This document shows, in pieces, positions 1 through 64,000 of a stretch of DNA of 64,000 bases. Numbering within the stretch: the stretch's first letter is position 1; every line of letters begins with the position of its first letter. This DNA comes from Tubulanus polymorphus (lineage: Eukaryota; Nemertea; Palaeonemertea; Tubulaniformes; Tubulanidae), in contig NC_134033.1 of NCBI RefSeq assembly GCF_964204645.1, forward strand, positions 663,631-727,630, written 5' to 3'. Made by a program: the position numbers and the translations under genes. The notes below the pieces were generated by a model that saw only the letters and a list, made by a program, of their open reading frames with translations, did no database searches and was not told where the DNA came from.

Positions 1-119
1 ATCGTCAGTTTGTCTATAAAAACAGCAGGAGCAAATCATATGATAAAACCTTTCGCAGTAGAAAACCTTTATAAAACTGAACATTATAAAACAATGAAAA
101 GAATCGATGTTGAACTCAC

Positions 120-217
120 CTTCAAATGGGATATTTCAATCTATCCCTGGTTTTACCCTAAGCTTTCAAACTTAGCTGTATGAACTGTTTGGCACATTGT
201 CCAGAGAGGTTTATATA
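120..217 (-). promoter_or_regulatory. Promoter and 5' UTR exon of a cluster gene off the left edge
   Basis: On the minus strand a TATATAAA box lies at 210-217. The start is expected near 181-187, and a non-coding exon ends at 120 before a GTGAGT donor. The exon carries the two hairpins described for the other copies. The coding exons of this gene lie left of the window. Confidence 0.8.
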
Positions 218-762
218 GTAAATATACACATCTTAAATCTTACATAACGAGTCAGTTTTCGTCGGCAACTTGTCAACTCTTAATTTAGTTCGATGGTTTT
301 TTATTCCGAGGACTGCGAAGAGAATTCCGAAGTCTCTATAGATTTCTCTGTTAGCTTTAACTTGTCTTAAAAATTTGATAAATTGCCGAGAAACGTGAGT
401 CTGACGTGACACATCTTCTGAATACATTCAAGATTTGCTCGGGCACTACGAATGTATATAAAATCGTTATCTTTATTCCAAAGAGAAGAAAAGATGCGAA
501 ACCGTCCTAGCAACGACACAAACACTGTAAAATAGTTATCAGAAAATAGAAATAAGAAGATTGGCAATGAATTATAGCCTCCTTTTCTTTATATCGTGTA
601 CGTAGACGTAGATCATTTCCCGACTATAACCAGTTCTACGTTTGTGTCACGAAGAACTTTTGTTTTCACGTTTTGAATAAATAATGCAATATCCTTTTGA
701 CACACCAGAATAGATAATAGAAAGTTGGCACAAACGAATCATAATCAGTGATTATTACTTGA

Positions 763-768
763 TTTATT
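763..768 (-). terminator. Poly(A) signal of copy 1
   Basis: AATAAA on the minus strand, about 87 nt after the stop. It sits in a 3' end block (GTGTCTTCC then GAAATAGAATAAA) that has recognisable counterparts behind every gene of the cluster: 2104-2109, 3166-3171, 4587-4592, 6364-6369, 9072-9077 and 13262-13267. Confidence 0.7.
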
Positions 769-854
769 CTATTTCACACGAAAGGAAGACACAAGATTTA
801 TATTATGCAATTTGAGATTTCCATTTGCTACATTTTTTTTTCTTTCCATCAATT

Positions 855-1331
855 TTATTTCCGCCCAAAGCCGTAAGCCGCGTCATCAGCTGGTCCATAT
901 TGATCAGTAACGATGATCGTATCACCGTTTGCCAGATCGATGACATCAGAATTTCCCTTACGATAACGATCAACGATTTTCTCGCCTTCCAAATCAGCTT
1001 CTAAAGTGCCCGGTTTTGGTTTTGGTCGTCCGTAATTTGGTCGTCTGCGTGGATGACGACGAACTCCATAACCTCCATGGTATCTTCCTATATAACCTCC
1101 GTGACCTCTTCCTCTATATCCTCCACCTCCAACATAACGTCCACTATAACCTCCCAAATTATATCCTCCTGCATGAATTCCTGGTCCAGTTTCATAATTC
1201 TGTGCTTGAACTTAAATATAAGAATATTTCAATGAAATTCCATGAACTTGTTTTAACAGTGATTATGATTTCTGTGGAGACTTACCGAAGGCGACACTGG
1301 CCAACGCAACCACTACCAATATTATATTCAT
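855..1331 (-). CDS. Small secreted Gly/Tyr-rich protein, copy 1 (133 aa)
   Basis: The coding sequence joins 1286-1331 and 855-1210 on the minus strand. The first coding exon is 46 nt and ends in phase 1 at a GTAAGT donor. The acceptor TTTAAG is chosen because only it keeps the frame in copy 3. The signal peptide reads MNIILVVVALASVAFGVQA, then Q. The mature chain is a short Gly/Tyr/Arg region with YSGRYVG and YIGRYHG, a basic stretch (RRHPRRRPNYGRPKPKP), then the family block from GTLEADLEGEK through RKGNSDVIDLANGD to DQYGPADD. It lacks the long silk-like and acidic parts of the right-hand genes. A poly(A) signal AATAAA is at 763-768. The role is unknown; the composition suggests an extracellular structural protein. 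Confidence 0.88.
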
Positions 1332-1460
1332 AGCTTCTTTAATCGTCAGTTTGTCTATAAAAACCAAAGGAGCAAATCATATGATAAAACCTTTCGCGGT
1401 AGAAAACCTTTATAAAACTGAACATTATAAAACAATGAAAAGAATCGATGTTGAACTCAC

Positions 1461-1558
1461 CTTCAGTTGGGATATTTCAATCTATCCCTGGTTTTACCCT
1501 AAGCTTTCAAACTTAGCTGTATGAACTGTTTGGCACATTGTCCAGAGAGGTTTATATA
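1461..1558 (-). promoter_or_regulatory. TATA promoter and hairpin-bearing 5' UTR exon of copy 1
   Basis: The TATA box TATATAAA is at 1551-1558. The likely start is near 1522-1527. The non-coding exon ends at 1461 before GTGAGT. In the RNA, CUAAG/CUUAG (1499-1516) and GGGAUA/UAUCCC (1469-1488) can each close a loop of 8 nt; the loops read UUUGAAAG and GAUUGAAA. A further block conserved between copies lies upstream at about 1601-1690. Confidence 0.8.
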
Positions 1559-2195
1559 GTAAATATACACATCTTAAATCTTACATAACGAGTCAGTTTT
1601 CGTCGGCAACTTGTCAACTCTTAATTTAGTTCGATGGTTTTTTATTCCGAGGACTGCGAAGAGAATTCCGAAGTCTCTATAGATTTCTCTGTTAGCTTTA
1701 ACTTGTCTTAAAAATTTGATAAATTGCCGAGAAACGTGAGTCTGACGTGACACATCTTCTGAATACATTCAAGATTTGTTCGGGCACTACGAATGTATAT
1801 AAAATCGTTATCTTTATTCCAAAGAGAAGAAAAGATACGAAACCGTCCTAGCAACGACACAAACACTGTAAAATAGTTATCAGAAAATAGAAATAAGAAG
1901 ATTGGCAATGAGTTATAGCCTCCTTTTCTTTATATCGTGTACGTAGACGTAGATCATTTCCCGACTATAACCAGTTCTACGTTTGTGTCACGAAGAACTT
2001 TTGTTTTCACGTTTTGAATAAATAATGCAATATCCTTTTGACACACTAGAATAGATAATAGAAAGTTGGCACAAACGAATCATAATCAGTGATTATTACT
2101 TGATTTATTCTATTTCACACGAAAGGAAGACACAAGATTTATATTATGCAATTTGAGATTTCCATTTGCTACATTTTTTTTTCTTTCTATCAATT

Positions 2196-2663
2196 TTATT
2201 TCCGCCCAAAGCCGTAAGCCGCGTCATCAGCTGGTCCATATTGGTCAGTAACGATGATCGTATCACCGTTTGCCAGATCGATGACATCAGAATTTCCCTT
2301 ACGATAACGATCAACGATTTTCTCGCCTTCCAAATCAGCTTCTAAAGTGCCCGGTTTTGGTTTTGGTCGTCCGTAATTTGGTCGTCTGCGTGGAAGGCGA
2401 CGAACTCCATGGTATCTTCCTATATAACCTCCGTGACCTGTTCCTCTATATCCTCTACCTCCAACATAACGTCCACTATAACCTCCCAAATTATATCCTC
2501 CTGCATGAATTCCTGGTCCAGTTTCATAATTCTGTGCTTGAACTTAAATATAAGAATATTTCAATGAAATTCCATGAACTTGTTTTAACAGTGATTATGA
2601 TTTCTGTGGAGACTTACCGAAGGCGACACCGGCCAACACAACCACTACCAATATTATATTCAT
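2196..2663 (-). CDS. Small secreted Gly/Tyr-rich protein, copy 2 (130 aa)
   Basis: Exons 2618-2663 and 2196-2542 on the minus strand. It is nearly identical to copy 1, with an in-frame loss of three residues in the Gly/Tyr part (RYHGGYGVRR becomes RYHGVRR) and a few substitutions, including a valine and a glycine in the signal peptide. The signal peptide, basic stretch and RKGNSDVIDLANGD block are intact. The spacer is also duplicated, so this is a recent tandem copy and should be expressed like copy 1 (inference). Confidence 0.88.
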
Positions 2664-2792
2664 AGCTTCTTTAATCGTCAGTTTGTCTATAAAAACGGAA
2701 GGAGCAAATTATATGATAAAACCTTTCGCGGTAGAAAACCTTTATAAAACTGAACATTATAAAACAATGAAAAGAATCGATGTTGAACTCAC

Positions 2793-2890
2793 CTTCAAAT
2801 GGGATATTTCAATCTATCCCTGGTTCTACCCTAAGCTTTCACACTTAGCTGCATGAACTGTTTGGCACACTGTCCAGGGAGGTTTATAAA
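2793..2890 (-). promoter_or_regulatory. Promoter and 5' UTR exon of copy 2
   Basis: A TATA-like TTTATAAA at 2883-2890 replaces TATATAAA. The donor GTGAGT follows the exon edge at 2793. The upper hairpin loop has changed to UGUGAAAG while its CUAAG/CUUAG stem is intact. The second hairpin is unchanged. Confidence 0.75.
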
Positions 2891-3267
2891 GTCAACGTAT
2901 GGATCTTAAATCTTACGTAACGAGTCAGTTTTCGTCGACAACTTGTCAACTCTTAATTTAGTTCGATGGTTGTTTATTCCGAGGACCGCGAAGAGAATTC
3001 CGAAGTCTCTATAGATTTCTCGATAAAACCGACAAAACATGCATCTCATTAATGGAACATCACCTTTTAAACATTGCAATAGAATGATAGAAAAGTATAA
3101 TAAAAAGATCCATGTAAAAAGTGAACTAGATAAACTTTGATTGATCGTGAAAATGATCGAGTAACTTTATTCCACGTGAAAGGAGGACACAAATCAGATA
3201 GTCCCATTCTACCACCCACAGGTACTGAAGGTACATATCAGTTTTGTTTTTCTTTTCATTATGAATA

Positions 3268-3726
3268 TCATTTTCCCCTTCCATAAACCGCGGAATCGGC
3301 TCGACCATATTGGTCGGTAACGAAGATCGTATCACCGTTTGCCAGATCGATGACATCAGAATTTCCCTTACGATAACGATCAACGATTTTCTCGCCTTCC
3401 AAATCAGCTTCTAAAGTGCCCGGTTTTGGTCGTCCGTAATTTGGTCGTCTGCGTGGAAGGCGACGAACTCCAAGGTATCTTCCTATATAACCTCCGTGAC
3501 CTCTTCCTCTATATCCTCCACCTCCAACATAACGTCCACTATAACCTCCCAAATTATATCCTCCTGCATGAATTCCTGGTCCAGTTTCATACTGCTGTGC
3601 CTGAACTTAAATATAAGAATATTTCAAAGAAATTCCATGAACTTGTTTTAACAGTGATTATGATTTCTGCTGATGCTTACCCAAGGCGACACTGGCCAAC
3701 GCAACCACTACCAATATTATATTCAT
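3268..3726 (-). CDS. Small secreted Gly/Tyr-rich protein, copy 3 (127 aa)
   Basis: Exons 3681-3726 and 3268-3605 on the minus strand. The frame here fixes the family acceptor: only TTTAAG before 3605 gives an open junction, reading VQAQQYETG. The signal region ends in VALG rather than VAFG. The C-terminus differs (DQYGRADSAVYGRGK). The downstream spacer is about 270 bp shorter than in copies 1 and 2. Otherwise it has the same parts: Gly/Tyr stretch, basic RRLPRRRP and the RKGNSDVIDLANGD block. Confidence 0.87.
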
Positions 3727-3855
3727 AGCTTCTTTAATCGTCAGTTTGTCTATAAAAACCGAAGGAGCAAATTATATGATAAAACCTTTCGCGGTAGAAA
3801 ACCTTTATAAAACTGAACATTATAAAACAATGAAAAGAATCGATGTTGAACTTAC

Positions 3856-3953
3856 CTTTAGTTGGGATATTTCAATCTATCCCTGGTTCTACCCTAAGCT
3901 TTCAAACTTAGCTGTATGAACTGTTTGGTACATTGTCCAGAGAGGTTTATATA
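3856..3953 (-). promoter_or_regulatory. Promoter and 5' UTR exon of copy 3
   Basis: The TATA box is at 3946-3953 and the donor is GTAAGT next to 3856. Both hairpins are intact, and the spacing from TATA box to donor is again 98 bp. Confidence 0.75.
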
Positions 3954-4658
3954 GTAAATATACACATCTTAAATCTTACATAACGAGTCAGTTTTCGTCG
4001 GCAACTTGTCGACTCTTAATTTAGTTCGATGGTTGTTTATTCCGAGGACTGCGAAGAGAATTCCGAAGTCTCTATAGATTTCTCGATAAAACCGACAAAA
4101 ACAGGCTTCTCATATGAAACACCACTTTTCAACACAGGAATTATATTTGAAACAGTTGTTCACGTGGTACAGATGTCTCAGTCAGTTGAATTGAAAACTA
4201 AAAACCTTTTTTCGGATATTTTTTCAGATTCTGGAACATGTAGGAAGTAAAACACAAGTTAGCTTTAACTTGTCTTCAAAATTTGATAAATTGCCGAGAA
4301 ACGTGAGTCTGACGTGACACATCTTCAGAATACATGCAAGACTTGTTCGGGCACTACGAAAATCAGAAAATAGAAATAAGAAGATTGGCAATGAATTATA
4401 GCCTCCTTTTCTTTATATCGTGTACGTAGACGTAGACCATTTCCCGACTATAACCAGTTCTCCGTTTGTGCCACGAAGAACTTCTGTTTTGACGTTTTGA
4501 AAAAATAATGCAATATCCTTTTGACATACCAGAATAGATAATAGAAAGTTGGCACAAACGAATCATAATCAGGGATTATTACTTGATTTATTTCATTTCA
4601 CACGAAAGGAAGACACAAGATTTATTGAAGATTCAAGTTTTTCTTTTCTTTATTAACT

Positions 4659-5194
4659 TTATTTTCCACCACCGAATCCAACATAAGCCGTATCATCAGC
4701 TGGTCCATATTGGTCTGTAACGATGATCGTATCACCGTTTGCCAGATCGATGACATCAGAATTTCCCTTACGATAACGATCAACGATTTTCTCGCCTTCT
4801 AAATCAGCTTCTAAAGTGCCCGGTTTTGGTCGTCCGTAACTTGGTCGTCTGCGTGGACGTCGACGAACTGGTCTGTATCCACCACCAGCACTTACTCCAT
4901 AACCTCCATGGTATATTCCTCTATAAACTCCGTGACCTCTTCCTCTGTATCCTCTACCTCCAACATAACGTCCACTATAACCTCCCAAATGATATTCTCC
5001 TGCATTTATCCCTGGTCCGTTTCCATACTCCTGAGCTTAAAATCGAAACAAAACAGGTAAGAAACACGAAAGCCAAACTGCATGTATATCACGTCATCAT
5101 TAGTGATGATGCTGTTATGTGAAGATTGTGATTTCTGTGTAGACCTACCGAAGGCGACACTGGCCAAAGCAACCACTACCAATATTATATTCAT
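4659..5194 (-). CDS. Small secreted Gly/Tyr-rich protein, copy 4 (140 aa)
   Basis: Exons 5149-5194 and 4659-5035 on the minus strand. The acceptor TTTTAAG gives the junction AFA-QEYGNGPG, so the signal peptide is two residues shorter than in copies 1-3. The Gly/Tyr region is longer and includes SAGGGYRPVRRRPRRRPSYG, which matches the basic linker of the long right-hand genes. The RKGNSDVIDLANGD block is intact, and the tail ends in TAYVGFGGGK. The copy is intermediate between the short left copies and the long right-hand ones. Confidence 0.87.
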
Positions 5195-5322
5195 AGCTTC
5201 TTTAATCGTCAGTTTGTCTATAAAAACCGAAATGAGTAAATTATGATACGAACTTTCATGGTAGAAAACATTTATAAAACTGAACTTCGTAAAACGATGA
5301 AAAGAATCAATGTTGAACTCAC

Positions 5323-5420
5323 CTTTAATTGGGATATTTCAATCTATCCCAGGTTCTACCCTAAGCTTTCAAACTTAGCTGCAAAAAATGTTTGTCACAT
5401 TGTCCAGGGAAGTTTATATA
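5323..5420 (-). promoter_or_regulatory. Promoter and 5' UTR exon of copy 4
   Basis: TATATAAA is at 5413-5420 and the donor GTGAGT is next to 5323. Both hairpin stems are intact. The family upstream block can still be recognised at about 5465-5550. Confidence 0.75.
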
Positions 5421-5554
5421 GTCAATGTATGGATCTTAAATCTAACGTAACTTGTCAGTTTTAGTTGGTAAATTGTCAACTCTTTATTTAGTACGATGGT
5501 TGTTTATTGCGAGCACTGCGATGGGACTCCTGAAGTCTCTATAGATTCATCCAT

Positions 5555-6345
5555 AAAACTGACAAAAACATGCCTCTCATATGTAACATCAGTTTTTAAA
5601 CATACTTACAGGATATTTTGAACAGCTGTTTGCGTTGTAAGTGTGACTGATTCAGTTGAATTAGAAAATAGAAAATCTTATTTTGGAAAGAATTGAGAGG
5701 GCGTGTAGTAGTAAATAGAAGTCAGACATCTAAGATTGCTTTATATGAAGAATAAAACATGTTTTAAAGGTGTGTAAAACATGGAATTCCGCTGTGTCCA
5801 CATAAAACCATGTCGACGTTCCTTTGACTGATACTGCTATCTCTCATGAAACGTTAAGAATCACAATATCCGTGACAAAGACTCGATGAGTAACAAATCC
5901 CACAATGTGTGAACGAATCTAACAAAGAAATAATTTCTTCCTCTTCTATTTTTTGCCAGTCATTTTAGACTAAAGAAGGGTGGTAGCAACCACTCGAAAT
6001 ATTTCTAATTTTTCAATAAACTTTTTAGATTCGTTTTCACAAATTTTTTTTCTCATGCTATCTTTTCATTCTTCGATGTAGTTCTGTGAACTGCTTCAAA
6101 TACTTCAGATGGAACTTTGAATCGATTAAATCTAGTCACTATGATTCAGATCACCAAGATATGAATGACAAGCGTGTAAATATGCCAAAAATCCACTTCG
6201 TTTCTTGGGCAATTTTTTTAGAACATCACCATTAGAAACAGCATGTAGAATATGTTTCGCCTTCTTTAATCGATGTATTTCCTTTGCTCTGTGGATCTTA
6301 CAAAGACATTAAATAACTATTCAACTGATTAAATCCATGTAACCG
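5555..6345. other. Intergenic spacer, no gene seen
   Basis: AT-rich DNA between the copy 4 promoter and the 3' end of the 370-aa gene. I see no supported coding region, RNA gene or mobile element. Confidence 0.6.
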
Positions 6346-6349
6346 AGCA

Positions 6350-6473
6350 AAACGTCAATCAATTTTATTTCATAACACGAAAAACGGACACAAAAATTTC
6401 ATCATCCATTATCAGATTCTTTATTCGTCAGTCACGATATTCAACATCAGTTACATTAGATTTACTTTTACTT
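6350..6473 (-). other. 3' terminal untranslated exon of the 370-aa gene
   Basis: The acceptor TCATTCCAG ends the intron just above 6473, and AATAAA is at 6364-6369. The sequence resembles the 3' exons of the next two genes around TAATGTAACTGATG and TGTGTCCG. The stop codon lies only about 19 nt upstream of the intron. Confidence 0.55.
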
Positions 6474-7053
6474 CTGGAATGACGGATTCAAGACTGCAAC
6501 AGATGATAGAGAGAGAATCGTGTTAGTCATTTTGTAATATTCGTCTTGAGTATAGTGAAGGCTGGTCAGAAACATGACATTTCTAAAGATAAAGTTGGGC
6601 TCTAGGTTAAACTATGCAATGGTCGCCATTAAAACTACCTACGACACAGTTACATAGCGGGGCGAGGTTGGACAATAGAAGTCACAAAGGGGCATTTTGA
6701 TGTCCGAAAAAGCGTACTCCCGGACTGAGGGACTAGTTTTGAAGAACTTGTCGAGTCTCAAAAGGACTGATGTCCAAAAAGGCCATGTTAAGCGTACTCC
6801 CGCTTTGAAAGGAACAAACTTCTTTTTTGACAATATGAAAAGGGGCACTCACTGGATCCACCCCTGTGTTTTATCAACAAAAACATCATCAACATGATAT
6901 CCTTGGAAATAAAGTTAGGCCTTAGGTAGATCTATGCAATGATCTCTATCTAAACTAACTATGATACAGTTACATACCATCAATTTATCCACGATGATAA
7001 TACAATTTAGATATATATATAATGATTAATTTACCGTTTATCGAAAATCCAGT

Positions 7054-8246
7054 TTATCCTGTCTCCTGGTCGACATATATCACACCGTCACCGTCATCTT
7101 CCTTATCGTCATCTTCATCAACATCATCATCGTCATCATCACCATCAGATCGCCCCATACCATAATACCCATCCTCTTCATAATAACCGTCCTCTTCATA
7201 ATATACCTCATCGACCTCGTATGTCTCCTGGTCGACGTAAGTCTCCTGGTCGACGTATGCCTCTTCGTCGACGTATGTCTCCTGGTCGACATATGTCTCC
7301 TGGTCGACATAAGCTGGACCATACGCATCTTCTACGACGATTGTATCACCGTTTGCCAGATCGATGACATCAGAATTTCCCTTACGATAACGTTTAATGA
7401 TTTTCTGGCCTTCCAAATCAGCTTCTAAAGTGCCTGGTTTTGGTTTTGGTCGTCCGTAACTTGGTCGTCTGCGTGGACGACGACGAATTGGTCTGTAGCC
7501 ACCACCTCCTCCAACATGGCCACCTCCACCGCCACCTCCATAACCTCCTCCTCCAACATGGCCACCTCCACCGCCGCCTCCATAACCTCCTCCTCCAACA
7601 TGGCCACCTCCACCGCCGCCTCCATAACCTCCTCCTCCTACATGACCACCTCCTCCATGGCCTCCTCCTCCATAACCTCCACCTCCGACATGACCTCCAC
7701 CATGTCCTCCACCACCACCTCCTCCGTAACCTCCACCATGACCTCTGTGCCCTCCGTGGCTTCCATGACCTCCTGCTATTCCAACGTATCCCCCACCTGG
7801 AGCTGGTCGATCATGACCTCCTCCACCACCGCCATAGCCTCCTACATGTCCTCCATGACCATGACCTCCTGAAGGACCTGGGCCATAACCACCTGGTCCT
7901 GACGGGCCTGGGCCATAATCTCCTGGTCCTGGGCCGTATCCACCTGGTCCCGCTGGGCCTGGGCCATGATCTCCTGGTCCTGCTGGGCCTGGACCATAAT
8001 CTCCTGGTCCTGCTGGGCCTGGTCCATAATCTCCTGGTCCTGCTGGACCTGGCCCATAACCACCCGGTCCTGGCCGATGATCAGCTGGTCCTGGCCCATG
8101 ATCAGCTGGTCCATACTGAGCTGAAAGTTGGAGATAGAAATGTATAAGATGCGGTAAATCAAGTAAATCAGTGTAATTAATGATTTCTGCAGAGACTTAC
8201 CGAAGGCGACACTGGCCAACGCAACCACTACCAATATTACATTCAT
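7054..8246 (-). CDS. Secreted silk-like GPGxY/Gly-His protein with acidic tail (370 aa)
   Basis: Exons 8201-8246 (signal start) and 7054-8120 on the minus strand; the acceptor is CTTTCAG. The signal peptide MNVILVVVALASVAFA is followed by QYGPADH. Residues about 18-100 are GPGPAGPGDY and GPGGY repeats, like spider-silk GPGGX motifs in composition. Residues about 100-225 are poly-Gly with regular HVGGGGYGG units. Then come the basic linker RPIRRRPRRRPSYGRPKPKP, the conserved block GTLEADLEGQK to GDTIVVEDAYG (about 240-285), repeats of TYVDQE, and a D/E-rich end. A 3' UTR intron (6474-7034, donor GTAAAT) leads to a terminal exon at about 6350-6473. The shape suggests an extracellular structural or adhesive protein; tyrosine could serve crosslinking and the acidic tail metal binding (inference). 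Confidence 0.86.
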
Positions 8247-8376
8247 AGCTTTTTGGCGTCTTTACAACCTCCTGAACAAAAAACAGACAATAGTAAACAT
8301 TCAGTAGTTACAAAGCAATAGCTTTACTTTTAATGTGGCTTTGTGAAGTAAATGCAAAGAAATTCGTTTAGCTCAC

Positions 8377-8474
8377 CTCGAATTGGGATATTTCAATCTA
8401 TCCCTGGTTCTACCCTAAGTTTTCAAACTTAGCTGCATAAACTGTTTAGCGTATCGTCCAGACTGGTTTATATA
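8377..8474 (-). promoter_or_regulatory. Promoter and 5' UTR exon of the 370-aa gene
   Basis: TATATAAA is at 8467-8474 and the donor GTGAGC is next to 8377. Both hairpins are preserved although the flanking intron has diverged fully from the left copies. The conserved upstream block lies at about 8525-8625. Confidence 0.78.
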
Positions 8475-9348
8475 GGCGTCCCTTACGTCAGACTCCAGCT
8501 TTCATTTTATGCAAAAGCAATATTTCTGTCGGCTATTTGTCAACTTTGATGGCATTCAGTTTGGTTCAATTGCTACATTTCGTCGAGGACCGCGAAGGGA
8601 ACTCCAAATTCTATACGAATTGCTCAATAAAATCGTTAATAAAATGCGTCTCGTGTCGAGCGTCGTTTCTTACAAATGTTCTATGGACATTTAAAACACT
8701 TGTTGGTTCGTGTTCTAGTGGTACAGGTGTTATATACTGACGAATTAAAAACTGATATAATGGAATCTTTTTAAAGGAATGCATTAAGAGTTTTTTTCGT
8801 ATCGTTACGTAAGTTTTAGCACAATAAATTACCAATTAGTATTACAATCAGTCGGAATGCTATAGAATATTCTAGCCTTTTGCAGAAATACCATCTATCA
8901 ATTGATTGATTCATATTCTATATAATACCAACTGAGACTCCTCCCAAAGACATTACGTACGAATCTGCATCATTGAGATTGAAAGGGCGTCCATCTTCTA
9001 GAATTTCGAGCAAAACATTAAGCAAACGTAAAACTAAACTTTCCATGTAACTGAGCACATCATTATTCAACTTTATTTCAAACAAAATATTCGTGAATTT
9101 CAGATCTATGTCACCAGTTACATTTGGATTTCCCTTTATCTCTCGGCTGTTTTGAGGATGACGGCTGCGGAACTGGAATAAAAAAGAACAAAGAAAAGAA
9201 AGCTGTTAATCATTTCTTTCATCTAAGCTCATCTAGGTAAAGGACAAGAACATATCACATCAGAAAAAAAAAGATTTCGGCAATAGCGCAATGATCTTGT
9301 GAATTCAATGGACTCGAATCAGTGAAATAATCATCTTACCGTCTAAAC

Positions 9349-10780
9349 CTACTCATCGGCATCGGCATCGGCATCTGCATCATCGGCATCTGCAGCATCG
9401 TCAGTAGCGGCATCATCATCGGCATCATCTGCATCAGCATCATCAGCATCATCTTCCACATCAGCGGATCGACCTATACCCGATGTAGTACCGTAAGTTA
9501 CTTCCTCGTAAACCTCTGCTTCGTAGCTTCCTTCATCGTCATAGTCTCCAACATCGGCACGACCCTGAGCTTCACCGTAACTTTCTGCCTCGTAAATCGC
9601 CTCGGCGTAACTCGCTTCCTCGTAACTTTTTTCGTCCACGTAGTCTCCAACATCGGCACGGCCCTGAGCCGCTGCTGCCGCTGCTGCCGCCGCCGCAGCT
9701 GCCTGCTCTTCCTCGTATTCTGCCTTTTCGTAATCTTCTTCGGTATCGTACTCTTCAACATCGGCACGTCCAGCGACCTCTTCAGGGACCTCATAATTAT
9801 CATTGTCATCATCATCACCCTCTCCATAGGCGTCCTTTATGACAACCTTTCCACCGTCATCCAGATCCAGTATTTCATCATCTCCCTTACGGTCCTTTTT
9901 AACTACTTTCTTGCCTTTCAATCCTCTTTTTAATTGAGCTTTACTTGGTCTTGGATGTCCGTGAATTGGTGGTCTGTGAAGAATTGGTCCGTATCCAAAG
10001 CCTCCTCCTCCACCACCGCCTCCATAACCTCCTCCTACGAAATGACCTACACCATGTCCTCCTCCATAACCTTCTCCACCACCTCCTCCATAACCTCCTC
10101 CGCCTCCTCCTCCATAACCTCCTCCACCACCGCCTGCGAAATGACCTACACCATGTCCTCCTCCATAACCTTCTCCACCACCTCCTCCATAACCTCCTCC
10201 GCCTCCTCCTCCATAACCTCCTCCGCCGCCTCCTCCATAACCTCCTCCGTGACTCATATGACCTCCTCCATAACCTTCTCCGCCACCTCCTCCATAACCT
10301 CCTCCATAACCTCCTCCATGATCAAAATGACCTCCTCCATAACCTTCTCCGCCACCTCCTCCATAACCTCCTCCATGATCAAAATGACCTCCACCATGGC
10401 CCATATGGGCATCTGGTCCGTAACCTCCAGCTCCGTGATGGTCCATATGGTCCATATGCCCACCTGGTCCATATCCGCCATCTCCTAAGTGGCCCATGTG
10501 GTCATCTGGTCCGTAACCATGGTCCATATAGCCTCCTGGACCATCTCCTAAATGGCCTCCAGGTCCGTCCATATATCCTCCGCCATGGTCTGGACCTGGG
10601 CCATAAGGACCGTAGTCCATATCAGGACCACCATAACCTTGTGCTGAAAATCAAATAACGAAACGTAAGAAGTTCGTTAACGAAAAACATGTCATGTTAT
10701 TTTGATGATGATTATGATTTCTGCTGATGCTTACCCAAGGCGACACTGGCCAACGCAATTGCTACCAATATTATATTCAT
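9349..10780 (-). CDS. Secreted poly-Gly/Tyr/His protein with Ala run and Asp-rich tail (446 aa)
   Basis: Exons 10735-10780 and 9349-10643 on the minus strand. The signal peptide MNIILVAIALASVALA is followed by QGYGGPD. Residues about 24-100 carry GPGG, HMDH and GYGPD motifs. Residues about 100-235 are GGGYGGGGGEGYGGGH repeats with HF and HM. The family block is diverged: LKRGLKGKKVVKKDRKGDDE, then LDLDDGGKVVIKDAYGE (about 251-289). The tail is unique in the cluster: an alanine run, repeated GRADVGDY and SYEEASYAE units, and an A/D-rich end. A 3' UTR intron (9173-9339) leads to a terminal exon at about 9060-9172 with AATAAA at 9072-9077. It is the most diverged member, yet its promoter is standard for the family. 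Confidence 0.86.
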
Positions 10781-10922
10781 AGCTTCTTTTGTCGTCAGTT
10801 TGTCTATAAAACAAAAGCAAATAATATTTAAAACCTTTCATGGGTGAATACGTTCATACAACTAATAATTCATGCTGAACATTGTAAAACAATGGGGGGG
10901 GGGGGAATAATGAAGAACTCAC

Positions 10923-11020
10923 CTTCAATTGGGATATTTCAATCTATCCCTGGTTCTACCCTAAGCTTTCAAACTTAGCTGCATAAACTGTTTGGCACAC
11001 TGTCCAGGGCGGTTTATATA
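10923..11020 (-). promoter_or_regulatory. Promoter and 5' UTR exon of the 446-aa gene
   Basis: TATATAAA is at 11013-11020 and the donor GTGAGT is next to 10923. Both hairpins are intact. The intron that follows contains a run of 13 G at about 10893-10905. The upstream conserved block lies at about 11073-11165. Confidence 0.78.
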
Positions 11021-11169
11021 GTAATCACTTGCGACAGACCTGCATCTTTTTTAATTCAAGAAGTCATTTTTCTGTCGGGCGTTTGACAACTTTGATGGGA
11101 ATAAATAAGATTTTGATGGTTATTTTTTTCGAGGGCTGCCAAGGAATTTCAAAGTCTGTCTCGATGTTT

Positions 11170-13240
11170 TGATGAAAGCGAATTGTATACTTTCCCCTTA
11201 ACGTGTGCCTCATTACGAGCATCCTATTTTTTTCTTATTTTCCCTTTGTCGGTACATATAACACACTTGCGGCTGTGTTTGTTCAAAGTACCATGCTGGC
11301 GACCAGGTGTTTTATACTGTTTAGACATTTAAAAAAACAAACATGTATCTACCACTTTCTTGCAATTGTGAAATTATTATTTGAAAGGTACCATGAACTT
11401 ATCATCCAATCATCTTTAGCAACTCGTGGCTTTTGTTGTTTTAATGGTCACATTTGAATAAATCTCTATCTAAAATACATGTTGTTTATAACGCCACATT
11501 TGGTTGTAATGGAAACGTATAAGGATTGTTGCATACGACGATGAGTTTTCGATAGTGTGCGCAAAATGGCAGGACTTCGTGAAGTGCATCAGAACGTTTC
11601 CAAATGTGTACACGAAAATAACGAAGACACTGAACTGACCAGGTACATGATGCTTAATGTATCTGAACAATGAAATAGTTTTGGACCGCCGTCATTTACA
11701 AACGGTTTCATCCTAAAATGCAGTTCTTCAGTTTATCCACAACTTTTTTTATATACGTCATGTAGTTTTGTTTCAAGGAAAATTTTACAATTAGTTATTT
11801 TGCTAAGGTCAAAGTTGACATTAATAGCAAAGTTCCACCACTCCCGGCAACCGCCAAGTAAAAGCTTAGTCCTAGATTACGTAATGCTTTTATCTTCCGA
11901 TTTCCCACCAAATTCCGCAATCCACCTCACAATTTTCTGAACAAATCTCATAATAATAGTTCATTTTCATTCCATTGTCCGCCGTCAAATATATTTAAAA
12001 TATGTAGTTACGAAGAACAAATTTACTTATTAGTCTGGGAGCAATCCAATCGAGTGGGAAATGATTGTTAGAGCAAGACACCTTCAAGTATTAGAAAAAT
12101 CTTTGACCCAAATTTTCGACTGTTGTCCTGTTGCTATAACGACGGTTTTCTCGGCAACAATTGGTAACTCTGATACTCAGCCTATGAAATCGGTCCCAGG
12201 ACTACCAGGTACTTACTCTAATCAGAGTATAATTGATGATAATAAAACAGACATGTCACAGAAGGCAAACAAATACAACGGCTCACGTGAACAGCTTAAT
12301 AATAGAGGAAATATGTTTCGAGGTAATGTCTGACGTTTTGAGTTAATGTCTGGTGTATTGAAGGAAAATGAAAATTTCTAATTCACTCATCCGTGACCCA
12401 TGATTATCCGCCTTAATTGCGGAGGTCCTGATATTGCGGCACATAAACCACGGGAGTTGACAGTTTTGTATGACAGGACATTAAAGCTCAGATAAAAAGT
12501 GCGTGTATTCATGACACGTGTTGTTGTTCGGAATGTTACTGGTTACAGCTGGTTTATATTGCTGTCGAACACGTCACGCATTAGTCACGTCCCAGTCACG
12601 TGTTATGGCTGTAGATAAAAACCGATGAACAGTGAGTATGTTCGGAGAAACTTTGTCAAGTGGTCAGCGGTTAAGGTTTTTGTTCGTAAGCGATATGCCA
12701 TTTATTTTAACATTGTTTTTCCTCTATGGCTCAATGTCAGATTGAGTTGCTGAAATGGTGTTGGGCATCATATTGCGCTAGAGACGAGGAAGACATCAAT
12801 GAGTAGAACGTTACAGCTTCGTGTTACAGCTAACCTCATTATACGGCAAAATCTCGTTGAAGGTGATATTTGGGCGTTTAGGTATCATGCTAAAATACAT
12901 TTCATCTGAAGAATACGTTTGATTATAATCGGCGTGTCGTAGTAATAGATGTTGGGTTACATGTAGAAGCGGCTGGTGAACTAGGGACGCGCGGATCTGT
13001 AGACACGATGCAACTTCTGCACCATCGACCTAGTACACGCTGGTCTTATTCTGTAAACCCCAATTTCAGCTCATTGCAACTTTTGTAGATTCCTCCGCAC
13101 AACACTTTCCATCGCGCCACAAACATAGTAAGCCGCGCAATTAATGGGTTTCTGGTGGTACATTTTTATGCAGGAATACAACGATTTTCTCCCTTTACTC
13201 AAGTGTGACAAGAAGACCTAAACAAAACGTATGACGTCAC
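11170..13240. other. Intergenic spacer, no gene recognised
   Basis: This separates the 446-aa and 387-aa genes. An open frame of 90 codons at 12061-12333 (plus strand) has no recognisable family and no splice partner that I can support. Nothing else stands out. Confidence 0.5.
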
Positions 13241-13548
13241 CGAGCAACTAATGCGTTTACTTTTATTTCATAAAAAAGAATGAGGACACAGATTCGATAT
13301 CGACATCCGGCATTAGTTACGTTGCCTCTTTCAATTTCGTCTTTGAAATTTCCTTTGGTGAGGTAGTAGTTGAAATGATGTACCGCGAAGCTACAAAAAA
13401 ATAAGAACAGAATACAATATAATTTATTCGAGAAACTAGAATCTGATTATAGAACTAGAAGGATAGCCTTTAACAATGCAAATATGAGTAATATCATTAG
13501 TAAATGGAAATTGGAAAAATGACTTTCGGTATATATAAAAGATGGATG

Positions 13549-13615
13549 GGTTGGTTGCTCAAAAGTTAGCAGAAGTTAACTTTGCTAACTTCACCAATTC
13601 ATCCACTACATACCA
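13549..13615. repeat. Foldback-element fragment (TTGCTCAAA type)
   Basis: TTGCTCAAAAGTTAGC is followed by GAAGTTAACTTTGCTAAC, which resembles the ends of the family seen complete at 19031-19142 and 43695-43826. It lies just upstream of the 387-aa gene's 3' UTR. Confidence 0.35.
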
Positions 13616-13769
13616 GTAGACATATTACTAATTAAAATGAGGTAAACTTGAAACTGACTTTTCAGCAACTGCAACCGCGGGTCTTTCCATGTCTTGCGAT
13701 TAAAGAAATGAGAATTTTGATTTTTATTCGTGCGTCAAATTATGGATAACAAGTATAACACCTTACCAT

Positions 13770-15017
13770 TTATTCATACTCATCATCGTCATCTTCCTCA
13801 TCGTCGTATGAATCTTCCTCGACGACTGTAACTGTTTCTCCGTCATCGGAACGTCCGCCATAATAGCTTTCCTCCATTCCGTAAGACTCTTCATCGTCGT
13901 AATAGGTCTCCTCGTCGACATAGTCCTCGTAATCTTCGTAATCCTCATAATCTTCTCGATCTTCGTAATCCTCATAATCCTCATAATCTTCATGATCTTC
14001 GTAATCTTCATGATCTTCGTAATCTTCATAATCTTCGTAATCCTCATAATCTTCATGATCTTCGTAATCCTCATAATCCTCATAATCTTCGTAATCCTCG
14101 TCATAACTATCAGCTGGACCATACGCATCTTCTACAATGATCGTGTCACCGTTTGCCAGATCGATGACATCAGAATTTCCCTTACGATAACGATCAACGA
14201 TTTTCTCGCCTTCTAAATCAGCTTCTAAAGTGCCTGGTTTTGGTTTTGGTCGTCCGTAACTTGGTCGTCTGCGTGGACGACGACGAATTGGTCTGTAGCC
14301 ACCACCTCCTCCAACATTGCCTCCTCCACCACCTCCTCCAGCATGGCCTCCTCCATAACCTCCACCTCCTACATGACCACCTCCATGTCCTCCATGACCT
14401 CTTGGTACACCAACATATCCTCCAACTGGACCGGGGCCTTGGGGACCTGGGCCATAAGGTCCAGGACCTGCTGGGCCTGGGCCATAACCTCCTGGACCAC
14501 CTGGTCCAACTGGACCTGGGCCATAATCACCTGGTCCAACTGGACCTGGGCCATAATCACCTGGTCCTACGGGACCTGGTCCATAATCACCTGGTCCTGG
14601 GCCGTATCCTCCTGGACCACTTGGCCCTGCTGGGCCTGGGCCATAACCACCTGGACCACCTGGTCCTACTGGGCCTGGTCCATAATCACCTGGTCCTGGA
14701 CCAATAGGACCTGGTCCATAAGGTCCAGGTCCACTTGGACCTGGACCATAATCACCTGGGCCAGGGCCAATGGGACCTGGACCGTATCCTCCTGGACCAC
14801 CGATAGGTCCATGGCCACCGGGACCTGGACCATATTCAGCGGGGCCTGGGCCCATGGCCATAGGACCTGGTCCTGGTCCATACTGAGCTGAAAGTTAGAG
14901 AAAGATATGTTGATTAAGATGCGTTGAACCAAGATTAATCAGTGTCCTTAATGATTTCTGCAGAGACTTACCGAAGGCGACACCGGCCAACGCAACTACG
15001 ACCAATAATATATTCAT
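13770..15017 (-). CDS. Secreted silk-like GPGGY protein with DYE-repeat tail (387 aa)
   Basis: Exons 14972-15017 and 13770-14887 on the minus strand. The signal peptide MNILLVVVALAGVAFA is followed by QYGPGPG. Residues about 18-170 are GPGGYGPGP and GPGDYGPGPVGP repeats. About 170-213 is Gly/His-rich, and 214-228 is RPIRRRPRRRPSYGR. The conserved block spans about 229-271 and ends in IIVEDAYGPA. The tail is a run of DYEDYEDHE-type units followed by TYYDDEESYGMEESYYGGRS and an acidic end. The stop is 3 nt before a GTAAGG donor, so the next intron (13391-13766) is in the 3' UTR; the last exon is about 13245-13390 with AATAAA at 13262-13267. It is likely an extracellular fibre or matrix protein (inference from composition only). 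Confidence 0.87.
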
Positions 15018-15214
15018 AACTTCTTTTGTCGTCTCAAGGACCTGAAGAAAATAAACATTCATTATAGATCAAACAACTCGGGCACAGTTAGTCAGCTGAA
15101 TACCTGGTATAACAATGAAGTTAAATTATCAGCCGGTTTTCTTCAACCAACTTCTGAGTAACTGCAGCTACAGACTCTTTGTTTAAAAAAAAATCAATGA
15201 AAATAATGACTCAC

Positions 15215-15314
15215 CTTTAGATGGGATATTTCAATCTATCCCTGGTGCTCTACCCTAAGTTTTCAAACCTAGCTGTGTGAACTGTTTGTCACATTGTCCA
15301 GAGAGGTTTATATA
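15215..15314 (-). promoter_or_regulatory. Promoter and 5' UTR exon of the 387-aa gene
   Basis: TATATAAA is at 15307-15314 and the donor GTGAGT is next to 15215. The interval is 100 bp instead of 98, because of two extra bases between the hairpins. Hairpin stems are at 15223-15242 and 15255-15272. The second has CUAGG opposite CUUAG, which still pairs through one G-U wobble on the RNA strand. Confidence 0.78.
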
Positions 15315-16050
15315 GTCACTAGTAACATCGTACATCTTTCATTTACGTAGGCAATCATTAGTTTATTTGACCACTTGTCATTTTTAATGGCTTCCAGTTC
15401 ACTCGGAGGGTCATCCATTTTTTTTCGAGGCTAACGAAGGAATTCTGATTTTCTTTTCGGAAATATCAATTTCGATCGGTGGAAATCGATTCTGCGCGCG
15501 TCCCAATGTGAGCATCGTATTTTTATATCCTATCGCTACATTTAGAACACTTGTCGATACCGATTCATGGGACGCAGGTGTCCGCGAGTGTCGCCATAAA
15601 AATAACCTGCACGTCCGGAAATTCCTTGAATTATCGCAATGTTTAGAAAACCATTGAGAGTAAACAGTTCGTTGAAGGTTGATGCAATCAATTCATAAAA
15701 CTGCGCCCACTCATGGGGTGGTGACGCGGGCTTCGTTGAAATCAAGGACACATTTATCAATTACATTCATGCTTTATGTTTCGGGTGATTTGACTTAACT
15801 CTTTCATAGGCCTACACATTTGGTGGGTATTTTAGGTGAAATTGGAAACAGAGAAATCACGATTAACTTACTGTTAGTATCTAAAAGGGTAACACAGGGC
15901 TCATATTGTAAAAGATAATCTTTTGATTTGCAGTTAAACATCATGCTTAAGTCGTGCACGAATGTGACAGTCGTTTCTCTACGAATTTTTCACTTGCAGA
16001 CAAGAAAAGTCTTGCTGCCTATTCTGCATCAATTCAATATCAAGGAAATC

Positions 16051-16142
16051 AACAAGCAGCAGCTTCTGCAGCAGCACCACCAACAGCAGCACAAGCAGCA
16101 TCAGCAGCAGCACCAGAACCACCACCGGCAGCAGCAGCAGCA
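16051..16142. repeat. CAG/CAC/CAA trinucleotide tract
   Basis: Imperfect CAG-rich triplets. All frames read as Gln/His, Ala or Ser runs and give false open frames. The flank (CATCAATTCAAT then GGAAATCAACA) recurs near 16540 without the long tract. Confidence 0.8.
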
Positions 16143-17061
16143 GACTTGTGATTTACTCCGAATTACTTTCGTGCCATTCATGCCTTACCAAATTTCCTAT
16201 GTCTTAGTTCTCTCTCCTTTTATTATTTTTCTGTTAGTGCACATCTTTGTGTCACACATTTTTGTTTTTTGTCTGTTTGTTATTATTGTTGTTTTCTTCA
16301 TTCACAATCTTATACTTTGGATTTATGATGAATAAATTGAAATTGAAATTGAATATAGATCCACGGCCTCTGAAACATTGGGAATTTTACAACTTTTCAT
16401 CATCAATTTCTGTCCCCATTCTTTGCAACTTATTCATTCAATTTCATTCACTTTAATAAGTCCAATTTAGAAATTCCATATTCATAATGCGAACAGAACT
16501 CGAAGCTCATAGCTTCGTATTCTTGCTCCAGGGATGTCTGCATCAATTCAATCCCGAGGAAATCAACAGGCAGCAGACGTTTGAATTACATCCGAATCGG
16601 TCTCCGTACTCGAGACTGTGTCTCGTTCCCTTGAGGCTTTAATGCATAAAAAAACCATAGCGCAGCGAGAAATAATTATTGAAGCAAATAAGAGATCAAT
16701 TTTATTGATTAGTAGTTTTGTTGTATGCTATAAGCTGTGTGTTGCATACAGATGACATTTCAGTGCGGAGCTGCACGCACGAACTGGAGAGACAGAGGAG
16801 AGCCGCAGATCATAGTCAACAAGCTTCATTAAGGATCGACTTAATTAATCGTCTTATCACGTATGTTAAATTTACATATTTCAGTTTTATGATAGGATAG
16901 AAATGAACTGTGTCTTATGTGCCGGTTAATTCTGTGGTGCGGGTTTCATTAGTGGAGCATCATTCAAGCAAAACCATGAGTGCGTTGTGAAACGTTAATG
17001 AACATTAATTTAAATGGACAAATACAATATATCCAGGATCAAGTTCACAGTTTCTTGGGTG

Positions 17062-17116
17062 GACTGGTGGCCGCTGAGCGCCAGTGATTGGCTATAAATA
17101 TAGACTGGTGGCCGCT
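17062..17116. repeat. Direct repeat around a TATA/CCAAT-like core
   Basis: GACTGGTGGCCGCT occurs at 17062-17075 and again at 17103-17116. Between them are GATTGG (inverted CCAAT) and CTATAAATATA. This may be a promoter, but no gene is seen next to it. Confidence 0.3.
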
Positions 17117-19030
17117 TAGCGGCAACCTGTCCGCCCGTGTTGACGTGAGTTTCTGCGGAAGGCAACAAGCGAGGGTTAATTCAGGAATTGGGGCAAGGAA
17201 TTTCATGTTGGGCTCATCGTTGCCTATAAACTATACCAAATAGTAGGATCGGCACTGACAAAGAAAGTATGATTTAGTGTTGGGAAGTTTAGTAAAAATA
17301 TATCATTCATTGTCAACCAGAGACGCGAGTAGAAATAATGACAAATAGACAGACAAATAGACTGACGAGTTTCCAGTTCATTACTGGAACTTCCGCCGCC
17401 GCGAGGAAAGAGGGGGCAGTCAATAGATATGCGGAACTGTTGATTGAGTTCGCTGAACTACAAACACATTCACAATCAATTTCATCTCCTCCCTGATAAA
17501 ACCGATGAAATGTCTAAAGGGCTTGAATACATAGTTGGTTGAGTATTTTGAGAAGATCTTTTTTAAGTTGATTCCATTGAAACTATTTCTAGCTCCAAGA
17601 ACACAACTGAGGATCCAGTTACAAGGTCGGTTTATGAAACATGTCCGCAACATACAGGAAGCTTCAACAAGGACATCTTTGAATTGGTATACTATTAAGA
17701 ATCAGGTTACCAATTACTAAGAAACATCCAGTAAAGCTATTAAAGGGACATTTTTACCGGTAAGCGTCCTAAACGTAGTTCCTTTATTAATAGGCCACTT
17801 CATGTTAAATGAATGCGAGACGGAATGCGGTTTCATCGAGAACAAAATAGATCAGAGATAATAAGATAAAAACTCACTATTTCTATACAGATTTAAAAGT
17901 TTTGAAATAAAGACTTCATTCCATCTTGATTTAAAAACTCATAAATCTGTATATAGTGGGTGTTTCAACATATATTATCTGTGTTCCACGTGTGAGTGTA
18001 CGGGTCATTCTACTGTGAAAAGCAGAGATGTCGCATTTTGTACGAGGAAGCTGTTTCTGACGAACATCAAGAGCTTGTTGGAGACGATTCAGCGATCAAT
18101 TTTTGCTGTACATCGTGTGTGCGCCTGATAGATATATCTATTCTATTCTTGGCAAGTAGAAGAAAATAGACCTGGTACTCGATACAGGTGTGGAGTGTAT
18201 CAATCAACACGTCGCGTCTCCAGTATCGTACATATATTAATACTGCCTACATCATGTTTCAGATCATTAATAATCTATCAGTTCATTATACATAACAAAC
18301 AAAAAACATCTGGATCCCACACACACGTGCACCTTAGTCGCTGTACCACTTATATTAACATTCAGGGGCGGATCCAGCGACCACTGTTGAGCGAGACTAG
18401 CACAAGGCATAATCCAGGACAAACGAAGGGGTCTTTGGGTCCCCCAGAACATTTTGTTGAAGATTATCCGCCTCGTCTTGTGAAAATATGCCACTTTCTA
18501 CTTTTATAGGGACACCCTTTTTTTTACTTTCGGGATGAACAGATGGAAATGGCACGAAATATTCACGACGGTAGCAGCACGTGACTATACGGTGTTCCGA
18601 ATCCGCAGCCGATATTACACAGTGCTCGCTTACCACTCGAGATGCAGTTATTGACCTTTTTGTCGACAACTAAGGGAGATCTAATGCTCGGGTATTGGCA
18701 TGAAGGCTTGTCGTCGTTAATAGCGTAACATCGAGAAACCTATTATTTATCGTGACTGGCAAATTGAATGAGAGTAATTTTTCTAATGATGTCGAGGTCA
18801 TTGTGAACACGCGCATTATCGAGGAAATAATCAAATAACCATTAGACGCCAATTCGGGCCACACTGTCTCGTACGAGATTGATACATATCACGTAATGCT
18901 CATCGTCATCTTCATCATCATCGTAATATATGTCACATCTCTTGGGGCAGCAGTGAAAACCAGCAACACTTTGGCTATCGATGCATGGATCCCCATACAC
19001 AATGTAGGCCTATTATGTATAAGACAGGGG

Positions 19031-19142
19031 TCAGTTGCTCAAAGATTGGTTAGAGTTAACCATATGGTTGACAATATTAAAACTTCATTGTTTCTATGGC
19101 ATTTATCTACCGGTTATCTTCAACCAACTTTTGAGCAACTGA
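19031..19142. mobile_element. Foldback (MITE-like) element, CAGTTGCTCAAA ends
   Basis: It starts TCAGTTGCTCAAAGATTGG and ends CCAACTTTTGAGCAACTGA, an imperfect terminal inverted repeat. It has no coding capacity. Another member is at 43695-43826, and half a copy is at about 41414-41440. Confidence 0.65.
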
Positions 19143-20139
19143 CAGGATCCTGTCCTAAATTGGATTAAGCTGGATTTATTGATTCATTTGACTTGAAATC
19201 CAGTTCAACAGGGTGTGGACTTACAACTTGATATTCATAACAATCAGAGGAACAAAATACCCATCATGGGCAGTAGGAACAGCTTAGGTAGGCTTTAAGT
19301 GCCATACCATGATGAAACAATAGAAATCCCACTAATTGTTGAAAGATCAAAAATATATTAAAAATAATAGAAATATTTCGGGTGGATTTTACCATCCTCC
19401 TTCAGTCTAAATAGGGGTAAGAACCACCGCCTGAAATAATTCTACTATTTTCATCGATACAACTGTGTTTTGAGTACGGATGATCTTTACAGTGAATTCA
19501 ACTCATAAATCATCGCTTCTAAATCGGTTTTAAGTTTTCCATCGTATTTTGAGGTTTTTTCCGCATTATCATTCGCCTGAGAGACTTTACTAATTAGGTT
19601 TAATGGATCTGTTTATCTTAAGACTTGATTCGGTTTTATGAGACATTGAACAATTAATGAGCCATTCCGCGCAATCAAAACCAGCTTTGACATGATCCGC
19701 CGCGGTGCGGATGATTAATCAAAATGTCTGTTCTGCGGTCTCCCAGGAACTATCGTGCGCGACAACAATCTGAGCCGTTAGCTAATTACAAACATCGTTC
19801 CTTCCTCACCTGGGATTTGAGGTTTCTTCGAGTGGTTTATGCTGCGGATATAGACTATGGGTCTCGTTTACATGAACGCTGGTCGCTAATTACTGAATAT
19901 ATTGATATTGATATCATTTCCATCAATACTGATATAGTAGTAGTCTTTCATATTTACTATTATCATCACACGTGACTCGGTGTTGGTTCTCTTTATCATG
20001 TTTGAATTAGTATTGAACTGTTGTTGGCTTCGTTAATGGTTGCAGTGGCTATGTAAATACTCGAGTGGGCACTGTATGATCTGGTGCAGTGTGGTTGTTC
20101 CAAGCTATTTCAGTGAGGATGAATAAATAGAACCATGAA

Positions 20140-20345
20140 CTTAGTTGCCGGTCTAAGCTAAATCTGGTTCTAGCCAATCTCTGACAACTTGAGACTAAGT
20201 TAAGCTCATTTTGGTTAGCCAACCTAACAACATGAGACCAGTCTTAGCTCATTTTGGTTCTATAACCAATCCAACAACTCAAGACCAGTCTAAGCTCATT
20301 TTGGTTCTATAACCTATCTGAAAACGTAGGGCCAGCTAAATTCCA
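20140..20345. repeat. Degenerate repeats of foldback family A interior
   Basis: Several copies of GACCAGTCTAAGCTCATTTT followed by GGTTCTATAACCAATC. The same sequence is found at 25620-25770 and, in good tandem register, at 52720-53055. Confidence 0.65.
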
Positions 20346-20587
20346 TCTAACAATTCGGAGATTTATGTATACAGAGATTTATTTGATACCATGTTTTAAT
20401 GTCAGTAATCATTATCGAGGCATCTAATGCTTTACAGGATCCATGTCCATCACACACGCAGACGACTCTCATTCTGTTTCGTGTCGTCTTCGTCGTGAAA
20501 TTAGCTTTATTAGACTTCTTATAAAGCCGTAATTGGAAGCCGAAAAACTGCCATGTGCTTTCAATAGCTCTCCCATCATCATCACCA

Positions 20588-20632
20588 TCAGCAGCAGCAG
20601 CAGCAGTGGCAGCAGTGGCAGCAGTGGCAGCT
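20588..20632. repeat. AGC/GGC trinucleotide tract
   Basis: A short CAG run followed by GTGGCAGCA units. Confidence 0.75.
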
Positions 20633-20934
20633 AGTACGGTATAGGCCTAGTCGTGCCGTGGCGTGTTGAAGATTACTGGGTGTCATTTTGTGATGCGACA
20701 GTGGTAAAAGCTTAGTGTGAATTGATTTCATGATGCGCCGAGTAAATGTCGTCGACTGCATCTGTTTCTATCTCAAGGGAGAAAGAGACAGAAATCTTCG
20801 GGTTGATTACGAAGGTGTTGCTTGCACCGATTTACGCGTAGTTGATTAGTTCGTCATCGAGGAGGTGTCGCGACGATTTACGTGAAATTGATTACCTCAT
20901 TTTCTCATATGAGAGAAAATAAAGCCTGTATAGG

Positions 20935-21235
20935 GAAGAGTGGAGGAAGGACGTATAACAGAAAGGGTAGAGATCGTGGGTAGGGGGAGAGAGGGGGGTT
21001 GCTTAGATGCCAGGAGAGGAGACAGAGGGAGATAGGGCAAGGTAAGAGAGGTAGATAGGGAGGGATATAGAGAGGAAGAGAGGTTACTCAATATAGGGCA
21101 AGGTAAGAGAGGTAATGAGGGTGATGAAAGGGATGAGAAAGGGAGGGGTGAAGGATGAGGGTGAGAGAGAGAGAGGGGGTGGGAGATGGAGAGAGGGGTG
21201 AGGTAAGAGAGGGAGAGAGAAAGATAGGGGAGGTG
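20935..21235. repeat. GA-rich low-complexity tract
   Basis: Purine-rich GAGAGG/GGGAGA sequence, with a partial internal duplication around GGGCAAGGTAAGAGAGGTA (near 21036 and 21097). Confidence 0.7.
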
Positions 21236-22477
21236 AACCAGGGTATAGCCAACAATTCTTCATAAATCCAGTAATCAAAATTACACTTGTTGAGCTATAC
21301 ATAATCAGAGATAAATCATGTTGTAGTCAGTGTTGTAACCCTTCCTCGCAATCTGTAATATTACTGACAGTAGGCTATGTAATACATTCTTCAATAATCT
21401 GATCACGATCCTCTAAACCAGACGCCGGTCACATGAAGAAGCCGAGCCGTCTCTCTGGGGAGAGAGCGAGAGCGAATATAAATCTGGAACGGTTCATTGA
21501 ATACTAATTTACATCAGGAGAAACAATCGCCGTGATCCGATTACAAACAAGTCTCTTATTCTTCGTTTACCTGTGCTGTGGATATGACGTCATTCGATCC
21601 GACCTTGACCTTAATGCACCGAGCGCTCGACGAGATAAAATCGATAAAAAGTTGACGGTGTAATTCTAGGGGGGATCTTGAATTAGAAAACGGATAGTGG
21701 TTAAGGATCGATTAATCGAAATATTTAACACAGCCTGAAACTTAAAGATATCACAGAAGTATCCGTGGAATGTTATTCAGAAGATAAAGTTATATCAACA
21801 CTGATTACAGAATTACGGATCTGAATGTTTCGCGCAGTTTTTGGGGTTGGTCGCGTTCGATTTTGCGAAGCGAAGAACTTTTTCAGATATATACTGAAAT
21901 CAGTGAACTCTGACGTTGAGCCGGCGGCCCATCAATCAATCTTAGCGTAATCCCGAAATATCCCAGGTGAAAACTCTTTACCCTGACACCCTAGAACAGC
22001 AGCGGTAGCAGCAGCGACAGCATGACTGATGATAGAAATACATGACGTCACACGGTCGACTGGTGACGAGTGATCGATGAGGTTTCCGATCTAATCTCGT
22101 GTTATGTTTTAATCGCTTGAGACGGATACATTTTCTAGATCAATCGATCAATCAAACTAGAATATTAAAAACAAATGATTTTTGCGACGGGCGCCAAGAA
22201 CGCCCTAATCCCCCCCCCCCCTAACCACCACGGCATTCGTCCATCCATAAACAGCCGTCGGCTCCTCCTCATAAATAAACCTGACATTAATGAGGCCGAT
22301 TTTCGTGGGTAATTACTCGGAAGAATATTGCGATGTTGTTTATGCTGCTATTTGTCTCGACTGCGCTCCCAACAACAACAACATGACAAGGAGAACGTTT
22401 ATCGGTCACGAATCCCGAAATATCACCTTAGAGCTTTCGTTATACCTGAATAGAAGATGATGGTTTGCAGAGCCATC

Positions 22478-22580
22478 ACACCTGACTGGTCATCAGTCCC
22501 CTCACCTGACTGGTACCAGTCCCCTCACCTGACTGGTTACCAGTCCCCTCGGCCTGACTGGTACCAGTCACCACACTGAC
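22478..22580. repeat. Minisatellite with a palindromic core
   Basis: Four units of about 23-25 bp, CCCCTCACCTGACTGG followed by TACCAGT. Two units contain the perfect 12-bp palindrome ACTGGTACCAGT; the others are variants. Confidence 0.75.
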
Positions 22581-22613
22581 CAGGCAAACTTACAATTGCT
22601 ATCTAACACGACT

Positions 22614-22760
22614 GGTCTATGGTCTAGTGGTTAACACGCTCAGCTGGCGCGCTGAACGTCGCAGGTTCGAGTCCTGCCATGGTTAAGGTCATCGCCGAGC
22701 TAGGGTTAGGGTTATGACCGAGCTAGGGTTAGGGTTACCGTCAACCTAGGGTTATGGGCT
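22614..22760 (+). mobile_element. tRNA-derived SINE
   Basis: An A box-like TGGTCTAGTGG (22620-22630) and a B box GGTTCGAGTCC (22664-22674) lie at tRNA spacing, with GCAGG/CCTGC closing the T arm. The acceptor stem is poor (CTATGG/CCATGG) and a non-tRNA body follows, so it is not a working tRNA gene. The body includes two copies of CGAGCTAGGGTTAGGGTTA. Confidence 0.6.
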
Positions 22761-23434
22761 ATCAAATTGTAATCAGTTTTGGCACAGCTGAACTCGGTAG
22801 TTTTGAACATTTTCCGTTCAAATGCCTACATTTTGTATCCAAATAAAGTGCCTACATTCATACAAATTCATACGTATTATCATTTCCATTTTATATACCC
22901 GCCTGCCTGTCTGTAATGACTGGAAACTCTGCTCCCTACGGTGACATTTATGGAGTACACTGTAATGTGGAAAATGTTCGATATGAAAAAGAACAGTACT
23001 ACAATGAAAATTGATTGGTATTAAACTACATGTAAATAAAAAATCCCGATGCAGAATAGAAAAACTGAATTAATGGAAAACGATAGAAATGGAGACTGTC
23101 GTCTGTGACGTCACACTGTCTGGTATTTTCGTCTATTTTTACACTTTCGCCACATCTAGTGCGGATGAGCGCTTAAACAGTTCTATCATCAGTTTCCCCG
23201 CAGACAAACTGATCTTTAATGACGTTCTGTCAAATCTATCATGTTCATCAATTTGTTAGCCAATACGATCAATCGACAGGCAGGCGGCTCCCTTCGGTAC
23301 TCCCTCCGTCCTCCCCTCCTTACTTATCACACATTGATCTTTTATCTGTGAATTTACATGACAACGTGTTAGCAGTCGTTTTGATCAAAACCATTCATCA
23401 TCAGTCATCAATAAAAACCACAGCATCCCCAGTA

Positions 23435-23572
23435 CCAGCACCAGTACCGGTAGCGCAGCAGCAGCAGCACCACCACCACCAGCAGCAGCACCACCACCAG
23501 CAGCAGCAGAACCAGCACCAGCACCAGTACCAGCAGCAGCACCAGTACCACCACCAGCAGCTCAATTCAAAA
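23435..23572. repeat. CAG/CAC trinucleotide tract
   Basis: CAG, CAC and CAA triplets with ACCAGTACC. It gives Gln/His-rich open frames that I do not regard as genes. Confidence 0.8.
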
Positions 23573-24649
23573 TCACGATCTATTTTTTTTCGTCAATAAC
23601 TTCTGGCTATTTCTCTGAATCACTCTCTGGGATCCATTTAACACAGAATTCCGATTTCACATCAATTAATTACTAGACATAAAACGAGATGCCAGCTATT
23701 TTAAATAGAACTGCGGGTTTCAATTACTTGCGCAATTCATTTCAACTTCGTGAAAACGGACGTGCACTTTCAGAAAACAAACTGCAGTCCAATCAATGAC
23801 GTCATTGAGAATGAGAAGGTTCTGTCAATCGTAACTGATGAAGACGATTTTTTGAAATTCCAACAAATCAATTTCGTCTGGTGTTAACCGCGTTGCGCGC
23901 AGACGTAGGACTGAATGAGTTTTTTTCCTGTGTTCCCCCACGGGATCAATCACGTTTTGAACCACGTTCAATTTTACACCCAACAGTGCCGAGCGTTGAT
24001 TATAAGTTGTTACCATGGACACGCGTGTGAACGCGCCATATTTGGTGGGTAAGGCACTTAACGTTTGGAGCTAAAATCGTGCGCGCGACCTTGACCGGGG
24101 GTAAGCCGAGATCACAGCATCGGAATTTGACATTTCGTAGTAATATCTGCGCGAACATGGCGGCGTTGAAACTAATATCCGGAACACTGCGGACGAGGAA
24201 CCGGAATAGCACCGCCTGATGTACGGTTCGCCGGAACAATATGTGAAATATGTTCCGCATTTTTATGAAAAAAAAACATTCTTTTCTTTAATTTCTATCC
24301 TCGAGTTTATCGTCGAACTCAAAAGTAGCTGCTAAATAGATTGATCATATTTATCCTGTGGGAGATCAGGTGATCACACTAAGTGTCCATTTAAGCCATT
24401 TGAAATACCGCTATTGGCGATTTCTATCAATGTTCGACGTTGCTATCAATGATCTATACGATTGTTGACCACTAGAGATGTTGCCCAGGGTGATCTTTCA
24501 CCGATTGTTGACCTGTCGTGATGTTGCTATGAGAAGAGGCACGAAGGGGATGTAAGTGGAGATGTTATATTAGATTAATGTTGTTTTTATATCAGATCCG
24601 AATCGGCGATGAAAACACGGTTTGAAATTAATGGTTTGCGCGACACGAG

Positions 24650-24812
24650 GCGAGTGAGAGAGGGAGAGAGAGAGAGAGTGAGAGTGAGAGAGAGGGAGAG
24701 AGAGAGAGAGTGAGAGAGAGGGAGAGAGAGAGAGAGAGTGAGAGTGAGGGAGAGAGAGAGAGTGAGAGTGAGAGAGGGAGAGAGAGAGTGAGAGTGAGAG
24801 AGAGGGAGAGCG
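24650..24812. repeat. GA microsatellite-rich tract
   Basis: (GA)n with GTGAGA and GGGAGA interruptions. A (TGC)n run follows at about 24886-24915. Confidence 0.8.
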
Positions 24813-25614
24813 CTGATGATGCAGCAGCACCGAGAAGTAATCGAGTGATGCTGACTGCCCGTGACAGTAACAGCACTGGAAGCTGACTGATGCTGCTGCT
24901 GCTGCTGCTGCTGCTACCGTCAAATCCATTCTGATATTTATTATTAGTTGAAATATCCAGAGCTGTCGACAGAATTTTCGTGCGTCGACAATTGAAAGTG
25001 ATTGTGTTCGGCTAATATCGGTGTGATTTACACAGGACTCTCTCTCTCTCAACTGTTGTTTGTATTAATTCTGATCTATCGGAGCTATATATCTACACTG
25101 AGACATTCGTCAGCTCTGATCTCTGGTAAACGCTTTAAGCCGGTAAGTTTTGATATGATATTTCGAATAGTATCTCATTAATCGAGATACTGAAACTTCT
25201 GAATGTCTATTTGATGAAATCGCTCACTTTTCGTGGTTTGATAATCCGGGATTCTGCAGCTGCAGGTCCGAACGAGTCTGAGTTTATATTTCACCCATCG
25301 GATAGCGAAGTAATTTCAACTCTAAATTCAAACTCGATCCAGCATGATCTCGTTAAAGTGGAGACAACGTCTTCTTCAGTACTGATAATACATAATTCGC
25401 TAATGGGTTTTGAGATTTTCAAGGCTGCAATTCTCAGTGTAAGAGGCACAAACACAGAGTAAGAGTATACAATAAAGTCAGCTTGAGATCAACTGGTCTC
25501 TGCGTGCTTGGAGTAATGTCTGATCGGACTAATGTTAAATTGTCCACGAGACAGAAACCTCGGAGTATATCAGACTTAGGCCATGCTTATTTTCGTTGAC
25601 CTGTCTTCGTTATA

Positions 25615-25770
25615 TAGCCGATCTAACAAATCTAACAGCCAGACTAAGCTCATTTTGGTTCTATAACCAATCTAAACTTAAAACCAGTCTAAGCTCATTT
25701 CAGCTCTAAAGCCAATCTTACAACTTAAGACCGGTTTAATCTTCATTCTTTTACCAATTCAAGACCAGTT
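25615..25770. repeat. Foldback family A interior repeats
   Basis: Copies of AACCAATCTAAACTTAAAACC and CAGTCTAAGCTCATTT related to those at 20140-20345 and 52720-53055. Confidence 0.6.
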
Positions 25771-26444
25771 TAAACGCGTAAGAGCCTCATATATATTTAG
25801 CACTAGAATATTGCACTGGGCAGTGAAAATAGAGAGAACTGAGGGAGAGGGAGAGATATATAGAGAGATGTCTCGTCTCGTCTCGTTACGCGCTCGTCAC
25901 ATTTCCCTTAATGACATTATATAATTTCATCGGCTCGTTAATGAATAGCGAATGCAGCCGGGGGCAAGCGAGGAATGAATGTTCGTTAGTGTTCACTTAT
26001 ATTCTGGCGCTGTTATACGCGAGAATTTACGAGATTTTACGATATTTTGACGGCTCGGTATAGCGGGTCTAATCCCCGAACGCGAAAGTGGCTTTTAAAG
26101 CGATTTGTAACGAGTCGTGATTTAAATCTTTGAGATTTCACAGAGCAGAGTTTAATTTTATGAGAATTTTATTTTACGAATTTTGTCGGAATAAGTAATA
26201 ATCAATATTCGATGCTGTTAGACGGTGATTATTGGAGCGACCTCTCATTTATGTATAAGAATAGATGTATAGATCCTAAAAAATCTCGAAATAGATATCG
26301 AAATATCATAAAATATCAACGTAAGATCTCAAAAATATAATCATTGATTGAAGGATATCGGAAAATTATCGGAAAATTGTTTCATCGAATTTAACTCAAT
26401 TTCTGCAGTTATTACGAAGTCATTATCTCATCACAAATCGATTT

Positions 26445-26575
26445 GAATATCAAAAAACCGTTAGAAACCGTTATTTTACTCAGCGTGAAATCACGAGTTC
26501 GAATCGATTTGAATATAAAAAAACCGTTAAAAACCGTTATTTCTCTCAGCGAGTTCGAATCGATTTGAAAATTGT
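26445..26575. repeat. Imperfect tandem duplication, about 70 bp
   Basis: TCGATTTGAATATCAAAAAA followed by CCGTTAGAAACCGTTATTT is repeated, ending with a third partial GTTCGAATCGATTTGAA. Confidence 0.7.
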
Positions 26576-26940
26576 CGAGATAATTCTAACCAGGGTATAA
26601 CCACCCGGTGTCACGTGACCAAGACTTCCGGTTTTATTGTACTCTGTTCATTCGAGGACAAAGGTTTCAAACTGCGTTTCGCCGAATATTTCAATTTTAA
26701 GTGACTCATTTTTCGATGTTTGTCACGTAGAAATTCTACCTGTTTTGACGAAAACATTGTCTACAGTTTGTTCTATTATTAACACTGTTGTGGTGAGTTC
26801 ATACTTTTATAAATTACCGTTAATTTGTTGTGGAACGTTAACGCGACGGACTCAACTAAAAACTTCGATAAATTCGATTGATAATTTCATTTATCTTGCT
26901 TAAAGACGTTTAGATCGTGTTTTCCTATCATTCATTTAAC

Positions 26941-27015
26941 CTCACGAGGGGACCACGGCTTTTCGTGCCCGCACACTGTAAGCAGCCAGCAGGACTCGAA
27001 CCCACTTGTGTCACC
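26941..27015 (-). mobile_element. SINE-like tRNA-derived fragment before the GPCR
   Basis: On the minus strand, GTGGGTTCGAGTCCTGC is a good RNA polymerase III B box (26992-27002), but no proper tRNA fold surrounds it. It ends about 22 bp before the GPCR start codon, so it may form part of its 5' UTR. Confidence 0.35.
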
Positions 27016-27036
27016 CCTCCTATATAGATCTCATCC

Positions 27037-28176
27037 ATGTATTCCACCGCAAACTCGACGATACTGCCCGCCGTCGCTACGGGGTCTAATTTCTCCTCAT
27101 CGGCGTCGACTGTTAAAACTACAACTTTAAAAATATTCCGGCCGCATTTGCGATGTAAAACGATCCACTACGCCGACTACAAACCGTTTTATCTAAACAT
27201 GTTCTACCAGGTTATGAACTACGTAATCTTCAGCGTCGGTTTATTCGGAGTTTGCGGAAATTTCTTATCGTTTTTGATCTTGTTTTTATCGCGATCTAAA
27301 AACACGAGTATTTTCTATCTGAGATGTTTAGCGGTCACCGATTTATTCACTTGTCTGTCGTTCATCGTGTTCGGATTCTACGCTAAACTCTACAGTCATA
27401 CTCTGTTACTGGACATGAGTTTACCGATTACTCATACTATAAAACGTCTTTATTCGTACACTCAGAACTTCAGAATCACATTTTCGGGAATCAACGATTT
27501 ACTGATCGTACTCGTAGCCGTTGAGAGGTATGTAGTCGTCTGCTGGCCCCTGAAAGCGGCTCAGTTGGTCACGAAGAAGGGCGCGAGAATCAAGGTCGTC
27601 GCGGCCGTATTTGTGACGTTGATATTCGATACCAAACGCTATTTCATGTATAAAACAAACCGAACGATAAACCCGTGCACCGGCTACGAGCGCTGGGCGC
27701 AAAAACTGACCACATTCGGCAAAAGTAAGACTTTAAAATACCTGGATCTGTTCGTCTCGGCGCCATTATTGACCTTGACCCCGGCGGTCGTTGTTCTGGC
27801 CGTGACCGTCAGGTTGGTGTTGACGTTGAAAACGGCGGAAAGCGATCGCGGCGACCTCTCTGGCGGCTCAACCTCGAATAGTAAACCGAGTAATGAGCGT
27901 AGTCTGACGGTAACGTTGATCGCGATATCGTGTTTATTTCTAGTAAAGAAATCCCTCTATCTCTACGGTGCTATAAATAACTTAATCAGTTTCTATCGAG
28001 GGAGTAGCGGTATGGCCGCATCTACCCCTTACACGACTAGGAGTTTGGATTTACTGAGAATGAGTATTGCATCGGCGAATTTCTTTATCTACTGTGCCTC
28101 GAGGCGTCGGTTTCGTAAACAGTTACTCGAGCTGTTCCGATGCGGCGGTACCGCGACGACCTTGAAACAGCGATGA
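27037..28176 (+). CDS. Class A G-protein-coupled receptor, intronless (379 aa)
   Basis: A single uninterrupted frame with seven hydrophobic segments. The N-terminus (about 1-55) is Ser/Thr-rich with glycosylation sites NST (6) and NFS (18). TM1 has GN at 74-75; TM2 has the conserved Asp at 102 (LAVTDLF); TM3 ends in ERY at 163-165, followed by VVVCWPL; TM7 has SANFFIY at 346-352 in place of NPxxY, followed by a basic, Cys-containing tail. TM4 lacks the usual Trp, and TM6 (about 290-310) lacks CWxP. The overall look is of a peptide or orphan receptor of the kind expanded in lophotrochozoans. The ligand cannot be told. The start chosen is the first Met after the upstream stop. Confidence 0.85.
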   Translation: MYSTANSTILPAVATGSNFSSSASTVKTTTLKIFRPHLRCKTIHYADYKPFYLNMFYQVMNYVIFSVGLFGVCGNFLSFLILFLSRSKNTSIFYLRCLAVTDLFTCLSFIVFGFYAKLYSHTLLLDMSLPITHTIKRLYSYTQNFRITFSGINDLLIVLVAVERYVVVCWPLKAAQLVTKKGARIKVVAAVFVTLIFDTKRYFMYKTNRTINPCTGYERWAQKLTTFGKSKTLKYLDLFVSAPLLTLTPAVVVLAVTVRLVLTLKTAESDRGDLSGGSTSNSKPSNERSLTVTLIAISCLFLVKKSLYLYGAINNLISFYRGSSGMAASTPYTTRSLDLLRMSIASANFFIYCASRRRFRKQLLELFRCGGTATTLKQR

Positions 28177-28189
28177 CGTGACGTCATCG

Positions 28190-29690
28190 ACTGCGTGACC
28201 TTGCCACGTAGCTGACGAAAAAACATTTCTCTCATATTTTTCGCTCTCTCTCTTCCTCTCACTTTCTCAGCGGCGAGAAGAGCTGGCCCGGGAGAACAAA
28301 CATTACTGTATTATCGGCTATGTTAATGGCTTGGTTGATATAATTTATCACCGATATATTCTCAATGATTTATATCTCAAAATGGTGCAGGATAAAATCA
28401 ATAAGAGCCTTTCTTAGACTGAGTAAATATCAACACATAAAAACTACCAGATCCGGCACTGATAGTTTCTCAATTCATGGTGGTTTGATGCCAAGCCTTA
28501 CTCTCTAGTTTAATCACAATATACATTAATAAACCAACGCGCTTCATCGATTTCAACATCATCAATATTCAAATATATATAATCAACACTTCATCACATA
28601 TACCTCATAAAATATGCAAATTGAAATGAATTTTTCGATTGTGCTAAATGTCAACGAAAACCTCAAGAGTGTCTGATGTTTACCATATGAATTCAGCATG
28701 GATCAAATTTGAAAGTATGTTTCGGATAACGGGAAAGCCGGCCAACTCCACCTGTCGGAAGGTATAAGAGTTATGGGATGATTCGGCCACTTCTAATTCT
28801 AATCAATTCTAAACATTCAAAATATTACGGTGAATGAAACTTTAATATTTACACGGCATGTTATTGGTTTAGACAGTAATAAAGCTTTAGTCGAACAAAA
28901 CAAATATCATTAAAGCATATGGACACGTTTTATAACATCCCCAACACGAGTTGTGTTTCCTGGCAATGTTAGATCTCTGAAAGCAACACCCAAGGTATTA
29001 CGGGAAGCGTCGTTGATTAATCTGTAACTGTGCCTGGGAATAATCGTTGACATTCGTACAAAACCGCATTGATTAAAATGCCGAGGATTTGAATCCGAAA
29101 GATTTAATCGATTTCCTGTGTAACGGATTAAATTGTTGACAGAACTGTGGGAGAGAGTTCTGTATAATGTAACGGATGATATATATTTAGCCACAATCAC
29201 CGACCACGGTGACAATCACACCAGACCTTCGTGACAATCACAGCACAGTTTATGTATTAGAACCGATGATTCGTTCGATGAAAGTCGTTAAATACCTGAG
29301 ATTAGTCTGTCTAAACATCGCCAGTCCGACGGATGGAAATAGATAACACCTTTTATTGTAATATCGCTGTTGGGCGAGAATGAAGATAAATTGCACGATA
29401 AGCATCATTTCTGGGAGTGGGACTTTTCTATTTGTTAAACTACACCTAATTTGTTACGGATACTGATAATGGTTGGTTCCTTGTTTGAGTCAGCTGTCAA
29501 TTTTCTTTAAAAAAAACACAATAAGTTCCCAAAGAAGAACTCAGTTCGATATAGATCGCTGAATCATGAATTGGTGTTTATGGTCGGCAATATTCTCTAT
29601 TTTATATTTAGATGTCGCCAGGACCGGGGTTTCCAGAGGTTCGGCCGCACAAACATGCATCCATCAACCATCTCATCGTCAATAACGACT
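28190..29690. other. Intergenic, no gene seen
   Basis: AT-rich DNA between the GPCR and the Mesh-like gene. A 101-codon minus-strand frame at 28910-29215 has no recognisable features. Confidence 0.5.
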
Positions 29691-29704
29691 AGAATTGGAA
29701 TATA

Positions 29705-32700
29705 ATGCGTTCACAAGATCGACTTCAGGGGGCGCTAGTAGTTGTCGCTGTGTTGCTCGCAGTCGTTGACGCTAAACAACCCGATTACGGACAATGTACA
29801 CGTGAGTAGCATAAAATCAGGGGTCTCAGTAGGGGGAGCTACGAGCAGGGTATTTATGACGATAGATTTAACGGTTTATTATTTCAGCGCATCAGTTACC
29901 GGAACGCTACGTCGGCGAAACGTGGAATTACCTGGAAAGCGATAAAGATGGCGTCGTCGTTAAATTACCACTTCCGGTCGCGTATCATGGCCGCGTGTAT
30001 AATTTTACGTATGTAAGTCTATAGTGTGTTCATAAAACATGAATTTGAAACAAGCATTGTATGTGATATCACTTTTTTAAAGTGACAATCCTAGCAGAAG
30101 ACATGTGCCTTTTCCACATGGCTACGGCCATTTTGATGGCAACATTTGATTCTCCACAACATGTTAAAACTAATGGCCAACCGCAATCAAGGTTGTTCTT
30201 TATAAACCCATCCTATCCCCATTTTTAAGAGATCCACTCATAGTTAAGTGGCAAAAAGATCGTCGTAGCCGCAGGATAAGAGAAGAGCTTTTTAAACACC
30301 GGGTAAGTAGCTGTAGGTAGTATCAAACGCTAGATGGACGCGGCCATCTCTCTCTCTTCTCTCTCATCACGACGCATAAAAACCTAATCTTCTGCTTCGG
30401 ATTTATTAACACGGATTCATTTTGTCATATTGAATGCTACGTCTAGTTAACGTCACTTACGCTTGATGATATATCTATTTAGATCAGTAATTTCGGATAT
30501 ATTGCACTCGGTAACTCTTCAACATCTCAACGGGAAATACCCAGACCAGCTACTGGATTCCCACAATACACAGCGACCCGATTAGATCAGCCAATCATCG
30601 CGCCCTATTTCATCGACAAATCGCAAATGACCAGAGCACGTGGCGCCGTCTATTATCGACCGACTAGAATAGTAAGTACTAGCCGGAAGTGGGGGAAATT
30701 CGGTCCCAAAATGGAAGTAAAAAAGTCTAGCTGACGAATTTTACTTTCAAAGGATAAATTCGACTTCGATTTGAACGTCCGACCGCAGTTTCCACCGACC
30801 TTCACCCGACCGATCGTATCTCGGAGACAAAGTAAACTACCACCGTCTGAGATAGAAGGCATAGAAGTACTGTGGTGCCACCTGGTGTTCGACGAAGATT
30901 ATTGGCTTCATCCGCAACCAGTGAGTGATAACAAAGTGTTTCCAGTGCGAGTTTCGAATCAATGAACTAAAACGTGTTAGGAATTGATAAAAATAGAACT
31001 ATTTCTTAGATATTTTACATTTTACGACAGCCGCTATGGTTTAGAATTTCTATTGCAGGTGAACACGTTTCATTTGATTTTAGGAGTCGATCCTTTCGAT
31101 TCGAAAACCTATTCGATCACCCGTTACTATAAGCTGGATGCAGAGAAAAGCGGCACAGCAGCAACAGGTGCACTGGTACGTAGTTACAGTTAACTCAGGT
31201 GCACTTGGAGGTAGGTACATTCAATACAGGGGTAATGGAATGTACCAACAAGTGCATCTGCATCGGAGAGTTACATTCAAGGGCAATGGAATGTAATATT
31301 GGCTAGGTTTTCGATAAATCGCCATTTTGACTAAATTTTATCCGACGAGCATTCTCAACGTTATTCTTTTTTCTAACATTGTAGACCGGTTTCAATTGGG
31401 GCGACGGTTTAGGTTGGTACCCGTTGCCCAGGGTAACGGGCTCACCGGCTCTGTTAGCTGAATCTGATGTGATGAATTTCACGTATGGAATTGAGCAGGG
31501 ACATCGCGATAACGGCTCGTTTTACTACGAGATATCGGATGAGAGAGTTGTACAAGGCGGATGTCAGGTGATGGGTACTACCAATAGACTAGGTAAGGTA
31601 CTGCGCCATCTCTATTCAAAACCATTTAAAAGCGAAAAACCGAGAAACCTTTTTAAGGAACAATATAGCTTTGTACAAGGTAGGTCAACACAGACGCAAC
31701 TTCTGCAGTAAATTGAAGATAGAACCGATGACTTCTTGATTGTGGTGAATCATTGGCCGTTGTAATGTTTCTCGACTTTCAAAAAGCCTTCATTAAAGTC
31801 GCCCATATGAGAAAGTAGAAAATAGTGACATAAAATGAAACTTGCTCCACTGGATAAAGGTGACCTTATAAAAGAAAGGTCACGGTCTGTAATGATTGAA
31901 GGCTCGAGATAAACTTTCCGTAACAAGTGGAGTCCCTCAAGGTTGTGTTTTTGGGCCAGTGCTATTCGCAATTTGATAGGAGAAACGCAAAGAAACTATT
32001 CTTATGTCTGCTAACGAAACAGTTCAAACTTCGGGAAGACATTTTAAAGATGAATTGATTCGTCTCAAAAATGCATTTTGTATTATTTCAGAAATCAGTC
32101 CTCACGGTTTCACTCAGCTCGGCGGTAACAATGTCTACTCGAATTATCGTTGCTATGACCGCTCGACCGGCACACGTGACAACTACCTCGTCTACACGAC
32201 GCCCTCTGGCGACAGTATACGCAGCTCGATGTGTTTGACGAAAAAGGGAGATCAGTTCCAGGACAGGTGCTCGATATCTAACGTAAAAGAGTCCGGTCAC
32301 TTTGTCGTAAAATCAGTATTCGTCGTCCCGGTAACAGACGCAGAATATTCGACTAATTTTACTAATATTTATAACGTAGGTTAGTGACTAATCTAATCTA
32401 TATTCATGGCTAAAGAATATCTTCTAGAATTAGATAAAATTGTTACAGCGGTTTTATTTATTGCCGAACTATATTGAACGTTAGATTAAAACAAACTTAA
32501 GCAGGTGTGAATAAATGATGTGATTGATGAGACCCGCTTAAAACCAGAATTCGTTTAGGGCCTATAAATTAGAATTAGAATCTAACAACACGACGGTTTG
32601 GACTTCTTTTTTCCCTCCCCCATTTATCATCCGTCCTTCCATCCATCCGTCCGTCCCTCCATCCATCCTACCTCCCTCCCTCCCTCCATCCTCCCGTCGA

Positions 32701-35700
32701 TCCCATCCCTCTCTCTAGAGACCATCATCAGGTGTGTTAAGACCTCGATCTATAAATACTGGGAAGGAAGATTGATTCAGAAATTATCGGTTTTATTTCC
32801 TGTTTAAAGGCAACAAAATGAAATGAATACAAATAACTGTTTTATTTGATCGGCAGGTGTTTTAAAGGTTTCTATAACTCAGTAAGTCATTATTTCCATT
32901 TTCTGGATTCTGTATTTTCAGTACCACACGATCGATATCCGCTGCTGGTTCGGTTCACTGACGACAATTGGATGAATTTAAAACCGAAGAATTTCACAGT
33001 GAAATTACGGACGAACAACGATCTAAAAACCGTTAAATATCCGAGTTATTTGAATTTGAAATCAGTGACGTCACCGTTCCAAGAGGTAAATAAGTCGAAA
33101 ATCATAGATTCTTTTTGAAAATCTTGTGTTGGATATAAATGCAAAAAAAATATTAAACGTGAAATAATTCGTTTTTATGCTAATTTTCAGCTAAAAGGGC
33201 CAGAATTACGCACACTGTACGGTGTAGTGCTAGAGTTAAACAATGTAACTACAATGGATCCAACGTCTTTACATTGTGATGAACGCACCGCATCAGACAA
33301 CTGCCAGAATGAATTCGGGGTTTTACAAGTTCACGGGTTTGTACTATCTTTCGATTGAATATCCCTAATTCAAATTCCACGATCGCACGTGGTCTATTTT
33401 GTCCAAGCCAAATTGGCCCGGATCAGGCCCGAGCCAAATTTGACTCGTTTCTGATTAAGAGAGCGCGCTCACACGTAAACCACTCACACGATACTAAAAC
33501 AATGCTTTAAAAAAAGCGAAGTGAGTCACTTCCGGAACCAGTTGCAATTAAAACGCAATCATTTGTCCCGGTCTGATACTTGGCTTGGGCAAAAAAGGCA
33601 CGTACCCATATGGCACCACTGTGTGAACAGTTTTCGGCCCAACTTGGTAAAAAACGCTCGCTTATCTCTGCTGTAGAGAGTGGTCACGTGTAATACCGTT
33701 AGGATGGTATATCGACAGATCGATGCGCAGACGACACGGTGCTGATTGGCTCGATCAAAAATGTACGAACTGGTCGCGATCGGAGGTGAACGATACTGAT
33801 TGGTTGAACGGGCTCGAACCCTGTCCCTGTACGCTGCAACAAGCGCTGGTCGACATTGGAAGCTGGGTATCGGACCCGGACTGTCGTCTGCCCACGTCAC
33901 GATGCCCGTATCATCCTACAGCCGTTCACTGCGTAGAGAGTGCGTTACCCAGGTAATAGCGCGACCAATCAGCGATCAGCTTTCATATGTAAAATCAACC
34001 AATCAAAAGAAAACTTGAATTGATGGAACTAATAATGAAATATACTTCCGGTTGTAAATACCCGTATGTAACCTGTTTCCGTTTTCAGCGTCGATGGCTC
34101 GGGCAACAAGTGTTGCTATGGAAACGACAGCGCGCTGATCTACACGCAAGATCGTTGCGACGGTAGCGCCCCCATGCGGTATCACAGTCGATCAACGTTA
34201 CCGTACGTACCGACGTTATCTCATTACGCCGGTGACGTCATGCCGTGGTTTTACTGCTGTCGTTACGTCAACGATCGTCTGCACGACGTGTACGCCAGGG
34301 GGCGCCCAACGTCGAGTTGTACGAATTATAGACCTCCAAAATTTGGTAAGAGATATTTGGTATTCGCTATTGTCTTAATGAGTATAAGTCATCAACCAAT
34401 TGAAAAGACCAAATTTTTACGTATTAATTCCATCGTTAAATTGGCACCATTGAATAGTCGACCATTATTCTGTCCCTTGTGTGGGAAACCCCCAATGTGG
34501 CAAGCAAGAATCCACCAGGGGCTGGCGCAGGAAAACCCTGTTTAACTGCTAACCGTGGTTAGTACACTATGGATAGCATAAATGGGTGCAGGGAAACGCT
34601 GTTAGCGCTAACCATTGTCTTCGTGTGGCCTCTTATTTCAAGCTGGTTAGCCTAACCACGGATAAGCCACTAACCACGGTTAGTGTAACAAGGTTTTCCT
34701 GCGCCCGCCACAGCGCCCGCCCCTGGTTCGTGGTGGGTCATGGATTCGGGGGCCTAGAAATTCAGTTTGAGTTTTATTGATAATGAACTAATCTTTTACA
34801 ACTGAAGACGCCATCTGGCGGGTTAACTTGTTGTTGCAGCTCTCCCCGACTATTAGCTTATATCGTATTTTCAGCGCGCGTGTTCGGTTTATCTCATATA
34901 CAGACACTGGACGGTGATCTGTTCACTTTCGGGGGTATCGGTGAATTCTGGTTATTAAGACAACACGATCCAAGTCGACTGTTTATACAGGCCAGATTCG
35001 AGAGACATACAAACGGTAAATCTTTCATAATCTTACCACACAAATCATCCTGTGATGTAATAAAGGGAATAGCCATTTTTGAACAGTCAAAGGCTTTAGA
35101 TATATCTAAAATAGTTGATATATCTACAAACAATCGATATATCTATTTTATATATCTAGGATAGTTGATATATCTATAAACAATTGATATATCGCTAACA
35201 TTTGATGTATCTAAAATTTGATGTATCTGTTAATAATTGATAAATTAAAATAGTTGATATATCTGCTAACATTTGATATCCCTGCTTACAATTGATATAT
35301 CTACAAATATTCGATATATCTTCTATTATACTTGTTGATATCCCTACTAATAACTAACAACTGATATGAATCTATAAACAATTTTAAGATGTCGATGTAA
35401 TAATTATCTGTGCAGGTAAAACGTCGTATTTATCGACGGTAGTTTTCCAGACGACACCGGTAGATACGATAGAATTCAGAGTGAACCATCGATTACTGTA
35501 TCGCAGACGTAAACTAGTGATTTTATACAACAACAGACGAATCTGGTTCGACGAACCCGGTGAAAAATGGCACGATTTAAAAGGTTTGACGTCATCGGGA
35601 TCATTTTAATTCTCCATTTTCTACGGGATCCGTGTATTCAAGTTAAATTCACGTTATGTCAATTTTCTTTATATAACTAAACCTCAATCACTTTAATCTA

Positions 35701-38000
35701 TATTCTGTTTCAGTGATGACAATCTTCACGAACTCAGAAGATAGTTCAAATTTTACGGTTTTATTTCCGTACAATAGAGCAGTACAGGTCACCAGTAGCA
35801 ACGGTATTATTCAAATTATACTCAGCTTACCGGCCAAACAATTGGTTAGTATTAGCCCCGCCCACTAGCACGATTTACATATCAATTACGTGTGTTCCCC
35901 TTATCATTTAAGTTATTTTTACGAACAATTTATTTTTTGGGAATTAAATTCTAACTTATTGGGCATGATCTCTGTTGCACGCGAATCAGCCAGAATATGA
36001 ATATTACCAACTTCATTTGAATAATTTATGTTGCAGGCATTAGCATACGGTCTATTAGCTCCCTATTCGTTGAACAGAAACGCCGCCGTTAGACGGCGCT
36101 CCTCTATAGATAGAAGACGATATAATCAATTATCTAAAAAATGTGAGTTTTTTATTCATCTTTTTCTTAACTAGATTTAAATTCAAAACAAAAAAGATTC
36201 GATATTTACGTTACGGTTGAGTGAAATGAAAGAGTTTTGGTTGCATATTTCAGGGCGAGTGACGTCGCAAGATTCTTTATTTTTCTACAAATCGTTCGAA
36301 TCGCATCGACAATTCAACACCGTACCAACCGACTACAGACCATCCTTCCAGCCGAACACTGACCGTACCAGTCCACAGTGTAAACGGGTCAAATTCTGTG
36401 ACCTTGACCTACAGGCGACAGACGATACGTCGCTGTCGCAGACGACTCGAGTGACGTACGAACGGCTACTCGAATCTCGCGTCCACGCTCTTCCAAGTAC
36501 GAGTTTTACCTTTATCCTAGTACAGTTTCACACAGTAAGAAATCCCAATAATGGTGGATCTTTGATATGAGACCAAAACCATTAGTGTTTGAATCCACCC
36601 ATTAATGGTGGATCTTTGATATGAGACCAAAACCATAACTGTTTGAACTCGGCATTAAAGGTTCTGATTTCAACGACCTCCAAAACGAACAAATCAAAGA
36701 CGTCGCACAAGAGACAATCACTTAATATAAATCAAATTTTTGAAAAACTGATCTTCCAACTTCAATAGCTTAAACGCGTCCTAAACTGACTGAACCAAAC
36801 CAGCAGAATAACAACCAACCACAGTAAGGGAAAGGTGAAACTTTAGGCCAGGGAGGCACCGATTTCAGATTCTAATTCCCGTTCATATTGAAAGCCAGAC
36901 TCCACCAACTAACTGATCATCCAATTCAGAGACAGGTTCCAATTTAAGGCTAGTCTTACTGAGTTAAGAGGCGAATGCTCAAATATGACTCTCAGTATTG
37001 TCTATTTTTTTTCAGTACCAACTTGTGATCCGATATTTATAAACCACACGATTAGAAATAGTTCTGATTTTCGAGTCGGTTCAGTGATTCGCCTCGATTG
37101 TTGCTGTAACAGATACAGTTCCGGTGAGGAAATATACACGTGCTCGCTTGCCGCAGACGGCTCTCCAGTCTGGCGACCGCATATTAGATTCATCTGTAAG
37201 GTTCCAGGTGAGAGTAATTATCATTTCGGACTCGTCAATTTCCAGGGAGCGGCATCAAAGTAAATCCTAAACCTAGGCCCGGTTTGGAGTGTGGCTACAA
37301 ATCTTCGAGAGAAATTCAAAACTGAACCAATAGTTCAGTGTTATCTCCCATGAATGAAATCCGTGAAAATATTTTGAATCTGAACTCTTTTGGCAACCTT
37401 GATATTCTAAAAAACCTACAATCCACCTTGCTAAATTCATTAAAAAAGGCTTAGATGTATATAGATCCCTCCAATAATTATCAAGTCGTAAACAGTGTAT
37501 GTTTATATTGTTAGTAACTTAGTTATATTTCATCAAAACGAGTTTATACTTTCTGTTAATTGTAAATATTGTATACTTTGTATAAGTCTCCCTCCGTGTA
37601 CCTTAGAAATGGTTGGAGAGTATATAACATCCTAATCCTAAATGCGTTGATAACTTTGTTATATGTCATTAAGAAGAAACGTTTATATTTCCTGTTGTTT
37701 TGTTAGTATTGTATATACGTATCTTAAAGTCTCCCTCCATGGAAATGATTGTAGTGTCAGTTCCTAACTGATTCACACGTGGTCCAAACGTTTAGGTTCG
37801 AATCCTGATAACAACGTTTATTATTTATTTCAGATAATTTGGTGCTAATAATTGGATCGATAGCAGGGTTTGTTACACTAGTAATCATCGTCATCATCAT
37901 CATTCTCTACATCAGGGATAAACGGCGCCGCGAGGAGATGATCGCCAGCGATTACCGTTATTCGGAGCAGGCGAAAAATCTGAAAAATAGTTCCGTTTAA
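29705..38000 (+). CDS. Mesh/SUSD2-like membrane protein (AMOP, VWD, Sushi), 1042 aa
   Basis: Eighteen coding exons in consistent phase: 29705-29801, 29888-30012, 30483-30671, 30753-30920, 31059-31175, 31385-31592, 32092-32379, 32922-33085, 33191-33336, 33731-33952, 34089-34345, 34875-35015, 35416-35583, 35714-35844, 36037-36142, 36254-36496, 37016-37207, 37834-38000. A signal peptide precedes a NIDO-like region (to about 300) with FGYIALG and GFNWGDGLGWYPLP. AMOP is about 525-655, with the CPCTLQQAL start, paired Cys, CCRYV and YRPP. VWD follows (FGLSHIQTLDGDLFTFGGIGEF), then Sushi at about 924-985 and a membrane helix at about 990-1013 (IIGSIAGFVTLVIIVIII) before a short basic tail. In insects Mesh belongs to smooth septate junctions; SUSD2 and MUC4 share the AMOP-VWD order. 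Junctions for exons 7, 9 and 10 rest on frame and domain fit. Confidence 0.85.
31640..31985 (+). pseudogene. Decayed non-LTR reverse transcriptase fragment in intron 6
   Basis: Several frames recall a reverse transcriptase: EQYSFVQGRSTQTQLLQ, then VMFLDFQKAFIKVAH, then SGVPQGCVFGPVLFAI. These match the typical EQYGFRxGRST, LDFxKAFDKVxH and SGVPQGSVLGPxLF motifs of LINE-type elements. Stops and frameshifts between them show that it is dead. It sits in the sense direction inside the Mesh-like gene's intron. Confidence 0.75.
32625..32715. repeat. TCCA/TCCC microsatellite
   Basis: CCATCCATCCGTCCGTCCC units in intron 7 of the Mesh-like gene. Confidence 0.75.
34515..34726. mobile_element. Foldback element in Mesh-like intron 11
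   Basis: The left end CCAGGGGCTGGCGCAGG with AAAACC is matched inversely at the right end (GGTTTTCCTGCGCC ... CCCCTGG), where the GC part is duplicated. The interior has inverted TAACCGTGGTTAG motifs. It has no coding capacity. Confidence 0.65.
35090..35385. repeat. Degenerate AT-rich repeat, about 20-30 bp
   Basis: About ten copies of AGTTGATATATCTA and AACAATTGATATATC variants, each around a GATATATC palindrome, in intron 12 of the Mesh-like gene. Confidence 0.75.
36538..36655. repeat. Tandem duplication, about 60 bp
   Basis: AATGGTGGATCTTTGATATG followed by AGACCAAAACCAT occurs twice, at about 36550 and 36606, in intron 16 of the Mesh-like gene, starting about 45 bp after its donor. Confidence 0.8.
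37770..37815 (+). mobile_element. Possible tRNA-derived SINE scrap
   Basis: TTAGGTTCGAATCCTGATAA contains a good B box (37795-37805), but no A box or tRNA fold is convincing. It lies just before the last exon of the Mesh-like gene. Confidence 0.25.
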
Positions 38001-38514
38001 TCGCACAAGATGTCGCTTCTATCGTATTAACCCTTCGATATCTATAACCGATTTAATATTGAAAATGATTAGGAAATAATGATTTATGATCATGATAAAA
38101 TTTCTTCGATTCAAATCTATTAACATATGTACAAAGATATTTTGTATCCATCGAACTTTTCGATATTCATCCATTTTTTCCGAATCTTAAAATATATTTA
38201 AAAAAATATATTTTACTCCTCAATCGAAAACACGAAGATGGCGCTTTAGCCGCTAAAAGTGGTTTTATAGATAATCTGAACTGAAGGGTGTCGGGATATT
38301 TTTCAAACTGTTTCACGGTAGTTACGATGATGAACACGTGACCTGTTTGGTGTTTTTTCAATTCTCTTTCGTCGATTTTTTTTTTATCATGAAACTGAAA
38401 TAGATCGATTATTATTGATTGTGCGTTCAATTGAAATTAAAATCAAACATTTTTATATGAAAAGAATTATATTTTTTGGAGTTTATCTTTCGATTATTGA
38501 GTCTTTGCTCGCTT

Positions 38515-38813
38515 CCCTTTCACTCTCCACCTCTCTCCTAACCTCATCTCTCTCCTCATATCTCTCCTCATCTCTCTCCTCATCTCTCTCCCAGTCTCCT
38601 CTCTAACCGCTGATCCTAAAACCATTCTCACTCCTCCCTCTCCTCTTGCTTGTTCCTCTCCATCTCACCACTCTCTCCTCATCTATCTCCTCATCTCTCT
38701 CCTCATCTCTCTCATCTCTCTCCTCATCTCTCTCCTCATCTCTCTCCTCATCTCTCTCCTCATCTCTCTCTATCTCCTCATCTCTCTCCTCATCTCTCTC
38801 CTCATCTCTCTCC

Positions 38814-38847
<34 letters not shown>

Positions 38848-39400
38848 ATCTCTCTCCTCATCTCTGTCCTCATCTCTCTCTATCTCCTCATCTCTCTCCT
38901 CATCTCTCTCTATCTCCTCATCTCTCTCCTCATCTCTCTCTATCTCCTCATCTCTCTCCTCATCTCTCTCCTCATCTCTCTCCTCATCTCTCTCCTCATC
39001 TATCTCCTCATCTATCTCCTCATCTCTCTCCTCATCTCTCTCCTCATCTCTCTCCTCATCTCTCTCCTCATCTATCTCCTCATCTCTCTCCTCATCTCTC
39101 TCCTCATCTCTCTCTCTCTCCTCATCTCTCTCCTCATCTCTGTCCTCATCTCTCTCTATCTCCTCATCTCTCTCCTCATCTCTCTCTATCTCCTCATCTC
39201 TCTCCTCATCTCTCTCTATCTCCTCATCTCTCTCCTCATCTCTCTCCTCATCTCTCTCCTCATCTCTCTCCTCATCTATCTCCTCATCTATCTCCTCATC
39301 TCTCTCCTCATCTCTCTCCTCATCTCTCTCCTCATCTATCTCCTCATCTATCTCCTCATCTCTCTCCTCATCTCTCTCCTCATCTCTCTCAATCTCCGTC
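38515..39400. repeat. CTCATCTCTCTC satellite, about 0.85 kb
   Basis: A 12-bp unit CTCATCTCTCTC with variants CTCATCTATCTC and CTCATCTCTGTC. The segments 38850-39110 and 39110-39390 show the same order of variants, so the array was itself duplicated. Strand asymmetry is almost complete: pyrimidines on the plus strand. Long open frames on both strands are by-products. Confidence 0.93.
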
Positions 39401-39404
39401 TGTT

Positions 39405-40475
39405 CAGGAGATGCTGGATTCCACACTTCGCCCCTCGTCGTATTTGAGGATTTAAACATATTCTCTATGATCGATATATGTTATGTTTTTAAATCTCCAA
39501 TACCGCGTACAGACGGAAGAATCTCAATACGTCGTATGACTCTGAGAAGATTACGTTGTAATACAGAAGGCGCCAGCATTTCCTGACAACAGCAGCTTGT
39601 GCCGGATCAATCAGTTCATAAGGTATAAAAACATACATTTATTTTATTAATTTCGAGTTATGTGAATTTATGATTATCTTGATTTCTTGGACTCGCTTAA
39701 GGACTAGATTTATAGAATTCGGAATACAGTGATATTTCATTCCGAAGATTTCGGAAAAAAAAACAACATAAACATGTTTACAGCCGTGATCGAATTTGAT
39801 TTAAGCTAATTAGATTTTAAAATGATATTTCTTTTTGGTTATTGAAAGTGAAAGTATTCAATCCTTTGTTCAGATTGATTTATGAAACATGTGTCTGACA
39901 CTCGGTGGTTTAACCACGTCTTGTGTGTTTCACTAGGAGTAGCAGCTGAAATATAGCTACAAAGCAGCGACATCGGGTTTCTGCCTAACTGCTTCAAATG
40001 TCGCACTGGGAAGCGTGCGAAGATTTCATCGAAATAATTTGATTAATTGATGTTTTAATACTCAAATATAGCCTACACCTATAACTGTATATAACTTATG
40101 ATAACTGAATAATAATTTCATGTAGTTTTATGTATAGAAGATTCGAGCGCTCAGGTCGAATCTGATGAAATCGTAGAAAACTGTTTAAATCTGAAGTTCG
40201 TTGAAATATCCTGATGACACCACTGAATCTATATGAAATACATCATAACACATCATGTACGACTCTTTGACAAGTTTTCAATATCCTGAAATGTCCGACT
40301 TAAGCGATTCCGAAGTCATCTGATATTGAATTGTATATTGTTTCTTTACCCAGTCTCCGAAGCTGGTCTATTCTAAGTGTTATTTTATCAACATCTGCCG
40401 AAACATAAGATACTTTAATGGTTTTGGGTGAAATTTTTCCATTATTCTAATCTATTAATTAGGTCACACAGTAAT
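39405..40475. other. Intergenic, upstream of the four-span protein
   Basis: AT-rich sequence with no gene that I can support. A 5' UTR exon of the next gene may lie here. Confidence 0.5.
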
Positions 40476-40480
40476 TAGCG

Positions 40481-42194
40481 ATGGATAGCAATAATCTGTT
40501 TCTGGTGAATCCCCCGGTTGGACATGAATTGGGCGTTGTTGGAGGAGAAAATTTCTCCAGAGGTCCTGGAGGACTCACTATTATTCAAACTCCTGCTACA
40601 GCCCCTCCAGTTGACGACGATGGACATCGCTACAGATTTGCACGTGATACTCAGTTGAGATGTGGTCTCATTCAGTTATTCATCGGTCTCACATATCTGG
40701 GAACCGGAATGTATTGTATCCTAGGTACGTCTCAAAGCAAACACGAGATATTCATAAAATATTGTCACATAAAATCTGAAGCTTGAAACCTGAAAGCCAG
40801 AAAGCCTACTGAACACACGTGAAGTGTGGATAATCAGTTTTTGAAAATGTCCTGATCGAAAAAATGACCAGAGTTTGTGTCCTCATAAAAAAAAATGTCT
40901 CAGGTGAAGTATATATATTGAAAATATGTGACGATCAGTTTTTGAAATGAGGTGGATACTACTGAGAGGTAATCGGGTCCAGTGATGGGTTGCAGGATCC
41001 AGTTTATGGATTGTAGGATTCAATTGATGGGTTGAATGATCCAGTTGGGAGGTTGCAGGATTCAGTTGGGAGGTTACATGATCCTGGCTACTAATTGATA
41101 CCTGTATTGACTAGTAGTGACTATGGTTATATGTATTCTAGGAGCTGGTTTCATTGAACCAATCTACCACAATTTCTGGGCTGGCGGTCTGTTTCTATTC
41201 GCCGGTATATTCGCTCTGATATCGTGCTGTTCGGAAACAACTTGTCCAATAGTCGGCTGTATGGTCCTGTCGATATTCGCGTCGATTGTAGCGCTCGCCT
41301 GCGCAGTACTGATGGGAGTGGTGGCGTACGCTGCATCGGTGAGTACAGGAGAGAGATGAGAGAAATATCCCGCAAAAATTCAGCCTAGGATACATTATGG
41401 TATTAATCCGCTGGTTATCTTTAACCACCTTTGAGCAACTGGGTCCCAGTTCCACAGTTGTGAGTTAGAGTTAACTCTTGAGTTAAAATCAGTTCATTAT
41501 CAATGTTTTTAATCTAATGTCAACTGTAAACTCACAACTGTAGAACTGGATCCTGCTCTTTAATCAGCTTGAAGCTGCAGTGATCGCCCAGTGTCAAAAA
41601 TCGCGCAGTCTTATCTTCCGTCGACGGAGATTTGAACATGATGATGGCATCGCGAGACTGTGACAGTGCCTCGATCTCTTTGAAACCCTTGACGTCGATT
41701 CCTCATCGAACTTAACCGATTTTTGTTCCATAGAATCAAAACGAAATGAAGTAGTAGAATTCATTGAGATATTTCCTCTAGAATAGAAGCGCTAGTTTGA
41801 TGTTTATTAACACGTTGTGTTTGTTATATTACAGTATGTTGACGATAATGTGTGTATTAAAGCTGTGAACAAAGTCGTCGACACATCCGAGACGTTGACT
41901 GGTTTGGCCGATGTAATGCAGGGAGCTGTCGGCGGGGTTAGACTTAGCAGTAATTTGCCATTCATTGATCTGTTGAAGTTTCTGTGTAACTACATCCATG
42001 GTTTAAGGGTGGCGTTCTGTATCGAGGCTGTGCTCGGTGGGGTGGAGCTGATTGTTGCTATGGTCCAGTACAGTGTATGCTGCCGTACCACGTGTTGCCA
42101 AGGGAAACGACCGACCTCTCAACCACAGCAACCTACCACCATTGTTTACGGTGCATGCACGAGCTCGCCATCTATCGGTTCCTCGTGGAAATAA
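40481..42194 (+). CDS. MS4A-like four-span membrane protein (266 aa)
   Basis: Three exons, 40481-40724, 41142-41338 and 41835-42194, with clean GT-AG borders and matching phases. The N-terminus (1-55) is polar and Pro/Gly-rich. Hydrophobic segments are at about 61-84, 93-111, 117-146 and 205-229. The TM3-TM4 loop (about 147-204) has Cys 154 and Cys 198. A Cys-rich membrane edge (VCCRTTCC) and a short Pro/Gln/Ser tail follow TM4. The order of three close spans, a larger loop, then a fourth is that of the MS4A/CD20-TMEM176 group, whose members act in membrane signalling or channel complexes. The family match is by topology and composition, not by a diagnostic motif. Confidence 0.72.
41442..41553. 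mobile_element. Foldback element family B (CAGTTCCACAGTTGTGAG ends)
   Basis: It starts GTCCCAGTTCCACAGTTGTG and ends CACAACTGTAGAACTGGATC, with inverted GTTAACTC and TCAGTTCATT inside. It lies in intron 2 of the four-span gene. Another member is at 57517-57626. Confidence 0.7.
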
Positions 42195-42574
42195 ACGACT
42201 ATAAGACTATTAGTGATCGTGCGTACAAAAAACATCTTCACGCATTCGCCATCTAACGGTAGAAAATGTACACAAAAACTACTAGACGGTCCCGGTTACT
42301 CATATCACTAACTCGACGCACTTGCCATCTAGCGGTAGTAAACGCATGAGAATCAGATCGGAGTAGACGCTTATAGTCGATAGTATCAACGGCTGATGGA
42401 TTATCATTAGACTCGGCTCAAGTTGGATCCAATATCGTAATGATGCCACTTGAAGTGAATTATAAAATATCCAACTCGGATCGCCATTGATAAAACGCTA
42501 TATCTCCGGGTTGTGACGATGAAATAACGAGAATCCCACATAATGATAATGAGAGACATTGATGAAAGTCCGAA

Positions 42575-42860
42575 AATATTTTCTAGAGCCAGAGTTGTTT
42601 ACTCGACGTTTCGACTATATTTTAATTAATAGTCGTCTTCAGGAATACTGTTCAGTAATTATTCTCAGTATTCCCGAAGATGACTATCAGGATATAGTCG
42701 AAACGTTGAATAAACTACACTAGCTCAAGGAATACAGTATTCCTGAAGATGACTATCAGGATAAAGTCGAAACGTTGAATAAACTACACTAGCTCAAGGA
42801 ATACAGTATTCCCGAAGATGACTATAAGAATATAGTCGAAACGTTGAATAAACTCGTGGG
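42575..42860. repeat. Tandem repeat of about 73 bp, related to retroelement 3' ends
   Basis: Three copies of GAAGATGACTATCAGGATAT with AGTCGAAACGTTGAATAAAC, preceded by an inverted version (CTCGACGTTTCGACTATAT). Similar GACGA..GAAACG motifs are common at the 3' ends of animal retroelements; I infer but cannot prove such an origin. Confidence 0.6.
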
Positions 42861-43139
42861 CCCGGTTTTATAGACTGGTTTTAAACTTAACAGAGGGTTT
42901 GACTCAATTCATTTTCCAATTAAGTTAATACCAGTCTATAGAACTGACCCCTGGCTCTAGAAATTATTTTAGGACTTTGTCTCTCATTTCATTATCTGGG
43001 ATTCTCTGGGTCGGTAAGATACGACTTGAGCGGAGTCTTCCGTCTTTCTTCACTTCAAAAATGTAATTTCCTCTTTGTAAACAATAAAATTTTGTTTCAT
43101 TAAGAGATAAAATCGATTTATTCACTATACAATAATTCT

Positions 43140-43330
43140 TGATATAAATATATGCAAACAATTTTCAAAAGTTTTAAAATCAAGTATTTATTCAAACAAC
43201 AAGAATTAAGACGCTTCATCGTCAGGTAGGTCACACGATTATTACTAGTGAAAATTCGAGACGCTGCGTGACTTGAATTGATTCTTGGTTTTAAAACTTT
43301 TAAATCTGCATATAGTGGGCTTTTCTCATT
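43140..43330. mobile_element. Inverted-repeat element
   Basis: AAAAGTTTTAAAATCAAG at 43165-43185 is matched by CTTGGTTTTAAAACTTTT at about 43284-43302. The end AAATCTGCATATAGTGGG also occurs near 17930-17960. Confidence 0.5.
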
Positions 43331-43358
43331 AGTTGATCATTTTGGGATCAAGACCTCT

Positions 43359-43500
43359 AGACCCAGTTGCACAGTCGTGACTTAAGTTCTACAGTGGTCT
43401 CAAATCTTAAGACTGGTCTTAAGTTGTTAGATTGGCTTTAGAACTAAATTGGTCTTAGACTGGTCATAAGTCTGAGCCACGACTATGCAACCGGCCCCTA
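43359..43500. mobile_element. Foldback element family A
   Basis: The ends are GACCCAGTTGCACAGTCGTG and CACGACTATGCAACCGGCCC. The interior carries the AAGACTGGTCTTAAGTTGTT type sequence on the inverted strand. It is non-coding. Confidence 0.7.
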
Positions 43501-43694
43501 GTTTTAACGATGCTCGGTTTCATAAGTCTGGTTAGAATTAGTTCAATTAGGATGTTGAGACCATGAGGAGTCAGATTTTCACCGAGACTTTGTTGAACCG
43601 GGTCCAGCTTCGTAAACCGGTCTTAACTTGAATCCAGAACGGTTCTAATCAAATCAGTTAACTCCCGGACTTATGTTAAAACCGGTCTCCCAAA

Positions 43695-43826
43695 CTGCAG
43701 TTGCTCAAAAGGTGGTTAACTGGTCAACTGGTTATCTCGTGGATGGATGATATGGTGACGATTGAAATTGGATTTTAAGTAGGATTGGTCACCTGTTAAC
43801 TCTACCCAATGTTTGAGCAACTGCAG
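43695..43826. mobile_element. Foldback element, CTGCAGTTGCTCAAA ends
   Basis: The left end CTGCAGTTGCTCAAA and the right end TTTGAGCAACTGCAG are perfect inverted repeats of 15 bp. Confidence 0.75.
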
Positions 43827-43828
43827 CC

Positions 43829-43970
43829 CCTGGACCCAGTTTCACGAAAAAGTGTAATCCAAAAACGGTTAAGTTTGAATTGTTGTCCTCATTGAAGTAA
43901 TGAAGTAACCAATATTGAAATTAAACCAAAAATATGAGTTAAACCTTTTTGTGAAACTGGGCCCTGCTGA
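43829..43970. mobile_element. Foldback element, CCCAGTTTCAC ends
   Basis: It starts GGACCCAGTTTCACGAAAAA and ends TTTTTGTGAAACTGGGCCC. It abuts the previous element almost directly. Confidence 0.7.
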
Positions 43971-44065
43971 TTTATTTTGGTTGTTTTATCTCAAGCTGAA
44001 CGATGATGAAGCGGTATGCACGCGGACATATACATCAGTCGTCTGTGTGAGTGAGTGATGGGTGA

Positions 44066-44166
44066 GGGCGCGGTTCCGCGGTTATGAGTCAAAATTCAAC
44101 TCAGAGTTTAATTCAGTTCATAAACCCTCGAGTTCAACTTAGAATCAGGACCGCGGAACCGCGTCC
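44066..44166. mobile_element. Short foldback element with GC-rich ends
   Basis: The ends are GGGCGCGGTTCCGCGGT and ACCGCGGAACCGCGTCC. Inside are inverted GAGTCAAAATTCAACTC and GAGTTCAACTTAGAATC. Confidence 0.7.
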
Positions 44167-44384
44167 GGGATACCACAACTAGAGTGCTGCTGGTCCTGGT
44201 AGTCCGGGATGATGCTGGTCCTGTTTAGTCCGGGATGCTTCTGGTCCTGTCAGTCCGGAATACTGATGCGCTGTTCGACACCAAACTGGAAAATAAAGAT
44301 ACAACAATCTAAAACTTGATAAGAGAAGATATTGAGAGATACTGACCTGTATTTGAAACTGACCTTCTGGAAAATGCGATTGTA

Positions 44385-44570
44385 CTGATTGAACCTCTGT
44401 CTCCGGTAGAGTTGAGTTCTGGTTGAACCTCTGTCTCCGGTATAGTTGAGTTCTGGTTGAACCTCTGTCTCCGGTTGAGTTGAGCTGAGTTGAGTTTTGG
44501 TTGAACCTCTGTCTCCGGTTGAGTTGAGTTCTGGTTGAACCTCTGTCCCCGGTATAGTTGAGTTCTCCGC
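44385..44570. repeat. Minisatellite, about 31 bp with length variants
   Basis: Units of GGTTGAACCTCTGTCTCCGG followed by a GTTGAGTTCT part of varying length. Three frames stay open on the minus strand without being genes. Confidence 0.8.
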
Positions 44571-44734
44571 GCATTGTTCCCGCTGTGAAAAGAAACCATC
44601 AAACATTAGTTTCATTTATGTGATGAATGACACTGAACGCGATGTCGTCTGTCGACAGCGTTCATACACTGGTCACTACACAGTGGCTTTCAATATGGAA
44701 ACCACTTGTGAGTTCATACTTACACTAGTGTGTC

Positions 44735-44865
44735 TGAATGTCCAGTCAGGTGAAGGTGTTTGGGGGACGTGTGTCCAGTCAGGAGTTTGGGGGCCTCGGG
44801 TCGGCGTGACGCGTGTCCAGTCAGGTGTTTGGGCATCGGGTCGACGTGACGCGTGTCCGCTCAGA
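44735..44865. repeat. Short minisatellite with GTCCAGTCAGG units
   Basis: Three copies of GTGTCCAGTCAGG with TTTGGG and CGTGACGC segments. Confidence 0.65.
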
Positions 44866-45599
44866 ATTCCGCATATTACAAAACTATAAATACACAATAC
44901 ATGACAAACAGTTATTACAATATCAAACACAGTTTTGAAACTCGGATAGAATATTTTACCTCTATTTTCCAGCATCCCTTTCACAGCGGTATATTTCATG
45001 TGAACCTCGCGATGTCGTCAGTGATAAAATCGCGCGAAATTACTTCAAAAATAAAATGGCGCGAAATGAATTCAAAAATAAAATGGCGCGAGTTGACCTG
45101 TACCGTACAGGGTTCTAATCGTCTAATGATACGAATTTACAATTAAACCAAATTTCATCGTTAAAACCGCAAAGATAAACGCGAAAAATATCGACATCAA
45201 AACAAACAGCGCGCGCCCAAAATCAGTTCAAATATCAATTAATTGATTCAACCAAATAAACCAGAAACCCAGGTACCACAGGAACAGGGCCCGACCGGGT
45301 GGGGGGGGGGTGCTGTCTGAACCTGAAACCAGTTGTACGTAAGTAAATGTCATTTGTATTTTATAAGAAGTAGAGTTCAACAGTTCAACTCTTCATCTTA
45401 ATCAAATCACACTTAACTCACAAACTGTCAAACATTTTCAATCCAGTTCAATTGTAAATAAATGCAACTTTTATTGTCAAAAAGTTCCACTTGAAATAAC
45501 AACTGTATTTTATATCAACAGCTGAAATTATGTTCTAATTCACAGATTTATCAACTAACTATTCTAACCTAACCTATATATTCGGCCTACCTATTCTGG

Positions 45600-45855
45600 C
45601 TCGGGTTTAGGGGGGTAGGGAGGGGGATACTGAAATAGAGACATGTTATACAGGTCACACCGGAATTCTTCAGTCACTCTGTCATCATCATTCAACTTCA
45701 GGTTCAATCTTCTGTGACTAGGGGGTCTTGTTCTTCACACTGAAATAGAACATACAGGCCGCACCTGAATCTGGCCACTCTGTTGTGTGCTGGGGGTGAA
45801 GACACGTACTCTGTGGCCAAGTCTTCTGGGGTCTTGTCTCAGCGATGACCCTGAA
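45600..45855. repeat. Imperfect duplication of about 110 bp
   Basis: Two related segments (about 45640-45738 and 45740-45850), each with an acceptor-like CTATTTCAG on the minus strand. The leftmost also reads a short Pro-rich frame (YPPPYPPKPEPE, stop). They could be exons of the transcript proposed at 46246-46900, but the frames do not connect. Confidence 0.35.
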
Positions 45856-46245
45856 ATTGTCATGTTTATTTCAACTAAACGTTTTTACATAAAAGTCGTT
45901 GTCTTATAAAATAAAAGATTCAAAAAACGGAAATTCTGAAATAAAATGAAAACACCTGAAAATATAGAAAAACCCTGGAAATAGAAGCATAAAATACAGA
46001 ATCCTAAAATAAAGATATTAGGCATCAAAATAAACAGACAGCTTCTCCGTCAGACCCAGAGACCCAAAGACCCACAGGACCCTGACACAAATAGCACCCA
46101 AATTTCTTTACTTAAAATTACACATATTATTTAAGATTGTACTAATATTCATGCATTTCTATAACTTACTAACTCACCGAGTAAGTTCCTAAACTAACTA
46201 AACCTATAAAACATAATTTCAGCTGTTAATGTTTTTCTAACTCAC

Positions 46246-46900
46246 AGTTTATCCAATCCTGTGTGTAATGTATGAATCCAGGGATCCTCAGAATTATAGT
46301 CAGTTTTTATCCTCGTGTTTTCGATAACAGTTCACAGTTTTTTATGAGCGCAGTTTGTTATAATGTCACAATAATCCTGAATTAGTTTGAACTCCGATTG
46401 AATCGATTCCATTCCGAATTCCGTGAAGCCTGAAAAATAAAATAACGAAGAAATTCAAACAACCACTTAGTCGAAGTACCGATAAATTCATTTCCCGGGC
46501 AAAAACTCCTCACAACTTCGCGCCTCACTGCACTCGCTTTACGGGGGGTGCCCCTAGTAATCGGAAAGGTACCCCACGTATGTTGCCCCCCCCCCCCCTA
46601 AAAATTAATCCAGCATCTACCCTTGTATCTGAATAGTCTATAAGTAACGAGTAGAAATTTATATGCCGTTTACATAGCGGGTTTTACACGTGTGAAAATC
46701 AACTCACTTTTTCACGTAAATATCTAGAAATTTGCGATGCGAAAACCTCGACAAACTCACCTAACAATCGCGTTCATCTTATCCGTATCAGTTATATCGT
46801 TTCTGAATTGTTTTTTTATCGTTTAATTTCGTGTTTTATGATGTGGTTTTAAGCGCGGTGGTGACGGATTCTAATGGAGCGGGTTTCTTGCTCGCTTTGC
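46246..46900 (-). ncRNA. Possible spliced non-coding transcript (exons 1 and 2)
   Basis: On the minus strand a GC-rich stretch with CCAAT boxes (46910-46990) precedes an exon ending at 46761 with a strong donor (TTAG then GTGAGT). A second exon, 46246-46429, has the acceptor TTTTTCAG and the donor AAACT then GTGAGT. All three frames of exon 2 contain stops, so any product is non-coding or very short. This is a prediction from splice signals alone. Confidence 0.25.
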
Positions 46901-47109
46901 ACTCGGCTCGAGCGCGGCTGGTCATCGCGGCCGGCGATTGGTCGCATAATTGATGCGGGATGCAATAAGTAATTCTGATTGGTCAAGTGGCGCGCATAGC
47001 TAATGATGACCTGAACTGGACAGAACCGGTTTCGGTCACCCTGATGATGATACATGTACAACTGAATTCTATATTGCGCAATACAGCCAGGCTAACCTGT
47101 TATTTATCT

Positions 47110-49820
47110 ATTTGGCAGAGACATTAGTGAAACCAGTGTCCTACTGGAATCGGACGGGAATTTCTCGTAATTCAACGCGGATAAGATTTGAAAGTTGTCT
47201 ACCACCCAAACATATTCCAATGCGTTACCAGGCACAGAGTCCAGTGGTAAACGTCTCTCCTGACCAAGTTGAACAAAAGTTTCGAAAATTTAACCCAGAC
47301 ACGAAAATAAAAATGGCCAAATTGAAATGCAATCGGTTTAGGAATGCGGGAAACGCAACTACCGTATCCAAAAGTCTTCCATGAATATAGATATTTACTC
47401 TACCTAACTACTTATGATGTCCTAATAATTCAATTGTTTTATATTATGAATCATCTATACTTTAAAAACGAAAGACTCCATGAAGAATGAACTACATTCC
47501 AGTTTCGACCATGGAGTTGATTATGACCGCGCGCCGGGAGTGCCATCGCCGGGAGTGCTATCGCCTTCTAAAAACTATCGTCAAAAATAGGCTGAAATTG
47601 TCAACTTACAAATCCAAAATTGAGAAATTAAACGAGACTTACCTGTAAGTTGAAGTTTGATTGTAATTCTTCGGAATTATACCAGATGCGAGTGCGCCCG
47701 ACAATATCCACTCCGACCAAGCCGTGGAGGTGTTGCAATGGATTGGTGTTATCTCACCAAGAAACGGTACTCGCGACCCGATAAATTGTAAATTTTGTAA
47801 ATTTGTAAAATTTTTTCATAGCCCTATTTGTAAACCACGCTGGATGGAATCTAGATTGAATCGATACGGAATCTAGATGGAATCGATACGGAATCTTGAT
47901 GGAATCGATACGGAATCTATACGGAGTGATCGCGAGGTGATATACACAATTTCCTATCTACGTAGTTTATTCAGCCTCTCAGTTTTCAATACCACAGAAA
48001 ATATTCCAATATTATTTTTTTGTGGAAATTTTTCGATAATTTCGGTGATTTTTCCTTCATGCCCTCCGCTCGGGATTGTGGAATAAAGCAAAAAAATCGA
48101 ATCTCCTGAGTTTTGCAAGTGTGTTCTGAGCCTCAGGAATGACGGTTCCGATTTTCGAAAGGAACGTGCAACATAAAATGTTTACAATTATCAAGAACAT
48201 TTTTATTTTTGAATATATGTAAGGAAAAAGTGGTGGACAAAAATCAATAGGTTAAGATTCACATTTATATGAGAGGTAACCGGCCGGGCCCGCGAGAGGA
48301 AAGATATTGAGTAGTAACTTTAGTAACAATTGTAGAATCTCAACAAAATACAATTTTTGACTGCTGTGCACTTAACCAAATTTCGTCGTTGACATATTTA
48401 TCCCCAAACATAAAACATATCATCATTTAAAGCGGCGCGGCGGCAAGTGATCTCCGTCGATCCTTATCCGCAATATAGCCAAACCCGATCACCCTTAATC
48501 CAGATCCGCGATTTTAGATGAACTTATACATACTGTCCGAATTGCTAATCCGATACATAGGGTTAGCGCTGTCCTGAATCCATATCCAGGATATAGCGTT
48601 ATCTCAAGTATATGCAGATTATGGCGTTGCAGGGTTTGTGGCCTTAGATACCCAGTCAAGATGGTTATGCCCTGTGTAGACATAAAATAAAAATCTTTAA
48701 GGTGAAAAGTTTGCTACCCTTTGTAATAAAAAAATAAATTTTTCCTCTTATATGTCTGAACCTATAATCATAGTTTACTCTTTGAATAGACAGGATCAAC
48801 CTCTTCGATGGAATCTATTCTAAAGATAGTGGTTTTGAATGTGTTTGTTTTTTTAGGTTTTTTCAGGCAAGTCGTCGTACCACAAAGTAGTAAACATAGT
48901 TTTACTATTTCTCGTGGTCTGTTGAGTCATTGAACTGGCGTGATAGGCTTCAGAGCCAATAGCAATTCAATTATCCTTTATTTATAAAATTAGTATAATT
49001 ACGGATCTTTTCACTAATTAGAAATTAATCAAATCGATCTTATTCGATGAAATAAATTGATATAATGGTATTAAGGAAGTCTAGTTGAACAGTACGCCGG
49101 GTTCGAGCCCGACCAGTACTATAGTGCATTGCAGCAAGTTCTGACCCCCTAAACCTAAAAACCCTGGCTGAAGTGAAGAAATCTATTGCGATTGTTTGAG
49201 ATAGCTCCCGGGTTTGATGAGTTTGGCCCTTCATGATGCTTCGTGTATTGTTGAACTGACAATGTGACCCAAGGAGTCGAGCTCGATGCGTCAAATGAAT
49301 TGTGAAGTAAATTTTCCAATTTTCTCTGATCTGATTCGGATTGATTGTCGTCGATTGGTGGTGTCAAACGTCGGAAAGAAAAATTGATTGAAGATTGAAA
49401 TCTAGACCTAGAACTATTAAAAGGGGGTCAAAAAGCTGTTTATGGGCGTTTGATTTTAACATTCACATTTCATAATTTAATTTCACGATTCTGTGGGTTT
49501 TTGTAAGTATTTCATTTTGTTGGGGAAACCCAACAATAAAAGCCCAATTTACCCCACACATGTGTGAGGTGTGGGGTCCTATAAACTAACCCCCCCCCCC
49601 TTCCCCCCACATCATTGTTAAGACCTGATATTCATTCCTATTTTGTATTTAATGTTTTTTCAGAAGTAGAAGATTCCAATTCATCCTGAAATTGCCTAAA
49701 TTCCTAGGAAAAAAAGGAAAGAATTCTTCATTTAAACTTTCTGTCAGTTGAAATCTGTTATTGTGGTGGTACGCAGCGCTGCAGGGAACCAGTCACACAG
49801 CCACAGGGAACCAGTCACAA
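47110..49820. other. Intergenic, upstream of CUL4
   Basis: No supported gene. It holds a short direct repeat GGAATCGATACGGAATCT (47850-47920), homopolymer runs of C (49590-49607), and a B box-like GGGTTCGAGCCCGACC near 49098-49113 that may be a SINE scrap. The 5' UTR and promoter of CUL4 should lie at the right end. Confidence 0.45.
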
Positions 49821-49821
49821 G

Positions 49822-52800
49822 ATGAATGATAAGAAGAGAGCGAATTTCTCGGCGTTAACGAGTTCAAGCAACGGTTTAAACCGCAACGTTTCACCACTCG
49901 CTAACAATAAACCAACTGCTGCTAAAAAACTAGTGATCAAAAACTTTAAAGGTTAGAAATTATCCGATTCCAGTTCCACTGTTACTGGATCTAGTTCCAC
50001 AGTTACTGGATCCAGTTCCACAGTTACTGAATCCAGTTCCACAGTTACTGGATCTAGTTCCACAGTTACTGGATCCAGTTCCACAGTTACTGGATCCAGT
50101 TCCACAGTTACTGGATCTAGTTCCACAGTTGCTGGATCCAGTTCCACAGTTGCTGGATCCAGTTCCACAGTTACTGGATCCAGTTCCACAGTTACTGGAC
50201 TCAGTTCCACTGTTACTGGATCTAGTTCCACAGTTATTGGATTCCAGTTCCACAGTTACTGGATCTAGTTCCACAGCTATTGGATACAGTTCCACAGTTA
50301 CTGAATACTATTCCACAGTTACTGGATCCAATTCCACGGTTATGGTATCCAGTTCCACACTTGAGGATCAGATTGTGGAACTGTGGAACTGGATCCTTGC
50401 AAAACTCGTTCAAGAATCCAGTAACAATCGGGATTTAAAATCTAGAAATGATCAGCTTATATCAAACAAGTCTCTGGTTGAGTGTGTATGAATTATTGAG
50501 ATGTTGAATTGTGTTTTTCAGAGAAGCCGAAATTGCCGGAGAATTATCACGTAGAAGCCTGGCACAAACTGAAGGAAGCAGTTGAAGCTATTCATACGAG
50601 TCATGCAATCAAATACAGCCTCGAAGAATTATATCAGGTACTATTAAAATCAGCTGACTATCATCATGCGGCGCTAAGATTGCAGGATATTGGACGTAGG
50701 AGCAACCAGGGGTTACCTGGTAGTACCTTGGAGCAATCAGGGGTTACCTGGTCATACCTTGGAGCAATCAGGGGGTACCTGGTCATACCTTGGAGCAATC
50801 AGGGGTACCTGGTCATACCTTGGAGCAATCAGGGGTACCTGGTCCTACCTTGGAGCAATCAGGGGTACCTGGTCATACCTTGGAGCAATCAGGGGTTACC
50901 TGGTCATACCTTGGAGCAATCAGGGGTTACCTGGTCATACCTTGGAGCAATCAGGGGTTACCTGGTCATACCTTGGAGCAATCAGGGGTTACCTGGTCAT
51001 ACCTTGGAGCAATCAGGGGTTACCTGGTCATACCTTGGAGCAATCAGGGGTTACCTGGTCATACCTTGGAGCAATCAGGGGTTACCTGGTGCAACAGGAG
51101 CAGTCATGAGTGCCTCATATTTATTTTACTCTTAGAATTCTCTTAAAATTTGCATATTTGAGGGAAGTGAGATATTGATAGTGATATACTGAATATTGAG
51201 ATACTTAGATATTGAAATACTGAAGTAATTAGATACTGAGATATCGATATTCTTGTTCGAGATAATTGTATACTGAGATAGTTATATGCTGAGATTGATA
51301 TACTGAGATAGTGATATACTGAGGTATTGAGATAATGGGATAGTGATATGCTGAGATAACGAGATAATGATATGCTTAGATAATGAGATACTGGGATAAT
51401 GATATGCTGAGATAATGAGATACTGGGATGGTGATATGCTGAGATAATGAGATACTGGGATGGTGACATATTGAGATAATGAGATAGTGATATGCTGAGA
51501 TAATGAGATACTGGGATGGTGATATACTGAGATATTGAGATAATGAGATAGTCGATGGTTGTATTTCAGGCCGTTGAGAACATGTGTTCTCATAAAATGT
51601 CAGCGACGTTGTACGACCAGTTGAAACAGGTTTGTGAAAGTTACGTACGATCGAATCTGGATCGATTCATCGAAGTGATGACCGATCACGAGCAATATTT
51701 GAAAATGATCGACGCGTGTTGGCAGGCTCATTGCCAACAGATGGTACGTAATCAACCCTACCCCCCGCCTAATGTCACCTTACAGTTCACTTTGTTATAC
51801 TATAGAATATTCAATGCACGCTATGTTTTGAATATGAGATGATGAATATTTGAATGAGTCATTCATTTATTCATCAGGGGCCGGTTCCATAGACAAGGCT
51901 CAGACTTAAGATCGGTCTAAGACAAACTTAGTTCTATAGCCAATCTAACAACTTAAGACCAGTCTCAAGATTTAAGACCACTTTTCGTCTTAAGTCTTGA
52001 CTATGGAAGTGGCCCCCAGCTGATGAAGCTTCTATGAATTAGTAGCAAAAGCTCATGAGTCAAATAAACTATTTAGACCTATATAGTACTACTCACATCT
52101 CGTTATCTATTCTAAACCTGGTTTACACCAGGCTACTCTACGTATGTTACTGAAGTAGGATTTAGAGTCCTCCAACATGGAGCAGTCCATCAGACCTAAA
52201 TGGAGAACCATCTCTACCATTGATATTACGAATCTTTATCTATTATTTATGTATTTTTCAGATAATGATTCGTAGTATATTCCTGTTTTTGGATCGGACC
52301 TACGTGCTTCAGAATTCAGCTATTGCCTCGATATGGTAAGAAGAATTATCTAGATTTTACTGCAGTAGATTTTTATCTCGCGCAGAAGAAGGATAGCTTT
52401 CACGAGTATCTCGTTGAAAATTTGAAAACTTAACACGGAAGTGTTAGTCCAGCTCCAATCCAAAAAACTGGCTACAGAACTTAATCTCTATGTTGCACGG
52501 GTCTGGAACTGTTTGTAATCTATGAGTTGTATATATTTGCAGGGATATGGGTCTGGAACTGTTTCGATTATATATAATCAGTAATCATTTAGTGCAGACG
52601 CGAACCGTCGATGGTTTATTGGTTCTAATCGAACGGGAAAGAAATGGAGATAAAGTAGATCGACAATTATTAAAAAGTCAGCTACGTATGCTTTCTGATT
52701 TACAGGTAAACACCCTCAAAGACAAGTCTAAGCTCTTTTGGTTCTATAACCAATCTAACAACTTAAGACCAGTCTAAGCTCATTTTGGTTCTATAACCAA

Positions 52801-55800
52801 TCTAACAACTTAAGACCAGTCTAAACTCATTTTGGTTCTATAACCAATCTAACAACTTAAGACCAGTCTAAGCTCATTTTGGTTCTATAACCAATCTAAC
52901 AACTTAAGACCAGTCTAAACTCATTTTAGTTCTATAACCAATCTAACAACTTAAGACCAGTCTAAACTCATTTTAGTTCTATAACCAATCTAACAACTTA
53001 AGACCAGTCTCAGCTCATTTTAGTTCTATAGTCAATGAAACAACTTTAAAACAGTTGGTCTAACCAGTGAATTTCGGACCATGCAACTTGGCAACTGTGC
53101 CTGGTTTGTATTTTGAATTGAAACACTGTTGATGTGTATATTGTAATTTTGTAGATCTATCAAGAAGCGTTTGAGTCAAAGTTTCTAGACGCAACCGATA
53201 GTCTATACTCTGTGGAGGGACAGAGTTTGATGCAGGATAGAGATGTAAGTATTCACAGTACCCCCCTCCCTCCCCCTCCCTCCCCCTCCCCCCACCTCTT
53301 CACGCCCATTCCTGCCAAGGGTAATAGTTTCACATTAACCTCTCGGTTTCTGCCTTTCAGGTTCCGGCGTTTTTGGCTCATGTCGACAAAAGATTAAACG
53401 AGGAATCGGAACGACTTTTACATTATCTCGATCAAACTACAAAGTAAAATAATCAGTAGTTCATATTTGCAGCACTAAAAACCTTCCCTGATTTTAACCG
53501 TGTTTATTTCTCTAAATTCAGGAAACCGTTGATAAATTGTGTTGAAAAAAATCTACTCGAAAAACATCTCGTTGCCATATTACAGAAAGGTATTATATAT
53601 TACACATGTAACATGTGTCTGTAACATGTACCTGTAACATGTACCTGTACCTGTAACCACTCTTGAAAATGGTTTTTAGTATAAAATCGAAATTCTGGTT
53701 TTTGATAAATTTTAATAGTTTCAATTTTTTTTTTAAACTTTTTCGATCCTGTGATTGTGGGACTCATATTCTATTCGTCACTCGCAATTCAATGCGTAGT
53801 TTTAACACGTTATGTAACATGTACCTGTAGCCTGTAACATGTACCTGTGTAACCTGTAACATGTGCCTGTAACATGGTGTAATCTGTTGTAGGATTGGAT
53901 CAGTTATTGGATGAGAATAGAATTCACGACCTGCGTCTGCTCTATCAGTTATTCTCGAGAGTTCGAGACGGTTTGAAGGAATTGTGTACGACGTTTGCGG
54001 CTTTCATTAAAGTAAGGAATTATATAGAGAGATTTTCGTCCCGGTTTTGAAACTCGAACCCGAGACTGATAATTATTTGAATTTTATTTTTTTTTTTTTA
54101 AGAAATCTGGTCGAATGATTGTCGTCAATCCAGAGAATAATCCCGATAAAGATCGCGACATGGTTCAACATCTTTTAGGTAAATATTGTAATCACCTGGC
54201 TTAGATTTAAGACCAGTGTTAAGACACGCATCTCGGTCCTGTAGCCAAAGTATCAACTAAAGATCAGTTTGAAGAAGATTAAGACAACTTATGACTTAAA
54301 ACAGTTTGACCACTGACCTGGCAAACTCAGGGAAGCAGAATTACCTAGAAAATAAATCAGGGAATTTGTTAATAGGACGGAACCGTGTAATAATTGACTG
54401 CAGCCAGCGCCTGGGGCCAGTTGCATAGTTATGGCTTTGACTTAAGACCAGTCTTAGACCGACTTAGTTCTATAGCCAATCTAACAACTTAAGACCAATC
54501 TTGAGATGTTAGACCAGTATTGGACTTAAGTCGTGACTATGCAACTGGCCCCTGGTTTAAAATTTAACTTCTGAATTGTCTACTAGTCGTTGGTATGAAA
54601 GTGAAAAGGTTTTTGATTTCGATTTGTTTCAGATTTTAAAGATAAAGTTGATAATATCGTCACCGTGTGTTTCATGCAGAATGAAAAATTCATCAATTCA
54701 ATGAAAGAATCGTTTGAATCATTTATTAATCAACGGCAAAATAAACCAGCTGAACTTATCGGTAAGTGGGAGCAGAGAGTGAGCGTGGGTGAGAATGAGA
54801 GAGGGAGTGAAGACTTGCGAGGGAGGTGGGGGAGGAGAGGAGATTGGAGGTGAGGTGAGGAGAGAGAGGAGACTGGAGGTGAGGTGAGGTGAGAGAGACA
54901 GAGTAGACTAGAGAGGGAGGTGGGAAGTTGAGAGAGAGGCAGAGGAGACTAGAGAGGGAGGTGGGAAGTTGAGAGAGAGGCAGAGTAGACTAAGAGAGGG
55001 AGAGGAGACTAAGAGAGGGAGGGGGAGGTGAGGAGAGGCAGAGATGACTTGAGAGGGAGGGAAGCAGAGGGAGGCTGGGGAAGTGGTGGTCAGAGGAGAG
55101 GCAACGTGAGGGGTGAACAGAGGGAGGTTAGTAAGCAGAAAGGGAGAGGGTAGATAGGGCTCTACTGTAGTTAATGCACGGTAGCCACTCGCCTGGAAAT
55201 CAGTGAATAGTCGCCCAGCCATGGAGAAGGCATTTTCTAAATTTCATTGTTCTGCCGTATTTTAGCAAAATATGTCGATACAAAACTGAGAGCTGGAAAT
55301 AAAGAAGCAACGGAAGAAGAACTGGAAAAATTACTCGACAAAATAATGGTTCTATTCAGATTTATCCACGGTACGTTTAACCAGCTCCACCTGGTGTTCA
55401 TTACTGAAGACATGCAGCAGACGGCAAACAGCCTAGCGCCCTCTAGTAGCTGATATATTTGTATATTGTTGCTCCGCGTATTTTCAGGTAAAGATGTATT
55501 TGAAGCGTTTTATAAGAAGGATCTAGCGAAGCGTCTGCTCGTCGGTAAAAGTGCGTCTGTCGATGCTGAGAAATCAATGTTATCCAAACTGAAACAGGAA
55601 TGTGGAGGTCATTTCACCAGTAAACTGGAGGGAATGTTTAAAGATATGGAACTCTCGAAAGATATCATGTTCGCTTTCAAACAGGTAACATTACACATAG
55701 CCGGGGAGGGGGCAGTTCACAGGGCCGGGGGAGGGGGGCAGTTCACAGGGCTGGGGGGAGGGGGCAGTTCACAGGGCCGGGGGCAGTTGCTCAATAGTTG

Positions 55801-58800
55801 GTTGAGTCAACCAGTGAATAGTTGACATAGAGACAATCAAATTGTTTTATAACCATGATATTTTTCCCGTAAGCCAGACCATCTTGTAGAACAGGGGGCC
55901 CAAGAAAGGGGTAGTACAGAGAGGTGCATTGGTCTAGTGGTTTAAGCCGCCGGTCACCGGTCTCGTCAATCCAGGGTTTATGGGTTCAAACCCAGGTGGT
56001 GATAGAGTTTCTCGGACGAAGGTTATTCTCTGGTCTCTCCCCCATTGGGAGAAAGAAAACTGCTTATAATGCCCTGCGTGGTGCTTAGCGGGTTGAGGGA
56101 ATTGAAAGAAAACTGAAAGAGGAAAGGGTACAGGTGCCTGGGGGAGGGGTACAGGCGCCTGGGGGAGGGGTACAGGCGCCTGGGGGAGGGGTACAGGCGC
56201 CTGGGGGAGGGGTACAGGCGCCTGGGGGAGGGGTACAGGCGCCTGGGGGAGGGGTACAGGCGCCTGGGGGAGGGGTACAGGCGCCTGGGGGAGGGGTACA
56301 GGCGCCTGGGGGAGGGGTACAAGCGCCTGGGGGAGGGGTACAGGCGCCTGGGGGAGGGGTACAGGCGCCTGGGGGAGGGGTACAGGCGCCTGGGGGAGGG
56401 GTACAAGCGCCTGGGGGAGGGGTACAGGCGCCTGGGGGAGGGGTACAGGCGCCTGGGGGAGGGGTACAGGCGCCTGGGGGAGGGGTACAGGCGCCTGGGG
56501 GAGGGGTACAGGCGCCTGGGGGAGGGGTACAGGCGCCTGGGGGAGGGGTACAGGCGCCTGGGGGAGGGGTACAGGCGCCTGGGGGAGGGGTACAGGCGCC
56601 TGGGGGAGGGGTACAGGCGCCTGGGGGAGGGGTACAGGCGCCTGGGGGAGGGGTACAGGCGCCTGGGGGAGGGGTACAGGCGCCTGGGGGAGGGGTACAG
56701 GCGCCTGGGGGAGGGGTACAGGCGCCTGGGGGAGGGGTACAGGCGCCTGGGGGAGGGTTCTAGGTCTCTGCGGTGTTGATCAGTTATTCTAAACTCGTAA
56801 AGTCTTCTATTTCAGTACATGACGAATCAAGAAGCTCCCGGAAATATCGAACTGACTGTGAATATATTAACAATGGGTTACTGGCCGACGTACGTCCCGG
56901 CCGAGGTTCATCTGCCTCCCGAGATGGTTCGATTTCAAGGAATATTTAAACATTTTTACCTGAGTAAACACAGCGGTCGTAAACTACAATGGCAATCGAC
57001 GCTCGGACATTGCGTTTTACGCGCTCACTTTCAGAAAGAACGTAAAGAGCTTCAAGTTTCTTTATTTCAATCTTTGTGTTTGATTTTATTCAATGACGCA
57101 GATTCTTATTCGTTCGAGGAAATCAAAAACGCGACGGCTATCGGTGAGTTTATTTACCTATACAGGGGGTAGGGTAGCTATCGGTGAGTTTATTTACCTA
57201 TACAGGGGTAGGGTAGCTATCAGAGTGTTTATTTACCTATACAGGGGGTAGGGAAGCTATCGGTGAGTTTATTTACCTATACAGGGGGTAGGGTACTAAC
57301 GGTGAGTTTATTCAAACATGGGGGGTGGAAGCATCACCAGTTCCACAGTCATATGACCCTATGCAGCTCCACAGTTAGGCTACCCACACAAATATCAAAC
57401 TGGATCACAGAAATGTGAGACTGGGTCCAGAAGATCCACTGCCGGATATCTTACCTAAAACTGAAGTATCAAGGATATGAACCCGGGCTCATTATCCACT
57501 TTCTATTAATAATTCAGGATCCAGTTCGACAGTTGTGAGTTAAGATTTAACTCCGAGTTAACTCATTGAAAATGAACTGATTTTAACTCAAGAGTTGTCT
57601 CTTACTCACAACTGTGGAACTGGATCATGAGTTCAGAATTAACTCTAACTCACAACTGTGAAACTGTTAGATGTGTGTGATTGTATGAATGTATATATGA
57701 TTATAGAGGAGAGTGAATTGAAACGCACGTTACAGTCTCTAGCCTGCGGTAAAGCTCGTGTGATCTCTAAAGAACCGAAGAGTAAAGAAGTAGAAAGCAC
57801 CGATCGATTCTTTTACAACGCGACGTTCAAACATAAACTATACAGAATACGTATTAATCAGGTCCAGATGAAAGAAACGGTAAGAGACAGTTCCACTCCT
57901 CAGAGTTCACAGTTCCACTCCTCAGAGTTCACAGTTCCACTCCTCAGAGTTCACAGTTCCACTCCTTAGAGTTCACAGTTCCACTCCTCAGAGTTCACAG
58001 TTCCACTCCTCAGAGTTCACAGCTCCACTCCTCAGAGTTCACAGTTCCACTCCTCAGAGTTCACAGTTCCACTCCTCAGAGTTCACAGTTCCACTCCTCA
58101 GAGTTCACAGCTCCACTCCTCAGAGTTCACAGTTCCACTCCTCAGAGTTCACAGTTCCACTCCTCAGAGTTCACAGTTCCACTCAGAGTTCACAGTTCCA
58201 CTCCTCAGAGTTCTCAATTCCGCTCAAGAGTTCACAGTTCCACTCCTCAGAGTTCACAGTTCCACTCCTCAGAGTTCTCAGATCCACTCATAGTTTTCAG
58301 AATCACTCAGAGTTCTCAGTTTACATTTAACTCTTATCCGTCAAAATAATTTCATTTTCGATGTTTTAATTCTTATTATTCAAATTATACGAGGGTTCAG
58401 AACTATTGAACTCAGTCCACAACTGTAGAACTGGATCCAGATGTATAGAACTAGGCCCAGAACTGTAAAACTGGGGCCAGAGCTAAAGAACTAGGTCCAG
58501 TAACATTGAAACTGGGGCCAGGTCTATGTTTGGTTTTGTTGCTGGTGTAAAATGAACTGATGTTTGTTTGTTTATTTATTTTTTCGATATTGAACAGCAA
58601 GAGGAGAATGTGAATACAACTGAGAGAGTGTTTCAGGATCGTCAATACCAGGTCGACGCAGCTATCGTCAGAATCATGAAAACACGTAAAACATTGAGTC
58701 ATAATTTATTGATTACTGAACTTTATAATCAACTGAAATTCCCTGTGAAAGTAAGTACTCACTCCGGCCCCCATCTCCCCTCCGCTCCTATTCTCCCCTC

Positions 58801-59244
58801 ACTCTGCTGCTCCCCTCACTCTCCCCCTCTCTCTCTCTTGTCCCTTTCTCTATCTCTTCAGTACATATCTCCTATTTCTTTTCTACCTATCCTTTTCTTC
58901 CTCTCTCCCCTCACTCACCCCCTCTCCCTCCTCTCTTTCTCTCCCTCTCTATCTCTGCCCCTCTCTCTTCCTTTTCTCTCCCTCCTCTCGTCCCTCACTC
59001 TATCTCTTAAGTACATTTCTCCTGATTCTCTTTCTCTCCTTTTCTCCCTCTCTCCCCCTCTGGCGCTCTCTTCCCCCCTCTCTCCATCCTCCCTCCATTT
59101 CTGTATTTCTGTTGAATCTGAATAAAATGTGATCCTGTCTAATTTCAGCCGTCAGATCTTAAAAAACGTATCGAGAGTTTAATTGATCGAGATTACATGG
59201 AACGAGACAAAGACAATCCGAATCAGTATCATTACGTCGCGTAG
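49822..59244 (+). CDS. CUL4: Cullin-4, scaffold of CRL4 ubiquitin ligases (757 aa)
   Basis: Seventeen exons join in phase: 49822-49951, 50522-50637, 51570-51743, 52262-52335, 52543-52705, 53155-53244, 53361-53443, 53522-53589, 53893-54011, 54103-54178, 54633-54761, 55266-55370, 55488-55684, 56816-57143, 57707-57879, 58598-58750, 59149-59244. The product is close in length to human CUL4A (759 aa). Landmarks are KKLVIKNFK near the N-terminus, the DDB1-binding cullin repeats ([19 protein letters not shown]), the cullin homology region that binds RBX1 ([32 protein letters not shown]), and the winged-helix end with the NEDD8 acceptor Lys in IVRIMK, about residue 703. The C-terminus is YHYVA. CRL4 ligases act mainly in the nucleus in DNA repair, replication licensing and chromatin control. 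The start is the Met before [10 protein letters not shown]. Confidence 0.96.
49965..50365. repeat. 21-bp minisatellite in CUL4 intron 1
   Basis: About 19 units of CAGTTCCACAGTTACTGGAT plus C, each with the 12-bp palindrome ACTGGATCCAGT or a close variant. It starts about 14 bp after the splice donor. The unit is nearly the same as the end of foldback family B. Confidence 0.92.
50697..51092. repeat. 31-bp minisatellite in CUL4 intron 2
   Basis: About 12 units of ACCTTGGAGCAATCAGGGG then TTACCTGGTCAT, with some 30-bp variants. It starts about 60 bp after the donor. There are no spacers between units, so it is not a CRISPR array. Confidence 0.92.
51165..51560. repeat. TGAGATA-type repeat to the end of CUL4 intron 2
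   Basis: Degenerate GATATGCTGAGATAATGAGA and ATACTGGGATGGT units run until about 10 bp before the acceptor of exon 3. The plus strand is purine-rich next to the short polypyrimidine tract. Confidence 0.85.
51877..52016. mobile_element. Foldback element family A in CUL4 intron 3
   Basis: The ends are GGGGCCGGTTCCATAGACAA and GACTATGGAAGTGGCCCC. The interior is TCTATAGCCAATCTAACAAC with TTAAGACCAGTCT. Confidence 0.75.
52720..53055. repeat. 47-bp tandem repeat in CUL4 intron 5
   Basis: About seven units of GACCAGTCTAAGCTCATTTT, GGTTCTATAACCAATCTAAC, AACTTAA. It starts about 14 bp after the donor. The unit equals the middle of foldback family A. Confidence 0.9.
53600..53880. repeat. TGTAACATGTACC repeats in CUL4 intron 8
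   Basis: Two clusters (53605-53660 and 53813-53880) of CTGTAACATGTAC, each unit around the ACATGT palindrome, at the two ends of the intron. Confidence 0.75.
54413..54552. mobile_element. Foldback element family A in CUL4 intron 10
   Basis: The best member in the window: it starts GGGGCCAGTTGCATAGTTAT and ends GTGACTATGCAACTGGCCCC, with TTCTATAGCCAATCTAACAA inside. Confidence 0.8.
54775..55165. repeat. GA-rich minisatellite in CUL4 intron 11
   Basis: Purine-rich units such as GACTAGAGAGGGAGGTGGGA with AGTTGAGAGAGAGGCAGA. It starts about 15 bp after the donor. Confidence 0.8.
55697..55792. repeat. G-rich 26-bp repeat at the start of CUL4 intron 13
   Basis: Four units of GGGGGCAGTTCACAGGGC with a CGGGGGAG part, starting about 12 bp after the donor. 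Confidence 0.8.
55918..56115 (+). mobile_element. tRNA-derived SINE in CUL4 intron 13
   Basis: An A box-like TGGTCTAGTGG (55930-55940) and a B box GGTTCAAACCC (55983-55993) are followed by a body with TCTCTCCCCCATTGGGAGA and GCCCTGCGTGGTGCTTAG. It ends in an A/G-rich tail that runs into the 21-bp array. Confidence 0.7.
56124..56758. repeat. 21-bp minisatellite in CUL4 intron 13, about 30 near-identical units
   Basis: The unit is GGTACAGGCGCCTGGGGGAG plus G, around the palindrome CAGGCGCCTG and a G-rich run. Very few units vary (two read ACAAGCGCC). The 21-bp period keeps frames open on both strands (APGGGVQ and YPSPRRL), which are not genes. Confidence 0.95.
57137..57312. repeat. About 40-bp tandem repeat that copies the exon 14 splice donor
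   Basis: The unit GCTATCGGTGAGTTTATTTA with CCTATACAGGGGGTAGGGTA includes the last bases of exon 14 and its donor at 57144. CGGTGAGT recurs with GT at 57185, 57263 and 57302; one copy is mutated. Confidence 0.88.
57517..57626. mobile_element. Foldback element family B in CUL4 intron 14
   Basis: The ends are GGATCCAGTTCGACAGTTGT and CACAACTGTGGAACTGGATC, with inverted TTAACTC motifs. A second partial end lies at 57627-57668. Confidence 0.75.
57888..58320. repeat. 22-bp minisatellite in CUL4 intron 15
   Basis: About 18 units of CACAGTTCCACTCCTCAGAG plus TT, decaying toward the right end. It starts about 10 bp after the donor. Confidence 0.92.
58760..59105. repeat. Pyrimidine-rich tract in CUL4 intron 16
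   Basis: CTCTCCC/TCTCCCTC low complexity with one imperfect duplication (TATCTCTTCAGTACATATCT near 58850, TATCTCTTAAGTACATTTCT near 59000). Confidence 0.75.
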
Positions 59245-59744
59245 TGTCACTTCGATGCGCTAGGTGGCGCTGCAGCTCTACTCGGACAGACGGACGACGG
59301 ACAGTGTCGCGTGTGTGATCAATACTAAAGTGCTAAAACTATTGAAATTTCTCCTCGAAACTCGAGAGATTTTGTTATGATGTAAATAGATAACTGTGTG
59401 GAATATATTTAACTGAGTTCCTCGTGAGTTCTGATATAAACTCATCCTCACGAGTTCTCATATAAAACTCCTTATCCTCGTATCTCAAGAGAGTTCTGTT
59501 TGAAACTCGTGATGAGTGACTCCTCAACTGGATTTAAGAATTGTGATTATCAATAAGGAGGAACGTATGAGTCAGGATTTGAGGAGGAATCTTGGATCTA
59601 GAATTCCTCCGTTTACAGCTTCAGATATAAACACATTGCGGCTTCATTCATTGCAGTAACAAGAGTCAAATTATACTGAATATTTTTGAGTCCCTGAATT
59701 CTGTGAAACTGTAGCATAAAATTTGATGAAAGGGGCTGCAGGGG

Positions 59745-60045
59745 AGGGGTATGAGGTGTATTGACAAGGCAGTAGGGAGAGGGGGGTGTAGGCCTACTTT
59801 AAGGGGGTGTATTGACAAGGCAGGGTATTGGCCTACTGTAGGCTGAGAGGTATAGGCCTACTGTAAGCTGAGGGGTGTAAACCTACTGTTAGAAGAGGGG
59901 TGTATGCCTACTGTAGGCTGAGAGGTATAGGCCTACTGTTAGAAGAGGGGTGTATGCCTACTGTAGGCTGAGGGGTGTAGGCCTACTGTAGGCTGAGGGG
60001 TGTAGGCCTACTGTAGGCTGAGGGATGTAGGCCTACTGAAAGGGG
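59745..60045. repeat. 25-bp minisatellite in the CUL4 3' UTR
   Basis: About nine units of GGCTGAGGGGTGTAGGCCTA with CTGTA, around the palindrome GTAGGCCTAC. It precedes the poly(A) signal, so it should be part of the mRNA. Confidence 0.85.
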
Positions 60046-60107
60046 CTGTTTCGATGATTTGCCGGACCCAGATTATAAACAGAATGTTTCAATATTCATT
60101 GATTGAT

Positions 60108-60113
60108 AATAAA
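60108..60113 (+). terminator. Likely CUL4 poly(A) signal
   Basis: AATAAA, followed by ATTTGACTC. It is the first good signal found after the stop codon at 59244, giving a 3' UTR of about 0.9 kb. Confidence 0.5.
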
Positions 60114-60419
60114 TATTTGACTCTGAACAAAAGAAAAGTTTGATGATTTCTGTTTTTGAATTGCTCTGGAATCACTGCTTATTTTCCACTGCTGTCACAG
60201 TAGTTAGCTCATAGTGTTCACTGCAAACCTACTGATTCTGTACCCTGAGAGTCGGTTCAGCGCATACACTGACAATGAGTTGGCGTTCCCAGGCTACTGA
60301 TAAAAGGGCAACGTTCTGAGCTACTGAGGACTAATCCTCTTTACTTTATTTTTTGGTTCAGAATCCTAGGACCCACAGGGGCTCATATTTTGAAGTTTGG
60401 AGGTGAATAGTAGCTTCCA

Positions 60420-60850
60420 GATTATCTGAAGGGGTGCAGAGTCCATGCCGCAGATTGTCTGAGGAGTTCAGATGGCTGCAGATTGTCTGAAGGGTTGCGG
60501 ATTACAGGCGGTAGATTGTCTGAAGGGGTGCAGGTTACAGGCTGTAGATTGTCTGAAGGGGTGCAGGTTACAGGCTGTAGATTGTCTGAGGGGTACAGAG
60601 TCCATGCCACAGATTGTCTGAAGGGGTCCAGGTTTTCCAGGCTGCTGCTGGTTGAAGGGGTCAAGGTTTTCCAGGCTGCTGCTGGTTGAAGGGGTCCAGG
60701 TTTTCCAGGCTGCAGATTGTCTGAAGGGGTGCAGGTGGGGGTCCAGGTTTTCCAGGCTGCTGCTGGTTTGAAGGGGTCCAGGTTTTCCAGGCTGCTGCTG
60801 GTTTGAAGGGGTCCAGGTTTTCCAGGCTGCTGCTGGTTTGAAGGGAGTTT
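60420..60850. repeat. Compound minisatellite, 30-34 bp units
   Basis: Two interleaved unit types: GATTGTCTGAAGGGGTGCAG with GTTACAGGCTGTA, and GGGGTCCAGGTTTTCCAGGC with TGCTGCTGGTTTGAA. Confidence 0.88.
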
Positions 60851-60869
60851 CATTCAACCAGAATAAAAA

Positions 60870-63310
60870 CGAATATTGAACACTGTAAATCTATAAATGA
60901 ATCAAAGGTGACATTTTTATTTATTTAATTAATGACATTTTGTGAAACTGATTGTTAATGATGACACACAGTTTTAAATCTGAGAGACAAATTCATTATT
61001 GTAAAAATCAATCGATCGAATTTACAGAAGCCTTTATCATTACACACCACATTAGAATAATGACCAACAGTCGGCGCTAATCCAGCAGTCCGAGGACCTT
61101 TACAGAGTTACCTCTAGAGTACTAGGACCTCCTTACTGGGAGGTTCAAGGGAGTGCAAGAAATACCTCTATGCGCGGACCTCCAAACTGACAGGACCTTT
61201 ATCGTGCTAGAGATTACCTCTAGGTGTACTAGGACCTCCTAACTGGGAGGTTCAAGGGAGGAACCACCGTCCTAGAATTTAGCGATTTCAAAACAGTTTT
61301 TCATGATAAGAAAAGTACATTCATATTCAATCTAATACTACTACACTGACATTAAACCAAAAACACTCCACGCCGGATCCTCGAGTCGTTTACAAGATGG
61401 CCGCCTTCACGAACTCACTATGACATCATCAACTATTCGATTCATTGGAACGAACAGTTTGAAATAATAGCGGTAGAATGTGTAATTAGTGATGTCATAG
61501 GAGGAATGCACGGAGGCCATGTTAGAAGTCAATCGAATGAGGCGTCTCGTAATGACGTGATTGGGTTAATTTGACTGAAGCTTTAAACCGTTATTTACAC
61601 AATATTTTATATACAATATGGCCGCCATGAAGCTAGTTAATCTTCAAAATACTCTTTTAACACAGTAAAAAAGTGAAAACTCAAGCTTAAGTCGTAGTTA
61701 TCACGACTTATTCAAATGATGACTTACACCTAGTAAATAGAATTAGAAATACAAATCCGGACTCGAACTTACAGTAGAACTTGCTTACCGGTAATTTCGG
61801 ATTTTCATCAAATACAGATGAAATATTCGATCCATTTAACCTAGAACCATGTAAATAACTATTCATAATTGGGATTTTACTTAATTTGGTCAGTCACCCG
61901 AATTACAGCGAGTTCTACCCTAGAGTCTAATTCAATAACGCGACGACTTGCAACTAGAGTTCGACTGATCTGATCTATAAACAATTCGACACGATAGAGA
62001 AAGCGGAACAATTGAGGAGAGACGCTGCCTCAGGTGTGAGGGGTGAATTTAAACCTGTACGAGTGAAGAAGCCATGTATTCTATCCATGGAACCAAAACA
62101 TTTATTTACTTACCTTGAAAAATTCTAAGGGGCCGAGACCAGTGATTACGTATGCCGTACAAACTAGACCAACATTTCTAAAATGACTATTTCTCAAAAT
62201 CGAAAGAGTTTTAAGGGCGAGTTTCAGGCATTTTGCTCAAATTAGTTTTGAAGATGCACCTTTAAAAACATTTCCGTTTTGAAGGAATGAAGGAGTCGTA
62301 AAGACCAAGCTCTACTCCTCGTTTCAGCGTAGGACGTATTTTCACTAAACGGCCGTCTCTAAACCGGGTTCACGGAAGACAAGAAAAAAACCGATTCCGC
62401 AACAATCAATTTACCAATTATACACTTCACAACATGAGAGACATCATATCAAACTAATTAAACTGGTTATTAATTAAACCAATTATCAATTAATTAATTA
62501 ATTAATCGATCAATGCTAATAAGAGAATCAGTTGGAATGTCATCATATATCAAAGACGTTACGACACAAGTAGAAAATGATCCCTGAATTTCATCGGTGT
62601 CATCATTGATACAGCGTATCGTATCTGATACATCGGTGTAATCATTGATACAGCGTATTGTATCTGATACACAGATCCCTGCTGATTGAGGCTCCTCTTA
62701 AACAGAGAAAGGTGCGCTGAAAAACTGGTGACTTTCAACTATAGGTAACACAGCTACCGACACAACAGCTATTAGCAGCTATTGACAGCTACTAAAGGCC
62801 ACTTACTAACATGACAGATACCGTCGTGACTGAACATTTCACACCTTACGTTCATTCAAAACGTTTAAATCAATACAGAATCAAATAACTGAAATAGATT
62901 CATCCATCGATTCCTCTACAGACACAGATTCCTCTACAGATTCATCCATAAATTCCTCGAGAGGGAAATAAAAACACTTTTAGAATCAGCTTCAAAATGT
63001 GGCTTATTTCAATCATAGAACGATGAACTGTTCATTAAACCGGTTGTCTCTCTAGCGTGTCAAGGTACCACTCCCTTGTCTCTCTAACGTGTCGTGGTAC
63101 CACTCCCTCCAGTAACACCACTCCCTCCGGTAACAAATAATAAATCTCTCTCACAAATCACATTCCTCACGTTCTTTTTTACACAAACGCAATTTCTATT
63201 TTTTCTCTCTCTTTCTCAAATATACGGAACACATAATCAGGTTTATAACAATCGGTAATCGCTATGACGACGCGCGAATGCTGCTGCTATGACGACGGAG
63301 TAATATAGAG
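60870..63310. other. Region between CUL4 and ARGLU1, probably including the ARGLU1 3' UTR
   Basis: No coding region. It has a direct repeat with AGGACCTCCTAACTGGGAGG (61120-61265), a short repeat of ATACATCGGTGTAATCATTG type (62590-62665), and one of GGTACCACTCCCT (63065-63130). TTTATT motifs at about 60916-60924 could serve as minus-strand poly(A) signals. Confidence 0.45.
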
Positions 63311-63316
63311 CAGACG

Positions 63317-63964
63317 TTACGTTTTACCGAATGAAAACGACAGACGAGGTCTCGCGTTCTTCTTGTTTAATATTAACTCCTGATCGCGTTTGTCTTTTTT
63401 TAGTTTATCCTCTTCGAGACGTTGTCTTTCTTCGCACATACGTCTCTGTTCCTCGACCAGTTTCAACTGTTCTTCAGCCTGAAAATAAATATAACAATAT
63501 TCTATAACACGCGCATCAAGTCATTTCCGGAATTATAACCAGTTTTCAAGTCATTCCCGGAATTATAACCAGTTTTCAAGTCATTCCCGGAATTATAACC
63601 AGTTTTCAAGTCATTTCCGGAATTATAACCAGTTTTCGAATCATTCCCGGAATTATAACGAGTTTTCGAATCATTCCCGGAATTATAACCAGTTTTCGAG
63701 TCATTCCCGGAATTATAACGAGTTTTCAAGGAGAACATTTCAAATTTCGAGGCGATGTCTGCATCACTTTCATATCCCATTTACTGGAGACACCTTGTAA
63801 ATACGTTCAGTAGAATCCGATTAATTCAGATCGTAAGGAATCACAGGGATTCACATGAGAACCACATTTCTTATTCTTACCAGTTTTTTCTGAGCTTCTT
63901 CAACTTTACGATTATTCTCTTCCATGATTCGTTCTAACGCCAGACGTTGCTCTTTTTCTTCTTC
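63317..63964 (-). CDS. ARGLU1: ARGLU1 (arginine and glutamate-rich protein 1), last two coding exons
   Basis: The visible exons on the minus strand are 63881-63964 and 63317-63478. Both are phase 0 with clean borders; the gene continues off the right edge. The first reads EEEKEQRLALERIMEENNRK followed by VEEAQKKL; the second starts AEEQLKLVEEQRRMCEERQR and ends NARPRLSFSFGKT. This matches the C-terminal coiled coil and the RPKLSFSLK end of vertebrate ARGLU1. That protein is a nuclear splicing modulator and transcription co-activator that works with Mediator and nuclear receptors. The Arg-rich N-terminal half lies outside the window. The gene converges on CUL4. Confidence 0.92.
63505..63735. 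repeat. 30-bp minisatellite in the last ARGLU1 intron
   Basis: About seven to eight units of CATTCCCGGAATTATAACCA with GTTTTCAAGT, ending close to the acceptor side of the intron. Confidence 0.9.
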
Positions 63965-64000
63965 CTACAAAAATTTAAAATTCAAATTTTTATCGCAATC

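What the first reader, a model, noticed from the sequence alone, without database searches (positions are those of the whole stretch)
1461..1528. Twin hairpins with a shared UUGAAA loop in the 5' UTR exon of every cluster gene
Read on the RNA strand, the non-coding first exon forms CUAAG-(UUUGAAAG)-CUUAG and GGGAUA-(GAUUGAAA)-UAUCCC. Both 8-nt loops contain UUGAAA, except in copy 2, where the first loop is UGUGAAAG. Between them GGU and ACC can also pair. The pattern is present at 120-187, 1461-1528, 2793-2860, 3856-3923, 5323-5390, 8377-8444, 10923-10990 and 15215-15282, although the introns beside it have diverged completely between left and right genes. A doubled motif of this kind could bind a dimeric or two-domain protein and control stability, export or translation of secreted-protein mRNAs. 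I know of no named element like it.
Basis: partly seen in the sequence, partly recalled or inferred. Interest (0 to 1): 0.72.

Follow-up and report, generated by a model that had tools for sequence, protein, structure and literature searches.

The report
Conserved twin hairpins in 5' UTR
Twelve neighbouring animal genes for secreted, glycine-rich structural proteins all begin their messenger RNA with the same small pair of hairpins, kept almost unchanged while most of the surrounding non-coding DNA drifted, which suggests a shared control signal with an unknown partner, although paired mutations do not yet prove the hairpins.

Summary
All eight copies are present on the minus strand, and the whole assembly shows four more just left of the window: 12 copies in 12 genes of one tandem cluster, and none elsewhere in 268 Mb. 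In each, a TATA-like box lies about 31 nt upstream of a CAGTT initiator-like site in most copies. A 67-69 nt non-coding exon then ends at a good 5' splice site, so the element is probably transcribed and starts close to the cap. The hairpins are the most conserved DNA of the gene (89-100% identity between copies, against 28-84% in intron 1). Twin hairpins sharing a 6-nt loop word arose in 0 of 5000 shuffles. Folding refines hairpin 1: a 7-bp stem with a UGAA loop, extended by seven more pairs to the second transcribed base. However, there are no compensatory changes; stem substitutions (5 keep pairing, 4 break it) are uninformative, so RNA structure is inferred, not shown. The best reading is a cap-proximal RNA element co-regulating a set of secreted structural proteins, working like, but not belonging to, the LARP6-bound collagen 5' stem-loop. 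DNA-level promoter function remains a real rival. I found no match in Rfam or in the papers searched.

The parts
1461..1527 (-). Non-coding exon 1 (67 nt) of the copy named in the finding, from the predicted start A (1527) to AAG|GTGAGT
   Evidence: TSS inferred from TATA spacing
1499..1516 (-). Hairpin 1 core CUAAGUU(UGAA)AGCUUAG; outer stem UAC/GUA and GUUC/GAAC reaches 1526 and 1491
   Evidence: pair probabilities 0.98-1.0 except closing U-A 0.64
1469..1488 (-). Hairpin 2 GGGAUA(GAUUGAAA)UAUCCC
   Evidence: 20 of 20 bases identical in 11 of 12 copies
1551..1558 (-). TATATAAA box, 31 bp upstream of the predicted start
   Evidence: alignment; same spacing in all 12 copies, no indels
1286..1354 (-). 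Exon 2: end of 5' UTR, start codon (1331-1329) and signal peptide MNIILVVVALASVAF
855..1211 (-). Open frame of the main coding exon of the same gene (Gly/Tyr-rich, basic, then GTLEADLEGEKIVDRYRKGNSDVIDLANGDTIIV domain)
   Evidence: domain found 12 times, only in this cluster
120..186 (-). Exon 1 copy
2793..2859 (-). Exon 1 copy, loop 1 UGUGAAAG
3856..3922 (-). Exon 1 copy
5323..5389 (-). Exon 1 copy; A to U beside hairpin 2 lengthens its stem to 7 bp
8377..8443 (-). Exon 1 copy; hairpin 1 G-U becomes A-U
10923..10989 (-). Exon 1 copy
15215..15283 (-). Exon 1 copy, most diverged; 2-nt insertion between hairpins, hairpin 1 A-U becomes G-U

Best explanation
The first exon is a 5' UTR cis-element that acts as RNA. 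Transcription starts about 31 bp after the TATA box, so the mRNA opens with an extended hairpin beginning one base from the cap, followed directly by a second hairpin. Both present UGAAA in their loops. After splicing the module sits at the 5' end of a UTR of about 92 nt, upstream of a signal-peptide start codon. A shared RNA-binding protein probably reads the loops and adjusts translation or stability of all 12 mRNAs together, so that a set of co-secreted structural proteins is made in step. Shown: copies, positions, conservation, predicted fold. Inferred: start site, transcription, RNA-level selection, protein partner, effect.
For: Twelve copies, one per gene, only in this cluster. The conserved block is the hairpins, not the whole exon: hairpin columns 4 of 38 variable, flanks 10 of 19. 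Among divergent copies identity is 0.94-1.0 over hairpin stretches, higher than in the signal-peptide exon (mostly 0.8-0.9), while introns are near random for the right-hand genes. The fold is stable (z -2.7 to -3.9), dominant in the ensemble and unchanged when exon 2 is added. The two hairpins have unlike stems, equal design and the same UUGAAA word, and no shuffle of 5000 gives this. Loops are as conserved as stems, as expected for a protein-read loop.
Against: No pair shows a change on both sides. Stem substitutions are 5 pairing-preserving and 4 breaking, about what chance gives. MFEs of natural variants are only mildly better than those of random mutants, and not at all in three copies. 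A DNA palindrome or a plain conserved promoter-proximal sequence would show the same conservation. No transcript data, no orthologues from other species.
Confidence: 0.47

Rival explanations
1. The block acts as DNA: a downstream extension of the core promoter (TATA, initiator, then two palindromic sites for dimeric transcription factors) that drives shared strong, tissue-specific transcription of the cluster. The hairpins are the palindromes seen on one strand.
For: Conservation runs on from the TATA box through the start region (0.74-0.90 per 10 bp), and TATA-to-element spacing has no indel in any copy. Both hairpins are inverted repeats with 8-bp spacers.
Against: The spacers are as conserved as the arms and are not palindromic. 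The two palindromes have unlike half-sites but the same non-palindromic spacer word, odd for one dimeric factor. The strongest conservation lies inside the predicted transcript, and two stem changes (A-U to G-U, G-C to G-U) keep an RNA pair but break the DNA dyad, although other changes do the reverse.
Confidence: 0.25
2. Ordinary conserved 5' leader of a young tandem family: first exon and signal-peptide exon are kept by general constraint (start site, splicing, leader) and partly by recent duplication or gene conversion, while the mature protein diverges. The hairpins are incidental.
For: Signal-peptide exon is also conserved (0.79-0.97) and the left-hand genes are recent duplicates with near-identical introns. 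There is no covariation.
Against: Right-hand genes have lost alignment in introns (0.28-0.39) yet keep 20 of 20 bases of hairpin 2. Exon flanks next to the splice site and start are less conserved than the hairpins. Conversion tracts cut exactly at exon edges are implausible. The fold beats shuffles.
Confidence: 0.23
3. The block is a copy of a dispersed repeat or transposable element that happened to supply the first exon.
For: A distant look-alike word (3 mismatches) recurs on C3 and C6.
Against: That repeat shares only the 20-mer and has other flanks. Similarity search with the whole exon finds exactly the 12 cluster copies.
Confidence: 0.03

Closest known systems
Collagen 5' stem-loop bound by LARP6 (type I and III collagen mRNAs)
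   Same: A conserved 5' UTR stem-loop confined to a few mRNAs of secreted structural proteins, thought to coordinate their translation and stability (PMC4813270).
   Different: The collagen loop is one 48-nt structure that encloses the start codon 75-85 nt from the cap, with a central bulge read by LARP6 (PMC4813270). Here there are two hairpins from about the second nucleotide, without the start codon, and hairpin 1 has no such asymmetric bulge of known sequence.
Iron-responsive element (IRE) of 5' UTRs
   Same: Cap-proximal hairpin able to block or gate translation when a protein binds (general knowledge).
   Different: No CAGUGN loop and no bulged C at the right place; no Rfam match.
Conserved leader and signal exon of fast-evolving secreted gene families (for example conotoxins; general knowledge)
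   Same: Leader and signal-peptide parts much more conserved than the mature protein, in a tandem cluster.
   Different: Here the non-coding exon is conserved above the signal exon, and the conservation tracks two hairpins.
UGAA tetraloop of small-subunit ribosomal RNA
   Same: Hairpin 1 can close a UGAA loop; the solved rRNA UGAA loop (1AFX) is cited in PMC5311481.
   Different: No relation by descent; hairpin 2 prefers an 8-nt loop (-7.1 against -2.2 kcal/mol).

Membership tests
Collagen 5' stem-loop / LARP6 target | Stem-loop encloses the translation start codon | tested here: not met
   Start codon is in exon 2, past exon 1 and an intron
Collagen 5' stem-loop / LARP6 target | Located 75-85 nt from the cap | tested here: not met
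   Element begins at about +2 by TATA spacing; the start site is predicted, not mapped
Collagen 5' stem-loop / LARP6 target | Bound by LARP6 | not testable with these tools
   Needs binding assay
Iron-responsive element | CAGUGN hexaloop and bulged C five pairs below | tested here: not met
   Loops are UGAA / UUUGAAAG and GAUUGAAA; no Rfam match
Twin hairpins cut by IRE1 (XBP1/HAC1 type) | Two 7-nt CNGCNGN loops at splice junctions | tested here: not met
   8-nt or 4-nt loops without this word; exon ends at an ordinary GT splice site
Any Rfam 15 family | Match above gathering score | tested here: not met
   0 matches in the window; only chance-level matches with E-value about 2 or more at the element
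Conserved structural RNA element (general) | Compensatory base-pair changes among homologues | tested here: inconclusive
   0 double-sided changes in 20 pairs, but only a few substitutions in the stems
Conserved structural RNA element (general) | More stable than shuffled sequence | tested here: met
   z -2.65 to -3.86 in five copies

The most novel reading that the evidence does not exclude
A lineage-specific RNA regulon: one RNA-binding protein recognises a doubled UGAAA-loop hairpin at the cap of every mRNA of a tandem cluster of structural secreted proteins and sets their joint output, an invertebrate counterpart of the collagen 5' stem-loop that arose independently.
Probability: 0.33. Interest if true: 0.6.

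Novelty: new member of a known kind. Interest (0 to 1): 0.4.

Why it matters
If the hairpins act as RNA, this is a compact, testable case in which a whole set of structural secreted proteins is tuned together by one 5' UTR element rather than by promoters alone, a level of control hardly studied in invertebrate secretions. It also explains why the non-coding exon outlasts the protein sequence. If it acts as DNA, it is still a sharply delimited shared promoter-proximal element for the cluster.

Tried and rejected
Genome search for hairpin 2 and hairpin 1 words with up to 3 mismatches: beyond the 12 copies only an unrelated dispersed repeat and chance words. Whole-exon similarity, signal-exon DNA and two coding-domain searches: only this cluster. 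RNAalifold, pair counts and random-mutant folding gave no support for or against pairing. A shared U(UGAA)A mini-hairpin in hairpin 2 was considered and rejected on energy. Pfam: no family for the proteins. Rfam: none. COX1 was sought to help name the organism: not in the assembly. Literature searches for a described element of this kind found only the LARP6 system. The organism was not identified. The bacterial terminator-like hit on the plus strand has no meaning in this animal genome.

Full report
Check of the observation. The eight stretches listed are real and lie on the minus strand, which is the coding strand of the cluster. The window is C9:663631-727630 of a 268-Mb, 77-contig assembly. 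A pattern search of the assembly finds four more copies immediately to the left, at C9:662409, 661077, 658798 and 656640. The coding C-terminal domain and the signal-peptide exon are likewise found in 12 genes, in this cluster only. So every gene of the cluster found by these searches carries one copy.

Anatomy. On the minus strand each gene reads: TATA box (TATATAAA in most copies, TTTATAAA or TATCTAAA in three), about 31 bp, then CAGTT in most copies (CATTT at 5350), which resembles an initiator. A first exon of 67 nt (69 in the rightmost gene) follows, with no ATG in most copies. It ends at AAG|GTGAGT or a near variant, intron 1 runs to TATAG or TTCAG, and exon 2 holds about 25 nt of UTR, the ATG and the signal peptide MNIILVVVALASVAF. 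The spacing from TATA box to hairpins has no indel in any copy. The start site is inferred from this spacing; no transcript data were available.

Fold. ViennaRNA gives, for the consensus, a single dominant structure: hairpin 1 with a 7-bp core and UGAA loop, extended by UAC/GUA and GUUC/GAAC to the second base of the predicted transcript, then hairpin 2 with 6 bp and the 8-nt loop GAUUGAAA. Pair probabilities are 0.98-1.0 except for the closing U-A of hairpin 1 (0.64), and adding exon 2 changes nothing. The fold is stronger than dinucleotide shuffles in all five copies tested (z -2.65 to -3.86). Two perfect hairpins of at least 5 bp occur in 79 of 5000 shuffles, and two with a common 6-mer loop in none. 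In the rest of the window only direct or tandem repeats and self-complementary AT loops give the same signal.

Conservation. Among the divergent genes the hairpins are the best-kept DNA of the locus. In nine pairwise comparisons hairpin 1 is 0.89-1.0 and hairpin 2 0.95-1.0 identical, against 0.28-0.84 for intron 1, 0.33-0.56 for the start of intron 2, 0.43-0.84 upstream of the TATA box, and 0.79-0.97 for the signal-peptide exon. Within the exon the hairpin columns are less variable than the flanks (4 of 38 against 10 of 19, p = 0.001). Gene conversion or recent duplication can explain the left-hand genes, but not the rightmost ones, whose introns no longer align. This argues for purifying selection on the hairpin block.

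Is it selection on RNA structure? This cannot be settled here. There is no base pair changed on both sides. In the core stems three of four substitutions keep a pair (A-U to G-U, G-U to A-U, G-C to G-U) and one, U to G at the loop-closing position, does not. In the outer stem two of five keep it. Such ratios are near expectation. Folding energies of the natural variants are a little better than those of random mutants in most copies and worse in two. The better argument is design: two neighbouring hairpins have quite different stem sequences, each fully paired, while their loops share UUGAAA, and the loops are as invariant as the stems. A loop-reading RNA-binding protein accounts for this more simply than two unlike DNA palindromes with a common non-palindromic spacer. 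I put RNA-level action at about one half, DNA-level promoter action at one quarter, and incidental folding in an otherwise constrained leader at just under one quarter.

Mechanism. If it is RNA, the position decides much: an extended hairpin starting at +2 lies where the cap-binding complex loads, so binding of a protein would gate or promote initiation, and the second hairpin would give avidity or dimer binding. Control of stability by guarding the cap is the next possibility. Export or splicing control is less likely, given an ordinary strong 5' splice site outside the stems. All of this paragraph is inference.

Comparison. The closest working analogue is the LARP6-bound collagen 5' stem-loop (PMC4813270), an element confined to a few mRNAs of secreted structural proteins. 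Its defining traits, start codon inside the structure and location 75-85 nt from the cap, are not met, so this is not a member. Iron-responsive elements and XBP1-type twin hairpins also fail on loop sequence. Rfam has no match. Literature searches found no description of a twin-hairpin leader in such genes, within an open-access library only.

What the genes are. The proteins have Gly/Tyr-, Gly/Pro- or His-rich repeats, a basic RRRPRRRP stretch, a shared GTLEADLEGEKIVDRYRKGNSDVIDLANGDTIIV domain and, in the longer ones, acidic tails. Pfam knows none of this. Composition suggests secreted extracellular matrix, tube, shell or adhesive proteins; that is a guess, and the organism was not identified.

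Noticed in passing
10923-10989, 8377-8443, 2793-2859 (-): In three copies a point difference creates an upstream ATG at about +6 that opens a 7-codon frame (MQLSLKA, MQLSLKT or MQLSVKA) lying over hairpin 1 and ending inside it; the other copies lack it.
   Followed up: partly
about 90-170 bp upstream of hairpin 2 in each gene: Short conserved words upstream of the TATA box (GTTGACAA, CCTCG) stand out among the divergent copies and may be shared enhancer or promoter sites.
   Followed up: no
1260-1285 and the same place in the other genes: The start of intron 2 keeps CAGAAATCA just past the splice site while the rest of the intron has diverged.
   Followed up: no
C9:658197-658350 (L010): In the gene of the copy at 658798 the conserved C-terminal domain is split over two reading frames, so this gene may be a pseudogene or carry a frameshift.
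   Followed up: no
62600-62670: A direct repeat (CATCGGTGT..ATCATTGATACAGCGTAT.GTATCTGATAC) forms two adjacent hairpins with a common loop word, unrelated to the element.
   Followed up: partly
C3 and C6 (L011, L012, L013): A dispersed repeat contains GGCATGTTTCAATCTACCCC, 3 mismatches from hairpin 2, in otherwise unrelated sequence.
   Followed up: yes
9349-10650, 7054-8196, 13770-14894 (-): The right-hand genes encode much longer proteins with Gly-Pro-Gly-Tyr or Gly/His repeats, a poly-Ala run and acidic Asp/Glu/Tyr tails, joined to the same signal exon.
   Followed up: partly
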